The notes under the pieces were generated by a model, which did not search any database, was not told where the DNA came from, and worked only from the letters and a program-made list of their open reading frames with translations. Shown piece by piece: positions 1 to 64,000 of a stretch of 64,000 nt of DNA (position 1 is the stretch's first letter; the number at the start of each line of letters is the position of its first letter). This DNA is from Enterococcus crotali (GTDB lineage Bacteria > Bacillota > Bacilli > Lactobacillales > Enterococcaceae), in the NCBI RefSeq assembly GCF_000633635.1, contig NZ_AYPQ01000004.1, positions 62,086 through 126,085 of the forward strand, in the 5' to 3' direction. A program made the translations under genes and the position numbers.

Positions 1-271
1 CACGAAACTGTTGATGATTGATTCTTTCATCTAATTCATTTGACTGGTCTAATAGAAATTGCTGAAAGCAGGCGCTATCTGTAACTAGTAGACGATAGCC
101 TCGACCATAAAGCGTTTTAATTTCGAATCCATGTTTTTCGCCAATTTCTTTTAGCTCCTTTATTTGTTCTCTGGCTCTTCTTTCTGATACCCTCTCTTTG
201 GTTTTTATTTCTGATAAAGTCACAATTTTAGACTCCTGAAACATCTTCAATAATCGCTTGTTCTGTTTCAT
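1..271 (-). CDS. BglG/PRD-type transcriptional regulator, N-terminal part (cut by window edge)
   Basis: Ninety codons are visible, from an ATG preceded by a strong AAGGAGGGAGA ribosome site; the gene continues off the left edge. The N-terminus is a winged helix of the HTH_11/Mga type: a helix-turn-helix over about residues 5-45, then the wing signature GRGYRLL near residue 56-62, typical of BglG/LicR-like PTS-regulated activators and antiterminators. PRD and EIIA/EIIB-like domains would be expected further on but cannot be seen. It lies downstream of efrB on the same strand, separated by a hairpin-rich repeat, so it is probably a separate transcription unit. Family by resemblance; target unknown. 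Confidence 0.6.
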   Translation of the reverse strand, partial: MKQNKRLLKMFQESKIVTLSEIKTKERVSERRAREQIKELKEIGEKHGFEIKTLYGRGYRLLVTDSACFQQFLLDQSNELDERINHQQFR

Positions 272-404
272 TGTCTCCCTCCTTAGCTCTATTTTATTCG
301 AGTTCATTCAGATAGAACAGAAGCAGTTTTGCAGTATCTTTCTGCAAAGTTAACCTAAAGTGATATCTGTCTGAATGAGTCCTCGCCAAACTCATCTCGT
401 AAAA

Positions 405-535
405 ATGAAAAAGCGAGTGGGATATAACTCTTCGAGTCATATCCCACTCACATGGAATTCAGATAAACCGTGGGATCAACAGCAGCTCTCTCTTATTTCT
501 CAGAGTTAAACGCTCCTGTCCCAACCTTATTCAAT
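405..535 (+). repeat. Family A intergenic repeat, copy A1
   Basis: The left end is a long hairpin at 415-449 (GAGTGGGATATAACTC, loop TTC, then its near complement). It is followed by a conserved block containing an AAACCGTGGG-like segment and by a right end with TTTCTCAGAGTTAAACGC and CTGTCCCAACC. The same order of blocks occurs at 8626, 30913, 38155 (inverted) and 55226 (inverted). It fills the gap between efrB and the BglG-type gene and could act as a terminator. Confidence 0.7.
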
Positions 536-541
536 TTTTAG

Positions 542-2308
542 TTACTCATAATCGCCATCTTCAGCAAATTGGCTATTATATAATTTTTCATAAAAGCCAC
601 CTTGCTCTAAAAGTTCATTATGGGTTCCCTTTTCAATGATTTCACCTTGATTCATAACCAGAATCAAATCTGCTTCACGTATCGTTGACAGACGGTGAGC
701 AATCACAAAACTGGTGCGCCCTTCCATTACTCGCTCCATTGCTTTTTGGATCAATGCTTCTAAACGAGTATCGACCGAGCTTGTCGCTTCATCTAAAATC
801 AAGATTTTCGGATCAGAAATCACAGCTCTGGCAATCGTCAATAATTGCTTTTGCCCAAGGGAAACATTGTCCCCTTCTGAATTGATTTCCATCTCATAAC
901 CGCCGGGCATCGTACGGATAAAATGATCCACATTGGCAGTCTTAGCCGCATCTACCACTTCGTAATCCGTGGCATCTAATTTACCAAAACGGATATTATC
1001 GGCAATCGTTCCTTCGTACAGCCAAGCATCTTGCAAGACCATGCCAAAAACTGAGCGTACATCACTGCGATCCATTTTCTTCGTTTCAATGCCATCGATT
1101 TTGATTGCCCCTTCATTAACATCATAAAAGCGCATCAGTAAATTGATCAGTGTCGTTTTACCAGCTCCAGTTGGACCAACGATAGCCACTGTTTGTCCTG
1201 CTTCTACAGAAAAATTCAAGTTTCTGATCAATGGTTTTGCTGGATCATAGCTAAAGCTGACATTATCGAACTGAACTGACCCTTGAATAGTATCAGGTAA
1301 CGGAATATTCTGTTCATTTAGCTCTTCTTCAGGCTCATCTAAGATTTCAAAGACACGTGTAGTCGCAGCGGAAGCACTTTGTAATGCCGCCGACAATTGT
1401 GTGATATTCCCCATCGGCTGACTGATTTGCCAAATGTATTGAATAAATGCCTGCAATTGTCCAACTACGATCGCACCAGTAATCACATAATAACTACCTA
1501 AAACTGCCATGCCAATATATGTTCCATAAGCCGTCATTTGCACAAGCGGCAACATCAAACCTGAAATAAAAGTCGCTTTAAAACCAAAGCTATTCAAGTT
1601 ATGATTGACTTTTTTAAAGCCTTGTAAGGTCTCTGATTCACGACCATACAGTTTCAACACACTAAAACCAGTCATATTTTCTTGGACATAGCCATTTAAA
1701 TTTCCTAATGCATTTTGCATCCCTTGGAAGTATTTTTGTGAAATACCCACAATCGTTTTTGAAATAAACAAGGATAAAGGAATCATTATGATCGAAATCA
1801 AGGCCATCAACCAATTGATATAAAACATCATTACGACCGCCATCACGATTCCTAAAATAGCTGAAACGATATTGATGAAACTTTGCTGCATCGCATTGCT
1901 CACAGCGTCCACATCATTCGTCACACGTGATAAAATATTTCCTTGTTGATTTTTATCAAAATAAGAAACGGGCAGACGATTGATTTTTTCATCGATATCA
2001 CGACGTAAATCACGCATTGAATGTTGAACAACACCTGCCATTAGATAGCCTGACAAAAATTGTGCGCCACAATAACCTAGTCCAACTATCAAAATCCAAA
2101 TGAGGCATTGAATGATGTATGAATAGTTCAAGCCTGTTCCTTCAGCAATATTTTTACTGATTTCAGTGATTGGCAACCCTGATACATACGGCATCGCTGC
2201 ATTAAAAGCTACAGTCAAAATAGTAAAAATGATCACTAAAATAAACGTCCCTTTATAAGGATTGATATATCTGCCTAAACGTCTAATAGAAGAGAGTGCG
2301 TTTTTCAT
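542..2308 (-). CDS. efrB: Heterodimeric ABC multidrug exporter subunit EfrB
   Basis: This 588-residue half-transporter has an N-terminal six-helix exporter domain (about 15-320) and a C-terminal ATPase domain (about 345-580). The ATPase shows Walker A GPTGAGKTTL, a Walker B ending in LILDEAT with the catalytic Glu present, and a degenerate signature NVSLGQKQ in place of LSGGQ. Its start overlaps the stop of the upstream partner by ATGA, so the two are translationally coupled. The pair matches enterococcal EfrAB (EF2919/EF2920 in E. faecalis by my recollection), which exports fluoroquinolones, macrolides and dyes. The gene name rests on family resemblance and local gene order. Confidence 0.8.
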   Translation of the reverse strand: MKNALSSIRRLGRYINPYKGTFILVIIFTILTVAFNAAMPYVSGLPITEISKNIAEGTGLNYSYIIQCLIWILIVGLGYCGAQFLSGYLMAGVVQHSMRDLRRDIDEKINRLPVSYFDKNQQGNILSRVTNDVDAVSNAMQQSFINIVSAILGIVMAVVMMFYINWLMALISIIMIPLSLFISKTIVGISQKYFQGMQNALGNLNGYVQENMTGFSVLKLYGRESETLQGFKKVNHNLNSFGFKATFISGLMLPLVQMTAYGTYIGMAVLGSYYVITGAIVVGQLQAFIQYIWQISQPMGNITQLSAALQSASAATTRVFEILDEPEEELNEQNIPLPDTIQGSVQFDNVSFSYDPAKPLIRNLNFSVEAGQTVAIVGPTGAGKTTLINLLMRFYDVNEGAIKIDGIETKKMDRSDVRSVFGMVLQDAWLYEGTIADNIRFGKLDATDYEVVDAAKTANVDHFIRTMPGGYEMEINSEGDNVSLGQKQLLTIARAVISDPKILILDEATSSVDTRLEALIQKAMERVMEGRTSFVIAHRLSTIREADLILVMNQGEIIEKGTHNELLEQGGFYEKLYNSQFAEDGDYE

Positions 2309-4035
2309 GCTAATTCCTCCTCTGACAATTGAGAAGCAGCAATATCATAATAGATAGGGCAATTCTCAAGTAATTCACGATGGGTACCGATGCCAACGAC
2401 ATCCCCTTCATTTAAAACAACGATCTTATCTGCATGCATGATCGTTCCAACTCGTTGTGCGACGATCAAAACAGTTGATTCCGTTGTTTCTTTTTTCAAA
2501 CGAGCTCTTAAATTCGCATCCGTTTGATAATCTAGTGCTGAGAAACTATCATCAAAGATATAAACTTCTGGACGGCGAATGACTGCTCTTGCAATCGCCA
2601 AGCGTTGTTTTTGCCCTCCTGAGAAGTTTGCTCCGCCTTCTGAAAGAAGTTCATCGTATCCGTCAGGCTTTTGCGAGATAAACTCTGTCGCTTGGGCAAT
2701 ATCTGCGGCTAATTCCATTTCTTCGATCGTTGCATCTTCTTTACCGTACCGCATATTTTCTGCGATCGTTCCAGTAAATAACAAGGCTTTTTGCGGAATA
2801 TAGCCGATTTTATTACGTAACGCACTTAATTTATACTCACGCACATCGACCCCATCAAGCAATACTTCGCCTTCTGAAACATCATAAAAACGTGGAATCA
2901 ATTGGATCAACGTTGATTTTCCACTTCCAGTACTACCGATAAATGCAACGGTTTCGCCTGGTGAAGCTGTAAAGCTAACATTACGAATCACTGGACTTTC
3001 AGAATGTCCTGGATAAGCAAATGTTACGTTTTTAAATTCTAAGTAGCCTTTTGTTTTAGTCTCAGTGATACCTGTTTCATTTTCACGAATCACAGGCTCC
3101 ATATCAAAAGCTTCTTGGATTCGGCGAGCAGAAACTGCTGCACGAGGATACATCATAAAGACACTTGCAAATAGCATAAATGAAAATAGTGCATGGAAAA
3201 TATATTCAATAAATGCAATCAAGTCACCAACTAATAAACTGCCTTGATCGATCTGAAGTGCACCATTCCAAATAATCAACACCATTACGATATTAAATAA
3301 AAAGAAGAATCCCGGTTGTGCTGCTGCCATCAAACGAAAGAGGCTCTTAGAGCTTTTCGTATAGTCTTCATTGACTTTGCTAAAACGGCTTTCCTCAAAT
3401 TTTTCATTAACAAAGGCCCGGATCACTCGCAGTCCTGAAAGATTTTCTCTTAGAATACCATTAATTCCGTCTAAGTTTTTTTGTTGTTTATTCGATAAAG
3501 GTTCGGATATTTTCGCAATCAATACCACGGCTGCTAGTAGAAACGGCAAGGCTCCCAATACGAACCAGCCTAAAGATGGACTTGTTCGCATCACCATGTA
3601 CAAACTAACAAAAAACATCATTGGTGTCATAAAACCGATACGCAAAATATTCCCCATAAACAACATGATTTGATACGCATCATTTGTCGTTCTAGTAATC
3701 AGCGAAGATACACCTATTGTTTCATATTCACGATGGGAAAAAGTCTGTACTTTTTCAAATAGATCATCTCGAATATCACGGACAATATTTGTTGTCATTC
3801 GTGCGCCAAAATACCCCAACATAATATTCATCGCCACACCAACAACTGTGATTCCGATCATCAACAAGCCTTGCTGTTTAACATAAGCATAGTCATTATT
3901 TTTGATCCCCACATCGATCATTCGTGCTAAAATTGTTGGTAATCCTAGTTCTATCAATATAAATCCAAAAACACAAATGAAATCTAAAAACAATAATTTC
4001 TTATATCTCATTGTGTAACGCCACATCAATTTCAA
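2305..4035 (-). CDS. efrA: Heterodimeric ABC multidrug exporter subunit EfrA
   Basis: This 576-residue half-transporter has six membrane helices (about 15-310) and a C-terminal ATPase with Walker A GSTGSGKSTL and a canonical signature NFSGGQKQRLAIARA. Walker B reads VYIFDDSFSALD, with Asp where the catalytic Glu normally sits. This is the pattern of the degenerate ATP site in heterodimeric exporters, and it complements the odd signature motif of its partner. The start is a TTG eight bases after AGGAG; the ATG three codons later is too far from the ribosome site. It is the first gene of a two-gene operon with efrB. Confidence 0.8.
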   Translation of the reverse strand: MKLMWRYTMRYKKLLFLDFICVFGFILIELGLPTILARMIDVGIKNNDYAYVKQQGLLMIGITVVGVAMNIMLGYFGARMTTNIVRDIRDDLFEKVQTFSHREYETIGVSSLITRTTNDAYQIMLFMGNILRIGFMTPMMFFVSLYMVMRTSPSLGWFVLGALPFLLAAVVLIAKISEPLSNKQQKNLDGINGILRENLSGLRVIRAFVNEKFEESRFSKVNEDYTKSSKSLFRLMAAAQPGFFFLFNIVMVLIIWNGALQIDQGSLLVGDLIAFIEYIFHALFSFMLFASVFMMYPRAAVSARRIQEAFDMEPVIRENETGITETKTKGYLEFKNVTFAYPGHSESPVIRNVSFTASPGETVAFIGSTGSGKSTLIQLIPRFYDVSEGEVLLDGVDVREYKLSALRNKIGYIPQKALLFTGTIAENMRYGKEDATIEEMELAADIAQATEFISQKPDGYDELLSEGGANFSGGQKQRLAIARAVIRRPEVYIFDDSFSALDYQTDANLRARLKKETTESTVLIVAQRVGTIMHADKIVVLNEGDVVGIGTHRELLENCPIYYDIAASQLSEEELA

Positions 4036-4073
4036 TCAATCATCTCCTATTCCAATTTTGATCCAGTGCTTCC

Positions 4074-4103
4074 ACTATAGCATAAAACTAATAGTCAGGT
4101 AAA
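4074..4103 (-). promoter_or_regulatory. Probable efrAB promoter
   Basis: On the minus strand TTTACC is followed after 18 bases by TATAGT, about 40 bases before the efrA start. It is found by eye only; the -35 match is partial. Confidence 0.45.
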
Positions 4104-4164
4104 TTATATTTGAATGAAAAGCCCAGTCTTTTTTATTGAATAATAAACGGGACCATTTTGACTA

Positions 4165-4173
4165 TGTTATAAT
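4165..4173 (+). promoter_or_regulatory. Extended -10 promoter for the DUF454 gene
   Basis: TGT followed directly by a perfect TATAAT forms an extended -10 element about 55 bases before the start codon. No good -35 is visible, which is common for extended -10 promoters. Confidence 0.4.
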
Positions 4174-4228
4174 AGTAGCTACTTTAATTTTTTTACTAAA
4201 ATAAAATGAAGGTGATGGGATTTAATCA

Positions 4229-4621
4229 ATGAAAAAAATACTCTATATTTCTTTGGGTTGTCTTACGTTTGTGTTGGGAACTTTGGGGATTTTCCTGCCG
4301 ATTTTGCCCACAACGATTTTTTATATTTTAACGGCATTTTTCTGGATGCGTAGCTCTGATTATCTATATACAAAATTTATTGGCTCTACTTATTATCAAA
4401 GATACATTCAAGCATCGATCATAGAAAAAAAGATCACGCCGTTTGGCCGCATAAAATTATTTACAACGCTATTTATCGTTTTTGCCATCCCCTGTGTGAT
4501 TGTCCGAAATCCATTCATGACAACTACTTTGACCATTGTTTACTTAGTTCATTTAGTTGCCTTAAATTTGTATTTCAATAAAAAGAATATTCCCCCCTTA
4601 AAAGACCCCGATGAATCGTAA
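4229..4621 (+). CDS. YbaN/DUF454 family small membrane protein
   Basis: The 130-residue protein has a first hydrophobic segment at about 5-40 with the family signature GIFLPILPTTIF, a conserved WMRSSDYLY stretch, and two further membrane helices at about 77-112. This is the layout of the DUF454 (YbaN) family of cytoplasmic-membrane proteins, whose function is not established. An AAGGTGATGGG ribosome site precedes the ATG. It stands alone between divergently transcribed efrAB and the rpoY-rnjA operon. Confidence 0.75.
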   Translation: MKKILYISLGCLTFVLGTLGIFLPILPTTIFYILTAFFWMRSSDYLYTKFIGSTYYQRYIQASIIEKKITPFGRIKLFTTLFIVFAIPCVIVRNPFMTTTLTIVYLVHLVALNLYFNKKNIPPLKDPDES

Positions 4622-4810
4622 GTTTTTCTTTAAAGCCTTAAGTCTGTTTCTATACTTATTTGCCTTTTTGTGATAAAATACGATTAATTGTTGTACAACA
4701 CAACACGAGGGACGGTTGAAAAAAGTACAGTTTCCATAAAACCAGTAAAATGAAGCAAAGTCTAGGCTTCATGTCATCATCAACTGATGTTTTTGATGCC
4801 AATTGTTTTT

Positions 4811-4828
4811 AAGGTGGGCAACCACCTC
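4811..4828 (+). promoter_or_regulatory. GNRA-capped hairpin in the rpoY-rnjA leader
   Basis: AGGTGG and CCACCT enclose a GCAA tetraloop, about 80 bases before rpoY. AACACAACA near 4695 can also pair with TGTTGTGTT near 4835, giving a larger fold around this hairpin. There is no T-run tight against the stem, so it is not a clear terminator. Confidence 0.35.
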
Positions 4829-4909
4829 ATTTTGTTGTGTTCAAATTTACAGTAAAACAATCTATAAAATAAATAATTAACTGCTCAGGCAGATAAAGGA
4901 GAAAAGACT

Positions 4910-5122
4910 ATGATTTATAAAGTTTATTATCAAGAAACAAAAACAAGAAACCCAAAAAGAGAAGATACAAAATCTATTTACGTTGAGGCTGAAGACGATG
5001 TTATCGTGCGCCAACAAGTAGAAGAAAATACCCCATACAACATTGAATACATCCAAGCACTTGATGAAAATCATTTGGCTTATGAACAAGAGCATGCGGA
5101 ATTCTCTTTAACGGAGTTTTAA
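4910..5122 (+). CDS. rpoY: RNA polymerase epsilon subunit RpoY
   Basis: This 70-residue acidic protein begins MIYKVYYQE and matches the DUF1447/YkzG family, the small epsilon subunit of Firmicute RNA polymerase. In this phylum the gene characteristically sits immediately upstream of the RNase J1 gene, as here, where one base separates its stop from the rnjA ATG. An AAAGGAGAAAAG ribosome site precedes the start. The two genes are surely co-transcribed and probably translationally coupled, since the rnjA ribosome site (ACGGAG) lies inside the end of rpoY. Confidence 0.9.
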
Positions 5123-5123
5123 T

Positions 5124-6794
5124 ATGAAAGTAAATATTAAAAATAATGAAACCGGCGTTTTTGCGATAGGTGGTTTGGGTGAGATCGGGAAAAACACTTA
5201 TGGGGTTCAATTCCAAGATGAGATCATTATTATTGATGCTGGAATCAAGTTTCCAGAAGATGATTTGCTTGGAATCGACTACGTTATTCCAGATTATAGC
5301 TACATCGTTCAAAATCTACACAAAGTCAAAGCGTTAGTTATCACTCACGGACACGAAGATCACATCGGTGGTGTCCCGTATTTATTGCGTCAAGCAAATA
5401 TACCGATCTACGCTGGTCCCTTAGCTTTAGCCTTGATTACGAATAAATTGGATGAACATGGTTTATTACGTGACGCTGAGTTGCATGAGATCAATGAAGA
5501 TACAGTGATTCGTTTCCGTAAAACAGCTATTAGCTTTTTCAGAACGACTCATAGTATTCCTGACGCTTTGGGTGTCGTTGTTAAAACACCGTCAGGAAAT
5601 ATCGTTGCAACAGGGGATTTCAAGTTTGACTTTACCCCAGTTGGTGAACCTGCAAACTTACACCGCATGGCAAAATTGGGAGAAGAAGGCGTGTTATGTC
5701 TCCTTTCTGATAGTACAAATGCGGAAATCCCAACCTTTACTAAATCAGAAAAAACAATTGGCTCTTCCATTCTAAAGATTTTTGAAAAAATCGAAGGAAG
5801 AATCATCTTTGCCAGTTTTGCTTCAAATATTTTCCGTCTCCAACAAGCTGCGGATGCTGCAGTTGCAACAGGACGTAAAATAGCAGTATTTGGTCGTAGT
5901 ATGGAGAATGCGATTGTTAATGGCGAACACTTAGGCTATATCAATGTGCCAAAAGGAACATTTGTGGATGCCAGTGAGCTGAATCAACTACCTGCTGGGG
6001 AAACAATGATTTTATGTACAGGATCCCAAGGTGAACCAATGGCAGCCTTAAGCCGGATTGCTAATGGTACTCACCGTCAGATTTCAGTACAACCTGGTGA
6101 TACAGTGATCTTTTCAAGTTCACCGATTCCTGGAAATACAACAAGTGTCAATCGTCTGATCAACTTGCTTTCTGAAGCTGGAGCTGAAGTTATTCATGGA
6201 AAGATCAATAATATCCATACTTCAGGTCATGGTGGTCAAGAAGAACAAAAATTAATGCTAAGTTTAATGAAACCTAAGTATTTTGTCCCTGTACATGGCG
6301 AATTTAGAATGTTAAAAATCCATGCATCGTTAGCTCAGGATGTTGGTGTTCCTGCAGATAATTGTTTCATCATGGAAAATGGGGATGTTTTAGCTTTAAC
6401 AGCTAATGAAGCTCGAATCGCTGGACATTTCAATGCCAATGATGTTTACGTAGATGGTAACGGTGTCGGTGATATCGGTAATGTCGTGTTACGCGACCGC
6501 CGTATTCTTTCAGAAGAAGGCTTAGTTTTAGCTGTTGCAACAGTCGATATTAAAAATAAAGAAATTTTAGCTGGCCCAGATATTTTATCTCGAGGTTTTG
6601 TCTACATGAGAGAATCAGGTGAAATGATCCATGAAGGACAGCGCGTATTGTTTAATGCGATCCGTGAAGCACTCCGTGATGAAAACTGTACAGAAGCTAA
6701 ATTGTGCGATGCGATTTCTGCTGCGTTACAACCATTCTTATTTGAAAAGACAGAACGTCATCCGATGATTTTACCAATGATCATGACTTCATAA
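5124..6794 (+). CDS. rnjA: Ribonuclease J1
   Basis: This 556-residue metallo-beta-lactamase/beta-CASP ribonuclease acts in mRNA decay and RNA maturation as a 5'-3' exonuclease and endonuclease. The zinc motif HGHEDHIGG starts at residue 75. A second metal ligand region (SDSTNAE), the beta-CASP segment and the motif [10 protein letters not shown] near residue 390 are present. Length and order are as expected for RNase J1. It is the second gene of the rpoY-rnjA operon, whose leader carries inverted repeats that could control both genes. J1 rather than J2 is assigned because of the rpoY linkage. Confidence 0.92.
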
Positions 6795-6804
6795 TTTCAA
6801 AGCG

Positions 6805-6870
6805 AAAGAAGCAAAGAAACTAGAACTTAACTCTGCGAGTTATTTCCTAGTCTCCTTGCTTCTTTTTTTA
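6805..6870. terminator. Bidirectional terminator between rnjA and the glycosyltransferase gene
   Basis: AAGAAGCAAAGAAACTAG and its imperfect complement CTAGTCTCCTTGCTTCTTT form a long stem, with a T-run on the plus side and an A-run in front for the minus strand. The 3' end of the convergent glycosyltransferase gene lies inside the stem. Confidence 0.75.
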
Positions 6871-8084
6871 CTAAAATCATCGATAAAATGCATCAGCTCT
6901 TTGGCAGCTAATAAACTTCCTTCAATAGGTTGAAGCTCTTGCTGCAGCTTTTTAGCTTGTTGCTCATACGTTGACTCTTCTAAAAGCTCTTGTAGCTTAA
7001 TTCTAAATAAGAGACGATTTTTCAGCTTATTTTTCTTTATTTGGATCGCAGTTCCATATTTAACACAGCAGTTGATATTATATTCTTGTTCTTTTTGCAA
7101 GCCGATACCAATAAATGGTTTTCCAGCAAGACACGCCGTTTGAATAGTACCTTCGCCACCATGAAGAACACAGGCCGTCACTTTATTCTGAACTTCTGTT
7201 GCAGGCAACCAATCAAAGAGATAAATGTTCTTTGGAAGTTGTTTTATTTGTTCTTCGGTTAAGTAACTTTTCATTGGGGTGATTACGTCAACCGCTAATC
7301 CATCAAAATTTTGTAATAAATCAAAAATGAGCTGGCGATTGGCTGAACTGCCCATACTGCAATAAATAAGTGGTTTTGTACTTGTTTCTAGTAAGTGCTG
7401 TAAGGCCTGAGGTATTTCTTCATTCAAATTTGCAAAAATGGGGCCTACATAAGCACTATCCTTTGGTAAAACGGGATTTTTTGTTAATCGTTCCGGAGTT
7501 GTAATGCAATTTAAATCAGCCGCCATCGCATCGATCGTACATTCAAATTGATTCTTCACTCCAAACTCTTTTATCAGCTTTTTGATGTCTTTTGGGAGCC
7601 ATTTTAAATTTAACAAAAGAAATTTCACTAGCTTTTTTACATATGGATTTGATTCTTCCATAAAGAGTGGGCCTTCTATATGGGCTCGGCTATAAGCATA
7701 AGGTTTAACATAAATCAGCGGAATTTTCTTTACACGAGCACTGATCAGTAAACTGATCGTAGAGCCGATAATGATTCCATCAGGAGCAAGTTTTTCGATC
7801 AATTGTAATTCATTTTCGATTCTCTGCTTCAACATATCATAAGTAAATGGTATTTTAACGGTTCTCATTTGATCAAATTTCATAATATTTTGGATATCTA
7901 TTTCTGTTAAATGAGGGGTTAAATAGTTAAATTCAAACCCTTCTTTTTCAATAAAAGAAGCAAATTTTCGGCTATATCCCATAAAAATACAGGTTGCTTG
8001 AGACTGACAAGCTTTCGCCACTTCAATCATTCTAGTTGTTTCTGCCAAATTAAAGGTTTCTGGCGCAAATAATAATGTCTTCAT
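6840..8084 (-). CDS. UDP-glycosyltransferase, GT1/MGT family
   Basis: This 414-residue GT-B-type glycosyltransferase resembles the macrolide and antibiotic glycosyltransferases. The C-terminal nucleotide-sugar binding region carries VLHGGEGTIQTACLAGKPF (about 305-325), the GT1 signature with its His, and the C-terminal half begins with the usual PLIYCSMGSS strand near residue 240. The start overlaps the MerR-type gene stop by ATGA, so both are one operon under the MerR-type promoter. The substrate cannot be told; inactivation of a macrolide or modification of a lipid are the options known in the family. Confidence 0.75.
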   Translation of the reverse strand: MKTLLFAPETFNLAETTRMIEVAKACQSQATCIFMGYSRKFASFIEKEGFEFNYLTPHLTEIDIQNIMKFDQMRTVKIPFTYDMLKQRIENELQLIEKLAPDGIIIGSTISLLISARVKKIPLIYVKPYAYSRAHIEGPLFMEESNPYVKKLVKFLLLNLKWLPKDIKKLIKEFGVKNQFECTIDAMAADLNCITTPERLTKNPVLPKDSAYVGPIFANLNEEIPQALQHLLETSTKPLIYCSMGSSANRQLIFDLLQNFDGLAVDVITPMKSYLTEEQIKQLPKNIYLFDWLPATEVQNKVTACVLHGGEGTIQTACLAGKPFIGIGLQKEQEYNINCCVKYGTAIQIKKNKLKNRLLFRIKLQELLEESTYEQQAKKLQQELQPIEGSLLAAKELMHFIDDFSKKRSKETRK

Positions 8085-8518
8085 TCGTTGATCGTTCCAT
8101 TCTCTGAAATCATATGATAGATCTCTTCAATATACCGATCGATTTCATTTTCTTTTTCAAGATTGAGATCGTTGATTTCTGGAATTTTTTCAAACAATGA
8201 TAACATTTGCTTGTAGTAGTCGATTTTAGCTTGAAAGACCTTTTTCTTAGACTCTATGAGGAGCTCCGTCTTTTCTCTACAGCTAGCTGTGGTTTCTGTT
8301 CCTATCATCTTTAAAACCAACTGCGTTTCTTCAAGATTAAACTCACCATATTTCATGACTACTATGTACTTGATCATTATAAGATCCAGCTCTTTGTAAA
8401 TGCGGTAGCCATTTTCTTTTCTGGTTGGTTTTAGCAAATCAACTTTATCGTAATATCTTAAGGTTGATTTTGGAATATTAAGAATTGCAGCTGCTTGTTG
8501 GACCGTTTTTCCTGTCAT
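8081..8518 (-). CDS. MerR family transcriptional regulator
   Basis: The 145-residue protein has an N-terminal MerR winged helix: helix-turn-helix QQAAAILNIPKSTLRYYDKV at about 7-26, then a wing with NGYRIYKELDLIMI. A coiled-coil dimerisation helix follows at about 80-115 and a short C-terminus that would form the effector pocket. It is the first gene of an operon with the glycosyltransferase and has a GGAGGAATACA ribosome site. The promoter shows the long spacer and central palindrome of MerR-controlled promoters, so autoregulated induction by a small molecule is likely. Confidence 0.85.
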   Translation of the reverse strand: MTGKTVQQAAAILNIPKSTLRYYDKVDLLKPTRKENGYRIYKELDLIMIKYIVVMKYGEFNLEETQLVLKMIGTETTASCREKTELLIESKKKVFQAKIDYYKQMLSLFEKIPEINDLNLEKENEIDRYIEEIYHMISENGTINE

Positions 8519-8544
8519 TGTATTCCTCCAGTTTCTTTTGTTGT

Positions 8545-8575
8545 ACTATAACATGAAACCTAACTTTCATGTCAA
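8545..8575 (-). promoter_or_regulatory. MerR-type promoter with 19-bp spacer and palindromic operator
   Basis: On the minus strand TTGACA and TATAGT are separated by 19 bases. A perfect dyad, ACATGAAA and TTTCATGT with six bases between (8551-8572), fills the spacer. This is the classical arrangement for activation by MerR-family DNA distortion. Confidence 0.8.
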
Positions 8576-8625
8576 TATGAAAAAGAAGTTGTGAGAAAAG
8601 TAGTTTAGGCTTGAGTAATTAAACC

Positions 8626-8726
8626 AAAAATGAGTGGGACGTGACTCTTCAAGTCATGTCCCACTCACGTGGACTCCGGATAAACGGTGGGAGCAAAAGC
8701 AATCCTTTCGGAAATATACTGTCGCT
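8626..8726 (+). repeat. Family A intergenic repeat, copy A2 (lacks its right end)
   Basis: The left hairpin at 8631-8667 (TGAGTGGGAC ... GTCCCACTCA) is followed by GGATAAACGGTGGGAGCAAA and a CTTTCGGAAAT block, as in the other copies. The right-hand part seen in A1 and A3 is absent; the uspA 3' end follows directly. Confidence 0.7.
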
Positions 8727-9176
8727 CTACACTACATTATTAACTACCAAAACATTCGCTTTTGTATGGTTAACAACATAAGAGGTCGTTGATCCTACCA
8801 TTAATCGCTCAAAGCCATTCAAGCCTGTTCTACCGATTACGATTAAATCAATTGGTTCTTTTGATTCTGTGAAATCTGAAATCAGTGTTTTAGGATAGCC
8901 GTACATAACATAAGTAAATACATTAGCTATTCCTTGTTCCAATGCCTTTGTTTCACGTTTTTTCATTTCTTCTTCTTCTCTTGAACGAAGATCTTCCATC
9001 AATGTTCCCATCGACATCGTCAGTTCACCAAAGTAATTGCCCATCTCTTCAATGACAGATAATATATGCAAAGTAGCACCGTTTCGTTTAGCAATTTTTA
9101 TTGCTTCTTGAAAAGCATTTTCTGACTGATCAGAGCCATCTACTGCGACTAAGATATTCTTGTATGATTCTCCCAT
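8727..9176 (-). CDS. Universal stress protein, UspA family
   Basis: The gene encodes a 149-residue single-domain Usp. It starts MGESYKNILVAVDGSDQSE, with the first strand and the ATP-contacting VDGS motif. The C-terminus has the nucleotide-binding loop GRTGLNGFERLMVGSTTSY (G-2x-G-9x-G-S/T type), so it is probably an ATP-binding Usp. An in-frame upstream ATG at 9233 exists, but the AGGAGG site at about 9186 fits only the 9176 start. Promoter at 9205-9233; stands alone. Confidence 0.88.
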   Translation of the reverse strand: MGESYKNILVAVDGSDQSENAFQEAIKIAKRNGATLHILSVIEEMGNYFGELTMSMGTLMEDLRSREEEEMKKRETKALEQGIANVFTYVMYGYPKTLISDFTESKEPIDLIVIGRTGLNGFERLMVGSTTSYVVNHTKANVLVVNNVV

Positions 9177-9204
9177 GATAAAAACCTCCTTCTTTGATAG
9201 TTCT

Positions 9205-9233
9205 ATTATACTACTTAAAAGAGCTTTCACCAA
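9205..9233 (-). promoter_or_regulatory. uspA promoter
   Basis: Minus-strand TTGGTG, 17 bases, then perfect TATAAT, ending about 30 bases before the chosen start. Confidence 0.6.
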
Positions 9234-9263
9234 AAAATACTACCGAATGAGAAAACTTTCTAC

Positions 9264-9292
9264 TTTACACAACTAAAAAGCCATGTTATAGT
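9264..9292 (+). promoter_or_regulatory. Promoter of the 49-residue protein gene
   Basis: TTTACA, 17 bases, TATAGT; the start codon follows about 64 bases later. Confidence 0.55.
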
Positions 9293-9355
9293 AATCATGG
9301 AATTTCGTTATCAGATATCGTTGCCTTTCATAAGAATCAAGAGAGGAGAATTATT

Positions 9356-9505
9356 ATGACATTTGGTAATAAAGTATTAAAATACCGTGTAGCACTTGAT
9401 ACAAAGAGAAATTTGTTTATGGCTATCGATGCAAATAACCAAGCAAATATTGCTTATGGTATCACGATTACACAAGCAGTAAAAGAATTGAAAAAATCTA
9501 TTTAA
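9356..9505 (+). CDS. Small protein of 49 residues, function unknown
   Basis: An open frame of 49 codons (MTFGNKVLKYRVALDT...) follows a good ribosome site (AGAGAGGAGAATT). It has its own promoter-like sequence at 9264 and a strong terminator at 9551, so it forms a complete small transcription unit. The product is soluble and basic, without signal peptide or membrane segment. The segment NLFMAIDANNQANIAYGITI looks like a small beta-rich fold. I do not recognise the family. Confidence 0.6.
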   Translation: MTFGNKVLKYRVALDTKRNLFMAIDANNQANIAYGITITQAVKELKKSI

Positions 9506-9550
9506 GGAGTTATCAACCTAAATGAGCCATTCAAGTTCTAATACGATTTA

Positions 9551-9590
9551 AAGGCATCCAGTGAACGTTAGATCACAGATGCCTTTTTTG
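9551..9590 (+). terminator. Terminator after the 49-residue protein gene
   Basis: AAGGCATC and GATGCCTT enclose an inner GTGA/TCAC pair and are followed by TTTTT. Confidence 0.85.
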
Positions 9591-9595
9591 TTTGC

Positions 9596-9823
9596 TTATT
9601 TATGATTTAATTTTCTCCATGTTTTTTTCTTGATAGAGTGTCTCCAGCTCATTTGAATAAATAGTACAAAGAAAAAGAGAACTGCTAAAATTGCAATTGA
9701 AATCATCCTCAATCCGAGTGTCTGCTCCTCACCACTGCCATCTACTGCTCTATTTAAGAGATGAATAAGTCCACCGATAAATATTACCAACCAAACAACA
9801 TTTACTGCCCACCATTTTTTCAT
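9596..9823 (-). CDS. Small two-helix membrane protein (75 residues)
   Basis: Two hydrophobic helices at about 5-24 and 40-62 are joined by a charged loop (NRAVDGSGEEQTLGLR), with a strongly basic tail (SIKKKTWRKLNHK). This suggests a small inner-membrane protein with both ends in the cytoplasm. The pattern resembles the DUF3923 family of Firmicutes, but I hold that only weakly. It is convergent with the 49-residue gene and shares its terminator region. Confidence 0.55.
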   Translation of the reverse strand: MKKWWAVNVVWLVIFIGGLIHLLNRAVDGSGEEQTLGLRMISIAILAVLFFFVLFIQMSWRHSIKKKTWRKLNHK

Positions 9824-9891
9824 AACTTAGGTAATCAGACTTTAGTCTAGTTTTTGTGACGTTAGAATTATTAATCTTTAGAGGTTTAAAC

Positions 9892-9922
9892 AAAAAAACA
9901 TCTGACAGATGTCAGATGTTTT
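9892..9922 (-). terminator. Terminator of the cold-shock gene
   Basis: ACATCTGACA and its exact complement TGTCAGATGT form the stem; on the minus strand it is followed by TTTTTTT. Confidence 0.8.
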
Positions 9923-9934
9923 GGAATGGATGAA

Positions 9935-10135
9935 TTAGTTTTTTACAACGTTAACTGCTTGAGGTCCACGATCTGAATCTTCAACGTCGAAGCTTACTGA
10001 TTGGCCTTCTTCGATTGTTTTGAATCCTTCACCTTGGATAGCTGAGAAATGTACGAATACATCGCTACCATCTTCGCGAGAGATAAATCCAAATCCTTTT
10101 TCTGCGTTAAACCATTTTACTGTTCCTTGTTCCAT
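9935..10135 (-). CDS. Cold-shock protein, CspA family
   Basis: A 66-residue OB-fold RNA chaperone: [20 protein letters not shown] contains RNP1 (KGFGFI) and DVFVHF is RNP2. The frame is open 31 codons further upstream, but family length and the GAGGAGGAAC site fix the start at 10135. The leader between promoter and start is about 100 bases and ends in a perfect 12-base palindrome touching the ribosome site, as might be expected of a cold-responsive leader. Several csp paralogues are normal in enterococci, so no letter is assigned. Confidence 0.93.
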
Positions 10136-10150
10136 TCTTTGTTCCTCCTC

Positions 10151-10162
10151 GTGCTTAAGCAC
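10151..10162 (-). promoter_or_regulatory. Palindrome beside the csp ribosome binding site
   Basis: GTGCTTAAGCAC is a perfect palindrome, separated by a few bases from GAGGAGG. As RNA it can form a four-pair stem with a UUAA loop next to the ribosome site. Confidence 0.5.
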
Positions 10163-10244
10163 TAAATATTGTAACATTGCCCGTGTACGATAGAGGGTTT
10201 TAAAATTAAAACTTCTATATTGTCCCAAACAAGATTACACCTAC

Positions 10245-10273
10245 ATTGTACATGTGAACCCTTATTTTTGCAA
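10245..10273 (-). promoter_or_regulatory. csp promoter
   Basis: TTGCAA, 17 bases, TACAAT on the minus strand. It lies just beyond the radC stop, so csp is transcribed separately with a leader of roughly 100 bases. Confidence 0.75.
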
Positions 10274-10278
10274 GAATT

Positions 10279-10983
10279 CTAGCTAGTCTGCAGCAAAAAT
10301 TTTTCTTCTCTCATACTGATGTAAACTTGTTCTCCAATGATGATATGATCCAAAACTTCGATTCCCATCATCTTTCCACATTCCTGCATTCTTTGCGTAA
10401 AATGAATGTCACTTTCTGATGGAGTTGGATTACCGCTTGGATGATTATGAGCGAGGATTAAACGTGCCGCAGAACATTTCACTGCACTGCGGAAAATTTC
10501 TCTTGGATGTGCGACACTTTGATTCAATGATCCTTTAAAGACAGTCTCTTGCTTGATCACTTCATTTTTAGTATTTAAGTATAAACACACTAAATGCTCT
10601 TGCTGAAAATCTTGTAATTCATAGATTAAATTCTGAGCAATTTGGTAACTGGACGACACCTTTCCTAGCTTCAGCTGGGTACTTTGCTGAATTCGATACC
10701 CAAACTCGATTGCTGCCCTTAGCTCAATTGCTTTGATCCTACCGATACCTTTGATCTCCATCATTTCAGTAAGTGTAGCATTTTTCAATTCATATAAATG
10801 ATTGAAATAATTCAAAAACTTAGATGCTACCTCCATCACATTCATATTCTTTGAACCAGTTCTTAATAAAATCGCTAAGAGTTCTTGGTTTGATAAAGCT
10901 TTTTCACCTACAACTTCTAATCGTTCACGAGGTAAACAATCTTCCGGCATTTCTCTAATAAATAATTTCTCCTCTTTGATCAA
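10279..10983 (-). CDS. radC: RadC family JAB-domain protein
   Basis: This 234-residue protein combines an N-terminal helix-hairpin-helix region (about 55-85, EIKGIGRIKAIEL) with a C-terminal JAB/MPN metalloprotease-like domain. The JAMM metal motif is complete: HNHPSGNPTPSESD near residue 180-193. Despite its name, a role in recombinational repair is not established; the family is linked to DNA processing. It is followed closely downstream by csp, which has its own promoter. Confidence 0.9.
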   Translation of the reverse strand: MIKEEKLFIREMPEDCLPRERLEVVGEKALSNQELLAILLRTGSKNMNVMEVASKFLNYFNHLYELKNATLTEMMEIKGIGRIKAIELRAAIEFGYRIQQSTQLKLGKVSSSYQIAQNLIYELQDFQQEHLVCLYLNTKNEVIKQETVFKGSLNQSVAHPREIFRSAVKCSAARLILAHNHPSGNPTPSESDIHFTQRMQECGKMMGIEVLDHIIIGEQVYISMREEKFLLQTS

Positions 10984-11036
10984 AAAATCACTCCTCTATA
11001 CGCTTCTATTAAAAGATACGCAAAGGAGTGACATTT

Positions 11037-11696
11037 TTATTTTTTTAGATAAGCTGGAACTTGATCCAAACTCTCAAAAATTTCCAAGGTTTTTTCTTTG
11101 ATCTCATCAGTTGGCGCCAATAGGTCTGGTACCATGATCACAGGAATTCCAGCTGCGTCTGCTGCTGTTACTCCATGAAATGAGTCCTCAAAAATCAAGG
11201 TGCTATCTGCTTTCGTTCCAAGGTTGGCTAAGGCTTTTTGGAATATTTCTGGATCTGGTTTTGCTCGGGTCACATCTTCTGCTGAAACAATTCCTGAAAA
11301 ACGTTCCTTGATCCCAGCACCATCTAATAATAATTCAATTGCCGGACGGACATTACTTGAAGCGACGATTCTAGGTATCTCTTGTTGATCAAGAAAATCA
11401 AGCAATTCCAGAACCCCTTCTTTTAATGGAACTTCACCTGATTCAAATACTTGATAGGTGTCATCGTAGGAACGTTGGATAAACTCATCTACTTTTTCTT
11501 TCCCAAAATCCTTAAAGATTCGATGATAATTTTCTTGCACCTCTTCATCTGACACACCTAAAAATTCTAAATAAAGTTCTTTGCTGTAAGGAAAGTCCAT
11601 CGCATCTGCTATTTTTTGCGTTGACTGATAATAAATCAGCTCGGTATCAAATAACAAACCATCCATATCAAAAATTACGCCATCAATTTTTTTCAT
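11037..11696 (-). CDS. HAD hydrolase, beta-phosphoglucomutase-like
   Basis: A 219-residue HAD-superfamily phosphatase with motif I FDMDGLLFDTE (nucleophile Asp10, acid Asp12), a helical cap (about 18-85), motif II VASS near 110-113 and motif IV EDSFHGVTAA near 166-175. This is the arrangement of sugar-phosphate phosphatases and beta-phosphoglucomutases. The substrate cannot be read from sequence. A family B double repeat separates it from folC upstream. A second HAD of the same type lies at 26215. Confidence 0.85.
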   Translation of the reverse strand: MKKIDGVIFDMDGLLFDTELIYYQSTQKIADAMDFPYSKELYLEFLGVSDEEVQENYHRIFKDFGKEKVDEFIQRSYDDTYQVFESGEVPLKEGVLELLDFLDQQEIPRIVASSNVRPAIELLLDGAGIKERFSGIVSAEDVTRAKPDPEIFQKALANLGTKADSTLIFEDSFHGVTAADAAGIPVIMVPDLLAPTDEIKEKTLEIFESLDQVPAYLKK

Positions 11697-11710
11697 AACT
11701 TCCTCCTAAA

Positions 11711-11949
11711 TTTAAAAGCGTAGCGGGCTCGTTCAAACTCGTAGAAAAATAGGAAAAGATGTATGTGACGTATTTAGTCGCAGACAGCTTTTATCTTTTT
11801 TCCTAGAGTTTAGCTCGCGTAGCTAGATAACATTAAAAGCGTAGCAAGCTCATTCAGTCTTGACTGAAAAATAGGGAAAATTGACTGAGGTGCTTTTTAC
11901 CTCATTCCATTTTCATCTTTTTTCCGAGAGACTAGCTCGCGTAGCTAAC
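11711..11949 (-). repeat. Family B repeat, two tandem units
   Basis: Two units, 11711-11828 and 11829-11949, are alike on the minus strand. Each starts with a GCTACGCGAGCTA-type block, continues with GGAAAAAAGATAAAA or GGAAAAAAGATGAAAAT, then CCTATTTTTC, and ends in GCTACGCTTTTAA-like sequence. Three more units are at 43387-43740 and one at 20480. The run fills the space between folC and the HAD gene in the direction of transcription. Confidence 0.8.
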
Positions 11950-12011
11950 ATACAGTACCATATACCTCATCAAGTCTCAACTGAGATTAATTTCGGTCTT
12001 TTCTCGATAAA

Positions 12012-13330
12012 TTAATCCACATTGCCCGATCCTATACTCAATAATAATTCTCTCACTTGTGACACAAAATAGAGCGAACCTGTCACTAACATTAAATCAT
12101 CAGCTGACATTTTTTCTAAAATCTCGCCCAAACCAAATTGCCATAATGAAACAATCTCAGTCTGATCATCTTCAAAATGTTCCATTTTTGTTAATTCGAT
12201 TGCTCTCGGATAATCAAAAGTGGTCAAATATAAATGAACATTAGGGACTTTTCTTAGTATAGCAATCATTTGATCGATATTTTTTGATGTCAACGCTGAG
12301 AATAAGATGTGGATATCTCGAGTTGGAAATTCCTTTTTCAGATTTTCAGCTAGACGATGCATTGCATGATCATTGTGCGCACCATCTAAAATGATCAATG
12401 GCTCATCGCTGATTTTTTCCATTCGAGCAGGCCACTGCGCTTGGGCCAACCCTTGATAAACATCTCTATCCGTAAAGTTGATTTGCTGTGTTTCACAATA
12501 GAGATAAAACAGTTGAATCGCAACAGCCGCATTTTCGACTTGATGACGGCCTAATAAAGGAACTTTAATTTTAGGCAGTTTGCCTGCTTCACCATAGAAA
12601 TCAAAAATTTCACCCCAATTTTTATCTGGGTGTCGGTAATGCGCCTTATAGTCTTTTTCATAACGGTACACTTTACTGTGTTTTTTTCAGCGACGTCCTC
12701 AATCACTACAAAGGCTTCTTCTCCAATATTCCCAGTCACAACTGGTATGCCCTCTTTAATGATTCCGGCTTTTTGAAAGGCAATCTCTTCAAGCGTATCG
12801 CCTAAAATTTCTGTATGATCTTTTCCGATGGTGGTAATTGCTGTTAGCATCGGTTTTACTACATTCGTACTATCTAATAAACCACCAAGTCCAACTTCAA
12901 CTATGGCGATATCGACTTTTTGATCTAAAAAATAGTCAAGTGTCATAACAGTCAATGTTTCAAATTCAGTGATTCCCGCACTTGTTGGCTGTTGATCCAT
13001 CTCTTTAATCAGCTCTTGATATTTTTCTACATACTGGATGATATGATTGTCAGAAATCCCCGTTCCATTAATCGCAATTCGTTCATTGAAGTGCTCGATA
13101 TAAGGAGAAGTAAACGTTCCTACCTTTAAGCCCAATTCTTCTAACATACATCGTAAATACGTTACAGTAGAGCCTTTTCCATTTGTACCAGCAATATGTA
13201 TCGTCGGTACTTTTTCTTCAGGATTACCAATTCTGTCTAATAATGCTTCCACTCGGTCAAGACCTGGTCTGGTACCAAATGGCAATCTGCTATGAATCCA
13301 ATTAATTGCTTCTTCTATTGTTAGTGACAT
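12012..13330 (-). pseudogene. folC: Folylpolyglutamate synthase/dihydrofolate synthase, one frameshift
   Basis: The gene is read in two overlapping frames: 13330 down to about 12681, then to 12012. The first part has the Mur-ligase P-loop IAGTNGKGSTVTYL (about 45-58) and the second the C-terminal ligase domain (LLGRHQVENAAVAI, LDGAHNDHAM). The frames join exactly if the seven-base T run at 12681-12687 (A run on the coding strand) had eight bases, which restores EKKHSKVYRYEKDY across the junction. The product adds glutamates to folates and makes dihydrofolate; since it is normally indispensable, a sequencing error is more likely than real loss. Confidence 0.85.
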
Positions 13331-13430
13331 CTTATCAACTCCTCGTTATCTATTATATCGAAAGCTGAGATGCTTTTCACTAATTAACGACTTTAATTCT
13401 ATAAAAAAGAGTAAACAAATAGCTCAGTAC

Positions 13431-13458
13431 TTTTAAATAAAAACGATTGTGATAAAAT
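13431..13458 (+). promoter_or_regulatory. Possible promoter for the yfhO operon in a 331-base gene-free stretch
   Basis: TTTTAA, 16 bases, TAAAAT, with a TG just before the -10. It would give a leader of nearly 200 bases before 13662 that contains a short dyad (AGATC/GATCT near 13537-13553). Nothing else is seen between 13331 and 13661. Confidence 0.3.
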
Positions 13459-13661
13459 AAACGAGGTATCCATCTAAAGTGAACACTGATTTTTTTGCAT
13501 CTTTACCAAGTCACATGATAGACTAGAATCTTAGACAGATCGTTAAATGATCTTGATTAAAATAATTATTGTTGCAGGTAGTTCGTTTGATTTCACACGA
13601 TTGATTGGACCTTTATCCTAAAGCAGTTACTAATCATTAGAATAAAGGAGCAGTATAAAAT

Positions 13662-16229
13662 ATGTTAAAAGTCAAAAAATATTTGTTGGTCGGTGGGAGT
13701 TTCTTCTTACCGTTCCTATTATTAGTCATACTCTGGTCGATTTTAGGCTTAGCACCGTTAGGAAATAACAATCTCTTGGTAAGTGATCTAGGTACGCAGT
13801 ATATGCCGTTTTTAAGTGCCTTTAAGCAGTTTTTCCAAGGAGAGACTTACTCACTATATTCATTTTCTGATGCACTTGGTGGAACTATCTTACCTTTGAG
13901 CGCTTATTATTTATTGAGTCCGTTCAATCTTATAGTCTTACTGTTCTCTTATGAACAGTTACCGATCGCTATATTATTGATCATTACGTTAAAAATTTCT
14001 CTTATGGGCAGTTCGATGTTTTATTATCTTCAAAAAACATATCGACAATCAACCATTTCAACCTTACTTTTTTCAACGTCTTATAGCTTATGTGGTTTTG
14101 TGACCGTCTATTGTTTAAATTTTATGTGGCTAGATGCGTTGATTTTACTTCCTTTGCTAGTATTGGGCATTCAGCGTTTATGGGAGCATAAGAAATATGT
14201 CCTTTATTCGGCAGCCTTGTTTTTGGCCATTGTAACAAATTATTATATGGGCTATATGCTCTGTATTTTTGCGGTGTGCTACAGTCTTTATTGGTATTAT
14301 CAAAAGACAAAACCAGCTGAGAAGAAATCAATTTGGCTGTTTATTAAAGAAGGTCGTTTGTTTTTTGTTACTTCTTTTCTAACTGGAATCAGTACGAGTT
14401 TTATTTTGATTCCTGCTGTGGAAGGAATGTTAGCAACAAAGAAAACAAATTTTGAGTGGCAAACGTTCTTACCTACGCCTAATTTTGGCTTTAATTTTCT
14501 TTCCCAATTAGGTCTTGGTAGTGTTAATTTTGAATGGCGGTTAGAACATCTACCGACGATTTTTTCTGGAATCTTGATGGCCTTGCTTTTTATCGCTTAT
14601 TTTCAGCTATCAGCTATTTCTAAGAAGGAAAAAATGGGTGCTGCATTTTTAGTTGGGTTTATTTTCTTAAGTTTCTGGTTGGAACTAGTCAATACGATTT
14701 GGCATATGTTTCAAAGTCCTGCGGGATTTCCGTATAGAAATACGTTTATTTTTAGTTTTTTGATGATAAAATTTGCGTATGAAGCGTTTCTGAAATTAAA
14801 GGGTGGAGCAAAATTAACGTTCATTGTTCCTAGTATTTTTTCTGGATTGTTGCTTATTGGTTATGTTGCTTTAAAATTTTCAAAAGAAAGCATCTATTTA
14901 CTGTCCGATCATTATGTTGTTATCAGTCTAGTGAGTATCTGGTTGATCTTTGGTTTGGTGGTCTTGATTCAAAAAATGCACGGAGCAAAAAGAAATGGTC
15001 TCTATCTGCTCTTGTTCTTAGTTGTTTGCTCTGAATTAGTCTTTAATTTTTGGATCAGCTTTAAGGATATTCCTTTTGGAAATCAAGAGAAATTTGCCCA
15101 AACTTATAAAATTCAAGATGAAATCATCTCAGATTTACAAAAGGCGCAACCTTATCTATTCCGGATCAAACAAACAATCGACTCTGATGCTGCAGGGTAT
15201 AATGAAAAAAATAATGGTTACAATAATCCGATTCTATATGGATATGCCGGCGTTTCAAGCTACACCTCTACATTGGATGCTAAAACGCAAGATACATTGC
15301 ATGCGTTAGGCTTATATCAAAAAAATGATCGTAGAATCGCTTATGTTGATGAATCTAAAGTGATCAACTTACTATTAAACGTGAACGATCAATTGACTCC
15401 TGAGCTTAAACTTTACCAGAAAAATATTTCAAACGATCCTTCTACAAATGTTTATGAAAATGAAGAAGCAATCGGCATGGGCTTTTTGGTACCAGAAGAA
15501 TTTGGCAATCTTAAATTAGCTAAAAATCAGCCGCTAAAAAATCAGGAAATGATTTTACAACAGATTCAAGAAAATAAACAAAATTATTTTCAAGAAACAC
15601 AAAAAATAGCGTGGACAGCTCAAGCTGATAATCACTACACGCTCACTACGAAACCAACAGCAAATGGTGAACTTTATCTTTATGCACCAGAAGTTGACTG
15701 GAAAAAGATTACTTCATTTAAAGTAAATGGAGAGAAAATCCAGCCTGCAATTTATATTGCAACAAACCAATTATTTAATCTTGGCTACTTCAAAAAAGAC
15801 GATGTCGTTCAGTTACAACTTGAATCTGAAAAAGAGCTTGAGGAAAAAACGATTGAATTAAAAACTCTGCAACAAGAAAACTTTGATTCCTTTATTACCA
15901 AACAAAAATCTCAAGCAATTCAGCTTAAAGAAGAAGTCTCTGGCACATTGACTGGAGAAATCACCGTCACAGACCCAGAAAATCCCTTACTTTACTTAGC
16001 AATTCCATATGATAAAAATTGGCAGATCACAGTCGATGGTCAAAAAGTCAAAGCTAAGTCGGTTTTAGGTAATTTTACAGGAATTGAATTAACTTCTGGG
16101 AAGCATCAAATCAAGATGCACTATCAACAACGAAACTTTATTGTCGGCGTTTTGATTAGCATTTCTGTTGTTTTGGGCGTATTATTTTATCAACTAATAA
16201 ACTATTTTACACGACGAAAATCAACCTAA
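13662..16229 (+). CDS. YfhO family membrane protein (GT-C type)
   Basis: An 855-residue protein with about a dozen membrane helices spread over 1-460, one near the C-terminus (about 825-847), and a large extracytoplasmic region between. The first outside loop has SDLGTQYMPFLSAFKQFF with the conserved Asp of the family. YfhO proteins are GT-C-fold enzymes; members in Listeria and Bacillus are tied to glycosylation of teichoic acids, so surface-polymer glycosylation is the best guess. The start follows AAAGGAGCAG. The TVP38-type gene follows 21 bases downstream, probably in one transcript. Confidence 0.8.
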   Translation: MLKVKKYLLVGGSFFLPFLLLVILWSILGLAPLGNNNLLVSDLGTQYMPFLSAFKQFFQGETYSLYSFSDALGGTILPLSAYYLLSPFNLIVLLFSYEQLPIAILLIITLKISLMGSSMFYYLQKTYRQSTISTLLFSTSYSLCGFVTVYCLNFMWLDALILLPLLVLGIQRLWEHKKYVLYSAALFLAIVTNYYMGYMLCIFAVCYSLYWYYQKTKPAEKKSIWLFIKEGRLFFVTSFLTGISTSFILIPAVEGMLATKKTNFEWQTFLPTPNFGFNFLSQLGLGSVNFEWRLEHLPTIFSGILMALLFIAYFQLSAISKKEKMGAAFLVGFIFLSFWLELVNTIWHMFQSPAGFPYRNTFIFSFLMIKFAYEAFLKLKGGAKLTFIVPSIFSGLLLIGYVALKFSKESIYLLSDHYVVISLVSIWLIFGLVVLIQKMHGAKRNGLYLLLFLVVCSELVFNFWISFKDIPFGNQEKFAQTYKIQDEIISDLQKAQPYLFRIKQTIDSDAAGYNEKNNGYNNPILYGYAGVSSYTSTLDAKTQDTLHALGLYQKNDRRIAYVDESKVINLLLNVNDQLTPELKLYQKNISNDPSTNVYENEEAIGMGFLVPEEFGNLKLAKNQPLKNQEMILQQIQENKQNYFQETQKIAWTAQADNHYTLTTKPTANGELYLYAPEVDWKKITSFKVNGEKIQPAIYIATNQLFNLGYFKKDDVVQLQLESEKELEEKTIELKTLQQENFDSFITKQKSQAIQLKEEVSGTLTGEITVTDPENPLLYLAIPYDKNWQITVDGQKVKAKSVLGNFTGIELTSGKHQIKMHYQQRNFIVGVLISISVVLGVLFYQLINYFTRRKST

Positions 16230-16250
16230 CAGCGAGAGGAAACTGCAGCC

Positions 16251-16844
16251 ATGGGGAAAAAGATTCTGAAACGAATTATCTATGCACTGCCTATTCTAGG
16301 CGTTATCTGTTTTACTGGTTTGGTCATTTACGGTTATTATAAAGGGATTTTTCATTCTGTTCAGTCTTTACAGGATTTCATGAAACAGTTTGGAGAATAT
16401 GCGGTATTGATCTTTATCTTTTTACAGATGGTCCAAGTGATTGTACCAATCCTTCCAGGTGGAATTTCAACGCTTGTGGGGATGCTGATGTTTGGTAGTA
16501 TTCAAGGGTTGATCTACAGTTACATCGGTTTGATGATCGGTGATGTTATCGTCTATTGGCTAGCACGTTATTATGGAAAACCATTTGCTCAACTGATCCT
16601 TTCTAAAAAACGGTATTTAAAGTTTGAAAAAATGTTGGACCGTCCTGAAAAGGGCATTAAGAAGTTGATGATCGTTACATTGTTGATCCCTTTTGCGCCG
16701 GATGATTTAACCTGTTTAGTCGCAGGTCTGGCTGAATTGCCGTTTAAAGAATATATGAAAGTATTACTGCTATTTAAACTTTGGTCCGTTGGGACATATG
16801 GGTATGCGTTATTGTTCTTGTTTAATCGTTTTTTGATCAGTTAA
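16251..16844 (+). CDS. TVP38/TMEM64 (SNARE-associated, DedA-like) membrane protein
   Basis: A 197-residue protein with five or so membrane helices. It has the family's re-entrant motif (VPILPGGISTLVGMLMFG at about 65-82) and the second half-motif near IPFAPDDLTCLVAGLA. Relatives in the DedA/VTT superfamily help move lipids such as undecaprenyl phosphate, or keep membrane homeostasis. Its place after yfhO would suit a role in lipid-linked sugar recycling, which is inference. It ends at a bidirectional terminator shared with valS. Confidence 0.8.
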   Translation: MGKKILKRIIYALPILGVICFTGLVIYGYYKGIFHSVQSLQDFMKQFGEYAVLIFIFLQMVQVIVPILPGGISTLVGMLMFGSIQGLIYSYIGLMIGDVIVYWLARYYGKPFAQLILSKKRYLKFEKMLDRPEKGIKKLMIVTLLIPFAPDDLTCLVAGLAELPFKEYMKVLLLFKLWSVGTYGYALLFLFNRFLIS

Positions 16845-16849
16845 AAAAT

Positions 16850-16891
16850 AAAAAGACAGAATTGACCTAAACACGTCAATTCTGTCTTTTT
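16850..16891. terminator. Bidirectional terminator between the TVP38-type gene and valS
   Basis: AAAAAGACAGAATTGAC and its exact complement GTCAATTCTGTCTTTTT flank an eight-base loop; A and T runs serve both strands. Confidence 0.92.
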
Positions 16892-16899
16892 GTTATTCA

Positions 16900-19545
16900 T
16901 TAATTCACTGTACGCAGTTGTGCAATCCGTTCTTTTACAACGACTTGTTTTTCTAAATAATCTTTCTCTTTTGCTTTTTCAGCAGCGACAACATCATCTG
17001 GTGCGTTTGAAACAAAGCGTTCATTGGCTAATTTGCCTTGCACGCGTTTGACTTCCTGATTCCATTTCTCTAATTCTTTCTCTAAACGAGCTATTTCTTC
17101 TTCTATGTTGATCAAACCTGCTAATGGCAAGTATAGCTCTGCTCCTGTTAGAACCGCTGACATCGCTAACTCTGGTGCGGTAATATCACTTGCGATCGTC
17201 AACTCTTCTGGATTACAGAAACGTTCGATATAATTTGTATTTTCGATCAAGAATTTGTCTACCGCTTCATCACTTGTTTTGATCAATAATGTGATAGGTT
17301 TAGATAATGGTGTATTCACTTCTGCACGAATATTACGCACTGCACGAATCACTTCTTTTAAGACTTCCATCCCACGAGCGGCTGTTTCATCTGAAAATTC
17401 TTCGTGGACAACTGGGTAATCCGCAACGACAAGAGATACACCTTCATGTGGAATGTTTTCCCAGATTTCCTCTGTCACAAACGGCATGATTGGATGTAAT
17501 AGACGTAAAATTTGGTCTAATGTATACACTAAAATGCTGCGTGTTGTTTGTTTTGCAGATTCATTTTCTCCGTAAAGAATTTCTTTACTCATTTCGATAT
17601 ACCAGTCACAGAAATCATCCCAGATGAAATTGTATAACTGACGACCCGCTTCACCAAATTCAAAACGGTCAAATAAATCAGTAACGCGTGCAACGGTTTC
17701 GTTTAGACGCGTTAAAATCCAACGATCTGCTACAGTTTTCTCACCACTAAAGTCGATCTCTTCATAAGTCATTCCTTCAACATTCATGATCACAAAACGA
17801 CTAGCATTCCAGATTTTATTGATAAAGTTCCAAGAGGCATCCATTTTTTCATAGCTGAAACGCATATCTTGCCCTGGTGTTGAGCCATTTGACATAAACC
17901 AGCGCAACGCATCTGCCCCATATTTATCGATGACTTCCATTGGATCGATCCCGTTACCTAGTGATTTACTCATTTTACGTCCGTCTTCTGCTCTGATCAA
18001 ACCATGCATCAAAACATTTTTAAACGGCGCTTTTTCAGTAAATTCCAGGCTTTGGAACATCATACGGCTAACCCAGAAGAAGATGATATCGTAACCTGTC
18101 ACTAATGTACTTGTTGGGAAATAACGTTGATAATCAGCTGCTTCCTCATCAGGCCAACCCATTGTTGAAAACGGCCATAAAGCAGAACTAAACCAAGTAT
18201 CTAATACATCTGAATCTTGGGTCCAATTTTCTACATCAGCTGGTGCTTCCATACCAACGTACATTTCGCCCGTTTCTTTATGATACCAAGCAGGAATTTG
18301 ATGTCCCCACCATAATTGACGTGAGATTACCCAATCATGAACATTTTCCATCCAACGTAAGAAGGTTTGGTTAAAGCGTGGTGGATAAAATTCTACTGCG
18401 TCATCGGTATCTTGGTTTTTGATGGCTTTTTCAGCAAGCGGGGCCATTTTAACAAACCATTGTGTGGATAAACGCGGTTCAACAACTACACCCGTACGTT
18501 CTGAATGTCCAACGCTATGATTCATTGTTTCAATTTTAATCAAGCGACCCATTTCTTTTAGATCAGAAACAATCAATTTACGTGCCGCAAAACGATCCAT
18601 ACCTGCATATTTTCCAGCTAAATCGTTCATAGAACCATCTTCATTCATGACATTTACGCGAGGTAAATCGTGACGGTTACCGACTTCAAAGTCATTGGGA
18701 TCATGAGCTGGCGTGATTTTTACCACACCTGTTCCAAATTCCATATCCACGTATTCATCCGCAATGATCGGGATTTCTTTGTCCACTAAAGGTAATGTAA
18801 CTGTTTTGCCAATCAACGCTTGGTAACGCTCATCGTCAGGATGAACCGCGATCGCTGTATCACCTAACATTGTTTCAGGACGAGTCGTTGCGATTTCCAC
18901 AACTCCAGTACCATCAGTCAGTGGATAACTCATATGGTAAAATGCACCTTCGATATCTTTGTGGATAACTTCGATATCAGATAAAGCAGTTTTCGCTTTT
19001 GGGTCCCAGTTGATGATGTATTCGCCACGATAAATTAGATCTTTTTCGTATAAAGAGACAAAGACTTTGCGAACAGCTTCAGACAAGCCTTCATCTAAGG
19101 TGAAACGTTCCCGGCTATAATCTAACGAGAGACCCATTTTTGCCCATTGTTCACGGATATGAGAAGCATATTCCTCTTTCCAATCCCACACTTGCTCAAC
19201 AAACTTTTCACGTCCTAAATCATAACGAGAAATATCTTGTTCAGCTAATTTCTCTTCCACTTTTGCTTGTGTTGCAATACCTGCATGATCCATTCCTGGC
19301 AACCACAATGTGTCAAAGCCTTGCATTCTTTTTTGGCGGATGATTATATCTTGTAATGTTGTATCCCAAGCATGACCCAAATGTAGTTTACCTGTAACAT
19401 TTGGCGGTGGGATCACGATCGAATAAGGTTTTGCTTCTTTATTGCCGTTTGGTTTGAATAAATCTTGGTCTAGCCATTTTTGATAACGGCCTTGTTCTAC
19501 TTCTGTTGGTTGGTATTTGGTTGGCAGATTTTTTTCTTCTGTCAT
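16900..19545 (-). CDS. valS: Valyl-tRNA synthetase
   Basis: This 881-residue class I synthetase has the HIGH-type motif in [14 protein letters not shown] (about 48-61), the CP1 editing domain with [12 protein letters not shown], the KMSKS motif in [10 protein letters not shown] (about 525), an anticodon-binding domain, and a C-terminal coiled coil (about 815-880) typical of ValRS. It charges tRNA-Val and edits mischarged Thr. Its leader is a T-box element, so expression should rise when tRNA-Val is uncharged. It is a single gene between two terminators. Confidence 0.97.
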
Positions 19546-19683
19546 ACAAGTTCCTTCTTTCTGTTTTTAATTCAAATGAATGCTGAAGCGACACGACACT
19601 CTAAGGTGATAACGCTTCTTATCAGTCGCCTTGTACTGTTCAACAACAGATTGCGTCACAATCTGTGATGAACATGTAAAAAA

Positions 19684-19927
19684 GCCCTAAAATACTTTCG
19701 TATTTTAGGGCGTATAAACATTATACGTGGTACCACCTAAATTGTGTTTGGCAAATTCAAACACCACTTCATTCGTGAGGTAACGATCACTACTCGAATC
19801 ATTCTACTGAATTCAAATCATTGACTCCCAAGCTACCTTCTTACTGGTTATGTGAAAATCTTCCACCAAATGATTTTCTCTCTAGAACGATGCCAGTAGT
19901 ACTCCTCTTGTTCACAGTCTTTGATTT
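19684..19927 (-). promoter_or_regulatory. T-box leader of valS
   Basis: Read on the minus strand, the element has a long stem I, the T-box core AGGTGGTACCACG (19726-19738), and a terminator of 12 pairs with a TTCG-type loop (19684-19711) followed by TTTTTT. The antiterminator would form from the T-box core in competition with it. A GTA triplet at 19834-19836 in the stem I specifier region fits valine, though the stem was drawn by eye. Confidence 0.93.
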
Positions 19928-19957
19928 ATTTTAACATTGAAGTTGAAGATAAGTCAA
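19928..19957 (-). promoter_or_regulatory. valS promoter
   Basis: TTGACT, 18 bases, TAAAAT on the minus strand, directly upstream of the T-box leader and just after the tpx stop. Confidence 0.6.
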
Positions 19958-19968
19958 TTTGAAAAAGT

Positions 19969-20460
19969 TTAATGAGCAGTTTTTGCTTGTTCTAACGCAG
20001 CAGCATAATCCGGCTCTTCCGCAATTTCTTGAGAAATTGCTTCATAAACAATCTTTCCATCTTTATCGATCACAAAAATGCCGCGAGCTAAACGACCCAT
20101 TGCTGGAATAAATAACCCATATGCTTCACCAAAGGTTCCTTCAGTATCATGTAAAATTTCCATATCAACACCTTCAGCTGCACACCAATTGGCTTGCTCC
20201 TCTTTCGTGTTGTTTGATATCGTGATAAATTTTACACCAGCAACTTTTGCTGCTTCCTCATTGAAACGCTTTGTTTGCAATGAACAGATTCTAGTATCGA
20301 TATCAGGTACAACGCTGATCAAAACCGGAGTACCTACGAAATCTGCTAGATTGACTACTTCATCGTTTAGATTTTTTAATGAAAAATCTGGCGCTTTGGT
20401 TCCTATCTCTGGTTGCATACCGATAATCTCTACTTCTTCGCCTTTTCTTGTTACTTTCAT
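19969..20460 (-). CDS. tpx: Thiol peroxidase (atypical 2-Cys peroxiredoxin)
   Basis: A 163-residue peroxiredoxin of the Tpx class. The peroxidatic Cys59 lies in PDIDTRICSLQTKRF and the resolving Cys93 in NWCAAEGVD, with the 34-residue spacing of Tpx. It reduces hydrogen peroxide and alkyl hydroperoxides with thioredoxin in the cytoplasm. It follows rex on the same strand across a family B repeat, so redox control by Rex or co-transcription with it is possible. AGGAAAAG near the start serves as ribosome site. Confidence 0.93.
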   Translation of the reverse strand: MKVTRKGEEVEIIGMQPEIGTKAPDFSLKNLNDEVVNLADFVGTPVLISVVPDIDTRICSLQTKRFNEEAAKVAGVKFITISNNTKEEQANWCAAEGVDMEILHDTEGTFGEAYGLFIPAMGRLARGIFVIDKDGKIVYEAISQEIAEEPDYAAALEQAKTAH

Positions 20461-20479
20461 TCTTCTTTTCCTCCCCTAA

Positions 20480-20600
20480 TTTAATAGCTGAGTAAATGGT
20501 TTAGCATCGACGAAAAATGGAAAATATGGCTGTGGTATTCTTTGACCTATTCCTATTTTATCTTTTTTCCGAGATGCTGGTTCACTAAGCTAGATATTTG
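20480..20600 (-). repeat. Family B repeat, single diverged unit
   Basis: On the minus strand it has the same order of blocks (TCTCGGAAAAAAGATAAAA-like, then CCTATTCC, CCATTTTTCGTCG and an end near CTAAACC) as the tandem units at 11711 and 43387, but is more diverged. It lies between rex and tpx and reads in their direction. Confidence 0.6.
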
Positions 20601-20680
20601 AGCTACAAAAGCTCAGCAAGTTAAAATACTCTCTTTATTTAGTATAGAGGAAGGCGCGTCAGATGACAAAGTTCTTGCTT

Positions 20681-21334
20681 TTACAGCTTAGTTTTTGAAA
20701 ACGTTTCATCAAAATAGATCAATGTCTGTAATTCCGTTGTTAAGTCAATGTATTGTACATTCACATCATGCGGAACTGTCACCCGATCAGGTGCAAAATT
20801 CAAAATCGCCGTAATTCCGGCAGCTACGATTTTATCGATTGCTTCTTGGGCAAATTGGCTAGGCACTGTAGAAATTGCAACTGTTACACCAGTGCGTTTG
20901 ACTTCTTCTGCCAACTTTTCCATAGGCTGAATAGTAATGTCATCGATCGATAAGCCAACAAGTGCTTCTTCCGTATCAAACGCGCAAACAATATTCAAGT
21001 TTTCATTTCTGCGGAAATTATTTTTAACCAACGCCTTACCTAAATTGCCACAACCGATCAACGCAATTCGTTTTTCTTCTTGAGTGTTTAAGATATGGCT
21101 AAAGACTTCAATTAAATAAGGCACATCATATCCATATCCGCTGCGTCCCAATTCACCTAAGTGAGAAAAATCACGACGAATCGTTGCAGGAGGTACTTGA
21201 ATGACATCGCTAAATTCTTTTGATTTGATTCGAGTCACACCAGAGTCTCCTAGCATTTTCAAATAACGTAAGTACAATGGCAAGCGCCTTGCGGTAGCCT
21301 TAGGCATTGCTTTTTCTTTATGTAATTCTTTCAT
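20681..21334 (-). CDS. rex: Redox-sensing transcriptional repressor Rex
   Basis: A 217-residue protein with an N-terminal winged helix (about 10-85, including VPPATIRRDFSHLG) and a Rossmann domain with the NAD(H) motif GCGNLGKALV (about 95-104). The C-terminal helix (LIYFDETFSKTKL) swaps domains in the dimer. Rex senses the NADH/NAD ratio and represses fermentation genes in low-GC Gram-positives. Length and start (AGGAG, eight bases) are as expected. It lies upstream of tpx on the same strand. Confidence 0.93.
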   Translation of the reverse strand: MKELHKEKAMPKATARRLPLYLRYLKMLGDSGVTRIKSKEFSDVIQVPPATIRRDFSHLGELGRSGYGYDVPYLIEVFSHILNTQEEKRIALIGCGNLGKALVKNNFRRNENLNIVCAFDTEEALVGLSIDDITIQPMEKLAEEVKRTGVTVAISTVPSQFAQEAIDKIVAAGITAILNFAPDRVTVPHDVNVQYIDLTTELQTLIYFDETFSKTKL

Positions 21335-21439
21335 TTTTCAACTCTCCTTGTTACTTATTTCACATATCTAGTTTAGCATGCTTCACGACTAGGAGCAACT
21401 TGTTTGTGAAAAATATAACTGATATTAGAAAAACCTAAT

Positions 21440-21484
21440 AAAAAAAAAGAACAGATTCGATAGCGTTATCAAGTCTGTTCTTTC
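21440..21484 (-). terminator. Terminator of the nifS-thiI operon
   Basis: AAAGAACAGA pairs with TCTGTTCTTT around a partly paired inner TCGATA/TTATCAA; the minus-strand side ends in a T run. Confidence 0.8.
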
Positions 21485-21489
21485 AACTT

Positions 21490-22695
21490 TTATAGGAAAT
21501 CAGAAAATTCTTCGTTTTGTTCGCTCACTTCAGTTATTTCACTAACTTTCAAACCAGCCATTGATCGTATCATCAAACCTTCGATATCTAAACGTGCTTC
21601 ATAGGCTTGGGCTTTATCTAGTTTTGGTCTCGTTTTTGGTTGAGGTGGAGCGAAAATTGTACAGCAATCTTCAAAAGGTTGAATTGCTAGTTCAAATGTA
21701 TCGATCTTTTCAGCGATTTCAATGATTTCACCTTTGTCCATCGAAACAACTGGTCGAATGATCGGCGTTGTGGTTACTTCATTGATGGCTACCATACTTT
21801 GTAAGGTTTGCGATGCCACTTGTCCCAATGATTCACCATTGATGATCACTAAGCCCTTTCTTAATTCACGGATGGCATCTGTCAGACGCAACATCATTCG
21901 GCGCGTCACCGTCATAAGATAGCCTTCTGGCACCACTCGTTTGATTTCTTCTTGGATCTCAGTGAATGGAACTTCAATAAACTGGATACTGCCTGCATAA
22001 GGCGCGATTTTTGCAGCCAAATCCTTAGCTTTTTGTAAGGCTTGCTCGCTAGTATACGGTGGGCTGGCAAAGTGAACAGCTTCCACTTCTACTCCTCGTT
22101 TCATTGACAAATAGCCTGCTACAGGTGAATCGATTCCGCCTGAAAGCATCAACATACCACGACCACTAGTTCCAACAGGCAATCCTCCGGCACCACGGAT
22201 CGTTTCATAGGAAAGATAGGCGCCTTCTTTGCGGATTTCTACACGAATTTCGATATCCGGCTTTTTCATTTGTACAGCTATTTCTGGAAAAACCTCAAAT
22301 ACAGCACCGCCAAGTTCTCTGTTCAATTCATTCGTATCTAATTCAAAGCTATGATCAGAACGTTTAGAAGTAATTTTAAACGTTTGTCCTGACTGATAAG
22401 CAGATTTGATGATTGTTTGAACCATTTCACGAATCGCCGGCATTGTTTTTTCTACACGAACACTTGGAGAAAAGCTTTGAATACCAAAAACCTTTTCTAA
22501 CTTAGGTAAAATTTGAGTGCTATCCTCTCCATTTAGTAATAGATGCATCCGATCTCTATCAGCATGTATTTTGACAGCCGGAAAATCGCCAAGTACTCTT
22601 TTGACGTTTTGTGCTAATTGGGAAATAAATAATTTTCTATTTTTCCCTTTCGTTGAAAGCTCGCCGTAACGAACCATTATTTCAGTATAATTCAC
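21490..22695 (-). CDS. thiI: tRNA 4-thiouridine synthase ThiI
   Basis: A 401-residue protein with ferredoxin-like and THUMP domains (about 1-165) and an adenylating PP-loop domain ([18 protein letters not shown] at about 183-200). As in other Firmicutes the C-terminal rhodanese domain is absent, so the sulfur would come straight from the neighbouring cysteine desulfurase. It makes s4U8 in tRNA and can feed thiamine thiazole synthesis. The start is GTG after AAAAGGATTG. It is the last gene of the nifS-83aa-thiI unit. Confidence 0.93.
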
Positions 22696-22712
22696 AATTT
22701 TTCAATCCTTTT

Positions 22713-22964
22713 CTATAAAGCTTGATTTTTTGAACTTCGTTTAGCAAGCCGTTCATTTCCCCGTTTAAAATTACCAGTGATTCTTGCAAGTATTGACTGC
22801 TGCTCTTTTTCACTTGCGCTTTGTAAATCTTCTGCTAGATTTTGAGCGTCTATTCCTTTGACGATCATTACTTGTTTCCCATGGTAAAAAACGAATAGCT
22901 TATGATCTTTGTTTACTTGCCATGAAAACACCTTATTTGTAACCAACTTATCCAATCCTACCAT
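22713..22964 (-). CDS. Hypothetical 83-residue protein between nifS and thiI
   Basis: A small basic protein without signal or membrane segment. The first half looks like a beta sheet (FSWQVNKDHKLFVFYHGKQVMIVKG), the second like a helix with many charged residues and a basic tail. It lies 17 bases before thiI and 40 after nifS on the same strand, so it is surely in the same transcript. A part in tRNA thiolation is possible from context only. I do not recognise the family. Confidence 0.7.
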   Translation of the reverse strand: MVGLDKLVTNKVFSWQVNKDHKLFVFYHGKQVMIVKGIDAQNLAEDLQSASEKEQQSILARITGNFKRGNERLAKRSSKNQAL

Positions 22965-23004
22965 ACATTTTCTCCATTATTTTTTGTCGACTACTTTTTA
23001 AACC

Positions 23005-24153
23005 TTAGCCATTTAATACCAAAAATTTTTTATACAATTGATTAAAAATAATCATAAACTGTTCTGCTTCTGCAATCGTGTTACTCTCATCTAAACTGAC
23101 ACGAATCGCCGATGTAGCTAATGTATCAGGAACTTTCATCGCATGAAGCGTACTACTTGCCATTTTCTTCCGACTAGAGCAAGCGCTTGTCGTTGATGTA
23201 TAAATTTGTTTTTCTTCTAATGCGTGCACAAGTACTTCTCCCCTGATTCCTTTTAAGGCAAAACATAAAATATGCGGAGCAAAGTCTACGGTCTCTTTCG
23301 AAAAGACAGTCACATTCGGATATTCTTGTAAGGCCTCAATCAAATAGCGGCGAATAGTTGCCGTGTGTTCTGGCTTTTCTGCTTTTTTATCCGTAAACAA
23401 ACGTAAGGCTTTAGCCATTGAAACGATTCCCGCAACATTTTCAGTGCTGCTTCTTTGATCACTTTCTTGTCCCCCACCATTTAGTAATGGTGCTAATTTT
23501 CGACCATGCTTCCAATAAATAAATCCTACACCTCTGGGCCCATGAAACTTATGAGCTGAAAAAGTCGCAAAATCTACTCTAGGTGTCAACCACTGTTCCA
23601 GACTCACTTTCCCAATCGCTTGAACAGCATCCACATGAAAATGAATCGTTGGATAAGCTGCTAAACAGTCACTGATTGCTTGGATCGGCTGAATCGAACC
23701 AATTTCATTATTTACAGCCATAACTGAAACAAGAATCGTGTCTTTACGAATCAATTTAGCTAATTCATCCACTTTCACAAAACCTCGCTCATCAACCGGG
23801 GCGATCGAAAGTTCAAAGCCATTTTCTGAAAGTTGTCTTGCAGTTTCATAGACAGCAGGATGTTCAATATTTGAAATAATTATATGGCGACCAAAGGATT
23901 TCTTTTCTAAAGCTGTTCCTTTTAAAACCCAATTATCCCCTTCTGTTCCTCCACTTGTAAAGTAAACCTCGTTTGACTTCACTTGGATCAAGTCAGCAAT
24001 TTGCTTACGAGCTTGCTCCAATAAACGATTTGCTTGGTTCCCTAAGTCATGCAAACTAGAAGGATTCCCAATAATTCGTTGACTGACTTTTATATATGTA
24101 TCTAATGCTTGGGGATAAATTGGTGTTGTTGCACTGTTATCGAAATAGATCAT
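23005..24153 (-). CDS. Cysteine desulfurase (NifS/IscS-like) partner of ThiI
   Basis: A 382-residue class V aminotransferase-fold enzyme. PLP Lys202 is in FSAHKFHGPRGVGF, the cofactor-contacting His in NIEHPA is present, and the mobile-loop catalytic Cys326 is in TSACSSRKK. It removes sulfur from cysteine as a persulfide. Linkage to thiI makes it the counterpart of B. subtilis NifZ, which serves tRNA thiolation, and not of the SufS that builds iron-sulfur clusters; that is inference from context. Confidence 0.9.
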   Translation of the reverse strand: MIYFDNSATTPIYPQALDTYIKVSQRIIGNPSSLHDLGNQANRLLEQARKQIADLIQVKSNEVYFTSGGTEGDNWVLKGTALEKKSFGRHIIISNIEHPAVYETARQLSENGFELSIAPVDERGFVKVDELAKLIRKDTILVSVMAVNNEIGSIQPIQAISDCLAAYPTIHFHVDAVQAIGKVSLEQWLTPRVDFATFSAHKFHGPRGVGFIYWKHGRKLAPLLNGGGQESDQRSSTENVAGIVSMAKALRLFTDKKAEKPEHTATIRRYLIEALQEYPNVTVFSKETVDFAPHILCFALKGIRGEVLVHALEEKQIYTSTTSACSSRKKMASSTLHAMKVPDTLATSAIRVSLDESNTIAEAEQFMIIFNQLYKKFLVLNG

Positions 24154-24185
24154 CTAAAAACCCTCTTCTTTTGAAATTCTTTCCT

Positions 24186-24214
24186 ATTATATACTTTCTA
24201 ATTTTGTAGTTCAA
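24186..24214 (-). promoter_or_regulatory. Promoter of the nifS-thiI operon
   Basis: Minus-strand TTGAAC, 17 bases, perfect TATAAT, about 33 bases before the nifS start. Confidence 0.7.
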
Positions 24215-24229
24215 CTAATCAAGCAAAAT

Positions 24230-24256
24230 AAAAAGGTGAGACACTTGTCTCACCCT
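24230..24256 (-). terminator. ezrA terminator
   Basis: GGTGAGAC and GTCTCACC with a four-base loop, followed on the minus strand by TTTTTATTTT. Confidence 0.9.
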
Positions 24257-24263
24257 CAATAAG

Positions 24264-25985
24264 TTAAATCGCATCAAGATTATTAAAGTAAAAATCTTCG
24301 ATTCTTCTAAACGCGCCTGGTTCCACTCGTTCAAGTGCTGTACCAATCTCATCTAGCGCATCTTGATATCTGTATTCTTTTGAGAATAGCTCTAAACTAT
24401 TTTCCATCGCTACACGAATGGCTTCATGTGTATGACGGTAACGGTTCGCATATTGCATCATTTGTTCTGTTAATGCTGCTGAGTTGACCAAATCTTTGGT
24501 CTTTTTATCAAGTAATTCTAAATCTTCATTACAAAGATCTGACAATTTTTTGATTTCTTCCATATTGATTCGGATTCGATTTAAAGCTTTGCTTAATTCT
24601 TCAATACGATCAGTCGCTACAAAGAAAAATTCCAAGTAGTCAGCTGGCAATCCTGGTAAACGTTGTTTCTCAACATAACGTTTGATGTTGCGCAGTCGGA
24701 AATCATATTGATCCACTTTTTCTTGAGCGGCTTTTTCACCTTTACGTAAATCTTTCAATGAATCATCGATTTCAACTTGTTGATTTTCAATGTCATCTAA
24801 AATTTTATAACAATCTTTAAAGAATGCTTGAACTTCTGAAAAAGGAATCGTATGCTCTTTTAATTTTGGTTCGAAATCTTCATAACGACGAATCAGTTCT
24901 TCGATCTCAGTTTGGAATCCTCTTGAACGACCTAATTCATTATGATTCAACGTGTAGCTTTGAGAGGTATGATCAAGTTCGATCATCAACTGACGATTGT
25001 TTTTCAATGCGTGTGCAATATAGTCGCCGACAACTTTATGATTTGTCAGTACATATTTCTTAGCGTTGATTTCACGTTCCATGATTTCGTATAATGCATC
25101 GATTGCATTTGCAGTATCACGATTGGCCACTTCAACTGCATCGACTTCTGTCTTCTCAAGATCAACGGTTGAATTTTTCACACGTTTTTGAACGCGTCTT
25201 AGTTCATCTTCAAAATTCTTTTCTGGGAACACATAGTGGTCTGCTAAGAGACGTTTATAGCCTTCTTCGATTTCTTTTAACTGATCTGGGAAGGTTCTGT
25301 TCAATTCATCATAAAGCGGCGGAATGCGTTTCATCACATCGTCTAATTCATACGTGTGACGTTCAGCATTTTCTAATACTTCCCGTGCTTCGATCGGATC
25401 TCCCGATGTATTCAATGTGACAAACTGAGTAAATTCAATTTCAATATTTTTAATTTGTTTTTGTAATTCTGGATAGGCTGAACCAAATTCTGATTTTTCG
25501 TCATGAAGTAATTTGCTGATTTCTTCGTATACGTCTAAAGCCTTTTGAACCTCAAGTGAATTGCGTTCTTCACTTTCACGCAGTTCTTTTAAGCCATTTC
25601 GAATGATCTCAACTTCTGATTCCATCTCAGTCATTGTCTCATCGGCTTCAGCAACTGCTTTTTTCGCTTTCATAAAACGGAAGGTTTCATTTAAATTTTC
25701 GACTTCAAAAATCTGACTTTCTAACTCTGCAAAAGAACGAGTAGAAATCTCGGTCCAACGCTGATTCCATTCTCTAAACGTGTTCTGACTTTGCCCGACC
25801 ATGTGCATCTTTTTGACATCATCGACCTCTTCAATCACGGGTAAGTCGAACAGTGCTTCTTTCCTCTTTTCCAGATCATCGAGTTTCATTTGATTTTTCT
25901 TTCTCATAAAATAACCAACTAAATACAAAACTGCTGCGATGATTATTATAGCTAAAACTACGATAATGATCAGATTATTCTTCAT
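24264..25985 (-). CDS. ezrA: Septation ring formation regulator EzrA
   Basis: A 573-residue protein with one N-terminal membrane helix (about 4-27) followed by a basic stop-transfer (RKKNQMK) and a long cytoplasmic all-helical region of spectrin-like repeats. The C-terminus (about 500-573) has the family's conserved ANRYRHTHEAI and PGAFRRIEDFYF. EzrA binds FtsZ and controls where the Z ring forms and its link to wall synthesis. GGAGG lies eight bases before the ATG; a second ATG four bases upstream is out of frame. Single gene with its own terminator. Confidence 0.93.
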   Translation of the reverse strand: MKNNLIIIVVLAIIIIAAVLYLVGYFMRKKNQMKLDDLEKRKEALFDLPVIEEVDDVKKMHMVGQSQNTFREWNQRWTEISTRSFAELESQIFEVENLNETFRFMKAKKAVAEADETMTEMESEVEIIRNGLKELRESEERNSLEVQKALDVYEEISKLLHDEKSEFGSAYPELQKQIKNIEIEFTQFVTLNTSGDPIEAREVLENAERHTYELDDVMKRIPPLYDELNRTFPDQLKEIEEGYKRLLADHYVFPEKNFEDELRRVQKRVKNSTVDLEKTEVDAVEVANRDTANAIDALYEIMEREINAKKYVLTNHKVVGDYIAHALKNNRQLMIELDHTSQSYTLNHNELGRSRGFQTEIEELIRRYEDFEPKLKEHTIPFSEVQAFFKDCYKILDDIENQQVEIDDSLKDLRKGEKAAQEKVDQYDFRLRNIKRYVEKQRLPGLPADYLEFFFVATDRIEELSKALNRIRINMEEIKKLSDLCNEDLELLDKKTKDLVNSAALTEQMMQYANRYRHTHEAIRVAMENSLELFSKEYRYQDALDEIGTALERVEPGAFRRIEDFYFNNLDAI

Positions 25986-26214
25986 CCATGGTTCCTCCGT
26001 TTATTAGTCCATATATGATATGCAATTGCTGATAAATAACAAGAATGCCTTTATCTGCAACCACAATATTCTCTTATTTACTTAAATTCCCTTAAAAACA
26101 CCTACAGAAAATTATATCACAAACCACTCAATCAAGCACTAACAATTTGTAATTTTTTAAGAAATGTTTTGACTTTGTAATATTGTAACAAATCATTGTC
26201 GATCAATAGTTAGT

Positions 26215-26880
26215 TTAACCGATTTCCTCTGTTTTTTGCAACTTTTTGCACACATCGCTCAAAGTATCAAGTTGAACCTCTGCTAATTGTTGATTCATTC
26301 CAAAACGAGCATCTTTCAAAGCCCAGACTGTAATACCTGCATCGTGGGCTGAACGGATCCCTTTTTCAGAGTCTTCTATTGCTAAGCATTGCTTAGGCGT
26401 AAGTCCTAATTCTTGGACTGTATAAGTATAAATTTCTGGCGCTGGCTTGCTTTTTTTAAATTGTGTACCACTTATGACTGCATCAAAATAACTCGTTAAT
26501 TGCCCTACTTTTAATACTTCTTGGATCATATCCATGGTCGATGATGAAGCCAAACCGATTTTAGCTCCTTTTCTTTTAAGAAACTGCAGGACTCGTTTTG
26601 CATCTGGGTCGATCAATTCACTGTAATCAATCGGATGCTCGTTCTTATATTGAAGATATTTTTCATTTAAGAACGCTTCATCATAGGTCGTATCATTCAC
26701 TTTAAGTATCAATTCCCACAAGCTACGCATATCAGCTCCGATAAATAATGGGATTGGAATCTGTTCAATCGATAAATCATATTCTTTTAAAAATGCTTTT
26801 CTGCGTTGATAATAGAACTCTTCACTATCGACCAACACGCCGTCCATATCAAAAATGATTCCTTCGTATCTTTGGGTCAT
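26215..26880 (-). CDS. HAD hydrolase, beta-phosphoglucomutase-like
   Basis: A 221-residue HAD phosphatase: motif I FDMDGVLVDSE (Asp11, Asp13), a helical cap, motif II GLASSS near 113-118, Lys in KKSKPAPEIY, and motif IV IEDSEKGIRSA. It is of the same subfamily as the product at 11037, but the two share only the motifs. Substrate unknown, most likely a sugar phosphate. It is divergent from lysC and stands alone. Confidence 0.85.
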   Translation of the reverse strand: MTQRYEGIIFDMDGVLVDSEEFYYQRRKAFLKEYDLSIEQIPIPLFIGADMRSLWELILKVNDTTYDEAFLNEKYLQYKNEHPIDYSELIDPDAKRVLQFLKRKGAKIGLASSSTMDMIQEVLKVGQLTSYFDAVISGTQFKKSKPAPEIYTYTVQELGLTPKQCLAIEDSEKGIRSAHDAGITVWALKDARFGMNQQLAEVQLDTLSDVCKKLQKTEEIG

Positions 26881-27001
26881 TTTGGTACTCCTTTTTTTGA
26901 CTATTCTTATTCAGCTCTACCAGTCTAACAAAAGTTTGAAAAAAAATGAAGAAATTTGTTGAAAAATACCTGAAAAGTAGAAACAATTGTCATTTTTGCA
27001 G

Positions 27002-27030
27002 TTGCTTTTCCGCGCATATTTCGGTATTCT
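27002..27030 (+). promoter_or_regulatory. Promoter of the aspartokinase gene
   Basis: TTGCTT, 17 bases, TATTCT, about 45 bases before the GTG start. No lysine riboswitch is visible in this short leader. Confidence 0.55.
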
Positions 27031-27075
27031 TTTACTATTATAATGAAAAATCAATTAAAATTAGGAGTGAAAAAA

Positions 27076-28428
27076 GTGAAAGTCATAAAATTCGGCGGCA
27101 GTTCGCTGGCATCCGCTACACAATTAGAAAAAGTTTTACAAATCGTAAAAGAAGACACTTCACGAAAGTTTGTGGTTGTTTCAGCTCCTGGTAAGCGTTC
27201 TTCAGAAGATATTAAGGTAACCGATTTACTGATCGCTTACTATAATGCTTATTTAAATAATGAAAATACAACTGATATCATTGGAAAAATCGTGCATCGC
27301 TATGAAGCGATTTTGGATGAGCTTGGTCTAACAAAAGAAATTTTGACTGATATCCAACAAGCCATTCAACACCTATCTACCTTATCTAAGGATGATAATC
27401 CGCACCTCTTTGATGCTTTTTTAGCCAGTGGTGAGGATAATAATGCGAAATTGGTCGCGGCATTTTTCCAACAACGAGGGTTGAATGCACGTTATACTAA
27501 TCCAAAGGATCTTGGTATCATTGTGTCAGATGAACCTGGAAATGCACGGATCTTGCCGTCTTCCGCCCATAAAATCAATCAATTTAAAGCAACAGAAGAA
27601 ATTTTAGTCATTCCAGGCTTTTTTGGTTTTACGGAAACAGGAGATATTTGTACGTTTTCCAGAGGCGGATCAGATATCACAGGGTCGATTGTTGCAGCTG
27701 GTGTGAAAGCTGATATTTATGAGAACTTTACAGATGTCAATGGTATTTTTGTCGCTCATCCTGGAATCATTCATGAACCAAGGACAATTAAAGAACTGAC
27801 CTATCGGGAAATGCGGGAATTAGCTTATGCCGGATTTGCTGTATTACATGATGAAGCCTTGATGCCTGCTTATCGAGCGAACATTCCAGTAGTTATTAAA
27901 AATACGAATAACCCTGAACATCCAGGTACCTTGATTACAACTTCAAGAACGGTTAAACATGATCCAGTTGTCGGAATCGCTAGTGATCAAGGCTTTGCCA
28001 GTATCTATATTAGTAAGTATCTAATGAATAGAGAGTTAGGATTCGGTCGCCGTCTACTTCAGATTTTGGAAGAATTAGGTCTGAGTTATGAACATATGCC
28101 TTCTGGGATCGATGATATTTCGATCATTTTAAGAGAACGCCAATTAACGATCGACATCGAAGAAGAATTGATGAAACGGTTAGAACTTGAACTTGAACCT
28201 GATGAACTGCGGATCACCCATGGTTTATCTATGTTGATGGTGGTTGGTGAAGGGATGCGTCAACGCATCGGGGTCATGGCTGATAGTACTGCGGCTTTAG
28301 CTTTCAATAAGATCAACTTAGAAATGATCAACCAAGGTTCTTCTGAGGTCAGTATAATGTTTGGCATTCAAGAAGATCAGGAAGAAAAAGCGATCCAAGC
28401 CTTATATAAAACGTTTTTTGACGAATAA
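27076..28428 (+). CDS. lysC: Aspartate kinase
   Basis: A 450-residue monofunctional aspartokinase: kinase domain beginning KVIKFGGSSLA, with FSRGGSDITGSIVAAG (about 200-215) for aspartate binding, and two C-terminal ACT domains (about 305-450) for feedback by lysine or threonine. It makes aspartyl phosphate, the first step to lysine, threonine, methionine and diaminopimelate. GTG eight bases after AGGAG is the likely start; the ATG at 27043 lacks a ribosome site. Single gene with a terminator. The symbol follows Bacillus usage; the paralogue type is not certain. Confidence 0.88.
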   Translation: MKVIKFGGSSLASATQLEKVLQIVKEDTSRKFVVVSAPGKRSSEDIKVTDLLIAYYNAYLNNENTTDIIGKIVHRYEAILDELGLTKEILTDIQQAIQHLSTLSKDDNPHLFDAFLASGEDNNAKLVAAFFQQRGLNARYTNPKDLGIIVSDEPGNARILPSSAHKINQFKATEEILVIPGFFGFTETGDICTFSRGGSDITGSIVAAGVKADIYENFTDVNGIFVAHPGIIHEPRTIKELTYREMRELAYAGFAVLHDEALMPAYRANIPVVIKNTNNPEHPGTLITTSRTVKHDPVVGIASDQGFASIYISKYLMNRELGFGRRLLQILEELGLSYEHMPSGIDDISIILRERQLTIDIEEELMKRLELELEPDELRITHGLSMLMVVGEGMRQRIGVMADSTAALAFNKINLEMINQGSSEVSIMFGIQEDQEEKAIQALYKTFFDE

Positions 28429-28439
28429 TCAACAATATG

Positions 28440-28481
28440 AAACACAGAAGACCCTCATTTGGTGTTTTTCTGTGTTTTTTT
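28440..28481 (+). terminator. lysC terminator
   Basis: AAACACAGAA and TTCTGTGTTT flank an 18-base loop and are followed by TTTT. Confidence 0.85.
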
Positions 28482-28491
28482 AAAGAAAGCA

Positions 28492-28520
28492 TTCTCATCC
28501 CGAAAAGACTGGGGTACAAT
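28492..28520 (+). promoter_or_regulatory. Promoter of the ABC exporter operon
   Basis: TTCTCA, 17 bases, TACAAT; the GTG start follows about 38 bases later. Confidence 0.5.
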
Positions 28521-28558
28521 AAAAACAAGTTGCTAAATAAGAAAAGGTGGGGAACAAT

Positions 28559-29323
28559 GTGATCGAATTGGCAGGAGTTAGTAAAAACTATGGCACCAAG
28601 CAAGCGTTGAAGGAACTAAATCTAACAATCAAACAAGGCGAAATTTTTGGATTTCTTGGGCACAATGGTGCTGGTAAATCAACAACGATCAAAAGTTTGG
28701 TAAGTATCATCCAACCATCCAGTGGTTCTATTAAAGTTGATGGTTTGGAGTTAGCAGAAAATCGACAAGCAATCAAGCAGAAAATTGCTTATGTTCCTGA
28801 CACGCCTGATATCTTTTTACAATTAACAGCAGGCGAATATTGGGATTTGATTAGTGCCGCTTATGAACTTGACGAGACGCAAAAGCAGAACCGCTTGAAC
28901 GAATTGGCTACTTTATTCGACATGTTAAGTCATCAAGATGAAACGTTAGCTAGTTTTTCTCACGGTATGCGGCAAAAAACGATTATCATCGGTGCGTTAT
29001 TGCCCGATCCTGATATTTGGATTTTGGATGAACCGCTGCAAGGTTTAGATCCTCAGGCGGCGTTTGATTTGAAACAAATGATGAAAGCCCATGCTGCGAA
29101 AGGGAAAACGGTTATTTTTTCAACGCACGCCTTAGATACAGCACAACAATTATGTGATCAGTTGGCTATTCTTAAGAAAGGTGAACTCATTTACAATGGT
29201 TCTGTCGATGATTTATTAGCACAATCACCTAATGAATCTTTAGAGGGCATTTATTTGAAGATGGCTGGCCGTCAATCAGATACTGAATTAATAGAACGTA
29301 TTGAAGGTGATATAAATGAATAA
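28559..29323 (+). CDS. ABC transporter ATP-binding protein
   Basis: A 254-residue ATPase with Walker A GHNGAGKSTT (about 34-43), Walker B WILDEPLQGLD and a degenerate signature FSHGMRQKT in place of LSGGQ, as seen in many EcsA/drug-export type ATPases. The start is GTG after AAGGTGGGG; the start codon four codons upstream overlaps the ribosome site. Its end overlaps the permease gene by eight bases, so the two form an export-type ABC system. The cargo is not identifiable. Confidence 0.85.
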   Translation: MIELAGVSKNYGTKQALKELNLTIKQGEIFGFLGHNGAGKSTTIKSLVSIIQPSSGSIKVDGLELAENRQAIKQKIAYVPDTPDIFLQLTAGEYWDLISAAYELDETQKQNRLNELATLFDMLSHQDETLASFSHGMRQKTIIIGALLPDPDIWILDEPLQGLDPQAAFDLKQMMKAHAAKGKTVIFSTHALDTAQQLCDQLAILKKGELIYNGSVDDLLAQSPNESLEGIYLKMAGRQSDTELIERIEGDINE

Positions 29324-30899
29324 ACCGCAATTGCTTGAATTAACACGAGTCAACTTACGCTACGCTAATCCTCAAATAACGGATCGAGCTCGAAAAAAGG
29401 GGAAAAGTGGAAAAGCCTTGACGCGTGCCTTGATCAATCAATATTTGCTTTCTGGTGTTTTATTTTTATTTATTTACGGCGTAACGATGTTTCTGATCGA
29501 TTTTAGCCAGATGCCGGGCTTCTTCACTTATTATGTAGCCTTGTTTAGTATCTTAGCTTTTTCACAAGGCATTTCAGTTATTTATAATGTTTTTTTTGAA
29601 AGTCAGGACTTACCGGCCTATTTACCACTGCCCTTTAAACAGAGTATGATTTTTACAGCAAAGATCTTGGTTGTTGCTTTAACTGTCACGCCTTTTGTTT
29701 TTCCGATGCTAGTCGTCTTCTTACTGACTGGCTGGCGAGCAGGGATTTTCTTGCCAGTGACTATTGTTTTGGCGATTTTGCTTTTTTTATTGGTTTTAGC
29801 GACAGTTTTTGCAATTTGCTGTTTGATCGTGTTTGGCTTAACTCGAACGAAATTTTTCAAAGAGCATAAAAAAGTTGTGACTAGCTTGTTGTTGGGGATT
29901 TCGATGACGATTGCGATCGTGGGAATTATTTTTATGAATGGGCAAAGTTCTTATTCTGAAACTGGTCAAATGGATCGTCAGCCAATTGCCATTTTATTGC
30001 CACTATTTCAGATTGTATCTAACCCATTTTCGACATCAGGGCTGCTCAGTTTAGCAGGATTGATCGCTATATTGTTATTATTGTTGTTGGCCATCAAAGG
30101 ATTGATTTTACCAAAACTCTATGAACAACTGACTGACGTGTCCACTGCCAAAGGTGCTCACCGTCGAACACATAAAGTAAATCAAAGCTTAAACCAACTA
30201 CTGATAGGTTATAATACCCAGTTATTGAAAGAACCCAACCTAATTATGCAAGTATTATCAAATTCTTTATTGATGCCAATGATCTTTATCTTTACATTTG
30301 CGTTTGGCGGCTCACTGAATTTAAGCCATTTAGAGGTACGTTTTATTGGGGTCGTTTTTTTAGCTGGAATTGCCTTGGCTTGGATGACGATCAATCAGAC
30401 ATCTTTTATTAGTAATCTGATTTCTCTTGATCAAGAAAATTTTCATTTTATCCGCTCTTTACCTATTTCAATGACTCGCTATATGCAGAAAAAATTTTTA
30501 GTTGGGCTGGTTGTACAGCTCATTTTAACGGGTGGAGTTGCGTTGATTGCTAGTCTTCTCTTTCAGCTACCGATTATTTTTGGGATTAGTTTAGTAACTG
30601 GTTCCTTATTAGGTAGTTATCTGCTTTGTCTGCGTTTTTTTGCAAGAGATCATCGATTTATCTTATTGGAATGGACAAGTATCAGTCAATTGTTTAATCG
30701 CGGATCTGGAAGTACAGGGTTAGTTTTGACAATGTTCGGATCGATTCTTGGTAGTTTAATTGTTCTAACACTTTATGGCTTTGCTGCTGTGTATCTACCA
30801 TTTTGGCCGTTAAATATAGGCGTTTTAATGCTTATCGTCCTTGTGACTATTCTGTGGATCCGTCACTATCAAAAAAACTTTTGGGCACGTTTTGATTAA
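29316..30899 (+). CDS. ABC transporter permease
   Basis: A 527-residue protein with about a dozen hydrophobic segments: two near 45-95, a cluster at 115-200, more at 235-265, 325-365 and 400-525. The N-terminal cytoplasmic stretch is basic (RARKKGKSGKALTR). It is longer than EcsB and belongs to an export-type permease group that pairs with single ATPases; I cannot name the family with certainty. It is translationally coupled to the ATPase before it. Its stop is followed by the composite repeat A3. Confidence 0.75.
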   Translation: MNKPQLLELTRVNLRYANPQITDRARKKGKSGKALTRALINQYLLSGVLFLFIYGVTMFLIDFSQMPGFFTYYVALFSILAFSQGISVIYNVFFESQDLPAYLPLPFKQSMIFTAKILVVALTVTPFVFPMLVVFLLTGWRAGIFLPVTIVLAILLFLLVLATVFAICCLIVFGLTRTKFFKEHKKVVTSLLLGISMTIAIVGIIFMNGQSSYSETGQMDRQPIAILLPLFQIVSNPFSTSGLLSLAGLIAILLLLLLAIKGLILPKLYEQLTDVSTAKGAHRRTHKVNQSLNQLLIGYNTQLLKEPNLIMQVLSNSLLMPMIFIFTFAFGGSLNLSHLEVRFIGVVFLAGIALAWMTINQTSFISNLISLDQENFHFIRSLPISMTRYMQKKFLVGLVVQLILTGGVALIASLLFQLPIIFGISLVTGSLLGSYLLCLRFFARDHRFILLEWTSISQLFNRGSGSTGLVLTMFGSILGSLIVLTLYGFAAVYLPFWPLNIGVLMLIVLVTILWIRHYQKNFWARFD

Positions 30900-31008
30900 T
30901 ATATATAAATAAAACGAGCCCGGGACAAAACTAATTTTTAGTTTTATCCCGGGCTCTAAAACCGAATAAACGGCGAGAAAAAAGCAGCTCCTTCGGAAAT
31001 AAGCTGGA

Positions 31009-31062
31009 ATTGCTATGAAACACAGCGAAGCATGAGCTGATGTAAAACAGTACCTACTTGGT
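31009..31062 (+). repeat. Family C module, copy 1
   Basis: A 54-base module beginning ATTGCTATGAAACACAG and ending ACAGTACCTACTTGGT. It is absent from the same place in the family A copy at 55226. Confidence 0.7.
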
Positions 31063-31080
31063 CACAAAAATTTGAAGAGC

Positions 31081-31135
31081 ACCAAGTAGGTACCAATCAT
31101 CATCAGTTCGTAAAATCACTGTGATTCTTGGCAAT
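31081..31135 (-). repeat. Family C module, copy 2 (inverted)
   Basis: On the minus strand it begins ATTGCCAAGAATCACAG and ends TTGGTACCTACTTGGT. It aligns along its whole 55 bases with the other two copies and interrupts the CACAAAAATTTGAAGAGCA/CAATTTTCGT block that is continuous in copy A4. Confidence 0.7.
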
Positions 31136-31153
31136 TTTCGTACATTCCCTCTT

Positions 31154-31207
31154 ATTGCTGTAAAACACAACGAGGTACGAGTTGATGTTGCACAGTACCT
31201 ACTTGGT
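31154..31207 (+). repeat. Family C module, copy 3
   Basis: A 54-base module beginning ATTGCTGTAAAACACAA and ending ACAGTACCTACTTGGT. It sits between CCCTCTT and TCTCGGAG, which are adjacent in the other A copies. Confidence 0.7.
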
Positions 31208-31341
31208 TCTCGGAGCTAAACACTTTTGTCTCGGCCTCATTTTTTTATACTAAAATGTACCAGTTAGCACGTGTATAAAATGGTATCATAAGAGTAACGT
31301 ATCGACTAAAAAATAAAATTATATTTCAGGAGGCTCATAAT

Positions 31342-31932
31342 ATGGAGACATGCGACCAAAACAATTTAAAAAACTGGGTAAAGGAATTTCTAACGGATCA
31401 AAATTGTTTCAAAACGTATGATCACTGTATTTCAGTAGGAGACTACGCTTATGAGTTAGGTAAGGATTATTTGGATGAGCCGGATAAAGCTCGAATTGCA
31501 GGCTATTTGCATGATATTTCAGCAATTTATCCAAACGATCAAAGAATCGATGTAGCTAAGAGGATGGGAATCGATTTATATAAAGAAGAAATAGCACTCC
31601 CGATGATCATTCACCAAAAAATATCGAAGGCGATAGCCTTAAATGAATTCAAGGTGACTGATCCGGCGATTCTGTCGGCTATCGAATGTCATACCACTTT
31701 AAAAGGGGACTATTCTGATTTAGATTTAGTTGTCTTTATAGCAGATAAAATAAAATGGGATCAAGAAGGAAAACCGCCTTATATTGCAGGTCTGATGGCC
31801 GCTTTGGATAATTCGTTAGAAGAGGCCGCTTATTATTATATTGAGTATTTATTAAATCATGATATTCAGGTGATCCATCCGTGGTTGAATGAAGCGCATG
31901 TGAAATTGAAAAAGCAGTTAACCGCTGTTTAG
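31342..31932 (+). CDS. HD-domain hydrolase, YqeK-like
   Basis: A 196-residue HD-superfamily protein with His in TYDHCISVGDYAYEL (about 30-44), the HD pair in AGYLHDIS (about 56-63), HTTL near 119 and the last Asp in VVFIADKIKWDQEG (about 131-144). The motif order fits YqeK, the symmetrical Ap4A hydrolase of Firmicutes, but it lies outside the usual nadD-yqeK-rsfS cluster, so it is perhaps a second, diverged member. CAGGAGGC precedes the ATG. It stands alone and ends at a strong terminator shared with the oleate hydratase gene. Confidence 0.7.
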   Translation: METCDQNNLKNWVKEFLTDQNCFKTYDHCISVGDYAYELGKDYLDEPDKARIAGYLHDISAIYPNDQRIDVAKRMGIDLYKEEIALPMIIHQKISKAIALNEFKVTDPAILSAIECHTTLKGDYSDLDLVVFIADKIKWDQEGKPPYIAGLMAALDNSLEEAAYYYIEYLLNHDIQVIHPWLNEAHVKLKKQLTAV

Positions 31933-31956
31933 CTTTTATTTTTAGAAAAATATAAC

Positions 31957-32006
31957 GAAAAAACCAACTTGGCTCTCTTTTGTTAAAAGAGGCAAGTTGG
32001 TTTTTA
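31957..32006. terminator. Bidirectional terminator between the HD and oleate hydratase genes
   Basis: AAAAAACCAACTTG and CAAGTTGGTTTTT enclose an inner stem (CTCTTTT/AAAAGAG); both strands end in T runs. Confidence 0.92.
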
Positions 32007-32032
32007 TATAATTACGATAGTTTCAATTTGCT

Positions 32033-33805
32033 TTACAATAAATCAGCATCTTTCAAAATATCTCCAATGTAGGTATCTTTCGTTTTCTCAACAAATTTCT
32101 CAACGATTTTACGTTCTACAAAAGGTAATTCCATTTCAGTCAGCTTCTTCTTATCAGATAAATAATAAACAGAATTAGCTAATGTCCGTAAGTCATAAGC
32201 GGAAGCAAAGACCTCTGGCACACCACGTTCAACATCCAATAACTGATAAACAGCTTCCATGGCCGTTCGAACAGAATATTCAGTCGTGAATACTGTGTCT
32301 CGTTCTGTTTCAGCGAAGTTACCGATAAAGGCTAAGTTTTTAGAACCTGCCGGAATCACTAATGGACGGTCTCCAGGTTCACGTAACATGAAGTAAGAGG
32401 TGATAAATGGCATATAAACTGGAATCGCTGTACATGAGTTTTCGGCGAATTTAGAGATATCTTCTTCAGGAACACCTAAGTGATACATCAATTCTTGAGC
32501 AATCTCTGAACCTGAACATTGTTCGATTGGTTTTTTGATGTAATTTCCTGGAGTATTTGATAATAAGCCGTATACCCAAGTGATTGATTGTTGTTCATTT
32601 TGTTCTTTAAAATGAGGTTGACGGTGCATCGCAAAACTCATCAACCAGTTTGAGTCTTTGATCGTGATGATCCCACCAGTTACGATTTTCCCTGTTCTTA
32701 ATTTACGATGCGTCAATCTGGAAATATAAGGCTCGATATCAAAATTTTCCCATGTTACAGTAGCGGAAACAAACCAACTTTCTTCTGGTAAGTTCTCGCA
32801 AAAAACATCAGGATTACCAAATTCGGGTGATTGTTTTGCTAAGTTCTTCCAAAGGTTCCAGCTACCGCCTAAATCATGTGTGATCGGTGCGGGTGTTTGA
32901 TGGTCGCCTTCAGTTGAGCTTTCAGTGATCGAGCCATTTGTGACAAAGACTAGATCATTTTCTGTTAAATGAATTTCCTCCGTTTTCCCTGCTCTTGTTA
33001 ATAAAATACTTTTAGCCACTTTTGTTTCCTCAGTGATATCGACTTTGATATCATTGATTTTTGTTTCATATTGGAAGTCTACGCCATTATCTTTTAAAAA
33101 GCTCAACAATGGTTTAACTAAAGATTCAAATTGATTATAGCGTGTAAATTTCAATGCAGTAAAATCTGGTAACCCTTTGATATGATGGATAAAACGCATG
33201 ACGTAGCGTCTCATTTCAATAGCTGAATGCCATTTTTCAAAAGCGAACATCGTGCACCAATATAACCAAAAATTAGATTCAAAGAATTCTTCAGTGAAAA
33301 CATCTTCGATTCGTTTACCAATCAATTTATCTTCTGACGTCATAAATAAATCGACGAGTTCTTTTTGGGCCTTTTTAGATAACGTAAATTCACCATCATC
33401 TGAGGCACGTTCTCCTCGATTATAAATGATGCGACAGTTTGAAGAGTTAGGATCGTCATGATCCAGCCAGTAAAATTCATCTAAGACTGAGGCATCTTCG
33501 ACTTCTAGTGAAGGCACCGAACGAAACAGGTCCCATAAACATTCAAAATGATTTTCCATTTCGCGTCCACCGCGTGTAACAAAACCATCATGGGGAATGA
33601 ATTTTCCATCCAAAGAGCCACCTGATAAAGATAATTCTTCAAAAATATGGATATGTTCACCTTTCATGTGTCCGTCACGAATCAAAAAGACTGCTGCTGC
33701 TAAACCGGCTAAGCCTGCGCCTACGATATAAGCGTTTTTCTCATCCACGCCAACGGGTTTTCTGCTTCTTGCAAATGCTTCATAGTTTCCACTTACGTAC
33801 TTCAT
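32033..33805 (-). CDS. ohyA: Oleate hydratase (67 kDa myosin-cross-reactive antigen family)
   Basis: A 590-residue FAD enzyme. The N-terminal dinucleotide motif is [18 protein letters not shown] (about 28-45), followed by a Glu (HIFEE) for the ribose. The rest matches the oleate hydratase family in length and in segments such as [17 protein letters not shown]. It adds water to oleic and linoleic acid to give 10-hydroxy acids, and is thought to detoxify host fatty acids. The start follows AGGAGGGATC. A perfect dyad overlaps its -10 box; no regulator gene is adjacent. The symbol follows staphylococcal usage. Confidence 0.93.
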
Positions 33806-33829
33806 AAAGATCCCTCCTGATTTTTGATC

Positions 33830-33850
33830 TGTTACAAGGTCATTGTAACA
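33830..33850 (-). promoter_or_regulatory. Operator-like dyad at the oleate hydratase promoter
   Basis: TGTTACAA, five bases, TTGTAACA: a perfect 8-5-8 dyad that covers the -10 box and the start region of transcription, of the size bound by TetR-type repressors. Confidence 0.7.
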
Positions 33851-33870
33851 AGAGGAGGTATGGCAAACAA
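33842..33870 (-). promoter_or_regulatory. Oleate hydratase promoter
   Basis: Minus-strand TTGTTT, 17 bases, TACAAT, about 37 bases before the start codon. Confidence 0.65.
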
Positions 33871-33979
33871 AAGATAGCCTTTTAAAATTAGACAGTTGAG
33901 CGTTTTTGTATGGATAATGGATAGGAGTGGAAATGAAAAAGCCCTTTAGCTACGTTAAGAGCTAAAGAGCTTGATCTAT

Positions 33980-34261
33980 TTATACAGGTGAAATAGTGAC
34001 CGTATTTTCTGCTGCTGTGCAACTTGAATCATCAAGGATTTTTGAACCAAGCTCCTGCATGATTTTCAACGCTTCTAGTAACTCTAATCCAGAATCACTT
34101 AAACAATATTCGACTTTTAAAGGGTAGCCTAGATGACTGTTTTTTATCACTAGGCCGCAGTCAGTTAGCTCTGAAAGTTGTTGTAACGGCATTTTTTCAG
34201 TGATATTTTCGATATCTTTGTGGAGTTTGGATAAACGAGTAGGACCTAATCTTAATATCAT
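33980..34261 (-). CDS. HxlR-type winged-helix protein, N-terminally short
   Basis: The 93 residues match the second half of HxlR-family regulators: ITEKMPLQQLSELTDCGLV, then a wing with GYPLKVEYCLSDSGLELLEAL. The first helices with the usual GGKW..LIL segment are missing, and a stop codon stands two codons before the ATG. A ribosome site AAAGG touches the ATG with no spacing, which is poor. No upstream frame supplies the missing part. It could be a remnant or a shortened regulator. It lies between the GIY-YIG-like gene and the oleate hydratase gene on the same strand. Confidence 0.5.
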   Translation of the reverse strand: MILRLGPTRLSKLHKDIENITEKMPLQQLSELTDCGLVIKNSHLGYPLKVEYCLSDSGLELLEALKIMQELGSKILDDSSCTAAENTVTISPV

Positions 34262-34344
34262 CCTTTACTGCTTTATTTTGTAAATCAATCATAAGGGAAA
34301 AGAATGAATTTGAAAATTACTTACTTTCTAGTGGGTATGCTTAT

Positions 34345-35154
34345 TTATTGAATGACAGTCCATTCATTAAGTGTTTTTCCATCGGCATCAATCAATTCTA
34401 GCCAACTATTTGTTCCACCGAAGTATAAAAACAAGCCAACTTCATTGACGCTTTTTAAAATAATATCTTCCGTTGTTATAAAATTCTTTATTTTATCTTT
34501 ATGATCTTCTCTGATCCTCTGCCCCATTTTTGCAGAAAATCCTAGTGAACCATCCTTATTGAGCGGTGGTTCTGCCATCATAGTTGCTCCAGCTTTTAAA
34601 AGCATTTCATTTCGTTTGTGCCAAAGAGCAGTTGCTTTGCTCTCTCTTGTATTGATAAAAAATTCGATCTGGCTGACTTCTTTGGTCCATTTATGTCGCG
34701 CTTTGGCTGGTTTTGCTTTGGTTTTTTTAGGTTCTTCCTGTTGTTTTAAATAATAGCCAAATTTTTTTAGAACTAATAGGATTTCTTCTTTATAGTTTGT
34801 AACGGCTTTTGTAGCGCTTGTTGGAATGTTAGTTTCTGTTTGTGAGGTATGAGCGAATGTTAATCCATTGTTTGTGGCTTCTGTAAGAAAAGCCTGTTCT
34901 AAGTAGTCTAGTTCAATGTCCCAGGGTGGAGTGATTGTGATCAGTTTAGTGAAATCTGTGGTATCTTGAAAAATCCCAGCTTCAGTTTTTCCTATTGAAA
35001 CAAGTGTGTTGTTATTTAATAAGATGTAGACAACAGGCTGGTTTAAACTGATTTCGTTGTCTGTATATTCATATATATCAATATTTCCTTGTTTGTTGTT
35101 TAAGCTGATGTTTGTTTTGTTTTCTGTAATAAATACTTCGAGTTTGATTTCCAT
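34345..35154 (-). CDS. GIY-YIG-like protein with a DUF4357-like tail
   Basis: A 269-residue protein. The segment VVYILLNNNTLVSIGKTEAG (about 41-60) resembles the GIY-YIG nuclease core, and WDIELDYLEQAFLTEA (about 78-93) resembles its metal-binding Glu region. A basic linker follows (KKTKAKPAKARHK), then FINTRESKATALW ... GGTNSWLELIDADGKTLNEW, which looks like the DUF4357 repeat often joined to GIY-YIG domains. Whether it is an active nuclease is unclear: the first Tyr is present, but the second is replaced (VSIG). The start follows AAAAGGAGCC. Alone between the HxlR-type gene and the sugar locus. Confidence 0.5.
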   Translation of the reverse strand: MEIKLEVFITENKTNISLNNKQGNIDIYEYTDNEISLNQPVVYILLNNNTLVSIGKTEAGIFQDTTDFTKLITITPPWDIELDYLEQAFLTEATNNGLTFAHTSQTETNIPTSATKAVTNYKEEILLVLKKFGYYLKQQEEPKKTKAKPAKARHKWTKEVSQIEFFINTRESKATALWHKRNEMLLKAGATMMAEPPLNKDGSLGFSAKMGQRIREDHKDKIKNFITTEDIILKSVNEVGLFLYFGGTNSWLELIDADGKTLNEWTVIQ

Positions 35155-35338
35155 GTTAGGCTCCTTTTACGGTTGTCGATTGGGATGCTGTCTTTTATGT
35201 AGTAAGTAGAGTTTATCATGAAAATAGCAATAAGTCTTATAACTAAGCGCTTATCATGTGTAGGGGAAAAGGATGTTCCTTTTACTGATTGATCTTGTAA
35301 AAATGCTGTATAGATTGTTTGAGTAGTTAAGGTGTTTT

Positions 35339-35505
35339 ATGAGAAATAGTCTCATTTTTCTTTGTGTACATTTCTTTCTATTCACATTTTCAGTAAGTTA
35401 AGTCATGAAAAATAAGGTGTGATTTTATACGGATACAAGTATTTTTTTGATTAAAATATCAGGTTAAGCTAGTGATTCGAAATGAGAAAAAACTCATTTT
35501 TCTTT
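35339..35505 (+). repeat. Pair of 24-25 base hairpin motifs in a 431-base gene-free stretch
   Basis: ATGAGAAATAGTCTCATTTT at 35339 and ATGAGAAAAAACTCATTTTT at 35482 are both ATGAG/CTCAT stem-loops followed by TTCTTT. The stretch 35155-35585 otherwise holds only the promoter of the DUF2264 gene. Confidence 0.5.
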
Positions 35506-35526
35506 CGTTTGATTATAAAATCATAG

Positions 35527-35555
35527 TTGAAAAAACTGCTTCGTCTTGTTATTCT
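35527..35555 (+). promoter_or_regulatory. Promoter of the DUF2264 operon
   Basis: TTGAAA, 17 bases, TATTCT, about 30 bases before the ATG. No TAACATGTTA-type site is seen here. Confidence 0.55.
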
Positions 35556-35585
35556 GTTCAGTAAAATGAGACAGGAGGTTCTTTG

Positions 35586-37340
35586 ATGGACGTGTTAAGA
35601 AACAATAAGTTTTTAACTCAAGAAGATTATCAAGTTGCTCTGGCAAAAATCATCGAGCCATTAAGAAAGAGTCTGCTTGTGACCGATGTTTCTGGGCTTC
35701 ATTTAGGCAGCAGTGGAGCTGTTTATGATCAGCAACGGGCAGATATGGAAGCGCTTGTTCGTCCGTTGTGGGGCATCGCTTCTTCTTGGAAGTTTCAGGA
35801 GGATGATACGCTAAGAGACGTATATTTGGATAAATTAACGAAGGGAACAGACCCGCAAAACGCTGATTATTGGGGAGAAATCCAAGATTATGATCAATAT
35901 ATGGTCGAAACGGCTGCTTTGTCTTTAACGCTGCTGCTTCATAAGGATTATTTTTGGGCGTTATTATCAGAGCAGGCTCAGAGCAATGTTATCAATTGGC
36001 TAGCGCAAGGATTAGAACGGAAAGTTCCTAAAAATAATTGGATCTTTTTCAAGGTATTGATTCGCGTAGCGTTATTTTACTGTGGTGAAAAAATAGAGCG
36101 TAAATGTTTGACAGAGGAGCTTCAGCTGATTGATTCAATGTATGTTGGACAAGGCTGGTATATGGACGGAAAAACGACACAAAGAGATTATTACGTTCCA
36201 TTTGCTTTTCATTATTATGGTTTGATCTATGCAACTTTTATGAAAGAAGAAGACCCTGAGTGGTCAGCGCGTTTTATTGAAAGAGCCACATTATTTGCCC
36301 AAGATTTTGTCTATTATTTTGATAGCGATGGTGAAGCATTGCCGTATGGGCGGAGTTTGACGTATCGATTTGCGCAAGGAGCTTTTTTTTCAGCGCTAGT
36401 TTTTGCTGATGTTGAAGCTATTCCATGGGGAGAACTGAAAATGCTTTTGGCAACGCATTTGAGGACTTGGATGACCCATGATATTTTTACTTTTGACGGT
36501 CGTCTTTCAATTGGCTATCATTATGAAAACTTAGTTATGGCAGAAGGCTACAATGCACCTGGCTCACCTTATTGGGCGCTAAAGACATTTTTACTTTTAG
36601 CGGTTCGAGCGGATCATCCATTTTGGCAAGTTGAGGCAGTCCAGGTCAAGAAAAAGGCGAAGCGTCTGATTCAACATGGAAACATTCTTTTACTACAGGA
36701 AATGGATGGAGGGCATGTATTAGGCTTTCCAGCGGGGATGTTGGTTGAAGGACAAGCGCATGCAGAAGCGAAATATAGTAAATTTGTTTATTCTACAAAA
36801 TTTGGATTTAGTGTGCCAAAAGCAGGCGTCCTTTATGAGGAAGGTGCGTTTGACAATACGTTGGCTGTATCTTGCGATGGTGGGCGCTATTTTCGAACAA
36901 AAAGAGAAACGCTTGATTTTCAGCTGACAGAAGAGTGTGTTTCATATCGTTGGTCCCCTTTTAAAGACGTGGTGATCAAGACCGAGCTTTATCCTTTTGG
37001 TCAATGGCATGTGCGTGTCCATGACATAGATACAAAGATTCCCATAGAAATCTGCGAAGGTGGTTTTAGCCTATCATTGTCAGGAAGAAAGAGCCAAGGG
37101 GAGACTGGTGTGGGCTGGAGCGTTGTAAAGGATGGTGTAAAAGTTTCTCAAATCGTTGCAATCGAGGGGTATGAAGAAGCGTGTATTGTTCAACCAGAAG
37201 CGAATACGTCTTTATTTTTTCCTCGAACGAGTCTACCGTGCTTAAAAAAAATATTACCTGCAGGGAGTCACCGTTTGATGTGCCTTGTTGGCGGAATGAT
37301 TGTGAAGAATGAAAGGACAAAACAAAATGATAAAAATTGA
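35586..37340 (+). CDS. DUF2264 protein, probable intracellular glycoside hydrolase
   Basis: A 584-residue protein of the DUF2264 family, with the family opening GSSGAVYDQQRADMEALVRPLWG (about residues 38-60) and a mainly alpha N-terminal half of toroid type (about 1-350), then a beta-rich C-terminal part. Such folds are common in uronate-acting hydrolases and lyases, and I recall that some members have been placed in a glycoside hydrolase family acting on glucuronides. There is no signal peptide, so it works on imported oligosaccharides. ATG after AGGAGG; it overlaps the next gene by 14 bases. Confidence 0.75.
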   Translation: MDVLRNNKFLTQEDYQVALAKIIEPLRKSLLVTDVSGLHLGSSGAVYDQQRADMEALVRPLWGIASSWKFQEDDTLRDVYLDKLTKGTDPQNADYWGEIQDYDQYMVETAALSLTLLLHKDYFWALLSEQAQSNVINWLAQGLERKVPKNNWIFFKVLIRVALFYCGEKIERKCLTEELQLIDSMYVGQGWYMDGKTTQRDYYVPFAFHYYGLIYATFMKEEDPEWSARFIERATLFAQDFVYYFDSDGEALPYGRSLTYRFAQGAFFSALVFADVEAIPWGELKMLLATHLRTWMTHDIFTFDGRLSIGYHYENLVMAEGYNAPGSPYWALKTFLLLAVRADHPFWQVEAVQVKKKAKRLIQHGNILLLQEMDGGHVLGFPAGMLVEGQAHAEAKYSKFVYSTKFGFSVPKAGVLYEEGAFDNTLAVSCDGGRYFRTKRETLDFQLTEECVSYRWSPFKDVVIKTELYPFGQWHVRVHDIDTKIPIEICEGGFSLSLSGRKSQGETGVGWSVVKDGVKVSQIVAIEGYEEACIVQPEANTSLFFPRTSLPCLKKILPAGSHRLMCLVGGMIVKNERTKQNDKN

Positions 37341-38154
37341 ATTGAAAAATAAAGAGAACCAATCTATCATCGGGCGGATTGATCATGAGAAACAAGAGCA
37401 ACCATTTACAGCGGAAGGGGAAGCTACGGCTGTTCTGGCGATTAAGGACTACTCTTACGTGCTAGGAGATAAGATTGTTGTAACAACAGATGAGGGCAAT
37501 GGATATTTTGTAGTCCAACTGGATGAGACATTGGCACCAACCTTGATTTATTTGACTCAAAGAACGTGGATCTATCAAATCCCGTTGACTGACTCACTTA
37601 GAAAAGCCTCAGTAGAAAGCGCCTTTCATTCAAAGCGTCATCATATCATGGTACGAAAAGCCTTCGACCATGAAATCACAAATTATCAAAATCTTTCCTT
37701 GAATCCTCATGACCAAAAGGATTCAACAGGTGCCTATCCTCATGCAGTAGCAAATGTAGAAACAAGAGATGATGCTGTCTTTTTTGCTAAAAATGCAATT
37801 GATGGAAAGTATGGTCATTTGTCTCACGGCTCGTACCCGTTTGCTTCTTGGGGGATCAATCAACAAGCCGATGCTGCATTAACGATCGATTTTGGCCGGA
37901 AAGTAGAGATTGATTGGGTTCGTTTGTTATTTCGTGGCGATTATCCACATGATAGTTATTGGACAGAAGTGACGTTGGAATTTTCTGATGGTGAAGAATT
38001 AGTTCTTTCAACAACGAAGACAACCACGTTTCAAGAAATTAGGTTCCCACTAAAGGAAACGAGTCATTTGACGATTAAAAACCTTATAAAAGCTGAGGAT
38101 ACTTCTCCATTTCCAGCACTGACCCAAATCGAAGTTTTTGGAAAAAATAAATAG
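37327..38154 (+). CDS. Protein with C-terminal F5/8C (discoidin)-like carbohydrate-binding domain
   Basis: A 275-residue protein without signal peptide. The C-terminal half (about 135-275) has the features of a galactose-binding-like jelly roll: NVETRDDAVFFAKNAIDG, SWGINQQADAALTIDFG, VDWVRLLFRGD and ALTQIEVFG. The N-terminal half is beta-rich and unassigned. It is translationally coupled to the DUF2264 gene, so the two probably work as partners. An upstream ATG at 37309 is possible, but AAGGA fits the 37327 start. The fold is inferred by eye. Confidence 0.6.
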   Translation: MIKIELKNKENQSIIGRIDHEKQEQPFTAEGEATAVLAIKDYSYVLGDKIVVTTDEGNGYFVVQLDETLAPTLIYLTQRTWIYQIPLTDSLRKASVESAFHSKRHHIMVRKAFDHEITNYQNLSLNPHDQKDSTGAYPHAVANVETRDDAVFFAKNAIDGKYGHLSHGSYPFASWGINQQADAALTIDFGRKVEIDWVRLLFRGDYPHDSYWTEVTLEFSDGEELVLSTTKTTTFQEIRFPLKETSHLTIKNLIKAEDTSPFPALTQIEVFGKNK

Positions 38155-38340
38155 AGCAAGGGGAAGTCAAGACAAAAGACTTCAGCTTCTTATTTCTGAA
38201 GCCTTCAAATCTTAGGGCTTTCGCACTTAAAAATAGGTGTGACCGAAGCGAAGAGTAGTAGCTGATTTTTTCTCACTGTTTATTAGGATTTCAATTCTGA
38301 GACAAAACGGATCTCTCGTTTTGTTTCAGAATTTTTTTTG
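38155..38340 (-). repeat. Family A intergenic repeat, copy A5 (diverged, inverted)
   Basis: On the minus strand it starts with the hairpin at 38293-38333 (AATTCTGAGACAAAACG and CGTTTTGTTTCAGAATT), followed by AAATCCTAATAAACAGTGAG, matching the CCGAATAAACGG block of other copies. Read on the plus strand, the hairpin is followed by TTTTTTTT and would end the DUF2264 operon transcript. Confidence 0.55.
38293..38340 (+). terminator. Terminator of the DUF2264 operon
   Basis: A 17-base stem with two mismatches (AATTCTGAGACAAAACG/CGTTTTGTTTCAGAATT) and a run of eight T. It is part of repeat A5. Confidence 0.8.
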
Positions 38341-38363
38341 TGAAAGAATATTTTTTAGAAAAG

Positions 38364-38393
38364 TTCGCTTTTTACTTTTATATACGTTATACT
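38364..38393 (+). promoter_or_regulatory. Promoter of the GH88-GH35 operon
   Basis: A weak TTCGCT, 18 bases, then TATACT, about 42 bases before the GH88 start. The dyad at 38401 lies just downstream. Confidence 0.5.
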
Positions 38394-38400
38394 GTTTTTA

Positions 38401-38414
38401 GTTAATATGTTAAC
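38401..38414 (+). promoter_or_regulatory. Probable operator for the locus GntR regulator (diverged copy)
   Basis: GTTAATATGTTAAC has GTTAA/TTAAC arms around TATG and resembles the TAACATGTTA palindromes at 42228 and 42379. It sits about eight bases after the -10 box. Confidence 0.45.
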
Positions 38415-38435
38415 AAGTTAAGAGAGGTGAGTAAG

Positions 38436-39599
38436 ATGAAGCTTCAACAAAATAAAATAAAGCTAATCTGTTTAGGGGATAATATATCTCAACAATGGCT
38501 GGTGAATCAAATTGATAGCTGTATTGCTAAAATTGAGAAAAACATGGAACGCTTTGGAGAACAATTTCCTTCAGCTTGCGCTACTAATGGCAAATACCGC
38601 ATCAAACCTAATGATGATTGGACGAATGGTTTTTGGACAGGGATGCTGTGGTTAGCCTATGAATGGACAGGGAGCAAAGAATTTTTAGAACGAGCTATGG
38701 CAAATGTTGCTAGTTTTCAAAAACGTTTAGACAACCATTTTGTGCTGGATCATCATGATATCGGTTTCTTATACAGCTTGTCAGCGGGAGCTGGATATCG
38801 AATCACTGGCAGTCAGAGTTGTAAAAAGGAATTGTTGCAAGCAGCAGATGTTTTGCTAGCTCGCTTTCAAGAGCAAGGCAACTTTATCCAAGCATGGGGA
38901 CAATATGGCGATCCTAAAGAATACCGTTTGATCATTGATTCGTTGATCAACTTACCCCTATTATTCCAAGCTACAGAAATTTCTGGTGATCCGCGTTACT
39001 CAATTGTGGGAGCAAAGCACTACAATACGTTGCTGAAGACCGTGATCCGAAAGAATGCAACGACTTTTCATACCTACTACTTTGATCCAAAAACGGGAGA
39101 ACCGACTCATGGCGCGACGCATCAAGGGAATAGTGATGAATCAATCTGGGCAAGAGGACAAAGCTGGGCAGTGTTAGGGATTCCGTTAAATGAAAGTTAT
39201 CTCCATTCGGTCCCGTTTCCAGAAAACTATTCAGATATTGTCTCTGTCTTTTTGGAAAACTTACCAGAAGATCTGGTGCCTTATTGGGATTTTGATTTTG
39301 ACGATCAACATCCTTCTGATAAAGATAGTTCTTCATTAGCGATCGCTGCCTGCGGATTATTGGAAGCTCAAAAACTAAATGCTTACCCAGATGCAGAAGA
39401 AATTGCCAAAGGTATGATTTATCAACTGGGTGAACACTACTCAGCTAAGAGCGATCCAGAGAATGAAGGCTTGTTGCTACACGGTGTTTATGCGCATGCA
39501 GAAGGAAAAGGCATCGATGAGCCGAACTTGTGGGGCGATTATTTTTACTTAGAGGCGTTGATCAGATTAGCAAATACAAAGTGGCAAAGATACTGGTAA
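38436..39599 (+). CDS. Unsaturated glucuronyl hydrolase, GH88
   Basis: A 387-residue alpha/alpha-barrel hydrolase without signal peptide. The two catalytic Asp of the family are visible: Asp108 in HHDIGFLYSLSAG and Asp168 in RLIIDSLINLPLL, with NDDWTNGFWTGMLWLAYEWTG near the start. It hydrates the 4,5-unsaturated uronate end of disaccharides made by lyases, freeing 5-keto-4-deoxyuronate and an amino sugar. Start ATG after AGGTGA; the GTG at 38427 lies inside the ribosome site. It is in one operon with GH35, 12 bases apart. Confidence 0.93.
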   Translation: MKLQQNKIKLICLGDNISQQWLVNQIDSCIAKIEKNMERFGEQFPSACATNGKYRIKPNDDWTNGFWTGMLWLAYEWTGSKEFLERAMANVASFQKRLDNHFVLDHHDIGFLYSLSAGAGYRITGSQSCKKELLQAADVLLARFQEQGNFIQAWGQYGDPKEYRLIIDSLINLPLLFQATEISGDPRYSIVGAKHYNTLLKTVIRKNATTFHTYYFDPKTGEPTHGATHQGNSDESIWARGQSWAVLGIPLNESYLHSVPFPENYSDIVSVFLENLPEDLVPYWDFDFDDQHPSDKDSSSLAIAACGLLEAQKLNAYPDAEEIAKGMIYQLGEHYSAKSDPENEGLLLHGVYAHAEGKGIDEPNLWGDYFYLEALIRLANTKWQRYW

Positions 39600-39611
39600 A
39601 GGGGAATGACA

Positions 39612-41393
39612 ATGCAAACGTTTGAGATAAAAGAAGATTTTTTACTAGATGGCAAACCAATCAAATTGATCAGTGGTGCAATTCATTATTTTCGGATGAC
39701 ACCTGCCCAATGGGAAGATAGTTTATATAATTTAAAAGCACTTGGCGCGAATACGGTGGAAACCTACATTCCGTGGAACATTCATGAACCAATCGAAGGT
39801 ACGTATGATTTTGAGGGCTTAAAAAATATTGAAGCCTTTGTGACACTTGCTCAACAAATCGGTTTAATGGTCATTTTACGTCCCTCTGTTTATATTTGTG
39901 CAGAGTGGGAATTTGGCGGCTTACCAGCTTGGTTATTGAAAGAAAAAGGAGTTCGGCTGCGTTCGACCGATCCTCGTTTTATGGAAAAAGTTCGTCAGTA
40001 TTTTAGCGTTTTGATTCCCAAGTTAGTACCGTTACAGGTAACTCATGGTGGTCCTGTTATCATGATGCAGGTTGAAAATGAATATGGATCTTATGGTATG
40101 GAAAAGGAATATTTGCGTCAAACAAAACAATTAATGGAGGAATTTGGGGTAGATGTACCTTTGTTCACATCAGATGGAGCCTGGGAAGAAGTGTTAGATG
40201 CAGGCACTTTGATTGAAGATGATGTATTTGTGACAGGGAATTTTGGCAGTCAGTCAAAGGAAAACGCCGCAGTGATGAGAAAGTTTATGGAACGACATGG
40301 GAAAAAATGGCCAATCATGTGTATGGAATATTGGGATGGCTGGTTTAACCGTTGGAATGAGCCGATCATCAAGCGGGATGGGCAAGATCTAGCTATGGAA
40401 GTCAAAGCTATGCTGGAAGTCGGATCACTGAATTTATACATGTTTCATGGCGGAACGAATTTTGGTTTTTACAATGGCTGTTCTGCACGCGGCTTGCTTG
40501 ATCTGCCGCAGGTGACGAGCTATGATTATGACGCATTGTTGACTGAAGCGGGTGAACCAACAGAAAAATATTATCACGTCCAACAAGCAATCAAAGAAGT
40601 TTGCCCAGAGGTTTGGCAAGCAGAACCTCGAAAAAAAGTATTCACTCATTTGGGAACACATCCTGTGAAGGCTAGCGTTTCCCTATTTGCAACGAAAGAT
40701 AAAATGATCAAGGCTCAGCAGACAATGTATCCGCTAAGTATGGAAGAAGCGGGTGACGGGTATGGCTATATGCTCTATTCAGCAAATCTAAAAAACTATT
40801 TTCATGAGAATAAAGTAAAAATTATAGAAGCCGGCGATCGTGTTCAACTCTATGTTGACGGTGAATATAAAGCCACACAATACCAAGAAACAGTTGGAGA
40901 AGAGCTAGTAATAAGTGGGCAAGTAGATCAAAAGGAAATTAGATTAGATGTCTTAGTCGAAAATCTCGGCCGTGTAAATTATGGCTTCAAATTAAATAGC
41001 CCAACGCAGTCTAAAGGCATTCGTGGTGGAATCATGCAAGATATCCATTTTCATCAAGGGTACCAGCAATATCCGTTGACCTTATCAGAAAAACAATTGC
41101 AGGCCATTGATTATCAGGCGGGGAAAAATCCTCAACAGCCTTCATTTTATCAAGTGAAGATGGAGTTGAACGATATAGGGGATACGTTTATCGATTGTTC
41201 TCACTATGGGAAAGGTGTGATTGTAGTCAATGGCAACAATCTCGGCCGATATTGGGACATAGGACCGAACCACTCGTTATATTGTCCGAAAGAGTTTTTG
41301 AAAAAAGGTCTTAATGAAGTCGTGATTTTTGAAACAGAAGGCAAAGAAATCAAAGAAATTACATTTTCAGAGCGACCCATTTATAAGAATTAA
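39612..41393 (+). CDS. Beta-galactosidase, GH35
   Basis: A 593-residue enzyme without signal peptide, hence cytoplasmic. The GH35 signature GGPVIMMQVENEYGSYG holds the acid/base Glu157; the nucleophile is probably Glu239 in CMEYWDGWF. The TIM barrel covers about 1-325 and is followed by beta-sandwich domains. It should cut non-reducing beta-galactosyl (or related) residues from imported oligosaccharides. In the known hyaluronan loci of streptococci such an enzyme is not part of the set, so it hints at a galactose-containing substrate. The second ATG is preferred because AAAGGGG would touch the first. Confidence 0.92.
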   Translation: MQTFEIKEDFLLDGKPIKLISGAIHYFRMTPAQWEDSLYNLKALGANTVETYIPWNIHEPIEGTYDFEGLKNIEAFVTLAQQIGLMVILRPSVYICAEWEFGGLPAWLLKEKGVRLRSTDPRFMEKVRQYFSVLIPKLVPLQVTHGGPVIMMQVENEYGSYGMEKEYLRQTKQLMEEFGVDVPLFTSDGAWEEVLDAGTLIEDDVFVTGNFGSQSKENAAVMRKFMERHGKKWPIMCMEYWDGWFNRWNEPIIKRDGQDLAMEVKAMLEVGSLNLYMFHGGTNFGFYNGCSARGLLDLPQVTSYDYDALLTEAGEPTEKYYHVQQAIKEVCPEVWQAEPRKKVFTHLGTHPVKASVSLFATKDKMIKAQQTMYPLSMEEAGDGYGYMLYSANLKNYFHENKVKIIEAGDRVQLYVDGEYKATQYQETVGEELVISGQVDQKEIRLDVLVENLGRVNYGFKLNSPTQSKGIRGGIMQDIHFHQGYQQYPLTLSEKQLQAIDYQAGKNPQQPSFYQVKMELNDIGDTFIDCSHYGKGVIVVNGNNLGRYWDIGPNHSLYCPKEFLKKGLNEVVIFETEGKEIKEITFSERPIYKN

Positions 41394-41427
41394 TCGATTG
41401 GAAAATCGAAGCAGCCACTTGAATAAT

Positions 41428-41475
41428 AAAACAAAAGCACTACCTTCAGAAATAATAAGGCGGTGCTTTTGTTTT
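41428..41475. terminator. Bidirectional terminator between the GH35 and GntR genes
   Basis: AAAACAAAAGCAC and GTGCTTTTGTTTT, with runs suited to both strands. Confidence 0.88.
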
Positions 41476-41479
41476 CATC

Positions 41480-42187
41480 TTATTCAGCTTCTACTTCGAT
41501 TTTCGTTTTGAAATATTTCCAATGTTTGTAACTAACGATGTACTCAGCAACGCTGCCGTCTGGCAAGTAGGAATGCTTGATTTGTTTAACTGCTGGTTCA
41601 CGAAAACTTAACTGTAATAGATTTAACAACTCTGCATCGTCAGGGAAGACGATCTCATTGGTTTCTACAGAAGCTAGTGAAAAAAGATCAATATCAAAAT
41701 CTTTGCGGACGCGTTCATAAACACTAGCATAGACAGCTAGATTGTTTGAAATCGGTTCTTTAACCAATTTTTTTGGTAAGTGAGTGATATGAACTAAAAA
41801 AGGAATATCGCCGAAAGAGCGGACACGGATGATTTTATAGTAGGAGCTATTAGCTGATAAGCCAAGTTCTCTTAAAATCTCAGGCTGTTTTTCTTCCTCA
41901 ACTGAAATCACTTGAATCTTTTCAGTATCTAAAGAATGAAGTTCTATATCGGAAAATTTAACGCTTTGAGAAACCTTTGATTTTGAGACAAAGGTTCCTT
42001 TACCTTGAATACGATAAAGATAGCCTGCGCTGGTCAATTCATTCAACGCTTTGACAGCTGTGATGGAGCTGACTGAATATCTTCGTTTGATATCTGCTTC
42101 TGAATAGAATTTATCGCCCGGGATGAATGTATGATTCTTTATTTCACTTAAGAGATCTTGTTTGATCTGTTCATATTTTGGGAGCAC
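41480..42187 (-). CDS. GntR/HutC-type transcriptional regulator of the sugar locus
   Basis: A 235-residue protein: N-terminal GntR winged helix (about 1-70, YSEADIKRRYSVSSITAVKA and IQGKGTFVS), C-terminal UTRA effector domain (about 85-232). The start is GTG after GGAGG. It is divergent from the PTS operon and convergent with GH35. Two exact TAACATGTTA palindromes flank its own promoter and the PTS promoter, so it most likely represses the locus and itself until a uronate intermediate (such as KDG) binds. The effector is inference. Confidence 0.88.
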   Translation of the reverse strand: MLPKYEQIKQDLLSEIKNHTFIPGDKFYSEADIKRRYSVSSITAVKALNELTSAGYLYRIQGKGTFVSKSKVSQSVKFSDIELHSLDTEKIQVISVEEEKQPEILRELGLSANSSYYKIIRVRSFGDIPFLVHITHLPKKLVKEPISNNLAVYASVYERVRKDFDIDLFSLASVETNEIVFPDDAELLNLLQLSFREPAVKQIKHSYLPDGSVAEYIVSYKHWKYFKTKIEVEAE

Positions 42188-42223
42188 GAGTGCTTACCTC
42201 CATTCTCTTGACATAGTTAGTTA

Positions 42224-42252
42224 AGGATAACATGTTAATTTTACTTTAGCAA
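42224..42252 (-). promoter_or_regulatory. gntR promoter
   Basis: Minus-strand TTGCTA, 17 bases, TATCCT. The palindrome at 42228 overlaps the -10. Confidence 0.6.
42228..42237. promoter_or_regulatory. GntR operator, copy 1
   Basis: TAACATGTTA, a perfect 10-base palindrome within TTAAGGATAACATGTTAATT, overlapping the -10 box of gntR. The same ten bases recur at 42379. Confidence 0.65.
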
Positions 42253-42333
42253 TTGCTTTATTCTCTTTGTTGTTAGTAAATACGAACAATAAGTCAAGTC
42301 TTAATAAAAAACTCAACATATTAAGATATTAGG

Positions 42334-42362
42334 TTTACGGATGAGTTAGCATGTGTTATAGT
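42334..42362 (+). promoter_or_regulatory. Promoter of the PTS-kdu operon
   Basis: TTTACG, 17 bases, TATAGT; the leader to the GTG start is about 53 bases. Confidence 0.6.
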
Positions 42363-42378
42363 ATATTCGTAAGAGACA

Positions 42379-42388
42379 TAACATGTTA
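42379..42388. promoter_or_regulatory. GntR operator, copy 2
   Basis: TAACATGTTA again, about 16 bases after the -10 box of the PTS operon, where a bound repressor would block initiation or early elongation. Confidence 0.65.
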
Positions 42389-42421
42389 AGTAGGGGGACC
42401 TGCATTTTAGGAGGGAATCGA

Positions 42422-43348
42422 GTGGAAAATATTGTATTGATCAGCCATGGCGGGATGGCTGAAGGAGTCAAAGTCAGTCTCGAGATGATCGTCGGACAAC
42501 AGCAAAATATTCATACCGTGTCTTTACGACCTGACGGGGATAATATCCAGTTTGAAAATGAGTTAAATGAAAAAATGAAAGCCCTTAACGGATCAACGCT
42601 GATTATTGCAGATTTATTAGGTGGGACACCTTGTAACGTTGCTGTGAAGAACTATTTAAATACAGAAGGCGTTGAAATCATTGCCGGTATGACCCTTTCT
42701 ATTGTAATTGAAGCAGTCGTGAATCAGCAAGTTTCCATAAAAGAGCTGGTCTGTTTAGCTAAAGAAAATATTGTCGATGTTAAAGCAGGTATGAATAAGG
42801 CAGAAAAAGATATTACAGAAGCTAGTTTGGAAACGGAGCTTAGTAATTTTAGCGAATATGCTGGTCAAGCGAATATTGTTAATACTCGGATCGATGAACG
42901 GTTGATTCATGGACAAGTTGCTGGGATTTGGTCGACCAGCTTGGATACACAACGAATTATTGTAGCAAATGATGAAGCTGCTTTAGATCCATTGCAAAAG
43001 TCTTCTCTTAGAATGGCAGCGCCTACTTCTATGCGTCTATCCGTGTTACCTGTTGCTGAGGCGGCGGAAAATATTTGTGCAGGGAAGTACGGGAAACAAC
43101 GTCTCTTCCTATTATTCAAAAATCCAACAGATGTTTTGAGGTATCTGGATGCCGGCGGATCAATTGAGACTGTCAATGTTGGCAATATGAGCTATAAAGA
43201 GGGGGCTCGTGAAGTAACGAAAAGTATTCAGGTCTTAGAAGCTGAGGAAGCGATTTTTGAGACCATTGCTTCAAAAGGAGTAAATGTCACAGCACAATTG
43301 GTACCAAACGATCCAGCGATCGACTTTATGAAGAAATTAAGAAGTTGA
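42422..43348 (+). CDS. Mannose-family PTS, fused EIIA-EIIB
   Basis: A 308-residue fusion. The EIIA domain (about 1-135) has the phosphorylated His in VLISHGGMAEG and LIIADLLGGTPCNVA. A linker of about 20 residues follows, then the EIIB domain (about 150-308) with its His in NTRIDERLIHGQVAGIW. Together they pass phosphate from HPr to the incoming sugar. The start is GTG six bases after AGGAGGG; the frame's upstream ATG is inside the operator. It is the first gene of the operon. A triple family B repeat separates it from EIIC. Confidence 0.92.
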   Translation: MENIVLISHGGMAEGVKVSLEMIVGQQQNIHTVSLRPDGDNIQFENELNEKMKALNGSTLIIADLLGGTPCNVAVKNYLNTEGVEIIAGMTLSIVIEAVVNQQVSIKELVCLAKENIVDVKAGMNKAEKDITEASLETELSNFSEYAGQANIVNTRIDERLIHGQVAGIWSTSLDTQRIIVANDEAALDPLQKSSLRMAAPTSMRLSVLPVAEAAENICAGKYGKQRLFLLFKNPTDVLRYLDAGGSIETVNVGNMSYKEGAREVTKSIQVLEAEEAIFETIASKGVNVTAQLVPNDPAIDFMKKLRS

Positions 43349-43386
43349 AAAATATAAGGTGAAGCGGAGGAGAAGGTTGTTACCAT

Positions 43387-43740
43387 ATCTAGCTGCACGG
43401 GCTAGCTCTTCGGAAAAAAGATAAAAATGGAATGAGGCAAAAAGCGCCACAGTCAATTTTTCCTATTTTTCAGTCAGAGCAGGGCGGAACGTTGTTACTA
43501 TATCTAGCTGCACGGGCTAGTTCTTCGGAAAAAAGATAAAATCTGCCTGTGACTAAAAGCGTCACAAACATATTTTCCTATTTTTCAGTCAGAAATGAAC
43601 GAGCCAGTTACGCTTTAAAATTATCTAGCTGCACAAATCAATCCTTCGGAAAATAGAGAAATGGTCAGTGAAACAAGGAACGTTTCAATGTCAATTTCCT
43701 AATTTTCTACAGGATGAACCGATTTGTTCCGCTTTTAAAA
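43387..43740 (+). repeat. Family B repeat, three tandem units inside the PTS operon
   Basis: Units at 43387-43501, 43502-43622 and 43623-43740 each begin ATCTAGCTGCAC, then a TTCGGAAAAAAGATAAAA-type block, a variable part with a G(C/T)CAC-like inverted motif, then TTTCCTATTTTTCAGTCAGA and, at the end, CGCTTTTAAAA-like sequence. The third unit is the most diverged. They read in the direction of the operon and fill most of the 407-base gap between EIIAB and EIIC, where no gene is seen. Confidence 0.8.
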
Positions 43741-43755
43741 TTAGGAGGAAAATTC

Positions 43756-44547
43756 ATGCATTTAGCGGCGTATCAAATTATTCTTATCACGGTTTATGCT
43801 TTTATTGCAATCAATGATTCACTTATTTCAAATACATTGACACAGCCAGCCATTGCCGGAATGATTTCGGGAATGATCATGGGCGATCTTAAAACAGGGT
43901 TGATGGTCGGAGGGACTTTACAGCTTATGCGTCTGGGGATTGCGGCGTTTGGTGGTGCTTCTGTTCCGGATTATTTTACGGGGGCAGTGCTGGGAACAGC
44001 TTTTGCGGTGATTTCTGGAAAAGGAGCAGAATATGGGATCGGTTTAGCAGTTCCCGTATCTTTATTGATGCTTCAATTAGACGTTGTTGCTCGGTTTTGT
44101 AATGTGTTTCTTTTGCACCGTGTCGATAAAGCAATCGATAACATGCAGGTCAAACGGATTCCACGCTTAGTTCTTTCAGGCTCTTTTTTATGGGGGTTAT
44201 CTCGCGCGATTCCGATTTTATTGATGTTGTTAGTCGGAGATGCTGCGGTTACTACGATTACTGAAAACACACCAGAGTGGTTGATGACTGGTTTGAAAAC
44301 AGCGGGTGGCGTTTTGCCAGTTGTTGGGGTAGCGATTTTACTCCGTTACTTGCCAACTAAACAATATATTCCATATTTACTTTTAGGCTTTTTCTTAGCT
44401 GCTTATCTACAAGTGCCGATGTTGGGTGTTTCGATCATTGGGATGGTTGCGTCAATGCTAGTATTTAAACGAGATAGTGACAAATCAGTTACTCAAACAG
44501 CGTCTAGTACAAGCAACTTTGAAGGGGGATTTGATGGGGATGAGTAA
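43756..44547 (+). CDS. Mannose-family PTS, EIIC
   Basis: A 263-residue membrane component with about seven helices, opening YQIILITVYAFIAINDSL and containing the family's GLMVGGTLQLMRLGIAAFGGASVPDYFTG (about 53-81). It forms the sugar channel with EIID. ATG after TTAGGAGGAA; the in-frame ATG 14 codons upstream lies in the repeat. It overlaps the EIID start by 14 bases. Confidence 0.92.
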   Translation: MHLAAYQIILITVYAFIAINDSLISNTLTQPAIAGMISGMIMGDLKTGLMVGGTLQLMRLGIAAFGGASVPDYFTGAVLGTAFAVISGKGAEYGIGLAVPVSLLMLQLDVVARFCNVFLLHRVDKAIDNMQVKRIPRLVLSGSFLWGLSRAIPILLMLLVGDAAVTTITENTPEWLMTGLKTAGGVLPVVGVAILLRYLPTKQYIPYLLLGFFLAAYLQVPMLGVSIIGMVASMLVFKRDSDKSVTQTASSTSNFEGGFDGDE

Positions 44548-45340
44548 TCAAAAACTAACAAAACAAGAATTAAATGCCATTAGCTGGCGCTATATTGTAG
44601 GGAGTCAATTGAACTGGAACTATGAACGTATGATGAGTTCGGGTTATCTATATGGTATTTTGCCTGTGCTAAAAAAATTCTATGGACATGATGAGAAGCA
44701 ATTCCAAGATATGATGCGCACACATAATCAATTTTTTAATACAAATGCTATCTTTGGAAACTTGATCATGGGGATCGATGTTGCGATCGAAGAACAAGAT
44801 GGGTATAAAGCGAAAGACACGATCGTAGCATTAAAAACAGCGCTGATGGGTTCATTAGCTGGTGTTGGAGATTCGTTATTCCATGTGATTTGGGGAACGA
44901 TTTTTGGCTCAGTTGCCGGAACACTTGCGCAAAATGGTTCTGTTGTAGGCTGCGTGATTTGGATCATTGCCAATATCGCATTGTTGTTTGGCCGGGCGGC
45001 GTTATTGCCACTTGGATACAAACAAGGGGTTAAATTAGTAACAACCTTAAAAGATAAACTATCTGCGTTTACGAATGCAGCCACAGTCTTAGGTGTTACC
45101 GTAATTGGCGCACTGATTCCTTCTGTGATCAAAGCCACAGTGCCGTTTGTGTATAAAAAAGATGGCGTTGAGTTAGTCATTCAAGATACCTTAGATGCCA
45201 TTTTACCATCATTGGTACCGATTCTTTTGGTTCTTTTGACCTACTGGATGTTAGGACAAAAGAAATTAAACTCAACACGAGTGATTTGGATCATTTTGAT
45301 CCTTTCGATCGCATTAAGTGCCTTTGGAATTTTAGGTTAA
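44534..45340 (+). CDS. Mannose-family PTS, EIID
   Basis: A 268-residue membrane component: N-terminal amphipathic part (LNAISWRYIVGSQLNWNYERM), the conserved NTNAIFGNLIMGIDVAIEE segment, and C-terminal helices (GSLAGVGDSLFHVIWGTIFG and two near 230-268). Together with EIIC it imports the sugar, in this locus probably an unsaturated or uronate-containing disaccharide. ATG 44534 is five bases after AAGGGGG, inside the end of EIIC, so translation is coupled. Confidence 0.92.
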   Translation: MGMSNQKLTKQELNAISWRYIVGSQLNWNYERMMSSGYLYGILPVLKKFYGHDEKQFQDMMRTHNQFFNTNAIFGNLIMGIDVAIEEQDGYKAKDTIVALKTALMGSLAGVGDSLFHVIWGTIFGSVAGTLAQNGSVVGCVIWIIANIALLFGRAALLPLGYKQGVKLVTTLKDKLSAFTNAATVLGVTVIGALIPSVIKATVPFVYKKDGVELVIQDTLDAILPSLVPILLVLLTYWMLGQKKLNSTRVIWIILILSIALSAFGILG

Positions 45341-45364
45341 AAAAACGAAGGAATAGGTGATTAA

Positions 45365-46009
45365 ATGAAACGAGTCGAAATTTTATCTCGTTTAGAGAAA
45401 ACAGGTGTGGTTGCGGTTGTACGTGGTGGGACGAAAGAAGAAGCGTTAAAGGCTAGCCACGCGATCATTGAAGGTGGAATGACTGGCATTGAACTGACTT
45501 TCACTGTGCCGCAAGCAGATGAAGTGATCAAGGAACTAGTGGCTGTTTACAGGGATCGTTCTGATATTGTGATTGGTGCAGGAACGGTACTAGATGCGGT
45601 AACAGCTCGCCTAGCAATTATGGCAGGTGCTGAATATGTCGTTAGCCCAAGTTTCAATCAAGAAACGGCGGAGCTTTGTAATTTGTATCAAGTTCCGTAT
45701 TTACCAGGCTGCATGACGATCACTGAAGTACAAGAAGCCATGAAAAGCGGGGCCGATATCGTGAAATTATTTCCAGGAAGTGTGTATGGTCCCAGTATCA
45801 TTTCTGCTTTTATGGCGCCGATGCCACAAGCGAGCATTATGCCTACAGGCGGTGTCAATTTAGACAATATGGCTGACTGGTTTAAGGCAGGCGCAGTAAC
45901 GGTTGGCGTTGGTGGGGATCTTTTAGCACCGGCGGCAGTTGGTGATTTTCAAAAGGTTACAGAAACAGCCCGTCAATACACAGCAAAATTAAAAGAAATT
46001 AAGGGATGA
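45365..46009 (+). CDS. eda: KDPG (KHG/KDPG) aldolase
   Basis: A 214-residue class I aldolase. Schiff-base Lys134 is in GADIVKLFPG, Glu43 in GIELTFTVP, and GAGTVLD is at 71-77. It splits 2-keto-3-deoxy-6-phosphogluconate into pyruvate and glyceraldehyde-3-phosphate, the last step of the uronate route encoded here. ATG after GGAATAGGTGA; kdgK follows four bases after its stop. Confidence 0.93.
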   Translation: MKRVEILSRLEKTGVVAVVRGGTKEEALKASHAIIEGGMTGIELTFTVPQADEVIKELVAVYRDRSDIVIGAGTVLDAVTARLAIMAGAEYVVSPSFNQETAELCNLYQVPYLPGCMTITEVQEAMKSGADIVKLFPGSVYGPSIISAFMAPMPQASIMPTGGVNLDNMADWFKAGAVTVGVGGDLLAPAAVGDFQKVTETARQYTAKLKEIKG

Positions 46010-46013
46010 GTAA

Positions 46014-47021
46014 ATGGGAAAAGTCGTTACTTTAGGTGAAATCATGCTGCGTTTTTCAACGCAGTCAGGCAACCGGTTAGTTCAAAGTGACTCTTTACAA
46101 GCTCATTATGGCGGTGGTGAGGCCAACGTAGGTATTTCTTTGGCAAACTATGGACATGAGGTTATTTTTGCGAGTAAAGTCCCGGATACGGCTTTAGGTG
46201 AAGCGGTTCGTAAGCATTTACGAAGCTATCAAGTAGATACACGTTATCTGCTTACGGGTGGTAAACGATTAGGTACTTACTATCTGGAAACAGGTATCGG
46301 CGAGCGAGCAGCTTCTGTTATTTATGATCGAGCGGGTTCTAGCTTTGCTGAAATGGAAGGACTCGAATGGGATTTAGCGACTTTATTCAATGATGTAGAT
46401 ATATTCCATATTTCAGGTATTACGCCAGCGTTATCAAAAGCTTGGCAGACAATGACTTTGGAACTGATCAAACAAGCTCGGAAATTTGGCTGTAAAGTTA
46501 GCTTTGATATCAATTACCGTAGTAAATTATGGACTCAAAAAGAAGCAGGAGAAACGATCAGACAGCTGTTACCTTATGTTGACTATTGTTCGGCTGGGAA
46601 ATTGGATGCGGTCAATTTATTGGAGATTACAAAGGGCTCAGGAGATGAAGAGCGGGAGTTAGCATTTTATTATGAACAAATGCAGAACCAATTTCCAAAT
46701 ATCCAGCTATTTTACTCAACGAAACGAATAGTCTATTCAGCTAGCAATAATCAATTGATCGGGACGATTTGGCAGGATGATCACTATTATGAATCGGAAA
46801 TCCATGAAATCAGTCCGATCATCGACCGAGTTGGAGCAGGTGATGCTTTCGCTGGTGGAATTTTACATGGTGTGCTGGAAAAAATGAACCCTCAAGCAAT
46901 GGTAGATTTTGCTACAGCAGCAGCGGCATTGAAGCATACAGTTTATGGAGATTGTAATCAATTTAGTAAAGAAGAAGTCGCTGATTTTTTAACGTGCGGC
47001 TCAGGAAAAATAATTCGATAG
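46014..47021 (+). CDS. kdgK: 2-keto-3-deoxygluconate kinase (PfkB family)
   Basis: A 335-residue ribokinase-fold enzyme: N-terminal GEIMLRFSTQ and GGGEANVGISLANYG, C-terminal ATP/anion-hole signature DRVGAGDAFAGGILHG (about 272-287). It phosphorylates KDG made by KduD to give KDPG for the aldolase just upstream. Genes before and after are four and 13 bases away, so they share one transcript. Confidence 0.92.
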   Translation: MGKVVTLGEIMLRFSTQSGNRLVQSDSLQAHYGGGEANVGISLANYGHEVIFASKVPDTALGEAVRKHLRSYQVDTRYLLTGGKRLGTYYLETGIGERAASVIYDRAGSSFAEMEGLEWDLATLFNDVDIFHISGITPALSKAWQTMTLELIKQARKFGCKVSFDINYRSKLWTQKEAGETIRQLLPYVDYCSAGKLDAVNLLEITKGSGDEERELAFYYEQMQNQFPNIQLFYSTKRIVYSASNNQLIGTIWQDDHYYESEIHEISPIIDRVGAGDAFAGGILHGVLEKMNPQAMVDFATAAAALKHTVYGDCNQFSKEEVADFLTCGSGKIIR

Positions 47022-47034
47022 AGGAGTATGAATC

Positions 47035-47877
47035 ATGCAAAATATGGACAATAGATACACACATAGCCCAGAAGACATCCGTCACTATTCAACGGAAGAA
47101 TTACGTAGAGAGTTTTTAGTCGAAAAAGTTTTTGCACCAGGTGAAATCAGTTTGACTTATACACACAATGATCGAATGATCTTTGGTGGGGTAACACCAA
47201 CAACAGAACCATTAGAAATTATTTTAACGAAAGAATTAGGCGTTGACTATTTCTTAGAACGTCGAGAATTAGGCGTAATCAATATCGGTGGCCCAGGCGC
47301 GATCACAATCGATGGTCAAACGGAAGCCATGAAAAAGCAAGATGGTTATTATATTGGGAAAGAAACCAAACAGGTGATTTTTCAGTCAGATGATCCCAAA
47401 AATCCAGCAAAATTTTATGTAAATAGTGTTCCTGCACATCATAAATACCCAAATGTGAAAATTAGCATTGACCAAATCAAACCGATGGAAACGGGCGAAG
47501 CATTGTCATTGAATAAGCGCAGAATCTATCAATACATTCATCCAAATGTTTGCGAAAGTTGTCAGCTTCAAATGGGGTATACCGTTTTAGAACCAGGCAG
47601 TTCATGGAATACAATGCCTTGTCATACGCACGAACGCCGAATGGAAGCCTATCTTTATTTTGATTACGCTAGTGAAGATACTCGTGTATTCCATATGATG
47701 GGCAAACCAGATGAAACCAAGCATTTAGTTGTCGCTAACGAACAAGCAATTATCTCGCCAAGTTGGTCGATCCACTCTGGTGTGGGAACTGGGGATTACA
47801 CGTTTATCTGGTCAATGTGCGGTGAAAACATAACCTATACAGACATGGATATGGTACCGATGGATCAACTAAAATAG
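47035..47877 (+). CDS. kduI: 5-dehydro-4-deoxy-D-glucuronate isomerase
   Basis: A 280-residue cupin-like isomerase with the family opening YTHSPEDIRHY and the metal-binding PCHTHERRMEAYLYFDY (about 200-216; two His and Glu), and a further His in SWSIHSGVG. It turns 5-keto-4-deoxyuronate (the product released by GH88) into 2,5-diketo-3-deoxygluconate. GAGGAG lies eight bases before the ATG. Streptococcal hyaluronan loci usually use a different isomerase (DhuI); here it is the KduI type. Confidence 0.95.
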   Translation: MQNMDNRYTHSPEDIRHYSTEELRREFLVEKVFAPGEISLTYTHNDRMIFGGVTPTTEPLEIILTKELGVDYFLERRELGVINIGGPGAITIDGQTEAMKKQDGYYIGKETKQVIFQSDDPKNPAKFYVNSVPAHHKYPNVKISIDQIKPMETGEALSLNKRRIYQYIHPNVCESCQLQMGYTVLEPGSSWNTMPCHTHERRMEAYLYFDYASEDTRVFHMMGKPDETKHLVVANEQAIISPSWSIHSGVGTGDYTFIWSMCGENITYTDMDMVPMDQLK

Positions 47878-47892
47878 AAAAGAGGGATAAAA

Positions 47893-48696
47893 ATGGCATT
47901 CAATATGGATATGTTTCGTTTAGATGGTAAAGTAGCGTTGGTAACAGGAGCCGTTCATGGTATCGGCTTAGAGATTGCGAAGTCATTAGCTACTGCGGGA
48001 GCAACGATCGTTTTTAATAATTTATCTCAGGAATCTGTAGATAAAGGACTCGCGCTTTACCAAGAAGCAGGGATTGAGGCGCGCGGGTATGCTTGTGATG
48101 TGACCGATGAAGAAGCAGTCCAAGCAACAGTCAAACAAATCAAAGAAGATGTTGGCTCAATCGATATTTTAGTGAATAATGCGGGGATTATTAAGCGTAT
48201 CCCGATGATCGAAATGTCGGCAGCTGAATTTAGACAAGTGGTAGACGTGGATTTGAATGCACCATTTATCATGGCTAAAGCGGTCATTCCAGATATGATC
48301 GAAAAAGGCGGCGGCAAAATCATCAATATCTGCTCAATGATGAGTGAATTAGGACGTGAAACAGTTAGTGCCTATGCAGCTGCAAAAGGCGGCTTAAAAA
48401 TGCTGACAAAAAATATCGCTTCTGAATATGGTCAATATAATATTCAGTGTAATGGAATTGGGCCAGGCTATATTGCTACACCACAAACAGCACCACTAAG
48501 AGAAAAACAAGACAATGGGGAACGTCACCCATTTGATCAATTTATCGTTGGACGAACACCAGCCGCTCGTTGGGGAGAACCAGTTGATCTAAGTGGTCCA
48601 GCAGTCTTCTTGGCTTCAAGTGCTTCAGATTTTGTTAATGGTCATATTTTATATGTAGATGGTGGGATTTTAGCCTATATTGGCAAACAACCATAA
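47893..48696 (+). CDS. kduD: 2-dehydro-3-deoxy-D-gluconate 5-dehydrogenase (SDR)
   Basis: A 267-residue short-chain dehydrogenase: nucleotide motif TGAVHGIGLEIA (about 19-30), NNAGI, catalytic Ser in ICSMMS, YAAAK with Tyr and Lys, and the C-terminal FVNGHILYVDGG. It reduces 2,5-diketo-3-deoxygluconate to KDG. It is the last gene of the PTS-eda-kdgK-kduI-kduD operon, ending at a hairpin before the lyase gene. Confidence 0.93.
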   Translation: MAFNMDMFRLDGKVALVTGAVHGIGLEIAKSLATAGATIVFNNLSQESVDKGLALYQEAGIEARGYACDVTDEEAVQATVKQIKEDVGSIDILVNNAGIIKRIPMIEMSAAEFRQVVDVDLNAPFIMAKAVIPDMIEKGGGKIINICSMMSELGRETVSAYAAAKGGLKMLTKNIASEYGQYNIQCNGIGPGYIATPQTAPLREKQDNGERHPFDQFIVGRTPAARWGEPVDLSGPAVFLASSASDFVNGHILYVDGGILAYIGKQP

Positions 48697-48714
48697 TCAG
48701 CTTATAATAGTAGA

Positions 48715-48761
48715 AAGAGCAACCCATGATCGTAAAGTCGTATTGTGGGTTCTCTATTTTG
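48715..48761 (+). terminator. Terminator of the PTS-kdu operon
   Basis: AGAGCAACCCA and TGGGTTCTCT pair with one bulged C around a 19-base loop, followed by ATTTTG. The T run is short, so read-through into the lyase gene is possible. Confidence 0.6.
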
Positions 48762-48768
48762 AATCAGA

Positions 48769-48783
48769 ATGAAAACGCTTGCT
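48769..48783. promoter_or_regulatory. cre site in the lyase promoter
   Basis: ATGAAAACGCTTGCT fits the catabolite-responsive element consensus WTGNAANCGNWNNCW at every position. It lies between a possible -35 (TTGAAT at 48759) and -10, about 30 bases before the start codon. Confidence 0.75.
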
Positions 48784-48809
48784 TATTTAGACAAGGAGGA
48801 TATAACAGA

Positions 48810-51800
48810 ATGAATGTGCACAAAAAAATGATGTATGTAATGGGTTGTTCGTTTTTGATTGGTAGTTTTTCTTATGGGCTGAGTAGTGAAAGCTTTGCTG
48901 AGGGGGAAACAGAAATAACCCAAACAGACGCCGCTATTTACGAATCAGATTTTACAAAACAACTTGGAGAGTGGCAGGATGTTGTGGGAAAGGCTGACAA
49001 AACGATCGGAAGCTCTGGTCTGACGATAGGGAATACCAAACAAGGAGCAAATCTAGAATCGGTCTCATTAAATAAAAGTGCTGGTGTAAAAAGCGCAGGT
49101 GATCTGGAATATACGTTTTTATATGAAGGGCAAACGAATTTTGGTTTGGTATTCCGTGGTGATCTACAGGATTCAAAAAATGGCAGTCTTTCGCTTATAC
49201 CGTGATGGTCAATGGCAGCTAGGGCAACCTGGAGGTAAATGGATCACGAATATCACAGGAGCAAAACTGATTTCAGGTCAGCGGTACAAATTAATGATTC
49301 GTTATGAAGGAAAAAGCATCAAAGCCTTTTTAAATGATCAGCTCTTGTATGAAAACAATGAAGTGGTTTATCCAAATACTTCTGCAACCATCGATGGCGA
49401 TTGGGAAGGCTATGTGGGACTTCGTCTTTTTGGGAATCTGTCAAAATTGAATGTTCTCTCCATGCGTAGCGGTGCCGTTGGAAGTATTCCTGTTGAAGAT
49501 AATGCCAGCGATTATACTAAACTAAAAGAAAAATGGAAAAATCAATTAGTTTCTGATCAATATGACGAAACCAACACAACTGTTGTGACTACGTTAAAAA
49601 GCTTTCAGAAGAAGCTGAGCAATTGTATCAAACATTGAATAAAGAGCCAAATCGAACATATCTCTGGCCAATTGAGCAAGGCAATACCGCATCGGCTGAT
49701 TTGACTACGCAATTTACGAAATTACAGAAACTAGCGTTAGCGTATGGAACGAAAGGCAGTGCATTTTATCATGATCCGCAAATAGCTGCCGCAATCAATG
49801 ACGGGCTAGATTTTATGGTGACAAAAAAAGGCTACGATGGGAAAAAATACCACGGTAATTGGTGGGATTGGCAGATCGGTGTACCTCAAAAATTTATCGG
49901 TATTTTAATGATTCTTGGAGACGAAATACCACAGGCAAAACAACGGCAATACACTGCTGCAATGAGTGGTTATGTACCTGATCCATTTAAACAGCTGTAC
50001 ACAAAAGCGCAAGGAACATTTGTCGATTTAGCATTTATTCCTAATTTTGTGACATCGGGCGCTAACCGAACTGATTTAGCTCAAACCGTTTTAGCCTTAG
50101 GGATTCTACAAGGAAATGATGGGAAAATCAGCCAAGCCTCAAGCAGTATTGTCGATGTATTTAAATTAGTGACAAAAGGCGATGGTTTTTATCAAGATGG
50201 CTCGTTTATTCAGCATAACAATATTCCCTATACAGGTTCATATGGAAACGTATTGATGAAAGGAGTCGGCCAAATTTTAGCGATTACTAAAGACTCTAAA
50301 TTTGAGATGGAACCGGAAATCGTCCAATCCTTCGTGGAAAATGTTGATCGAGCGTTTATTCCTTTGATTTATCAAGGCGAAATGTTACCTACTGTCAACG
50401 GTCGTTCGATCTCCAGAGCACCTGCTAAAACTAAAGTAGGCTATGGCTCTACAACACTGTACAATTTATTGATTGTCTCAAAATTTGCTCCAACAGAATA
50501 CCAAACAAAATTTAAAGAAGCGGCTAAATATTGGATGAAAGAAAATCCAACATATTATTTAACGAATGCAAGAGATTACAATGATTTGCAAATGACAATG
50601 TCTGTATTAGATGATTCGGCGATTGTTGGAGATACATTACCGTTTATTGGGACAAAAATGTATGCCTCTATGGACCGTTTTGTACAAAGAACGCAGAATT
50701 ATATGGTGGGCTTAAGCTTATATTCTAGCAGGATTTCTTCATTTGAAGCAGGCAATAAAGAAAATAAACGCGGCTGGCATACAGCTGATGGTATGTTGTA
50801 TTTATATAATGATGACGAAGTGCAATTTAATTCAGCGTACTGGCCAACAGTCGATCCCTATCGATTACCTGGCACAACAGTCGACACTGTACCGTTAAAA
50901 GATGAAGTCTCGGCCTTTACGACCGTTACCTCAAAAGAAAAATGGGTTGGTGGCGTAGCCATAGAGGATCAAGCGGTTATAGGAATGGCGCTGAACAAAG
51001 CAGGCACAAAAAATAATGGCGCTGTTTTACCAATGAACCTTCAAGGGAAAAAATCGTGGTTTATGGTAGATGGGCAAATCGTCGCATTAGGTGCGGGAAT
51101 TAAAGGAGATACGACGGCTTCAATCGAAACAATCGTGGATAATCGTTTATTAAATGACAATTACACCTATGAAGTATTATCAAATAATGGCGTGATCCAA
51201 CAAGAAAAAGAACGCAGTGCTAAAGAATGGCTATTGTTAAAGTCAGATCACGAAAATGCGAATATCGGCTACTATTTCCCTGAAAATCCAACAGTAGATG
51301 TAATCAGCGAAATTCGTAAAGGGACGTACACAGAAATCAATGAAGCTTTTCCGAGTAATGATCAATACACTGGAAACTATCGCAAATTTGTACTAGATCA
51401 CGGAAAAAATCCAACGAATGAGCAATACGCATATGTAACACTACCAGGAATCGATGAAGTAGGACTAAAAAATTATGCAGCAGAAAAACCTGTGACGATC
51501 TTAGCTAATTCAGCAGATATCCAAGCGGTTGAATTGAAAAAAGCGAATTATCTAGGTGTGAATATCTGGAAAGAGACGGGTGGAAGTGTTGCTGGTATCA
51601 CTTCCAACAAGGCCATTTCTTTGCTAAGAAAAACGAATGCAGGAAAGAAAACCTATGTATTAGCAGATCCAACGCAGTCAAATGCTGTGATGAGTGTTAA
51701 ATTACCGAAAGATTTCAAACAGATTTTGACACTAAGTGATGGAATCACCTATGATGAAGCTACCGAAACATTTACTATTCATTTTGAAAATTCAGCAGGT

Positions 51801-51827
51801 AGCAGTAAACAAATTGTTGTAGAATAA
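48810..51827 (+). pseudogene. Secreted polysaccharide lyase family 8 (hyaluronate/chondroitin lyase type), two frameshifts
   Basis: Three overlapping frames (48810-49205, to about 49596, then to 51827) make one PL8 lyase of about 1,005 residues. A signal peptide (MNVHKKMMYVMGCSFLIG... cut after SFA) follows AAGGAGGAT. The first break mends if A6 at 49175-49180 were A5, the second if A5 at 49596-49600 were A6, giving TTLKKLSEEAEQLYQTLN. Catalytic residues are all present: Asn in SGANRTD, His in FIQHNN and Tyr in GSYG nine residues on, plus the aromatic patch NWWDWQIG and NGRSISR. It cleaves hyaluronan or chondroitin outside the cell to unsaturated disaccharides. Real decay is possible, but read error seems likelier. 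Confidence 0.85.
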
Positions 51828-51838
51828 CCATTCAATAA

Positions 51839-51899
51839 ACGCCTTTCAACTTATTCTTCTTTAATCATGAGAAGTTAAATAGCTGAAAGGTGTTTTTTT
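51839..51899 (+). terminator. Terminator of the lyase gene
   Basis: ACGCCTTTCA and TGAAAGGTGT, with inner AACTT/AAGTT, followed by seven T on the plus strand. Confidence 0.8.
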
Positions 51900-53076
51900 A
51901 TTTTGAAAAATAGGAGCTCAGTCGAATCAAAGGAAGTCCACTTAATGTGATCATACCAAGTATTAAAAAGATTGTCTGATAATGATCCATAGACAACCAA
52001 TCGATCAAGTAAGCACCAACTACAGGACCTAGGGAGTTACCTAATTTTGTTAATTCTGCTAGTCCAAAATAAAGCCCTTTTTGCTTGCTTGGTGCAAGTG
52101 AATCAATCAAATAATCGAACCGTGAACCTAGTAATAATTCCCCTAAACTATAGGCTAATACAATACATAAAAGACCGAACAAATGAGTTGCTTGTGGGAG
52201 TAACCATAAACTGATGCAAAAAAGAGCATTGCTAAGGATTATAACTGAATAAGAAGACAGTGATTTAGTAAATTTCAAAACTGGCAGCTGTAAAAGTAAA
52301 ATCATCGCAGCATTTAGCGACAGAAGAAAACTATACAACATGACACCAGAATCAAAAAGCTTACTATTAGCAAAAAATTGTGGAACAGTTGAATTGAACT
52401 GGGCGTATCCAAAATAAGAAAAGGCGATACCTACTAACAAAAGCAGATAAGGAAGCAAGCGAATTTTGTTGGCTTTCATTTTAGCTGCGACAGAAGGAGC
52501 ACTGTTCTTTTTTTCGCTCGGCACAGACTTTAGAACTAAGCCATTCAGAATACCACAAAAAATGTATAAAATTCCTAGTAATAAGTAGGAATGAAGAGAA
52601 TATTTAGTATTCAGCAACAAGCTAAGTAAAGGACCTAAAAATGCCCCGATATTGATCGCAGCATATCTGAAATTATAAACAAAGATGCGTTGATCGGGTG
52701 TTGAAAGTAGGGATAACATTTTTTTAGAAGTTGGCTCAAAAATAACATAACACAATCCGTTAAGGGCATTTAACAGTAAAAACACAAGAAAAGGTTTTGC
52801 GAAAAAGAAGCCGCTAAAAACTAAGCCCCACAAGATAGGAATATAAGTGAGAATCGTACGAGTGTTTAGTCGGTCAGATAAGATTCCACCTAAAGGACTT
52901 CCTAAAACATTGATCAAAGGAGCAATTCCAATGATGTAACCAATCTCAAGTGCAGAAAAGTGAAGACGATTTGAAAGATAGATCGCTAAAAATGGAGTGC
53001 TCATAAATAAGGCCGTCCTAGTAAATAAAATTCCTAAAAGCAATACTTTTACCTCGATAGTCAATTTCTTTATCAT
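51898..53076 (-). CDS. MFS transporter, drug-efflux type
   Basis: A 392-residue protein with about 12 hydrophobic helices and the motif A sequence GGILSDRLNTRT between helices 2 and 3 (about 58-69), as in MdtG/YfmO-like drug:proton antiporters. The loop between helices 6 and 7 is basic (KMKANKIR). The start follows AGGAGGATATT. It is divergent from an Rgg-type regulator gene 89 bases away, which probably controls it. The substrate is unknown; export of a drug or a signal peptide are both open. Confidence 0.78.
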   Translation of the reverse strand: MIKKLTIEVKVLLLGILFTRTALFMSTPFLAIYLSNRLHFSALEIGYIIGIAPLINVLGSPLGGILSDRLNTRTILTYIPILWGLVFSGFFFAKPFLVFLLLNALNGLCYVIFEPTSKKMLSLLSTPDQRIFVYNFRYAAINIGAFLGPLLSLLLNTKYSLHSYLLLGILYIFCGILNGLVLKSVPSEKKNSAPSVAAKMKANKIRLLPYLLLLVGIAFSYFGYAQFNSTVPQFFANSKLFDSGVMLYSFLLSLNAAMILLLQLPVLKFTKSLSSYSVIILSNALFCISLWLLPQATHLFGLLCIVLAYSLGELLLGSRFDYLIDSLAPSKQKGLYFGLAELTKLGNSLGPVVGAYLIDWLSMDHYQTIFLILGMITLSGLPLIRLSSYFSK

Positions 53077-53165
53077 AATATCCTCCTATTAAGTTCTAGG
53101 GTATGGTACCATGATAAAAACAAATCACTTTTTTGTTGCGTATACTCACAAACGGAGGGATGAGC

Positions 53166-54005
53166 ATGCCACATTTTGGTAAAACAATCAAAAGTATTCG
53201 AATTTCTAGAGCGATCAGCCAAGAAGAATTATGCAGAGGAGTTATGAGTCGTTCCAACCTATCTAGATTTGAGAATCAGCTATATATTCCAAGTTTCGAT
53301 AAGGTTTTAAAATTATTAGACCGATTGACCGTTACATTAGACGAATTTATTTACATTGATAGAAATTTTCTACCAAGTCGTTATGATCATTACTACCAGA
53401 AGCTAGTGAAAGCGGAAAATTATCAGAATAAAAAAGAGCTTCAGGTAGTTTCTAAACAAATTGCAGAAAACAAAGAGGAAAGTACAGAGTTTTATGAACT
53501 GTTTTTACTGTCGCAATTGGCTTTGATCGACAATAATTTAACGGCAGTTTTAACACTAGAGGAAATCACTACCTACATGCGTCCGATATTATTTAATTTG
53601 GAAAACTGGTTATTTTTTGATTTTCGCCGTTTGAATAATTTTTTACGCTTATTTGATGTAGAGGAAGCGATATTTCTATATGATCGAGCGATAAAAGAAT
53701 TTGCGAAGTATGAAGGATTCACTAAAGAGAACAATATAAAAATTCATCTCTCTTTAAATATGGGTCAATTATTGCTAGATGCTGAATTACCAGAAAAGGC
53801 TATTTTTTATTTAAGAAAAGCAAAACAATATTCTCAACAAAAAAATAAAGTTTACCAAGAATTGATCAGTGATATATTTATTGAAAAAATTTTGCATGGA
53901 AAAGGGGAGCGCTATCGAAATCGTTCCTATTCTGATCTTACGGATTTACTGCTTGAGTTAGGCTATGAATCATTCGTTCAGTCATTAGTTGCGTACACGA
54001 GCTAA
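53166..54005 (+). CDS. Rgg/GadR/MutR family transcriptional regulator
   Basis: A 279-residue protein with an N-terminal XRE-type helix-turn-helix (about 5-62: ISQEELCRGVMSRSNLSRFENQ) typical of Rgg proteins, then an all-helical C-terminal repeat domain that in this family binds short hydrophobic peptides. The start at 53166 has GGAGGG six bases before it; the ATG at 53160 touches that site. No short peptide gene was found beside it. A perfect ATGGTACCAT palindrome lies at 53103-53112 between it and the MFS gene. Confidence 0.8.
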   Translation: MPHFGKTIKSIRISRAISQEELCRGVMSRSNLSRFENQLYIPSFDKVLKLLDRLTVTLDEFIYIDRNFLPSRYDHYYQKLVKAENYQNKKELQVVSKQIAENKEESTEFYELFLLSQLALIDNNLTAVLTLEEITTYMRPILFNLENWLFFDFRRLNNFLRLFDVEEAIFLYDRAIKEFAKYEGFTKENNIKIHLSLNMGQLLLDAELPEKAIFYLRKAKQYSQQKNKVYQELISDIFIEKILHGKGERYRNRSYSDLTDLLLELGYESFVQSLVAYTS

Positions 54006-54023
54006 ATAATTGAATCTTATCTA

Positions 54024-54052
54024 TTGACAATTACAATCAATCGCAGTAATAT
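54024..54052 (+). promoter_or_regulatory. Promoter of the Rrf2-type gene
   Basis: TTGACA, 17 bases, TAATAT: a near-consensus promoter about 35 bases before the operator and start. Confidence 0.8.
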
Positions 54053-54058
54053 TTAAAT

Positions 54059-54075
54059 GTAACTTAGAATGTTAC
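54059..54075. promoter_or_regulatory. Probable Rrf2-type operator, copy 1
   Basis: GTAAC, seven bases, GTTAC, just after the -10 box and preceded by TTTAAAT. The same 12-base TTTAAATGTAAC and half-site spacing recur at 54541-54564. Confidence 0.6.
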
Positions 54076-54095
54076 TAAGAGTTGGAGTGATAGAC

Positions 54096-54518
54096 ATGGC
54101 CATGTCGACGAAATTAAGTGTGGCGATCCATATTCTCAGTTTGATCGAAATCGGACCACCCGATCGTGTCAATTCTGAATTGATCGCATCAAGTGTAAAT
54201 ACCAATCCAGTTGTTGTCAGACGATTGATGAGCAAGCTAAAAAAAGCTGGACTCATTCATACAAGCAGAGGCGCAACTCAAACCTATTTGTTGAAAAAAC
54301 CAGAAGATATTTCTCTTTATGATGTTTATGAAGCGGTCGAGTTAGATCATGAAGTGTTCAACATTCATCAAAATCCTAATCCGAACTGCCTTGTTGGAGC
54401 AAATATCCAGTCTGTTTTAGAAGAACAGTATAGTAAAGTACAGCAAAGTATGGAAACAGAATTAAAAGAGATTGCCTTATCTGATGTGATTCATCAAATC
54501 AAGCAGCAAGAGACTTAG
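54096..54518 (+). CDS. Rrf2 family transcriptional regulator (YwnA-like)
   Basis: A 140-residue Rrf2 protein: MSTKLSVAIHILSLIEIG, winged helix with VNSELIASSVNTNPVVVRRLMSKL (about 27-50), wing SRGATQTYLL, then a dimer helix. The Cys that ligands a cluster in some members is reduced to one (NPNCLVG), as in cluster-free YwnA-like proteins. ATG 54096 is eight bases after GGAG. It is followed by an NAD(P)-binding reductase gene, as in the B. subtilis ywnA-ywnB pair, and probably controls that gene and itself. Confidence 0.85.
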   Translation: MAMSTKLSVAIHILSLIEIGPPDRVNSELIASSVNTNPVVVRRLMSKLKKAGLIHTSRGATQTYLLKKPEDISLYDVYEAVELDHEVFNIHQNPNPNCLVGANIQSVLEEQYSKVQQSMETELKEIALSDVIHQIKQQET

Positions 54519-54536
54519 ATGTGTCTCTTCTCTTTT
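54508..54536 (+). terminator. Terminator or attenuator between the Rrf2-type gene and the reductase gene
   Basis: AAGAGAC and GTCTCTT with an eight-base loop, followed by CTCTTTTT. The stop codon of the Rrf2-type gene is in the loop. Confidence 0.55.
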
Positions 54537-54547
54537 TAAATTTAAAT

Positions 54548-54564
54548 GTAACAAAAAAAGTTTC
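54548..54564. promoter_or_regulatory. Probable Rrf2-type operator, copy 2
   Basis: GTAAC, seven A, GTTTC, preceded by TTTAAAT as in copy 1; about 22 bases before the reductase start. Confidence 0.5.
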
Positions 54565-54586
54565 ATTAGAAGAAAGGAAGATAAAC

Positions 54587-55210
54587 ATGAAAGTAGCAAT
54601 TTTAGGAGCAAACGGTAAAGCAGGTTCAGCAATTTTGAAAGAAGCAAAAAAACGCGGGTTAGATGTGACAGCAATCGTTCGTGATGCAGCAAAAATCACT
54701 GATGGGACACCGGTTATCGAAAAAGATGTATACAAATTAACCACAGAAGATGTAAAAGATTTTGATGTTTTAGTCAGTGCTTTAGGGTTCTGGGGCGATG
54801 TCAGTGAATTTACTGGATCAACGCAACATTTGATTGATATTTTAACAAATCAAAAAACACGTTTACTAGTAGTCGGTGGCGCTGGAAGCCTATTTGTAAA
54901 TCCGGAACACACGCTACATTTAAGTGAAACACCAGATTTCCCAGAAGCCTTTAAACCACTAGCAACTGCTATGGGTAAAGGATTAGACTTGATTAAAGGG
55001 GCCAAAAATCTGAACTGGACGTACATCAGCCCAGCTGCAGAATTTGATACTGAAGGCCCAGCAACAGGTAAATATGTTGCTGCTGGTGAAGAGTTAGAAA
55101 CAGATAAAGATGGTAAGAGCTATATCTCTTATGCAGATTATGCGATTGCGATGGTAGATGAGATCGAGAAAAATGCGCATCCAAACCAACGTTTTAGCGT
55201 TCATCAATAA
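54587..55210 (+). CDS. NAD(P)-binding oxidoreductase, YwnB/NmrA-like
   Basis: A 207-residue atypical SDR with the Rossmann motif GANGKAGSAILKEA (about 7-20) after the first strand MKVAIL, and TAIVRD for NADP preference (Arg after strand 2). It lacks the YxxxK pair of classical SDRs, as do flavin-reductase/BLVRB-like and NmrA-like members. The start follows AAAGGAAGATAAAC. Control by the Rrf2-type protein before it is likely. Its reaction is unknown; a role in redox or electrophile stress is inferred from its partner. Confidence 0.8.
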   Translation: MKVAILGANGKAGSAILKEAKKRGLDVTAIVRDAAKITDGTPVIEKDVYKLTTEDVKDFDVLVSALGFWGDVSEFTGSTQHLIDILTNQKTRLLVVGGAGSLFVNPEHTLHLSETPDFPEAFKPLATAMGKGLDLIKGAKNLNWTYISPAAEFDTEGPATGKYVAAGEELETDKDGKSYISYADYAIAMVDEIEKNAHPNQRFSVHQ

Positions 55211-55225
55211 ATAGAAAATGTGAAT

Positions 55226-55397
55226 GGAGGTTGGGTCAGAAGTGTTTAATCCCGAGAAATAAGAAGGAATTCACGAAAATTGCTCTTCAAATTTTTGTGA
55301 ATGTCAGCTTATTTCCGAAGGGATTGCTTCTGATTCCACCGTTTATTCGGATTTAGAGCCCGGAACAAAACTGATTTTTAGTTTTGTCCCGGACTCC
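55226..55397 (-). repeat. Family A intergenic repeat, copy A4 (inverted)
   Basis: On the minus strand it runs from the hairpin at 55356-55396 (GAGTCCGGGACAAAACT and near complement) through CCGAATAAACGGTGG, CCTTCGGAAATAAGCTG and CACAAAAATTTGAAGAGC to TTTCTCGGGATTAAACAC and CTGACCCAACC. This is the uninterrupted form of the element and shows where family C was inserted in A3. Confidence 0.75.
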
Positions 55398-55513
55398 ATT
55401 TTTTTGCCTAATTATATAGCGTGACAAAAATGATAGATGATTGAAAGGATATTCTAAGGTGAAAAAGGGTCCTTTATTATATAATACGTTAGGTTAGTGA
55501 GGAGTGTATAATA

Positions 55514-56302
55514 ATGGATAATTTAGCAACAAGTAAGTTTAAAGGGTTTACGACATTTGACTTAAAACTAATGGGGATCGTTTTGATGTTTATCGATCAT
55601 ATTCATCAAATGTTTGTTTCGATGGGCGCACCGAATTGGTTGGATTGGTTTGGTAGACCTGTTGCGACACTTTTTTTCTTTGTTAGTGTGGTTGGTTTTA
55701 GTCATACGAGAAGTAAAGAAAAATATATGATGCGCCTGTATTTAGGCATGGTACTTATGACGCTGGGAAGTTTCTTTTTACAAAAAATCGTTGGGTATGA
55801 AGAAGTACAGTTGATGAATAATATTTTTCGTGATCTTTTAGTAGGAACGCTGATGATGTACGGTATCGATAAAATCGCTGAAGGTCGTTCAACTAAAAAG
55901 TTTAGTAAGGTAATCATGGGAATCGTTATTATGGTACTTCCAATCGTGTCTTCTGGGGTTTTAATGATGCTCATGTCCGATCCAAGCACAATCATGGTAG
56001 CGGTTTGGGGAGCGAATTTTATTCCAGCATTATTATTCGCTGAAAATAGTGTAATGGTCTTGTTGATTCCATTGATGTATCTAGCTAAAAACCAACGTTG
56101 GCTGCAATGTTTGATGATTACTCTGGTTGCAGTGTTGTTCTTTTTCCAAGGATCAACACAATGGATGATGATTTTTGCTGTGATTCCTATTCTATTATTT
56201 AATGGTGAAAAAGGAAAAGGAATGAAGAACTTCTTTTATTTCTTCTATCCATTGCATATTTGGATTTTGTATTTGATCTCAGCATATATATTTATGCATT
56301 GA
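55514..56302 (+). CDS. TraX family membrane protein
   Basis: A 262-residue protein with about eight helices, opening GFTTFDLKLMGIVLMFIDHIHQMF with the family's Asp-His pair, then FGRPVATLFFFVSVVGFSHT and a C-terminal FFYFFYPLHIWILYLIS. TraX acetylates F pilin in conjugative plasmids; chromosomal homologues in Gram-positives are acyltransferase-like proteins of unknown target. GAGGAGTG lies nine bases before the ATG. It stands alone and ends at a terminator shared with the next gene. Confidence 0.85.
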   Translation: MDNLATSKFKGFTTFDLKLMGIVLMFIDHIHQMFVSMGAPNWLDWFGRPVATLFFFVSVVGFSHTRSKEKYMMRLYLGMVLMTLGSFFLQKIVGYEEVQLMNNIFRDLLVGTLMMYGIDKIAEGRSTKKFSKVIMGIVIMVLPIVSSGVLMMLMSDPSTIMVAVWGANFIPALLFAENSVMVLLIPLMYLAKNQRWLQCLMITLVAVLFFFQGSTQWMMIFAVIPILLFNGEKGKGMKNFFYFFYPLHIWILYLISAYIFMH

Positions 56303-56313
56303 TTTATTGGTAA

Positions 56314-56352
56314 AAAATAGGCCTTCCTCCGATTGGAAGTGCCTATTTTTTA
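56314..56352. terminator. Bidirectional terminator after the TraX-like gene
   Basis: AAATAGGC/GCCTATTT outer stem, CTTCC/GGAAG inner stem, with A and T runs at both ends. Confidence 0.9.
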
Positions 56353-56363
56353 TCTATATAATT

Positions 56364-57539
56364 CTAATAGCATTTAGAGCAAGGTGTTAGCCCTCTGGCT
56401 TGTGCCTCTTCTAATGTTGCTGGAGTGTAGGTTCCATTTCCACATTTTCGATTATGGTATTTTTCGCCTGTCCGAGTAACTAGAACCATTTCTCCGGTTC
56501 CTTGTGTATCTGGTGCAGGAGTTTCAGGTGTTTGAGCGGCAGCTGCGGCTTGCGCTTGTTGTTCGGCAGCTGCTTTTTGGGCGTCTTGCTCGGCTTTCTT
56601 TTGTGCTTCAGCTACTTTTTTTGCTTCTTCTTTTTGTGCTGTAAGTGTTTGTTTTACGTTGTTTGCTCGGCTTGTTAAGTCAGCATTGCCATTTGGCAGT
56701 TCTTTGATTTTAGCAATTGCTTGGTTGTAATGATCATCCGTTGGTTCCTGTTCAGCTTTTTCTACGGCTTCACGAGCTGAGGCGATTTGTTTTTCTGTCT
56801 TCTCTTTTTCAGTGATTTTTTGTTGAACAGTTGTTAAACGTTTTAATAAAGAGTCTTTATTTAAGGTTGCTTTCGCTACTAAAGCAGTTGCTGAATCGAC
56901 CTGTTCTTTTGTTTGTTTTGTTTCCGCCAGTTCAACAGCTTCGTAAATCGGTACATTTTCTTTTATGATTGCTAAACGCTTGGTGAAGTCGTCTCGCTCT
57001 TTAGTTAGAGAGGTAATACGAGTTACAGCTTCATCATAATTTTTTTGTGTGGGTTTACTTTCGGCCAAAACTAAGGCAGTTTCAGCTTTTTCTACTATTT
57101 CTTGGTCTTGTTTTTCTTCATTTAAAAAAGCGACGAACTCTTTTGATGGTTTGACTTCGATCGTTGCGGCTTTATCCGTATCACCGATGGAAGCGACAAA
57201 AGTTAGTTTTTGCGGTTGATCGTCTTTTAGAGTTGTTTTATATGAAAATTTTCCATCTTTTGTTTTGATTTTTTCCCCATCGATACTGATCTGGCTTTGC
57301 TTATTTGTTTTTCCTTCGATTATTGCGGTTCCTTGAATGTCTGTTTCTATAGATGACTCAGTCAGTTCTATTTTTGGTTTTGGAGAATCTAAAGTAAATG
57401 CTCCGATCAGCAATACTAAGCTGATGCCAGCTAGAATCGACGGTCTTCTCCGATCTTGTTTTTTTACAAGTGCTTTTGCGAATAAAATACAACCTGCAGC
57501 TAATCCTAAGAAACTTAATAAACCAATAAATGCAAACAT
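56364..57539 (-). CDS. Membrane-anchored coiled-coil protein with a Cys-His C-terminal motif
   Basis: A 391-residue protein with two N-terminal hydrophobic helices (about 2-22 and 33-49), a beta-type domain (about 55-135, TAIIEGKTNKQSQISIDG, like an Ig-fold Bacterial_Ig/glucodextranase-type module), then a long helical region of repeated 40-residue units (about 150-345) and an Ala/Gln-rich linker. It ends with KYHNRKCGNGTYTPATLEE... and CSKCY, which could bind zinc. The upstream start at 57575 is inside the AGGAGG site and is rejected. The function is not known to me. Confidence 0.7.
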   Translation of the reverse strand: MFAFIGLLSFLGLAAGCILFAKALVKKQDRRRPSILAGISLVLLIGAFTLDSPKPKIELTESSIETDIQGTAIIEGKTNKQSQISIDGEKIKTKDGKFSYKTTLKDDQPQKLTFVASIGDTDKAATIEVKPSKEFVAFLNEEKQDQEIVEKAETALVLAESKPTQKNYDEAVTRITSLTKERDDFTKRLAIIKENVPIYEAVELAETKQTKEQVDSATALVAKATLNKDSLLKRLTTVQQKITEKEKTEKQIASAREAVEKAEQEPTDDHYNQAIAKIKELPNGNADLTSRANNVKQTLTAQKEEAKKVAEAQKKAEQDAQKAAAEQQAQAAAAAQTPETPAPDTQGTGEMVLVTRTGEKYHNRKCGNGTYTPATLEEAQARGLTPCSKCY

Positions 57540-57721
57540 ATTTTCATTATTCCTCCTTTTTTTGTGTATAAACAAATTGTATCATATTATTATGTAAATG
57601 ATAAATATATCACTGTTTTAAATTATAAAGCGGATGGAGCCGTTTGATAGCAACAAAAAAATTTCCTGTGATAAAATGAAATAAGAATCGTTTACGTATC
57701 TTATTAGAGAAGAGGAGAAAA

Positions 57722-58968
57722 ATGAAAGCAGAGATCATTGCAGTTGGTACAGAGTTGTTATTAGGGCAAGTCGTTAATACGAATGCGACTTTTCTATCAG
57801 AAGAATTAGCAGATTTAGGAATTGAGGTGTATTATCATACCGTTGTAGGAGACAATCCGCAGCGCTTGGAACAGTTGTTAGTTGAGGCTGAGAATCGTAG
57901 CGACTTGATCGTTTTATGTGGTGGATTAGGACCGACAGATGATGATTTAACTAAGGATACTGTAGCGGAGCATATTGATCGTTCTTTAGTTCAAGATCAA
58001 CAGGCGCTTACTCGTCTTCATGAATTTTTCAAGTTTTCAAAAAATAAAATGACCGAAAATAATTTAAGACAGACGTTGATGATTGATGGAGGGATCGCTG
58101 TTCAAAATCCTACAGGGTTGGCTGTGGGGACATTGATCACCGAAAATGAAACGACTTATCTGCTATTACCAGGACCTCCCAATGAGTTAAAACCGATGTT
58201 TCAGCAAAACGCCCGTCCGTTACTAGAAGAGCTTTTCCCACAAGCGGAGCAGTTGATTTCCAGAGTTTTGAGGTTTTATGGGATCGGCGAATCGCAATTA
58301 GTGACAGAACTAAAAGAGCTGATCGATACGCAAACCAATCCTACGATCGCGCCTTACGCTAAACCAAACGAAGTGACATTACGTTTAACAGCCAAGATAG
58401 CTGATGAGCGAACAGGTCAGCAGCTATTGGATCAGTTGGAAGCTGAGGTCATGGCTAAAGTCGGTGAGTATTTCTATGGATATGGTGACGAAAACAGTTT
58501 AGTAAAAGTTACAGTCGATGCCCTAAAGAAATATGGAAAAACGGTAACAGCGGCAGAAAGTTTAACAGCTGGACTTTTTCAAAGTACTTTAGGAGACATC
58601 TCTGGTGTTTCAGAAGTATTTAAGGGAGGCTTTGTCACTTATTCTGCTGAGATAAAAGCAGATTTTTAGGCATCGATCCTAAAATGCTTGAAAAAGAAGG
58701 GACGGTAAGTGAAGCTTGTGCAATCGCGATGGCAGAACAAGCAAGACAATTAGCAAATGCAGATTTTGCTGTGTCTTTTACAGGAGTAGCAGGTCCTGAT
58801 GAGTTAGAGGGACAACCAGCAGGAACTGTTTGGATCGCTCTAGCAGAAAAGGGGCAACCAACTATTGCTGTGCTCCAACATTTTAATCGTGATCGAAAGT
58901 ATATTCGTCAAAGCGCTGTGATGAAAGGCTTGGACCTGATTCGAAGAGCAGTTGATAAGGAAAATTAA
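57722..58968 (+). pseudogene. cinA: CinA (NMN deamidase/ADP-ribose pyrophosphatase family), one frameshift
   Basis: Two frames, 57722-58669 and on to 58968, form one CinA of about 415 residues. The N-terminal COG1058/MoeA-like domain has [17 protein letters not shown] and [13 protein letters not shown]; the C-terminal PncC-type deamidase begins [10 protein letters not shown] and continues [10 protein letters not shown]. The frames join if T5 at 58663-58667 were T6, giving [15 protein letters not shown]. It recycles NMN to NaMN and is linked to competence in streptococci. It precedes recA, the usual order in these bacteria. The break is probably a read error. Confidence 0.88.
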
Positions 58969-58973
58969 AAAGG

Positions 58974-58987
58974 CGAATGTTTGTTCG
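58974..58987. promoter_or_regulatory. Probable LexA/DinR box before recA
   Basis: CGAATGTTTGTTCG is close to the Gram-positive SOS box CGAACNNNNGTTCG, with one change in each half. It lies eight bases upstream of the recA -35. Confidence 0.65.
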
Positions 58988-58995
58988 TTTTTCTC

Positions 58996-59024
58996 TTGCT
59001 TTTTTTAAATAAACCAGTTATGAT
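58996..59024 (+). promoter_or_regulatory. recA promoter
   Basis: TTGCTT, 17 bases, TATGAT; about 52 bases before the start. Confidence 0.7.
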
Positions 59025-59075
59025 ATATTTATTGAAAAGGAATTTAAATCGTTTATATATAAGGAGGATTATCGA

Positions 59076-60125
59076 TTGGCAGATGATCGTAAAGTGGCCT
59101 TAGATGCCGCATTAAAAAAAATCGAAAAGAACTTTGGTAAAGGTTCAGTAATGAAATTAGGGGAAAAGATCGATCAACAAATTTCGACTATTCCTAGTGG
59201 CTCGCTAGCATTGGATGTGGCTTTAGGCGTTGGCGGTTATCCTCGTGGACGGATCGTTGAAGTGTATGGACCAGAAAGTTCTGGTAAAACGACTGTTGCC
59301 CTGCATGCAATCGCATCGGTGCAACAACAAGGCGGAACAGCTGCCTTTATCGATGCAGAGCACGCTTTAGATCCTCAATATGCACAAGCATTAGGTGTAA
59401 ATATCGATGAACTACTTCTTTCACAACCAGATACTGGTGAACAAGGATTAGAAATTGCAGACGCGTTAGTTTCCAGTGGTGCGATCGATATCGTTGTTAT
59501 TGACTCTGTAGCAGCCCTAGTACCCCGTGCAGAGATCGATGGTGAGATGGGGGCAAGTCACGTTGGTTTGCAAGCACGTTTGATGTCACAGGCCTTACGT
59601 AAGCTTTCAGGTTCAATCAATAAGACGAAGACGATTGCGATCTTCATCAACCAAATTCGTGAAAAAGTCGGCGTGATGTTTGGTAACCCTGAAACAACAC
59701 CAGGTGGACGTGCCTTGAAATTTTATGCCACTGTTCGTTTAGAAGTAAGACGTGCAGAACAATTAAAACAAGGAACAGACATCATTGGTAACCGCACAAA
59801 AATCAAAGTTGTTAAAAATAAAGTTGCTCCGCCATTTAAAGTTGCTGAAGTAGATATTATGTACGGTCAAGGGATTTCTCAAGAAGGAGAATTACTTGAT
59901 ATGGCTGTCGAAAAAGATATTGTCGACAAGAGTGGTGCATGGTACAGCTATAAAGAAGAGCGAATCGGCCAAGGTCGTGAAAATGTCAAAGTGTATATGA
60001 CTGAGCACCCAGAAATGGTAGAAGAAGTCTCTAAACGAGTTCGTGATGCCTTTGGTATTGGCGATGGCACAGCGATCGTGGAAGAAGAACAAGCACAAGA
60101 AGAGCTTCCGCTTGACGAAGAGTAA
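59076..60125 (+). CDS. recA: Recombinase RecA
   Basis: A 349-residue recombinase with Walker [10 protein letters not shown] (65-73), Walker B strand [13 protein letters not shown], the L2 loop [22 protein letters not shown] and an acidic tail ([14 protein letters not shown]). It forms filaments on single-stranded DNA for recombination and triggers LexA cleavage. The start is TTG, six bases or so after AAGGAGG; no ATG fits. It has its own promoter with a LexA-type box, though cinA read-through is also likely. Confidence 0.98.
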
Positions 60126-60141
60126 TATAGCGTTAGAAAGT

Positions 60142-60188
60142 AAACCAATCAAAGCGATTTAACGCTTTTGATTGGTTTGTTTTTTTAT
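60142..60188 (+). terminator. recA terminator
   Basis: AAACCAATCAAAGCG and CGCTTTTGATTGGTTT with a short loop (one bulged base), followed by GTTTTTTT. Confidence 0.92.
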
Positions 60189-60213
60189 AGAATTATTTTC
60201 TTTCGCCTCATAT

Positions 60214-60243
60214 AGCTCTTTCATCTGGAAAGGGCTTTTTTTG
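60214..60243 (+). terminator. Second hairpin with T run after recA
   Basis: AGCTCTTTC and GAAAGGGCT with a five-base loop, then TTTTTTT. It gives a tandem terminator before the rny promoter. Confidence 0.6.
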
Positions 60244-60245
60244 AG

Positions 60246-60274
60246 TTGACACACTGGTGTACAAACATTAGAAT
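60246..60274 (+). promoter_or_regulatory. rny promoter
   Basis: TTGACA, 17 bases, TAGAAT. The leader to the start codon is about 105 bases. Confidence 0.75.
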
Positions 60275-60384
60275 AAAGTTGTGTGCAAAACACGTATGCA
60301 AGTAGGCATATTGATAATTGATTATAGTTTATCAGAAAACTACATGAATATTGAAAATTTGAAGATAGTACGGAGGTGGAAACA

Positions 60385-61941
60385 ATGGTTTTAGGAATTC
60401 TCCTCGCTATCATCGGTTTAGTTGTCGGTCTTGGTTTAGGGTTAGTCGTTGCAAAATCACGTCATGAAAAGGCTATAGATGGTGCAAAGTCCTCAGCAGA
60501 AGGCATAATCGAAAGTGCCAACAAAGAAGCAGAGACTCTGAAAAAAGAAGCTTTATTAAAAGCTATGGAAGAAAACCAGAAGTATCGGTCAGAAATTGAA
60601 AGTGAGTTGAAAGAAAGCAAAGTAGAACTTAAATCTCAAGAAAATCGTTTATTACAAAGAGAACAAACATTAGATCGTAAAGATGACTCTCTTGAAAAAC
60701 GTGAAAACTCACTGGAAGAAAAAGAAGAGAAACTTGGTGCTAGACAGCAATTAATTGATGAGCGAGAAAAAGATGTAGAAGAACTAGTTGAAAAGCAACA
60801 TCAAGAAATAGAACGTATTGCTTCACTATCTAAAGATGAAGCAAAAGATATCATCATGAAATCAACAGAAGAAGAATTAAGTCATGAATTAACAGTAATG
60901 GTTAAAGAATCTGAACAACGTGCGAAAGAAGAGTCAGATCGGAAGGCCAAAAACTTGCTCTCTCTGGCGATTCAACGCTGTGCAGCTGATTCAGTATCCG
61001 AAACAACTGTTTCGGTTGTTAGTTTACCAAACGATGAGATGAAAGGAAGAATCATCGGCCGTGAAGGACGTAACATTCGTACATTAGAGACCTTAACAGG
61101 AATCGACTTGATTATTGATGATACGCCGGAAGCTGTGGTACTTTCAGGATTTGATCCAATTCGTAGAGAAATCGCTCGAATGACTCTTGAAAAATTGATT
61201 CAAGACGGTCGGATTCATCCAGCCCGTATTGAAGAAATGGTTGAAAAATCTCGTAAAGAAATGGATGAACGTATCCGTGAATATGGTGAGCAAGCTGCTT
61301 TTGAAGTCGGTGCGCACACGTTACATCCTGATTTGATCAAGATTTTAGGTCGTTTACGTTTCCGTACAAGTTATGGTCAAAACGTATTGAACCACTCGAT
61401 CGAAGTTGCGAAATTAACAGGTGTCCTAGCCGCTGAAATCGGCGAAGATATTCAATTAGCAAAACGTGCCGGGTTATTACATGATATCGGAAAAGCACTA
61501 GATCATGAAATCGAAGGCTCTCACGTTGAGATTGGCGCTGAACTGGCTGCTAAATACAAAGAAAATTCAACTGTGATCAATGCGATTGCATCCCATCATG
61601 GTGATGTGGAAGCAACGTCAGTTATTTCTGTATTAGTTGCAGCAGCAGATGCGTTATCAGCTGCTAGACCAGGAGCTCGTAGCGAGTCAATGGAAAATTA
61701 CATTCGCCGCTTAGAAAACTTAGAAAATATTTCTAATGGATTCGAAGGAGTGGAATCTAGTTTCGCTGTACAAGCTGGACGTGAAGTTCGTGTCATGGTT
61801 AAACCAGATGAAATTACAGATTTAGAAGCAGTTCGTTTAGTTAGAGATATTCGCAAGAAGATCGAAGATGACCTAGATTACCCAGGTCACATCAAAGTGA
61901 CGGTTATCCGGGAAACTCGTGCAGTAGACTATGCGAAATAA
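60385..61941 (+). CDS. rny: Ribonuclease Y
   Basis: A 518-residue membrane-bound endoribonuclease that starts bulk mRNA decay. One N-terminal helix (about 2-23), a long coiled coil (about 30-200), a KH domain ([19 protein letters not shown], about 219-237), and an HD domain with [12 protein letters not shown] (about 366-377) and ASHHGD. The start at ATG 60385 has GGAGGTG six bases before it; a GTG in frame at 60376 lies within that site. With rnjA earlier in the window, both main RNA-decay nucleases are present. Confidence 0.97.
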
Positions 61942-61952
61942 ATGAAATAAAC

Positions 61953-61996
61953 AAAAAAGGAAGCAATATGCTGAAAAGCATTGCTTCCTTTTTTTT
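61953..61996 (+). terminator. rny terminator
   Basis: AAAAAAGGAAGCAAT and ATTGCTTCCTTTTTT with a 12-base loop and a further T run. Confidence 0.93.
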
Positions 61997-62052
61997 GTCT
62001 AAAATTAGAAAAAATTCAGAATATTTTTACTAAATCTAAACTAGTGTTTTAA

Positions 62053-62081
62053 TTGCGATAAACCTATAACTTTGTTATATT
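62053..62081 (+). promoter_or_regulatory. Promoter of the OppA-type gene
   Basis: TTGCGA, 17 bases, TATATT; about 35 bases before the ATG. Confidence 0.65.
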
Positions 62082-62115
62082 CTTTATAGATTTTATTAAA
62101 ATTGGGGGTTTTTAC

Positions 62116-63768
62116 ATGAAATTAAAGAAAAGTGCCTTACTCGGATTAGTTGCCGTATCAAGTATTGCTCTAGTAGCATGTGGCGGAAATTCTAAAAACG
62201 CTGACAGTGGATCTGGTAGCGATGAAAAAGTATTTAGATTCATTGAAAGACAAGAAATGCCAAGTGCCGATCCTTCGTTAGCAACCGATGAAGTAAGTTT
62301 CATTGCATTAAATAATGTTTATGAAGGAATTTACCGTTTGGATAAAGACAGCAAACCTCAGCCAGCAGGAGCTGCTGAAAAAGCAGAAGTTAGTGAAGAT
62401 GGCTTAACGTATAAAATTAAATTAAGAGAAGATGCCAAGTGGACGGATGATAAACCTGTAACGGCAGCCGATTATGTTTATGGCTGGCAAAGAACAGTTG
62501 ATCCTGCAACTGGTTCAGAATATGCTTATATGTTCAACTCTGTAAAAAATGCTGAGAAGATTTCTAAAGGCGAAATGAAAAAAGATGAGCTTGGAATTAA
62601 AGCTGTTGGTGATTATGAATTAGAAATCACATTAGAAAAAGCAACACCTTACTTTGATTACCTGTTAGCGTTCCCTTCATTCTTGCCGCAAAGACAAGAT
62701 ATAGCTGAAAAATATGGTAAAGATTACACAACAGCAAGCGATAAAGCGGTCTACAACGGACCATTCACGTTAACTGATTTTGACGGACCAGGAACTGATA
62801 CGAGCTGGTCTTACTCAAAAAATGATAAATACTGGGACAAAGATACAGTAAAATTAGATAAAGTAGCCATCGATGTTGTTAAAGAAGCACCAACATCATT
62901 GAACTTGTTCCAAGACGGTCAAGCGGATGAAGTACCATTATCAGGCGAGCTAGCACAACAAATGAAAAATGAACCTGACTATATTACCTTAAAAGGTGCA
63001 TCAACTTTCTATCTTGAACCAAATCAAATAGAAGAAAATTCACCTTACAGAAATGTAAACTTGCGTAAAGCATTATCTTATGCGATTGACCGCAAAGCAT
63101 TAGTTGATCAAATCTTAGCGAATGGTTCTGCTGTTCCAATGGGATTAGTTCCAGAAGGTTTAGCTGCAGATCCAAAAACAGATGAAGATTTCGCTAAAGA
63201 ATCTGGTAACGAAGTCGTTTACGATGTTGATAAAGCGAAAGAATCATGGAAAAAAGCGAAGGATGAGCTAGGAATTTCTACATTATCAGTAGATTTGTTG
63301 ATTGACGATACTGATAATGCGAAGAAAATGGCTGAATACCTTCAAGGGTCATTGTCTGATACATTGGATGGACTAAAAGTATCTGTTAGTCCAGTACCAT
63401 TTTCTGTTCGTTTAGACCGTTCAAATAAAGGAGACTTCCAAATCGCAGTAAGTGCTTGGGGAGCAGACTATGCAGATCCAAGTAGCTTCTTAGACTTATT
63501 TACGACAGGAAATTCTTATAATAGAGGTCACTATTCAAATGCTGAATATGACAAATTAGTGGAAAGTGCTGCTACAACGAACGCTAATAATACAGAAGCA
63601 CGTTGGAAAGATATGTTGGATGCAGAAAAAGTTATTATGAATGACATGGGCGTCATCCCATTGTATCAAAAAGCTGAAGCGCATCTTCGTTCTGATAAAG
63701 TAAAAGACGTTGTGTATCATTCAACTGGTGCGAAATACGACTTTAAGTGGACATATATCGAAGATTAA
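62116..63768 (+). CDS. Oligopeptide-binding lipoprotein, OppA family
   Basis: A 550-residue extracellular solute-binding protein (SBP_bac_5). The lipoprotein signal MKLKKSALLGLVAVSSIALVACG has the lipobox LVAC, with Cys22 as lipid anchor. The body shows the family segments YKIKLREDAKWTDDKPVTAADYVYGW and YRNVNLRKALSYAIDRKALV. It captures peptides for an Opp-type ABC importer; no permease genes follow before the window ends, and a terminator closes the gene, so it is a stand-alone receptor. Peptide pheromone binding (as by PrgZ/TraC relatives) cannot be excluded. Confidence 0.92.
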   Translation: MKLKKSALLGLVAVSSIALVACGGNSKNADSGSGSDEKVFRFIERQEMPSADPSLATDEVSFIALNNVYEGIYRLDKDSKPQPAGAAEKAEVSEDGLTYKIKLREDAKWTDDKPVTAADYVYGWQRTVDPATGSEYAYMFNSVKNAEKISKGEMKKDELGIKAVGDYELEITLEKATPYFDYLLAFPSFLPQRQDIAEKYGKDYTTASDKAVYNGPFTLTDFDGPGTDTSWSYSKNDKYWDKDTVKLDKVAIDVVKEAPTSLNLFQDGQADEVPLSGELAQQMKNEPDYITLKGASTFYLEPNQIEENSPYRNVNLRKALSYAIDRKALVDQILANGSAVPMGLVPEGLAADPKTDEDFAKESGNEVVYDVDKAKESWKKAKDELGISTLSVDLLIDDTDNAKKMAEYLQGSLSDTLDGLKVSVSPVPFSVRLDRSNKGDFQIAVSAWGADYADPSSFLDLFTTGNSYNRGHYSNAEYDKLVESAATTNANNTEARWKDMLDAEKVIMNDMGVIPLYQKAEAHLRSDKVKDVVYHSTGAKYDFKWTYIED

Positions 63769-63800
63769 TTAAGCATAAATAAATCAAATTAATTTGCTGA

Positions 63801-63847
63801 AAAAAAGATGAGCACAACTGGTATAGTTGTTGTCTCATCTTTTTTTA
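63801..63847 (+). terminator. Terminator of the OppA-type gene
   Basis: AAAAAAGATGAG and CTCATCTTTTTTT outer stem, ACAACT/AGTTGT inner stem. Confidence 0.9.
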
Positions 63848-63869
63848 TTGACACTAGAAGTATAGGGGC

Positions 63870-63927
63870 AAAAAATAACAAGTGGAACAAACCCTTTTGG
63901 AGGTTTCTGTTCCACTTGTTATTTTTT
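63870..63927. repeat. Long perfect hairpin downstream of the OppA-type gene
   Basis: Twenty bases (63870-63889) recur exactly as their complement at 63908-63927, with AAACC/GGTTT pairing inside the loop. A and T runs at the ends suit a terminator on either strand, here probably for a convergent gene beyond the window. The rest to 64000 shows no gene. Confidence 0.8.
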
Positions 63928-64000
63928 GATTTAAAAAACATAAAATTTTCAAGAAAATCAAAAAAATAAATCGTTTTGTAATTTATATGAGTTAAAATAA

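Follow-up and report, generated by a model that had tools for sequence, protein, structure and literature searches.

Most accounts treat the small interspersed repeats of bacteria as single mobile units with an obscure mover. In ERIC, a hairpin repeat, short additional stretches of sequence reportedly occur at defined internal positions. Elements derived from IS200/IS605 and REP-type elements insert beside a short fixed sequence without target duplication, and they have hairpins near their ends. According to the available text of PMC2267715, the Efa-1 repeat of Enterococcus faecalis is intergenic, 163 nt long and present in 65 copies, and it forms two adjacent stem-loops. BOX of Streptococcus pneumoniae is described in the available part of PMC3049150 as a composite small repeat: its end modules are fixed, and the internal module that they enclose may be missing or repeated several times. 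Correia/NEMIS elements come in two lengths, an internal sequence of 50 bp making the difference (PMC2229807, as far as available).

Here we compare these systems with family A, a hairpin repeat of Enterococcus which, at the locus studied, contains three short related units. Our data suggest, with a probability of roughly 60%, that these units are modular parts of an Efa-1-like repeat that were inserted long ago and whose present gain and loss are due mainly to recombination among copies. The uninterrupted (simple) form of family A resembles Efa-1 in its size, its dozens of copies and its double stem-loop, and it is by these features that we liken the two, the published alignment being a figure. 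The available account of Efa-1 (PMC2267715) mentions no modules, fixed internal sites or empty forms, whereas family A has all of these. The closest system in organisation, as far as the available BOX text goes, is BOX, since family A likewise has an optional internal module that can be iterated (three sites; one five-copy array). While boxB lies between boxA and boxC, family A carries related units with variable bodies and a fixed tail at three to four separate points, one of them inverted. Correia/NEMIS, in the available text of PMC2229807, has one internal segment and no units in both orientations at several sites, unlike family A. We rate the optional units in family A as a variant of a known modular-repeat organisation. 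The initial annotation had known of no description of such a nested arrangement in enterococci. For the units themselves this agrees with a literature search, most subscription journals lying outside its reach, which found no account of them in enterococci; the kind of arrangement does have precedent in the similarly modular BOX of pneumococcus. Papers containing the 12 letters that were searched for had mammalian topics by title. Mobile terminators tied to insertion sequences, and BIMEs as bidirectional terminators, are covered in PMC2965389, the available text of which does not treat the repeats studied here.

The window (the whole stretch of 64,000 nucleotides that was analysed) comes from a genome of Enterococcus, referred to here as G000, that totals 3.9 Mb over 20 contigs. 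The building blocks of family A are two arms, left (L) and right (R), together with an outer stem-loop (T) and a core palindrome (P). The copy with modules occupies 30916-31238 and is flanked by open reading frames at 29316-30899 and 31342-31932, both on the plus strand. Its parts, and the simple copy used as a reference, are as follows.

30916..30956, no strand assigned: T, the outer stem-loop of family A, with 19-nt arms that are 95% complementary; terminator-like on the minus strand
30957..31011, plus strand: L arm, ending in AATT at site 1, from alignment with simple copies of the same genome
31012..31062, plus strand: module 1, M type, 51 bp, at site 1 (empty form AATT^CACAAAA, from comparison of filled and empty copies)
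31063..31080, plus strand: P1, the part of the core palindrome between sites 1 and 2, from alignment with simple copies
31081..31132, minus strand: module 2, b type, 52 bp, inverted, at site 2 (empty form AAAATT^GCTCTTC on the minus strand)
31133..31156, plus strand: P2, the 3' arm of the core palindrome, ending in TTATT at site 3, from alignment with simple copies
31157..31207, plus strand: module 3, M type, 51 bp, at site 3 (empty form CTTATT^TCTCGG)
31208..31238, plus strand: R arm, from alignment with simple copies, followed by a T run read in the sequence
55226..55397, minus strand: simple (uninterrupted) family A copy of 172 bp without modules, the reference for the empty form

The three related segments that the initial annotation had marked are real, and each was trimmed to the bounds listed above, since the annotation had included an ATT that the empty sites share. 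Across copies the units are approximately 51-54 bp long and consist of a similar start (often GCTGTnAAnCAC), a variable body and the tail GTACCTACTTGGT. In the window the 13-base tail is identical in modules 1, 2 and 3; the units start with GCTAT, GCCAA and GCTGT, and all end in TTGGT. Over whole modules, 41 aligned bases are identical between modules 1 and 3, 36 between 1 and 2, and 35 between 2 and 3. Without the tail, the bodies align at 28 (1 and 3), 23 (1 and 2) and 22 (2 and 3) of 38-39 bases, and letter shuffling reached the observed scores in 0, 1 and 7 of 2000 trials for pairs 1 and 3, 1 and 2, and 2 and 3, respectively. The exact tail occurs in the window at the three modules only, and with up to 2 mismatches it has 4 matches against 0.48 expected, a number reached by none of 100 shuffles. 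On both sets of shuffles we reject chance similarity of the modules.

Within the source genome, the annotated claim that each segment lies where the copy at 55226-55397 is continuous was borne out, as that copy runs through all three module points. The simple copies L010, L015, L017, L018, L020, L021 and L023 share the composite backbone and diverge from it at the same three points. The window composite is 99.1% identical to L017 and L015 over 111 and 110 backbone positions, respectively (a single difference in the 111 positions for L017), with three modules against none. Nor does the composite stand alone. Including the copy in the window, G000 contains six composites with 93-100% identity over most of a 356-base query, the five others being 93-98% identical to the window composite, which indicates that the three units move together within the larger repeat. 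A composite with the same site types was found in G000, G014 and G006. We infer that the triple was assembled before the species split and has since moved or been lost mostly with its host repeat.

The recurrence of that composite in three genomes could also mean that the three-module form is ancestral and that simple copies are deletion products, and deletions between short direct repeats do remove parts of the element (L065, L069, L084 and L090, read by eye). We regard this as distinctly improbable, since it needs repeated exact loss at three points that have no flanking direct repeats. Furthermore, G000 has 52 simple-A matches (fragments included), and each of six genomes has 39 to 52 against 0 to 27 exact tails, with 39 and 0, respectively, in G019.

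We parsed 170 distinct copies, drawn from G000, E. caccae (G001), G006, G014, named Enterococcus records and others, by alignment to all architectures. Copies alike over 120 bases were counted once. The digits of a pattern give the state of sites 1, 2 and 3 in order, and three of the six G000 composites are among the scored copies of pattern 111. Since loci were picked for carrying the tail or for likeness to simple A, the following occupancy counts are not population frequencies. Of the 170 copies, 82 have no module, and patterns 100, 010, 001, 110, 011 and 111 are all present; pattern 101 was not found among them. A single module replaces the core in 16 of the 170, as expected if modules 1 and 3 recombine. 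These 16, which lack the core segment, and 10 copies with a low alignment score were excluded from the junction set (n = 144). There, seven of the eight patterns are again present (000, 81; 110, 26; 100, 18; 001, 8; 111, 7; 011, 2; 010, 2), and 28 copies have one unit only.

Aligning family A copies with and without the module, as the initial annotation had proposed, gave filled and empty forms whose junctions are mostly exact in the alignment. Of the 144 copies, 51 have a unit at site 1, with the exact junction in 47 of them, and 93 have this site empty, all 93 with the exact junction. Site 2 is filled in 37 (28 exact) and empty in 107 (103 exact), and site 3 is filled in 17 (all exact) and empty in 127 (122 exact). 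Inexact junctions thus comprise 4 of 51 filled copies at site 1, 9 of 37 filled and 4 of 107 empty copies at site 2, and 5 of 127 empty copies at site 3; a diverged b subtype and a deletion variant are among the examples. The empty forms given in the list above are the commonest at each site. The proposed search for border duplications of 2-3 bases found none: at the commonest junctions there is no target duplication of at least 2 bases, a single T being ambiguous. Filled and empty forms mostly differ by the unit alone, without the target site duplication typical of a MITE, and comparison of the ends of the window's units revealed no terminal inverted repeats. The triplet to the left of the unit is ATT in 48 of 51 copies at site 1, 26 of 37 at site 2 and 17 of 17 at site 3. 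When 210 tail contexts were considered and the 104 without a recognised start were omitted, ATT was the left neighbour of 91 of 106 recognised starts, the others being AAT (6), GGT (5), GTT (2) and ACT (2). The units mostly lie 3' of a fixed short sequence without duplication, as derivatives of IS200/IS605 do.

Many M units contain a further segment of approximately 34-35 bp (GCTTTCTCG...AACATT), nested at GAT^GTTGCAC, which forms a third level of nesting (L061, L064, L116, L141 and others).

We asked whether unit types keep to particular sites. Among 139 distinct tail contexts (at most 1 mismatch; first 157 loci), the right flank is that of site 1 in 53, site 2 in 32, site 3 in 40 and another in 14. 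The b body was recognised in 29 of the 32 site 2 contexts, the other 3 being untyped, and in none of the 93 at sites 1 and 3; the M body occurs in none of the 32 site 2 contexts. A tree was made of 80 M units, 64 of which bear a site 1 or site 3 label; these labels need 4 changes on it, compared to a mean of 10.5 and a minimum of 6 after shuffling, and genome labels need 22 changes (shuffled mean 45.8, minimum 39). The initial annotation had described the segments as discrete insertions. This holds in so far as they are very short units, found in both orientations and with empty sites; an independent insertion of each is not supported, given the fidelity of the b type to site 2 and the few changes on the tree. 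On a backbone tree (one quick tree of 132 rows of the 170 copies and 115 columns), occupancy needs 23, 21 and 10 changes at sites 1, 2 and 3, respectively (shuffled means 36.5, 29.1 and 13.6; minima 32, 26 and 11). Since these values are below the shuffled ones yet many, occupancy follows the backbone lineage only in part.

Gain and loss at the same site by recombination among copies accounts for both the site-faithful types and the partial agreement of occupancy with lineage, while free transposition of units accounts for the latter and not for the former, and is less likely. Because unit types are faithful to their sites in the genomes typed, we prefer the reading of the units as modular parts. 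Ancestral units would have been inserted at a few fixed points, mostly right after ATT and without target duplication. The whole repeat would then multiply and carry its units along, like boxB of BOX, while a unit would come and go at its own site through recombination or gene conversion among copies, of which a genome has dozens. Where units have the same orientation, recombination between their tails may delete units, and units might occasionally be iterated in tandem. We infer that recombination among copies is the present mover and that the ancestral insertion had a preference for RTT. For that first step, single-strand transposition of the IS200/IS605 kind would fit by analogy, as it resembles it in site preference and lack of duplication. 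Some observations run against this reading. P1 (18 bp) and P2 (24 bp), which separate the units, offer little length for ordinary homologous exchange. The bodies at sites 1 and 2 look exchanged in E. faecalis compared to other species (L155 and L335, read by eye), which site-wise descent does not predict. Finally, locus L304 of G091 has, at approximately 377-438, a unit-like stretch of approximately 62 bp with outward-facing tails at both ends, outside an obvious family A copy.

Related genomes, to which the initial annotation had pointed, contain units, and occupancy varies among them; other copies and empty forms were both found. The exact tail is present in 17 of 22 genomes of the genus and in 26 of 105 Enterococcaceae genomes, compared to 0 to 2 matches per strand and genome for the backwards control; two of the 26 (G062 and G076) have a single match, by eye in apparent gene sequence. 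In a collection of 84,980 species, an 18-base form of the tail matched 54 stretches, 53 from Enterococcus and one from Photobacterium. Locus L298 of G091 contains, at 389-655, five units head to tail with a period of 54 bp; their phase is that of the module boundaries, and the first follows AAATT. A fourth site (site 0), GAGTT^unit^GAAGG, is filled in L314 and L315 of G022 and empty in L335 of the same genome and in L293 of the E. faecalis record. G022 also has tail-to-tail hybrids, in which the left flank of site 0 leads through a unit to the right flank of site 1 (L313) or site 3 (L334). G031 has a hairpin repeat that looks related and carries units at site 3 (L320-L322), and this site is empty in an E. 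faecium plasmid locus (L156). Two G000 elements were also followed through their flank genes, matched in 20 and 10 of 22 genomes, G000 included. The intergenic part in 10 and 9 relatives, respectively, contained no family A copy with modules, so the gain of modules cannot be dated that way.

Several of these observations would also be expected if the unit were an active non-autonomous element of approximately 51 bp, inserted and removed precisely after RTT by an enzyme acting in trans, much as hairpin single strands are handled by the transposases of IS200/IS605 or those associated with REP. The duplication-free filled and empty sites, the preferred left neighbour, and the fixed tail with a variable body point in this direction, as do the filled and empty states of the fourth site in E. 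faecalis, the similar units in repeats of G031 and G045, the stretch in L304 and the exchanged bodies of E. faecalis. A short stem (GCTGT/ACAGC), read in the sequence near the start of several bodies, is also consistent with it. Nonetheless, we consider active mobility rather unlikely. In addition to the fidelity of types to sites, units read by eye lay in hairpin repeats, except for L304 and a few chance-like tails. Although the duplication-free insertion is the same, the units are far shorter than IS200/IS605-derived and REP-type elements, and the Y1 transposase domain (PF01797) was not found in G000 by a search that was positive in 5 of 14 control genomes. A Y1 (HUH) transposase acting in trans was rejected as mover on this result, which covers one enzyme family in one genome. 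In viral sequences a 16-base form of the tail turned up in 17 stretches, and the 60 bases upstream contain a unit in none of them, which also led us to reject a phage carrier.

An IS or MITE with two ends of its own was likewise rejected. A non-exhaustive reading by eye of tail contexts in 11 genomes (G000, G001, G006, G014, G091, G022, G024, G031, G033, G034 and G045) noticed no IS-like pair of ends.

The initial annotation had expected the inverted pairs to give a large fold, and the prediction agrees. The composite has a predicted folding energy of -124.1 kcal/mol (z -11.6), and modules 1 and 2 pair with each other in this fold, while the simple copy of 172 bp is predicted to form two adjacent stem-loops (z -8.6). 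Selection for structure might then keep the units, if pairing of modules 1 and 2 lengthened the hairpin and altered termination or mRNA stability. We find this highly improbable: inverted copies pair by descent anyway, and 28 copies of the junction set have a single unit. Among 16 aligned stretches of module 1, loop and module 2, none of 25 predicted pairs was kept with both sides changed, so that common descent is enough to explain the pairing; conserved pairing of modules 1 and 2 was rejected for this lack of double changes. A terminator scan gave one terminator-like site, at T and on the minus strand only.

We also compared E. faecalis genomes. G022 matches the E. faecalis record at 598 of 598 flank bases, and that record has 30 simple-A matches at approximately 12 places (grouped by eye). 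Of 11 stretches from NZ_CP143580, 5 have flanks in G022 stretches and 6 have no long flank there. The element is present in both genomes at L375/L386. At another shared locus (L376/L387), 743 of 746 bases of the right flank and 1434 of 1451 of the left flank are alike; NZ_CP143580 has units at sites 2 and 3, both of which are empty in G022, and in G022 a site 0 unit is fused directly to the right flank of site 1. Module occupancy thus likely differs at this locus within the species, although NZ_CP143580 starts and ends inside the L376 element, which makes an assembly fault there possible. Since several fixed points are found both filled and empty, across many genomes and apparently also within one species, the gain, loss and conversion of units of approximately 50 bp could become directly measurable.

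NZ_CP143580.1 (L295 and L376), a sequence of 747 kb labelled as a plasmid, shares flanks with the main contig of G022 at several places and is perhaps a chromosomal piece broken at a family A repeat.

At all three E. faecalis loci with the element in one genome only (L366, L367 and L368), G022 lacks it and has a short stem-loop in its position (L404, L378 and L379, respectively). In L404 and L379 this is a clear terminator-like hairpin, flanked by an A run on one side and a T run on the other; that of L378 is weaker (-8.7 kcal/mol) and has no T run. In G000, family A at L180 takes the place of a hairpin common to four species (L183, L184, L185 and L189), next to a tRNA-Arg that was found in L180, L184, L185 and L189 and not in L183, which suggests that the repeat arrived there by replacement. 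The whole family A repeat seems to take over the place of native hairpins and not to insert next to them, and such apparent replacement is a possible route for exchanging gene-end signals. Enterococci seem to put very small DNA parts together in varying combinations in their gene-end repeats. A broader and quite doubtful proposal is that Enterococcaceae cassettes of approximately 34-54 bp, mostly with the 13-base tail, are moved precisely beside RTT in gene-end hairpin repeats by a putative recombinase, while the host repeat spreads by replacing native terminator stem-loops.

The window holds other elements as well. An Rfam scan at gathering score returned a T-box leader at 19703-19924 on the minus strand (RF00230, 121.5 bits) and nothing besides it. 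Another interspersed repeat family, of approximately 82-115 bp, lies at 11744-11947, 20511-20592 and 43363-43619, with a direct pair at 43363-43592. Family A-like pieces at 409-484 and 8626-8701 have a different outer stem-loop (GAGTGGGATATAACTC type), which points to exchange of the outer hairpin too.
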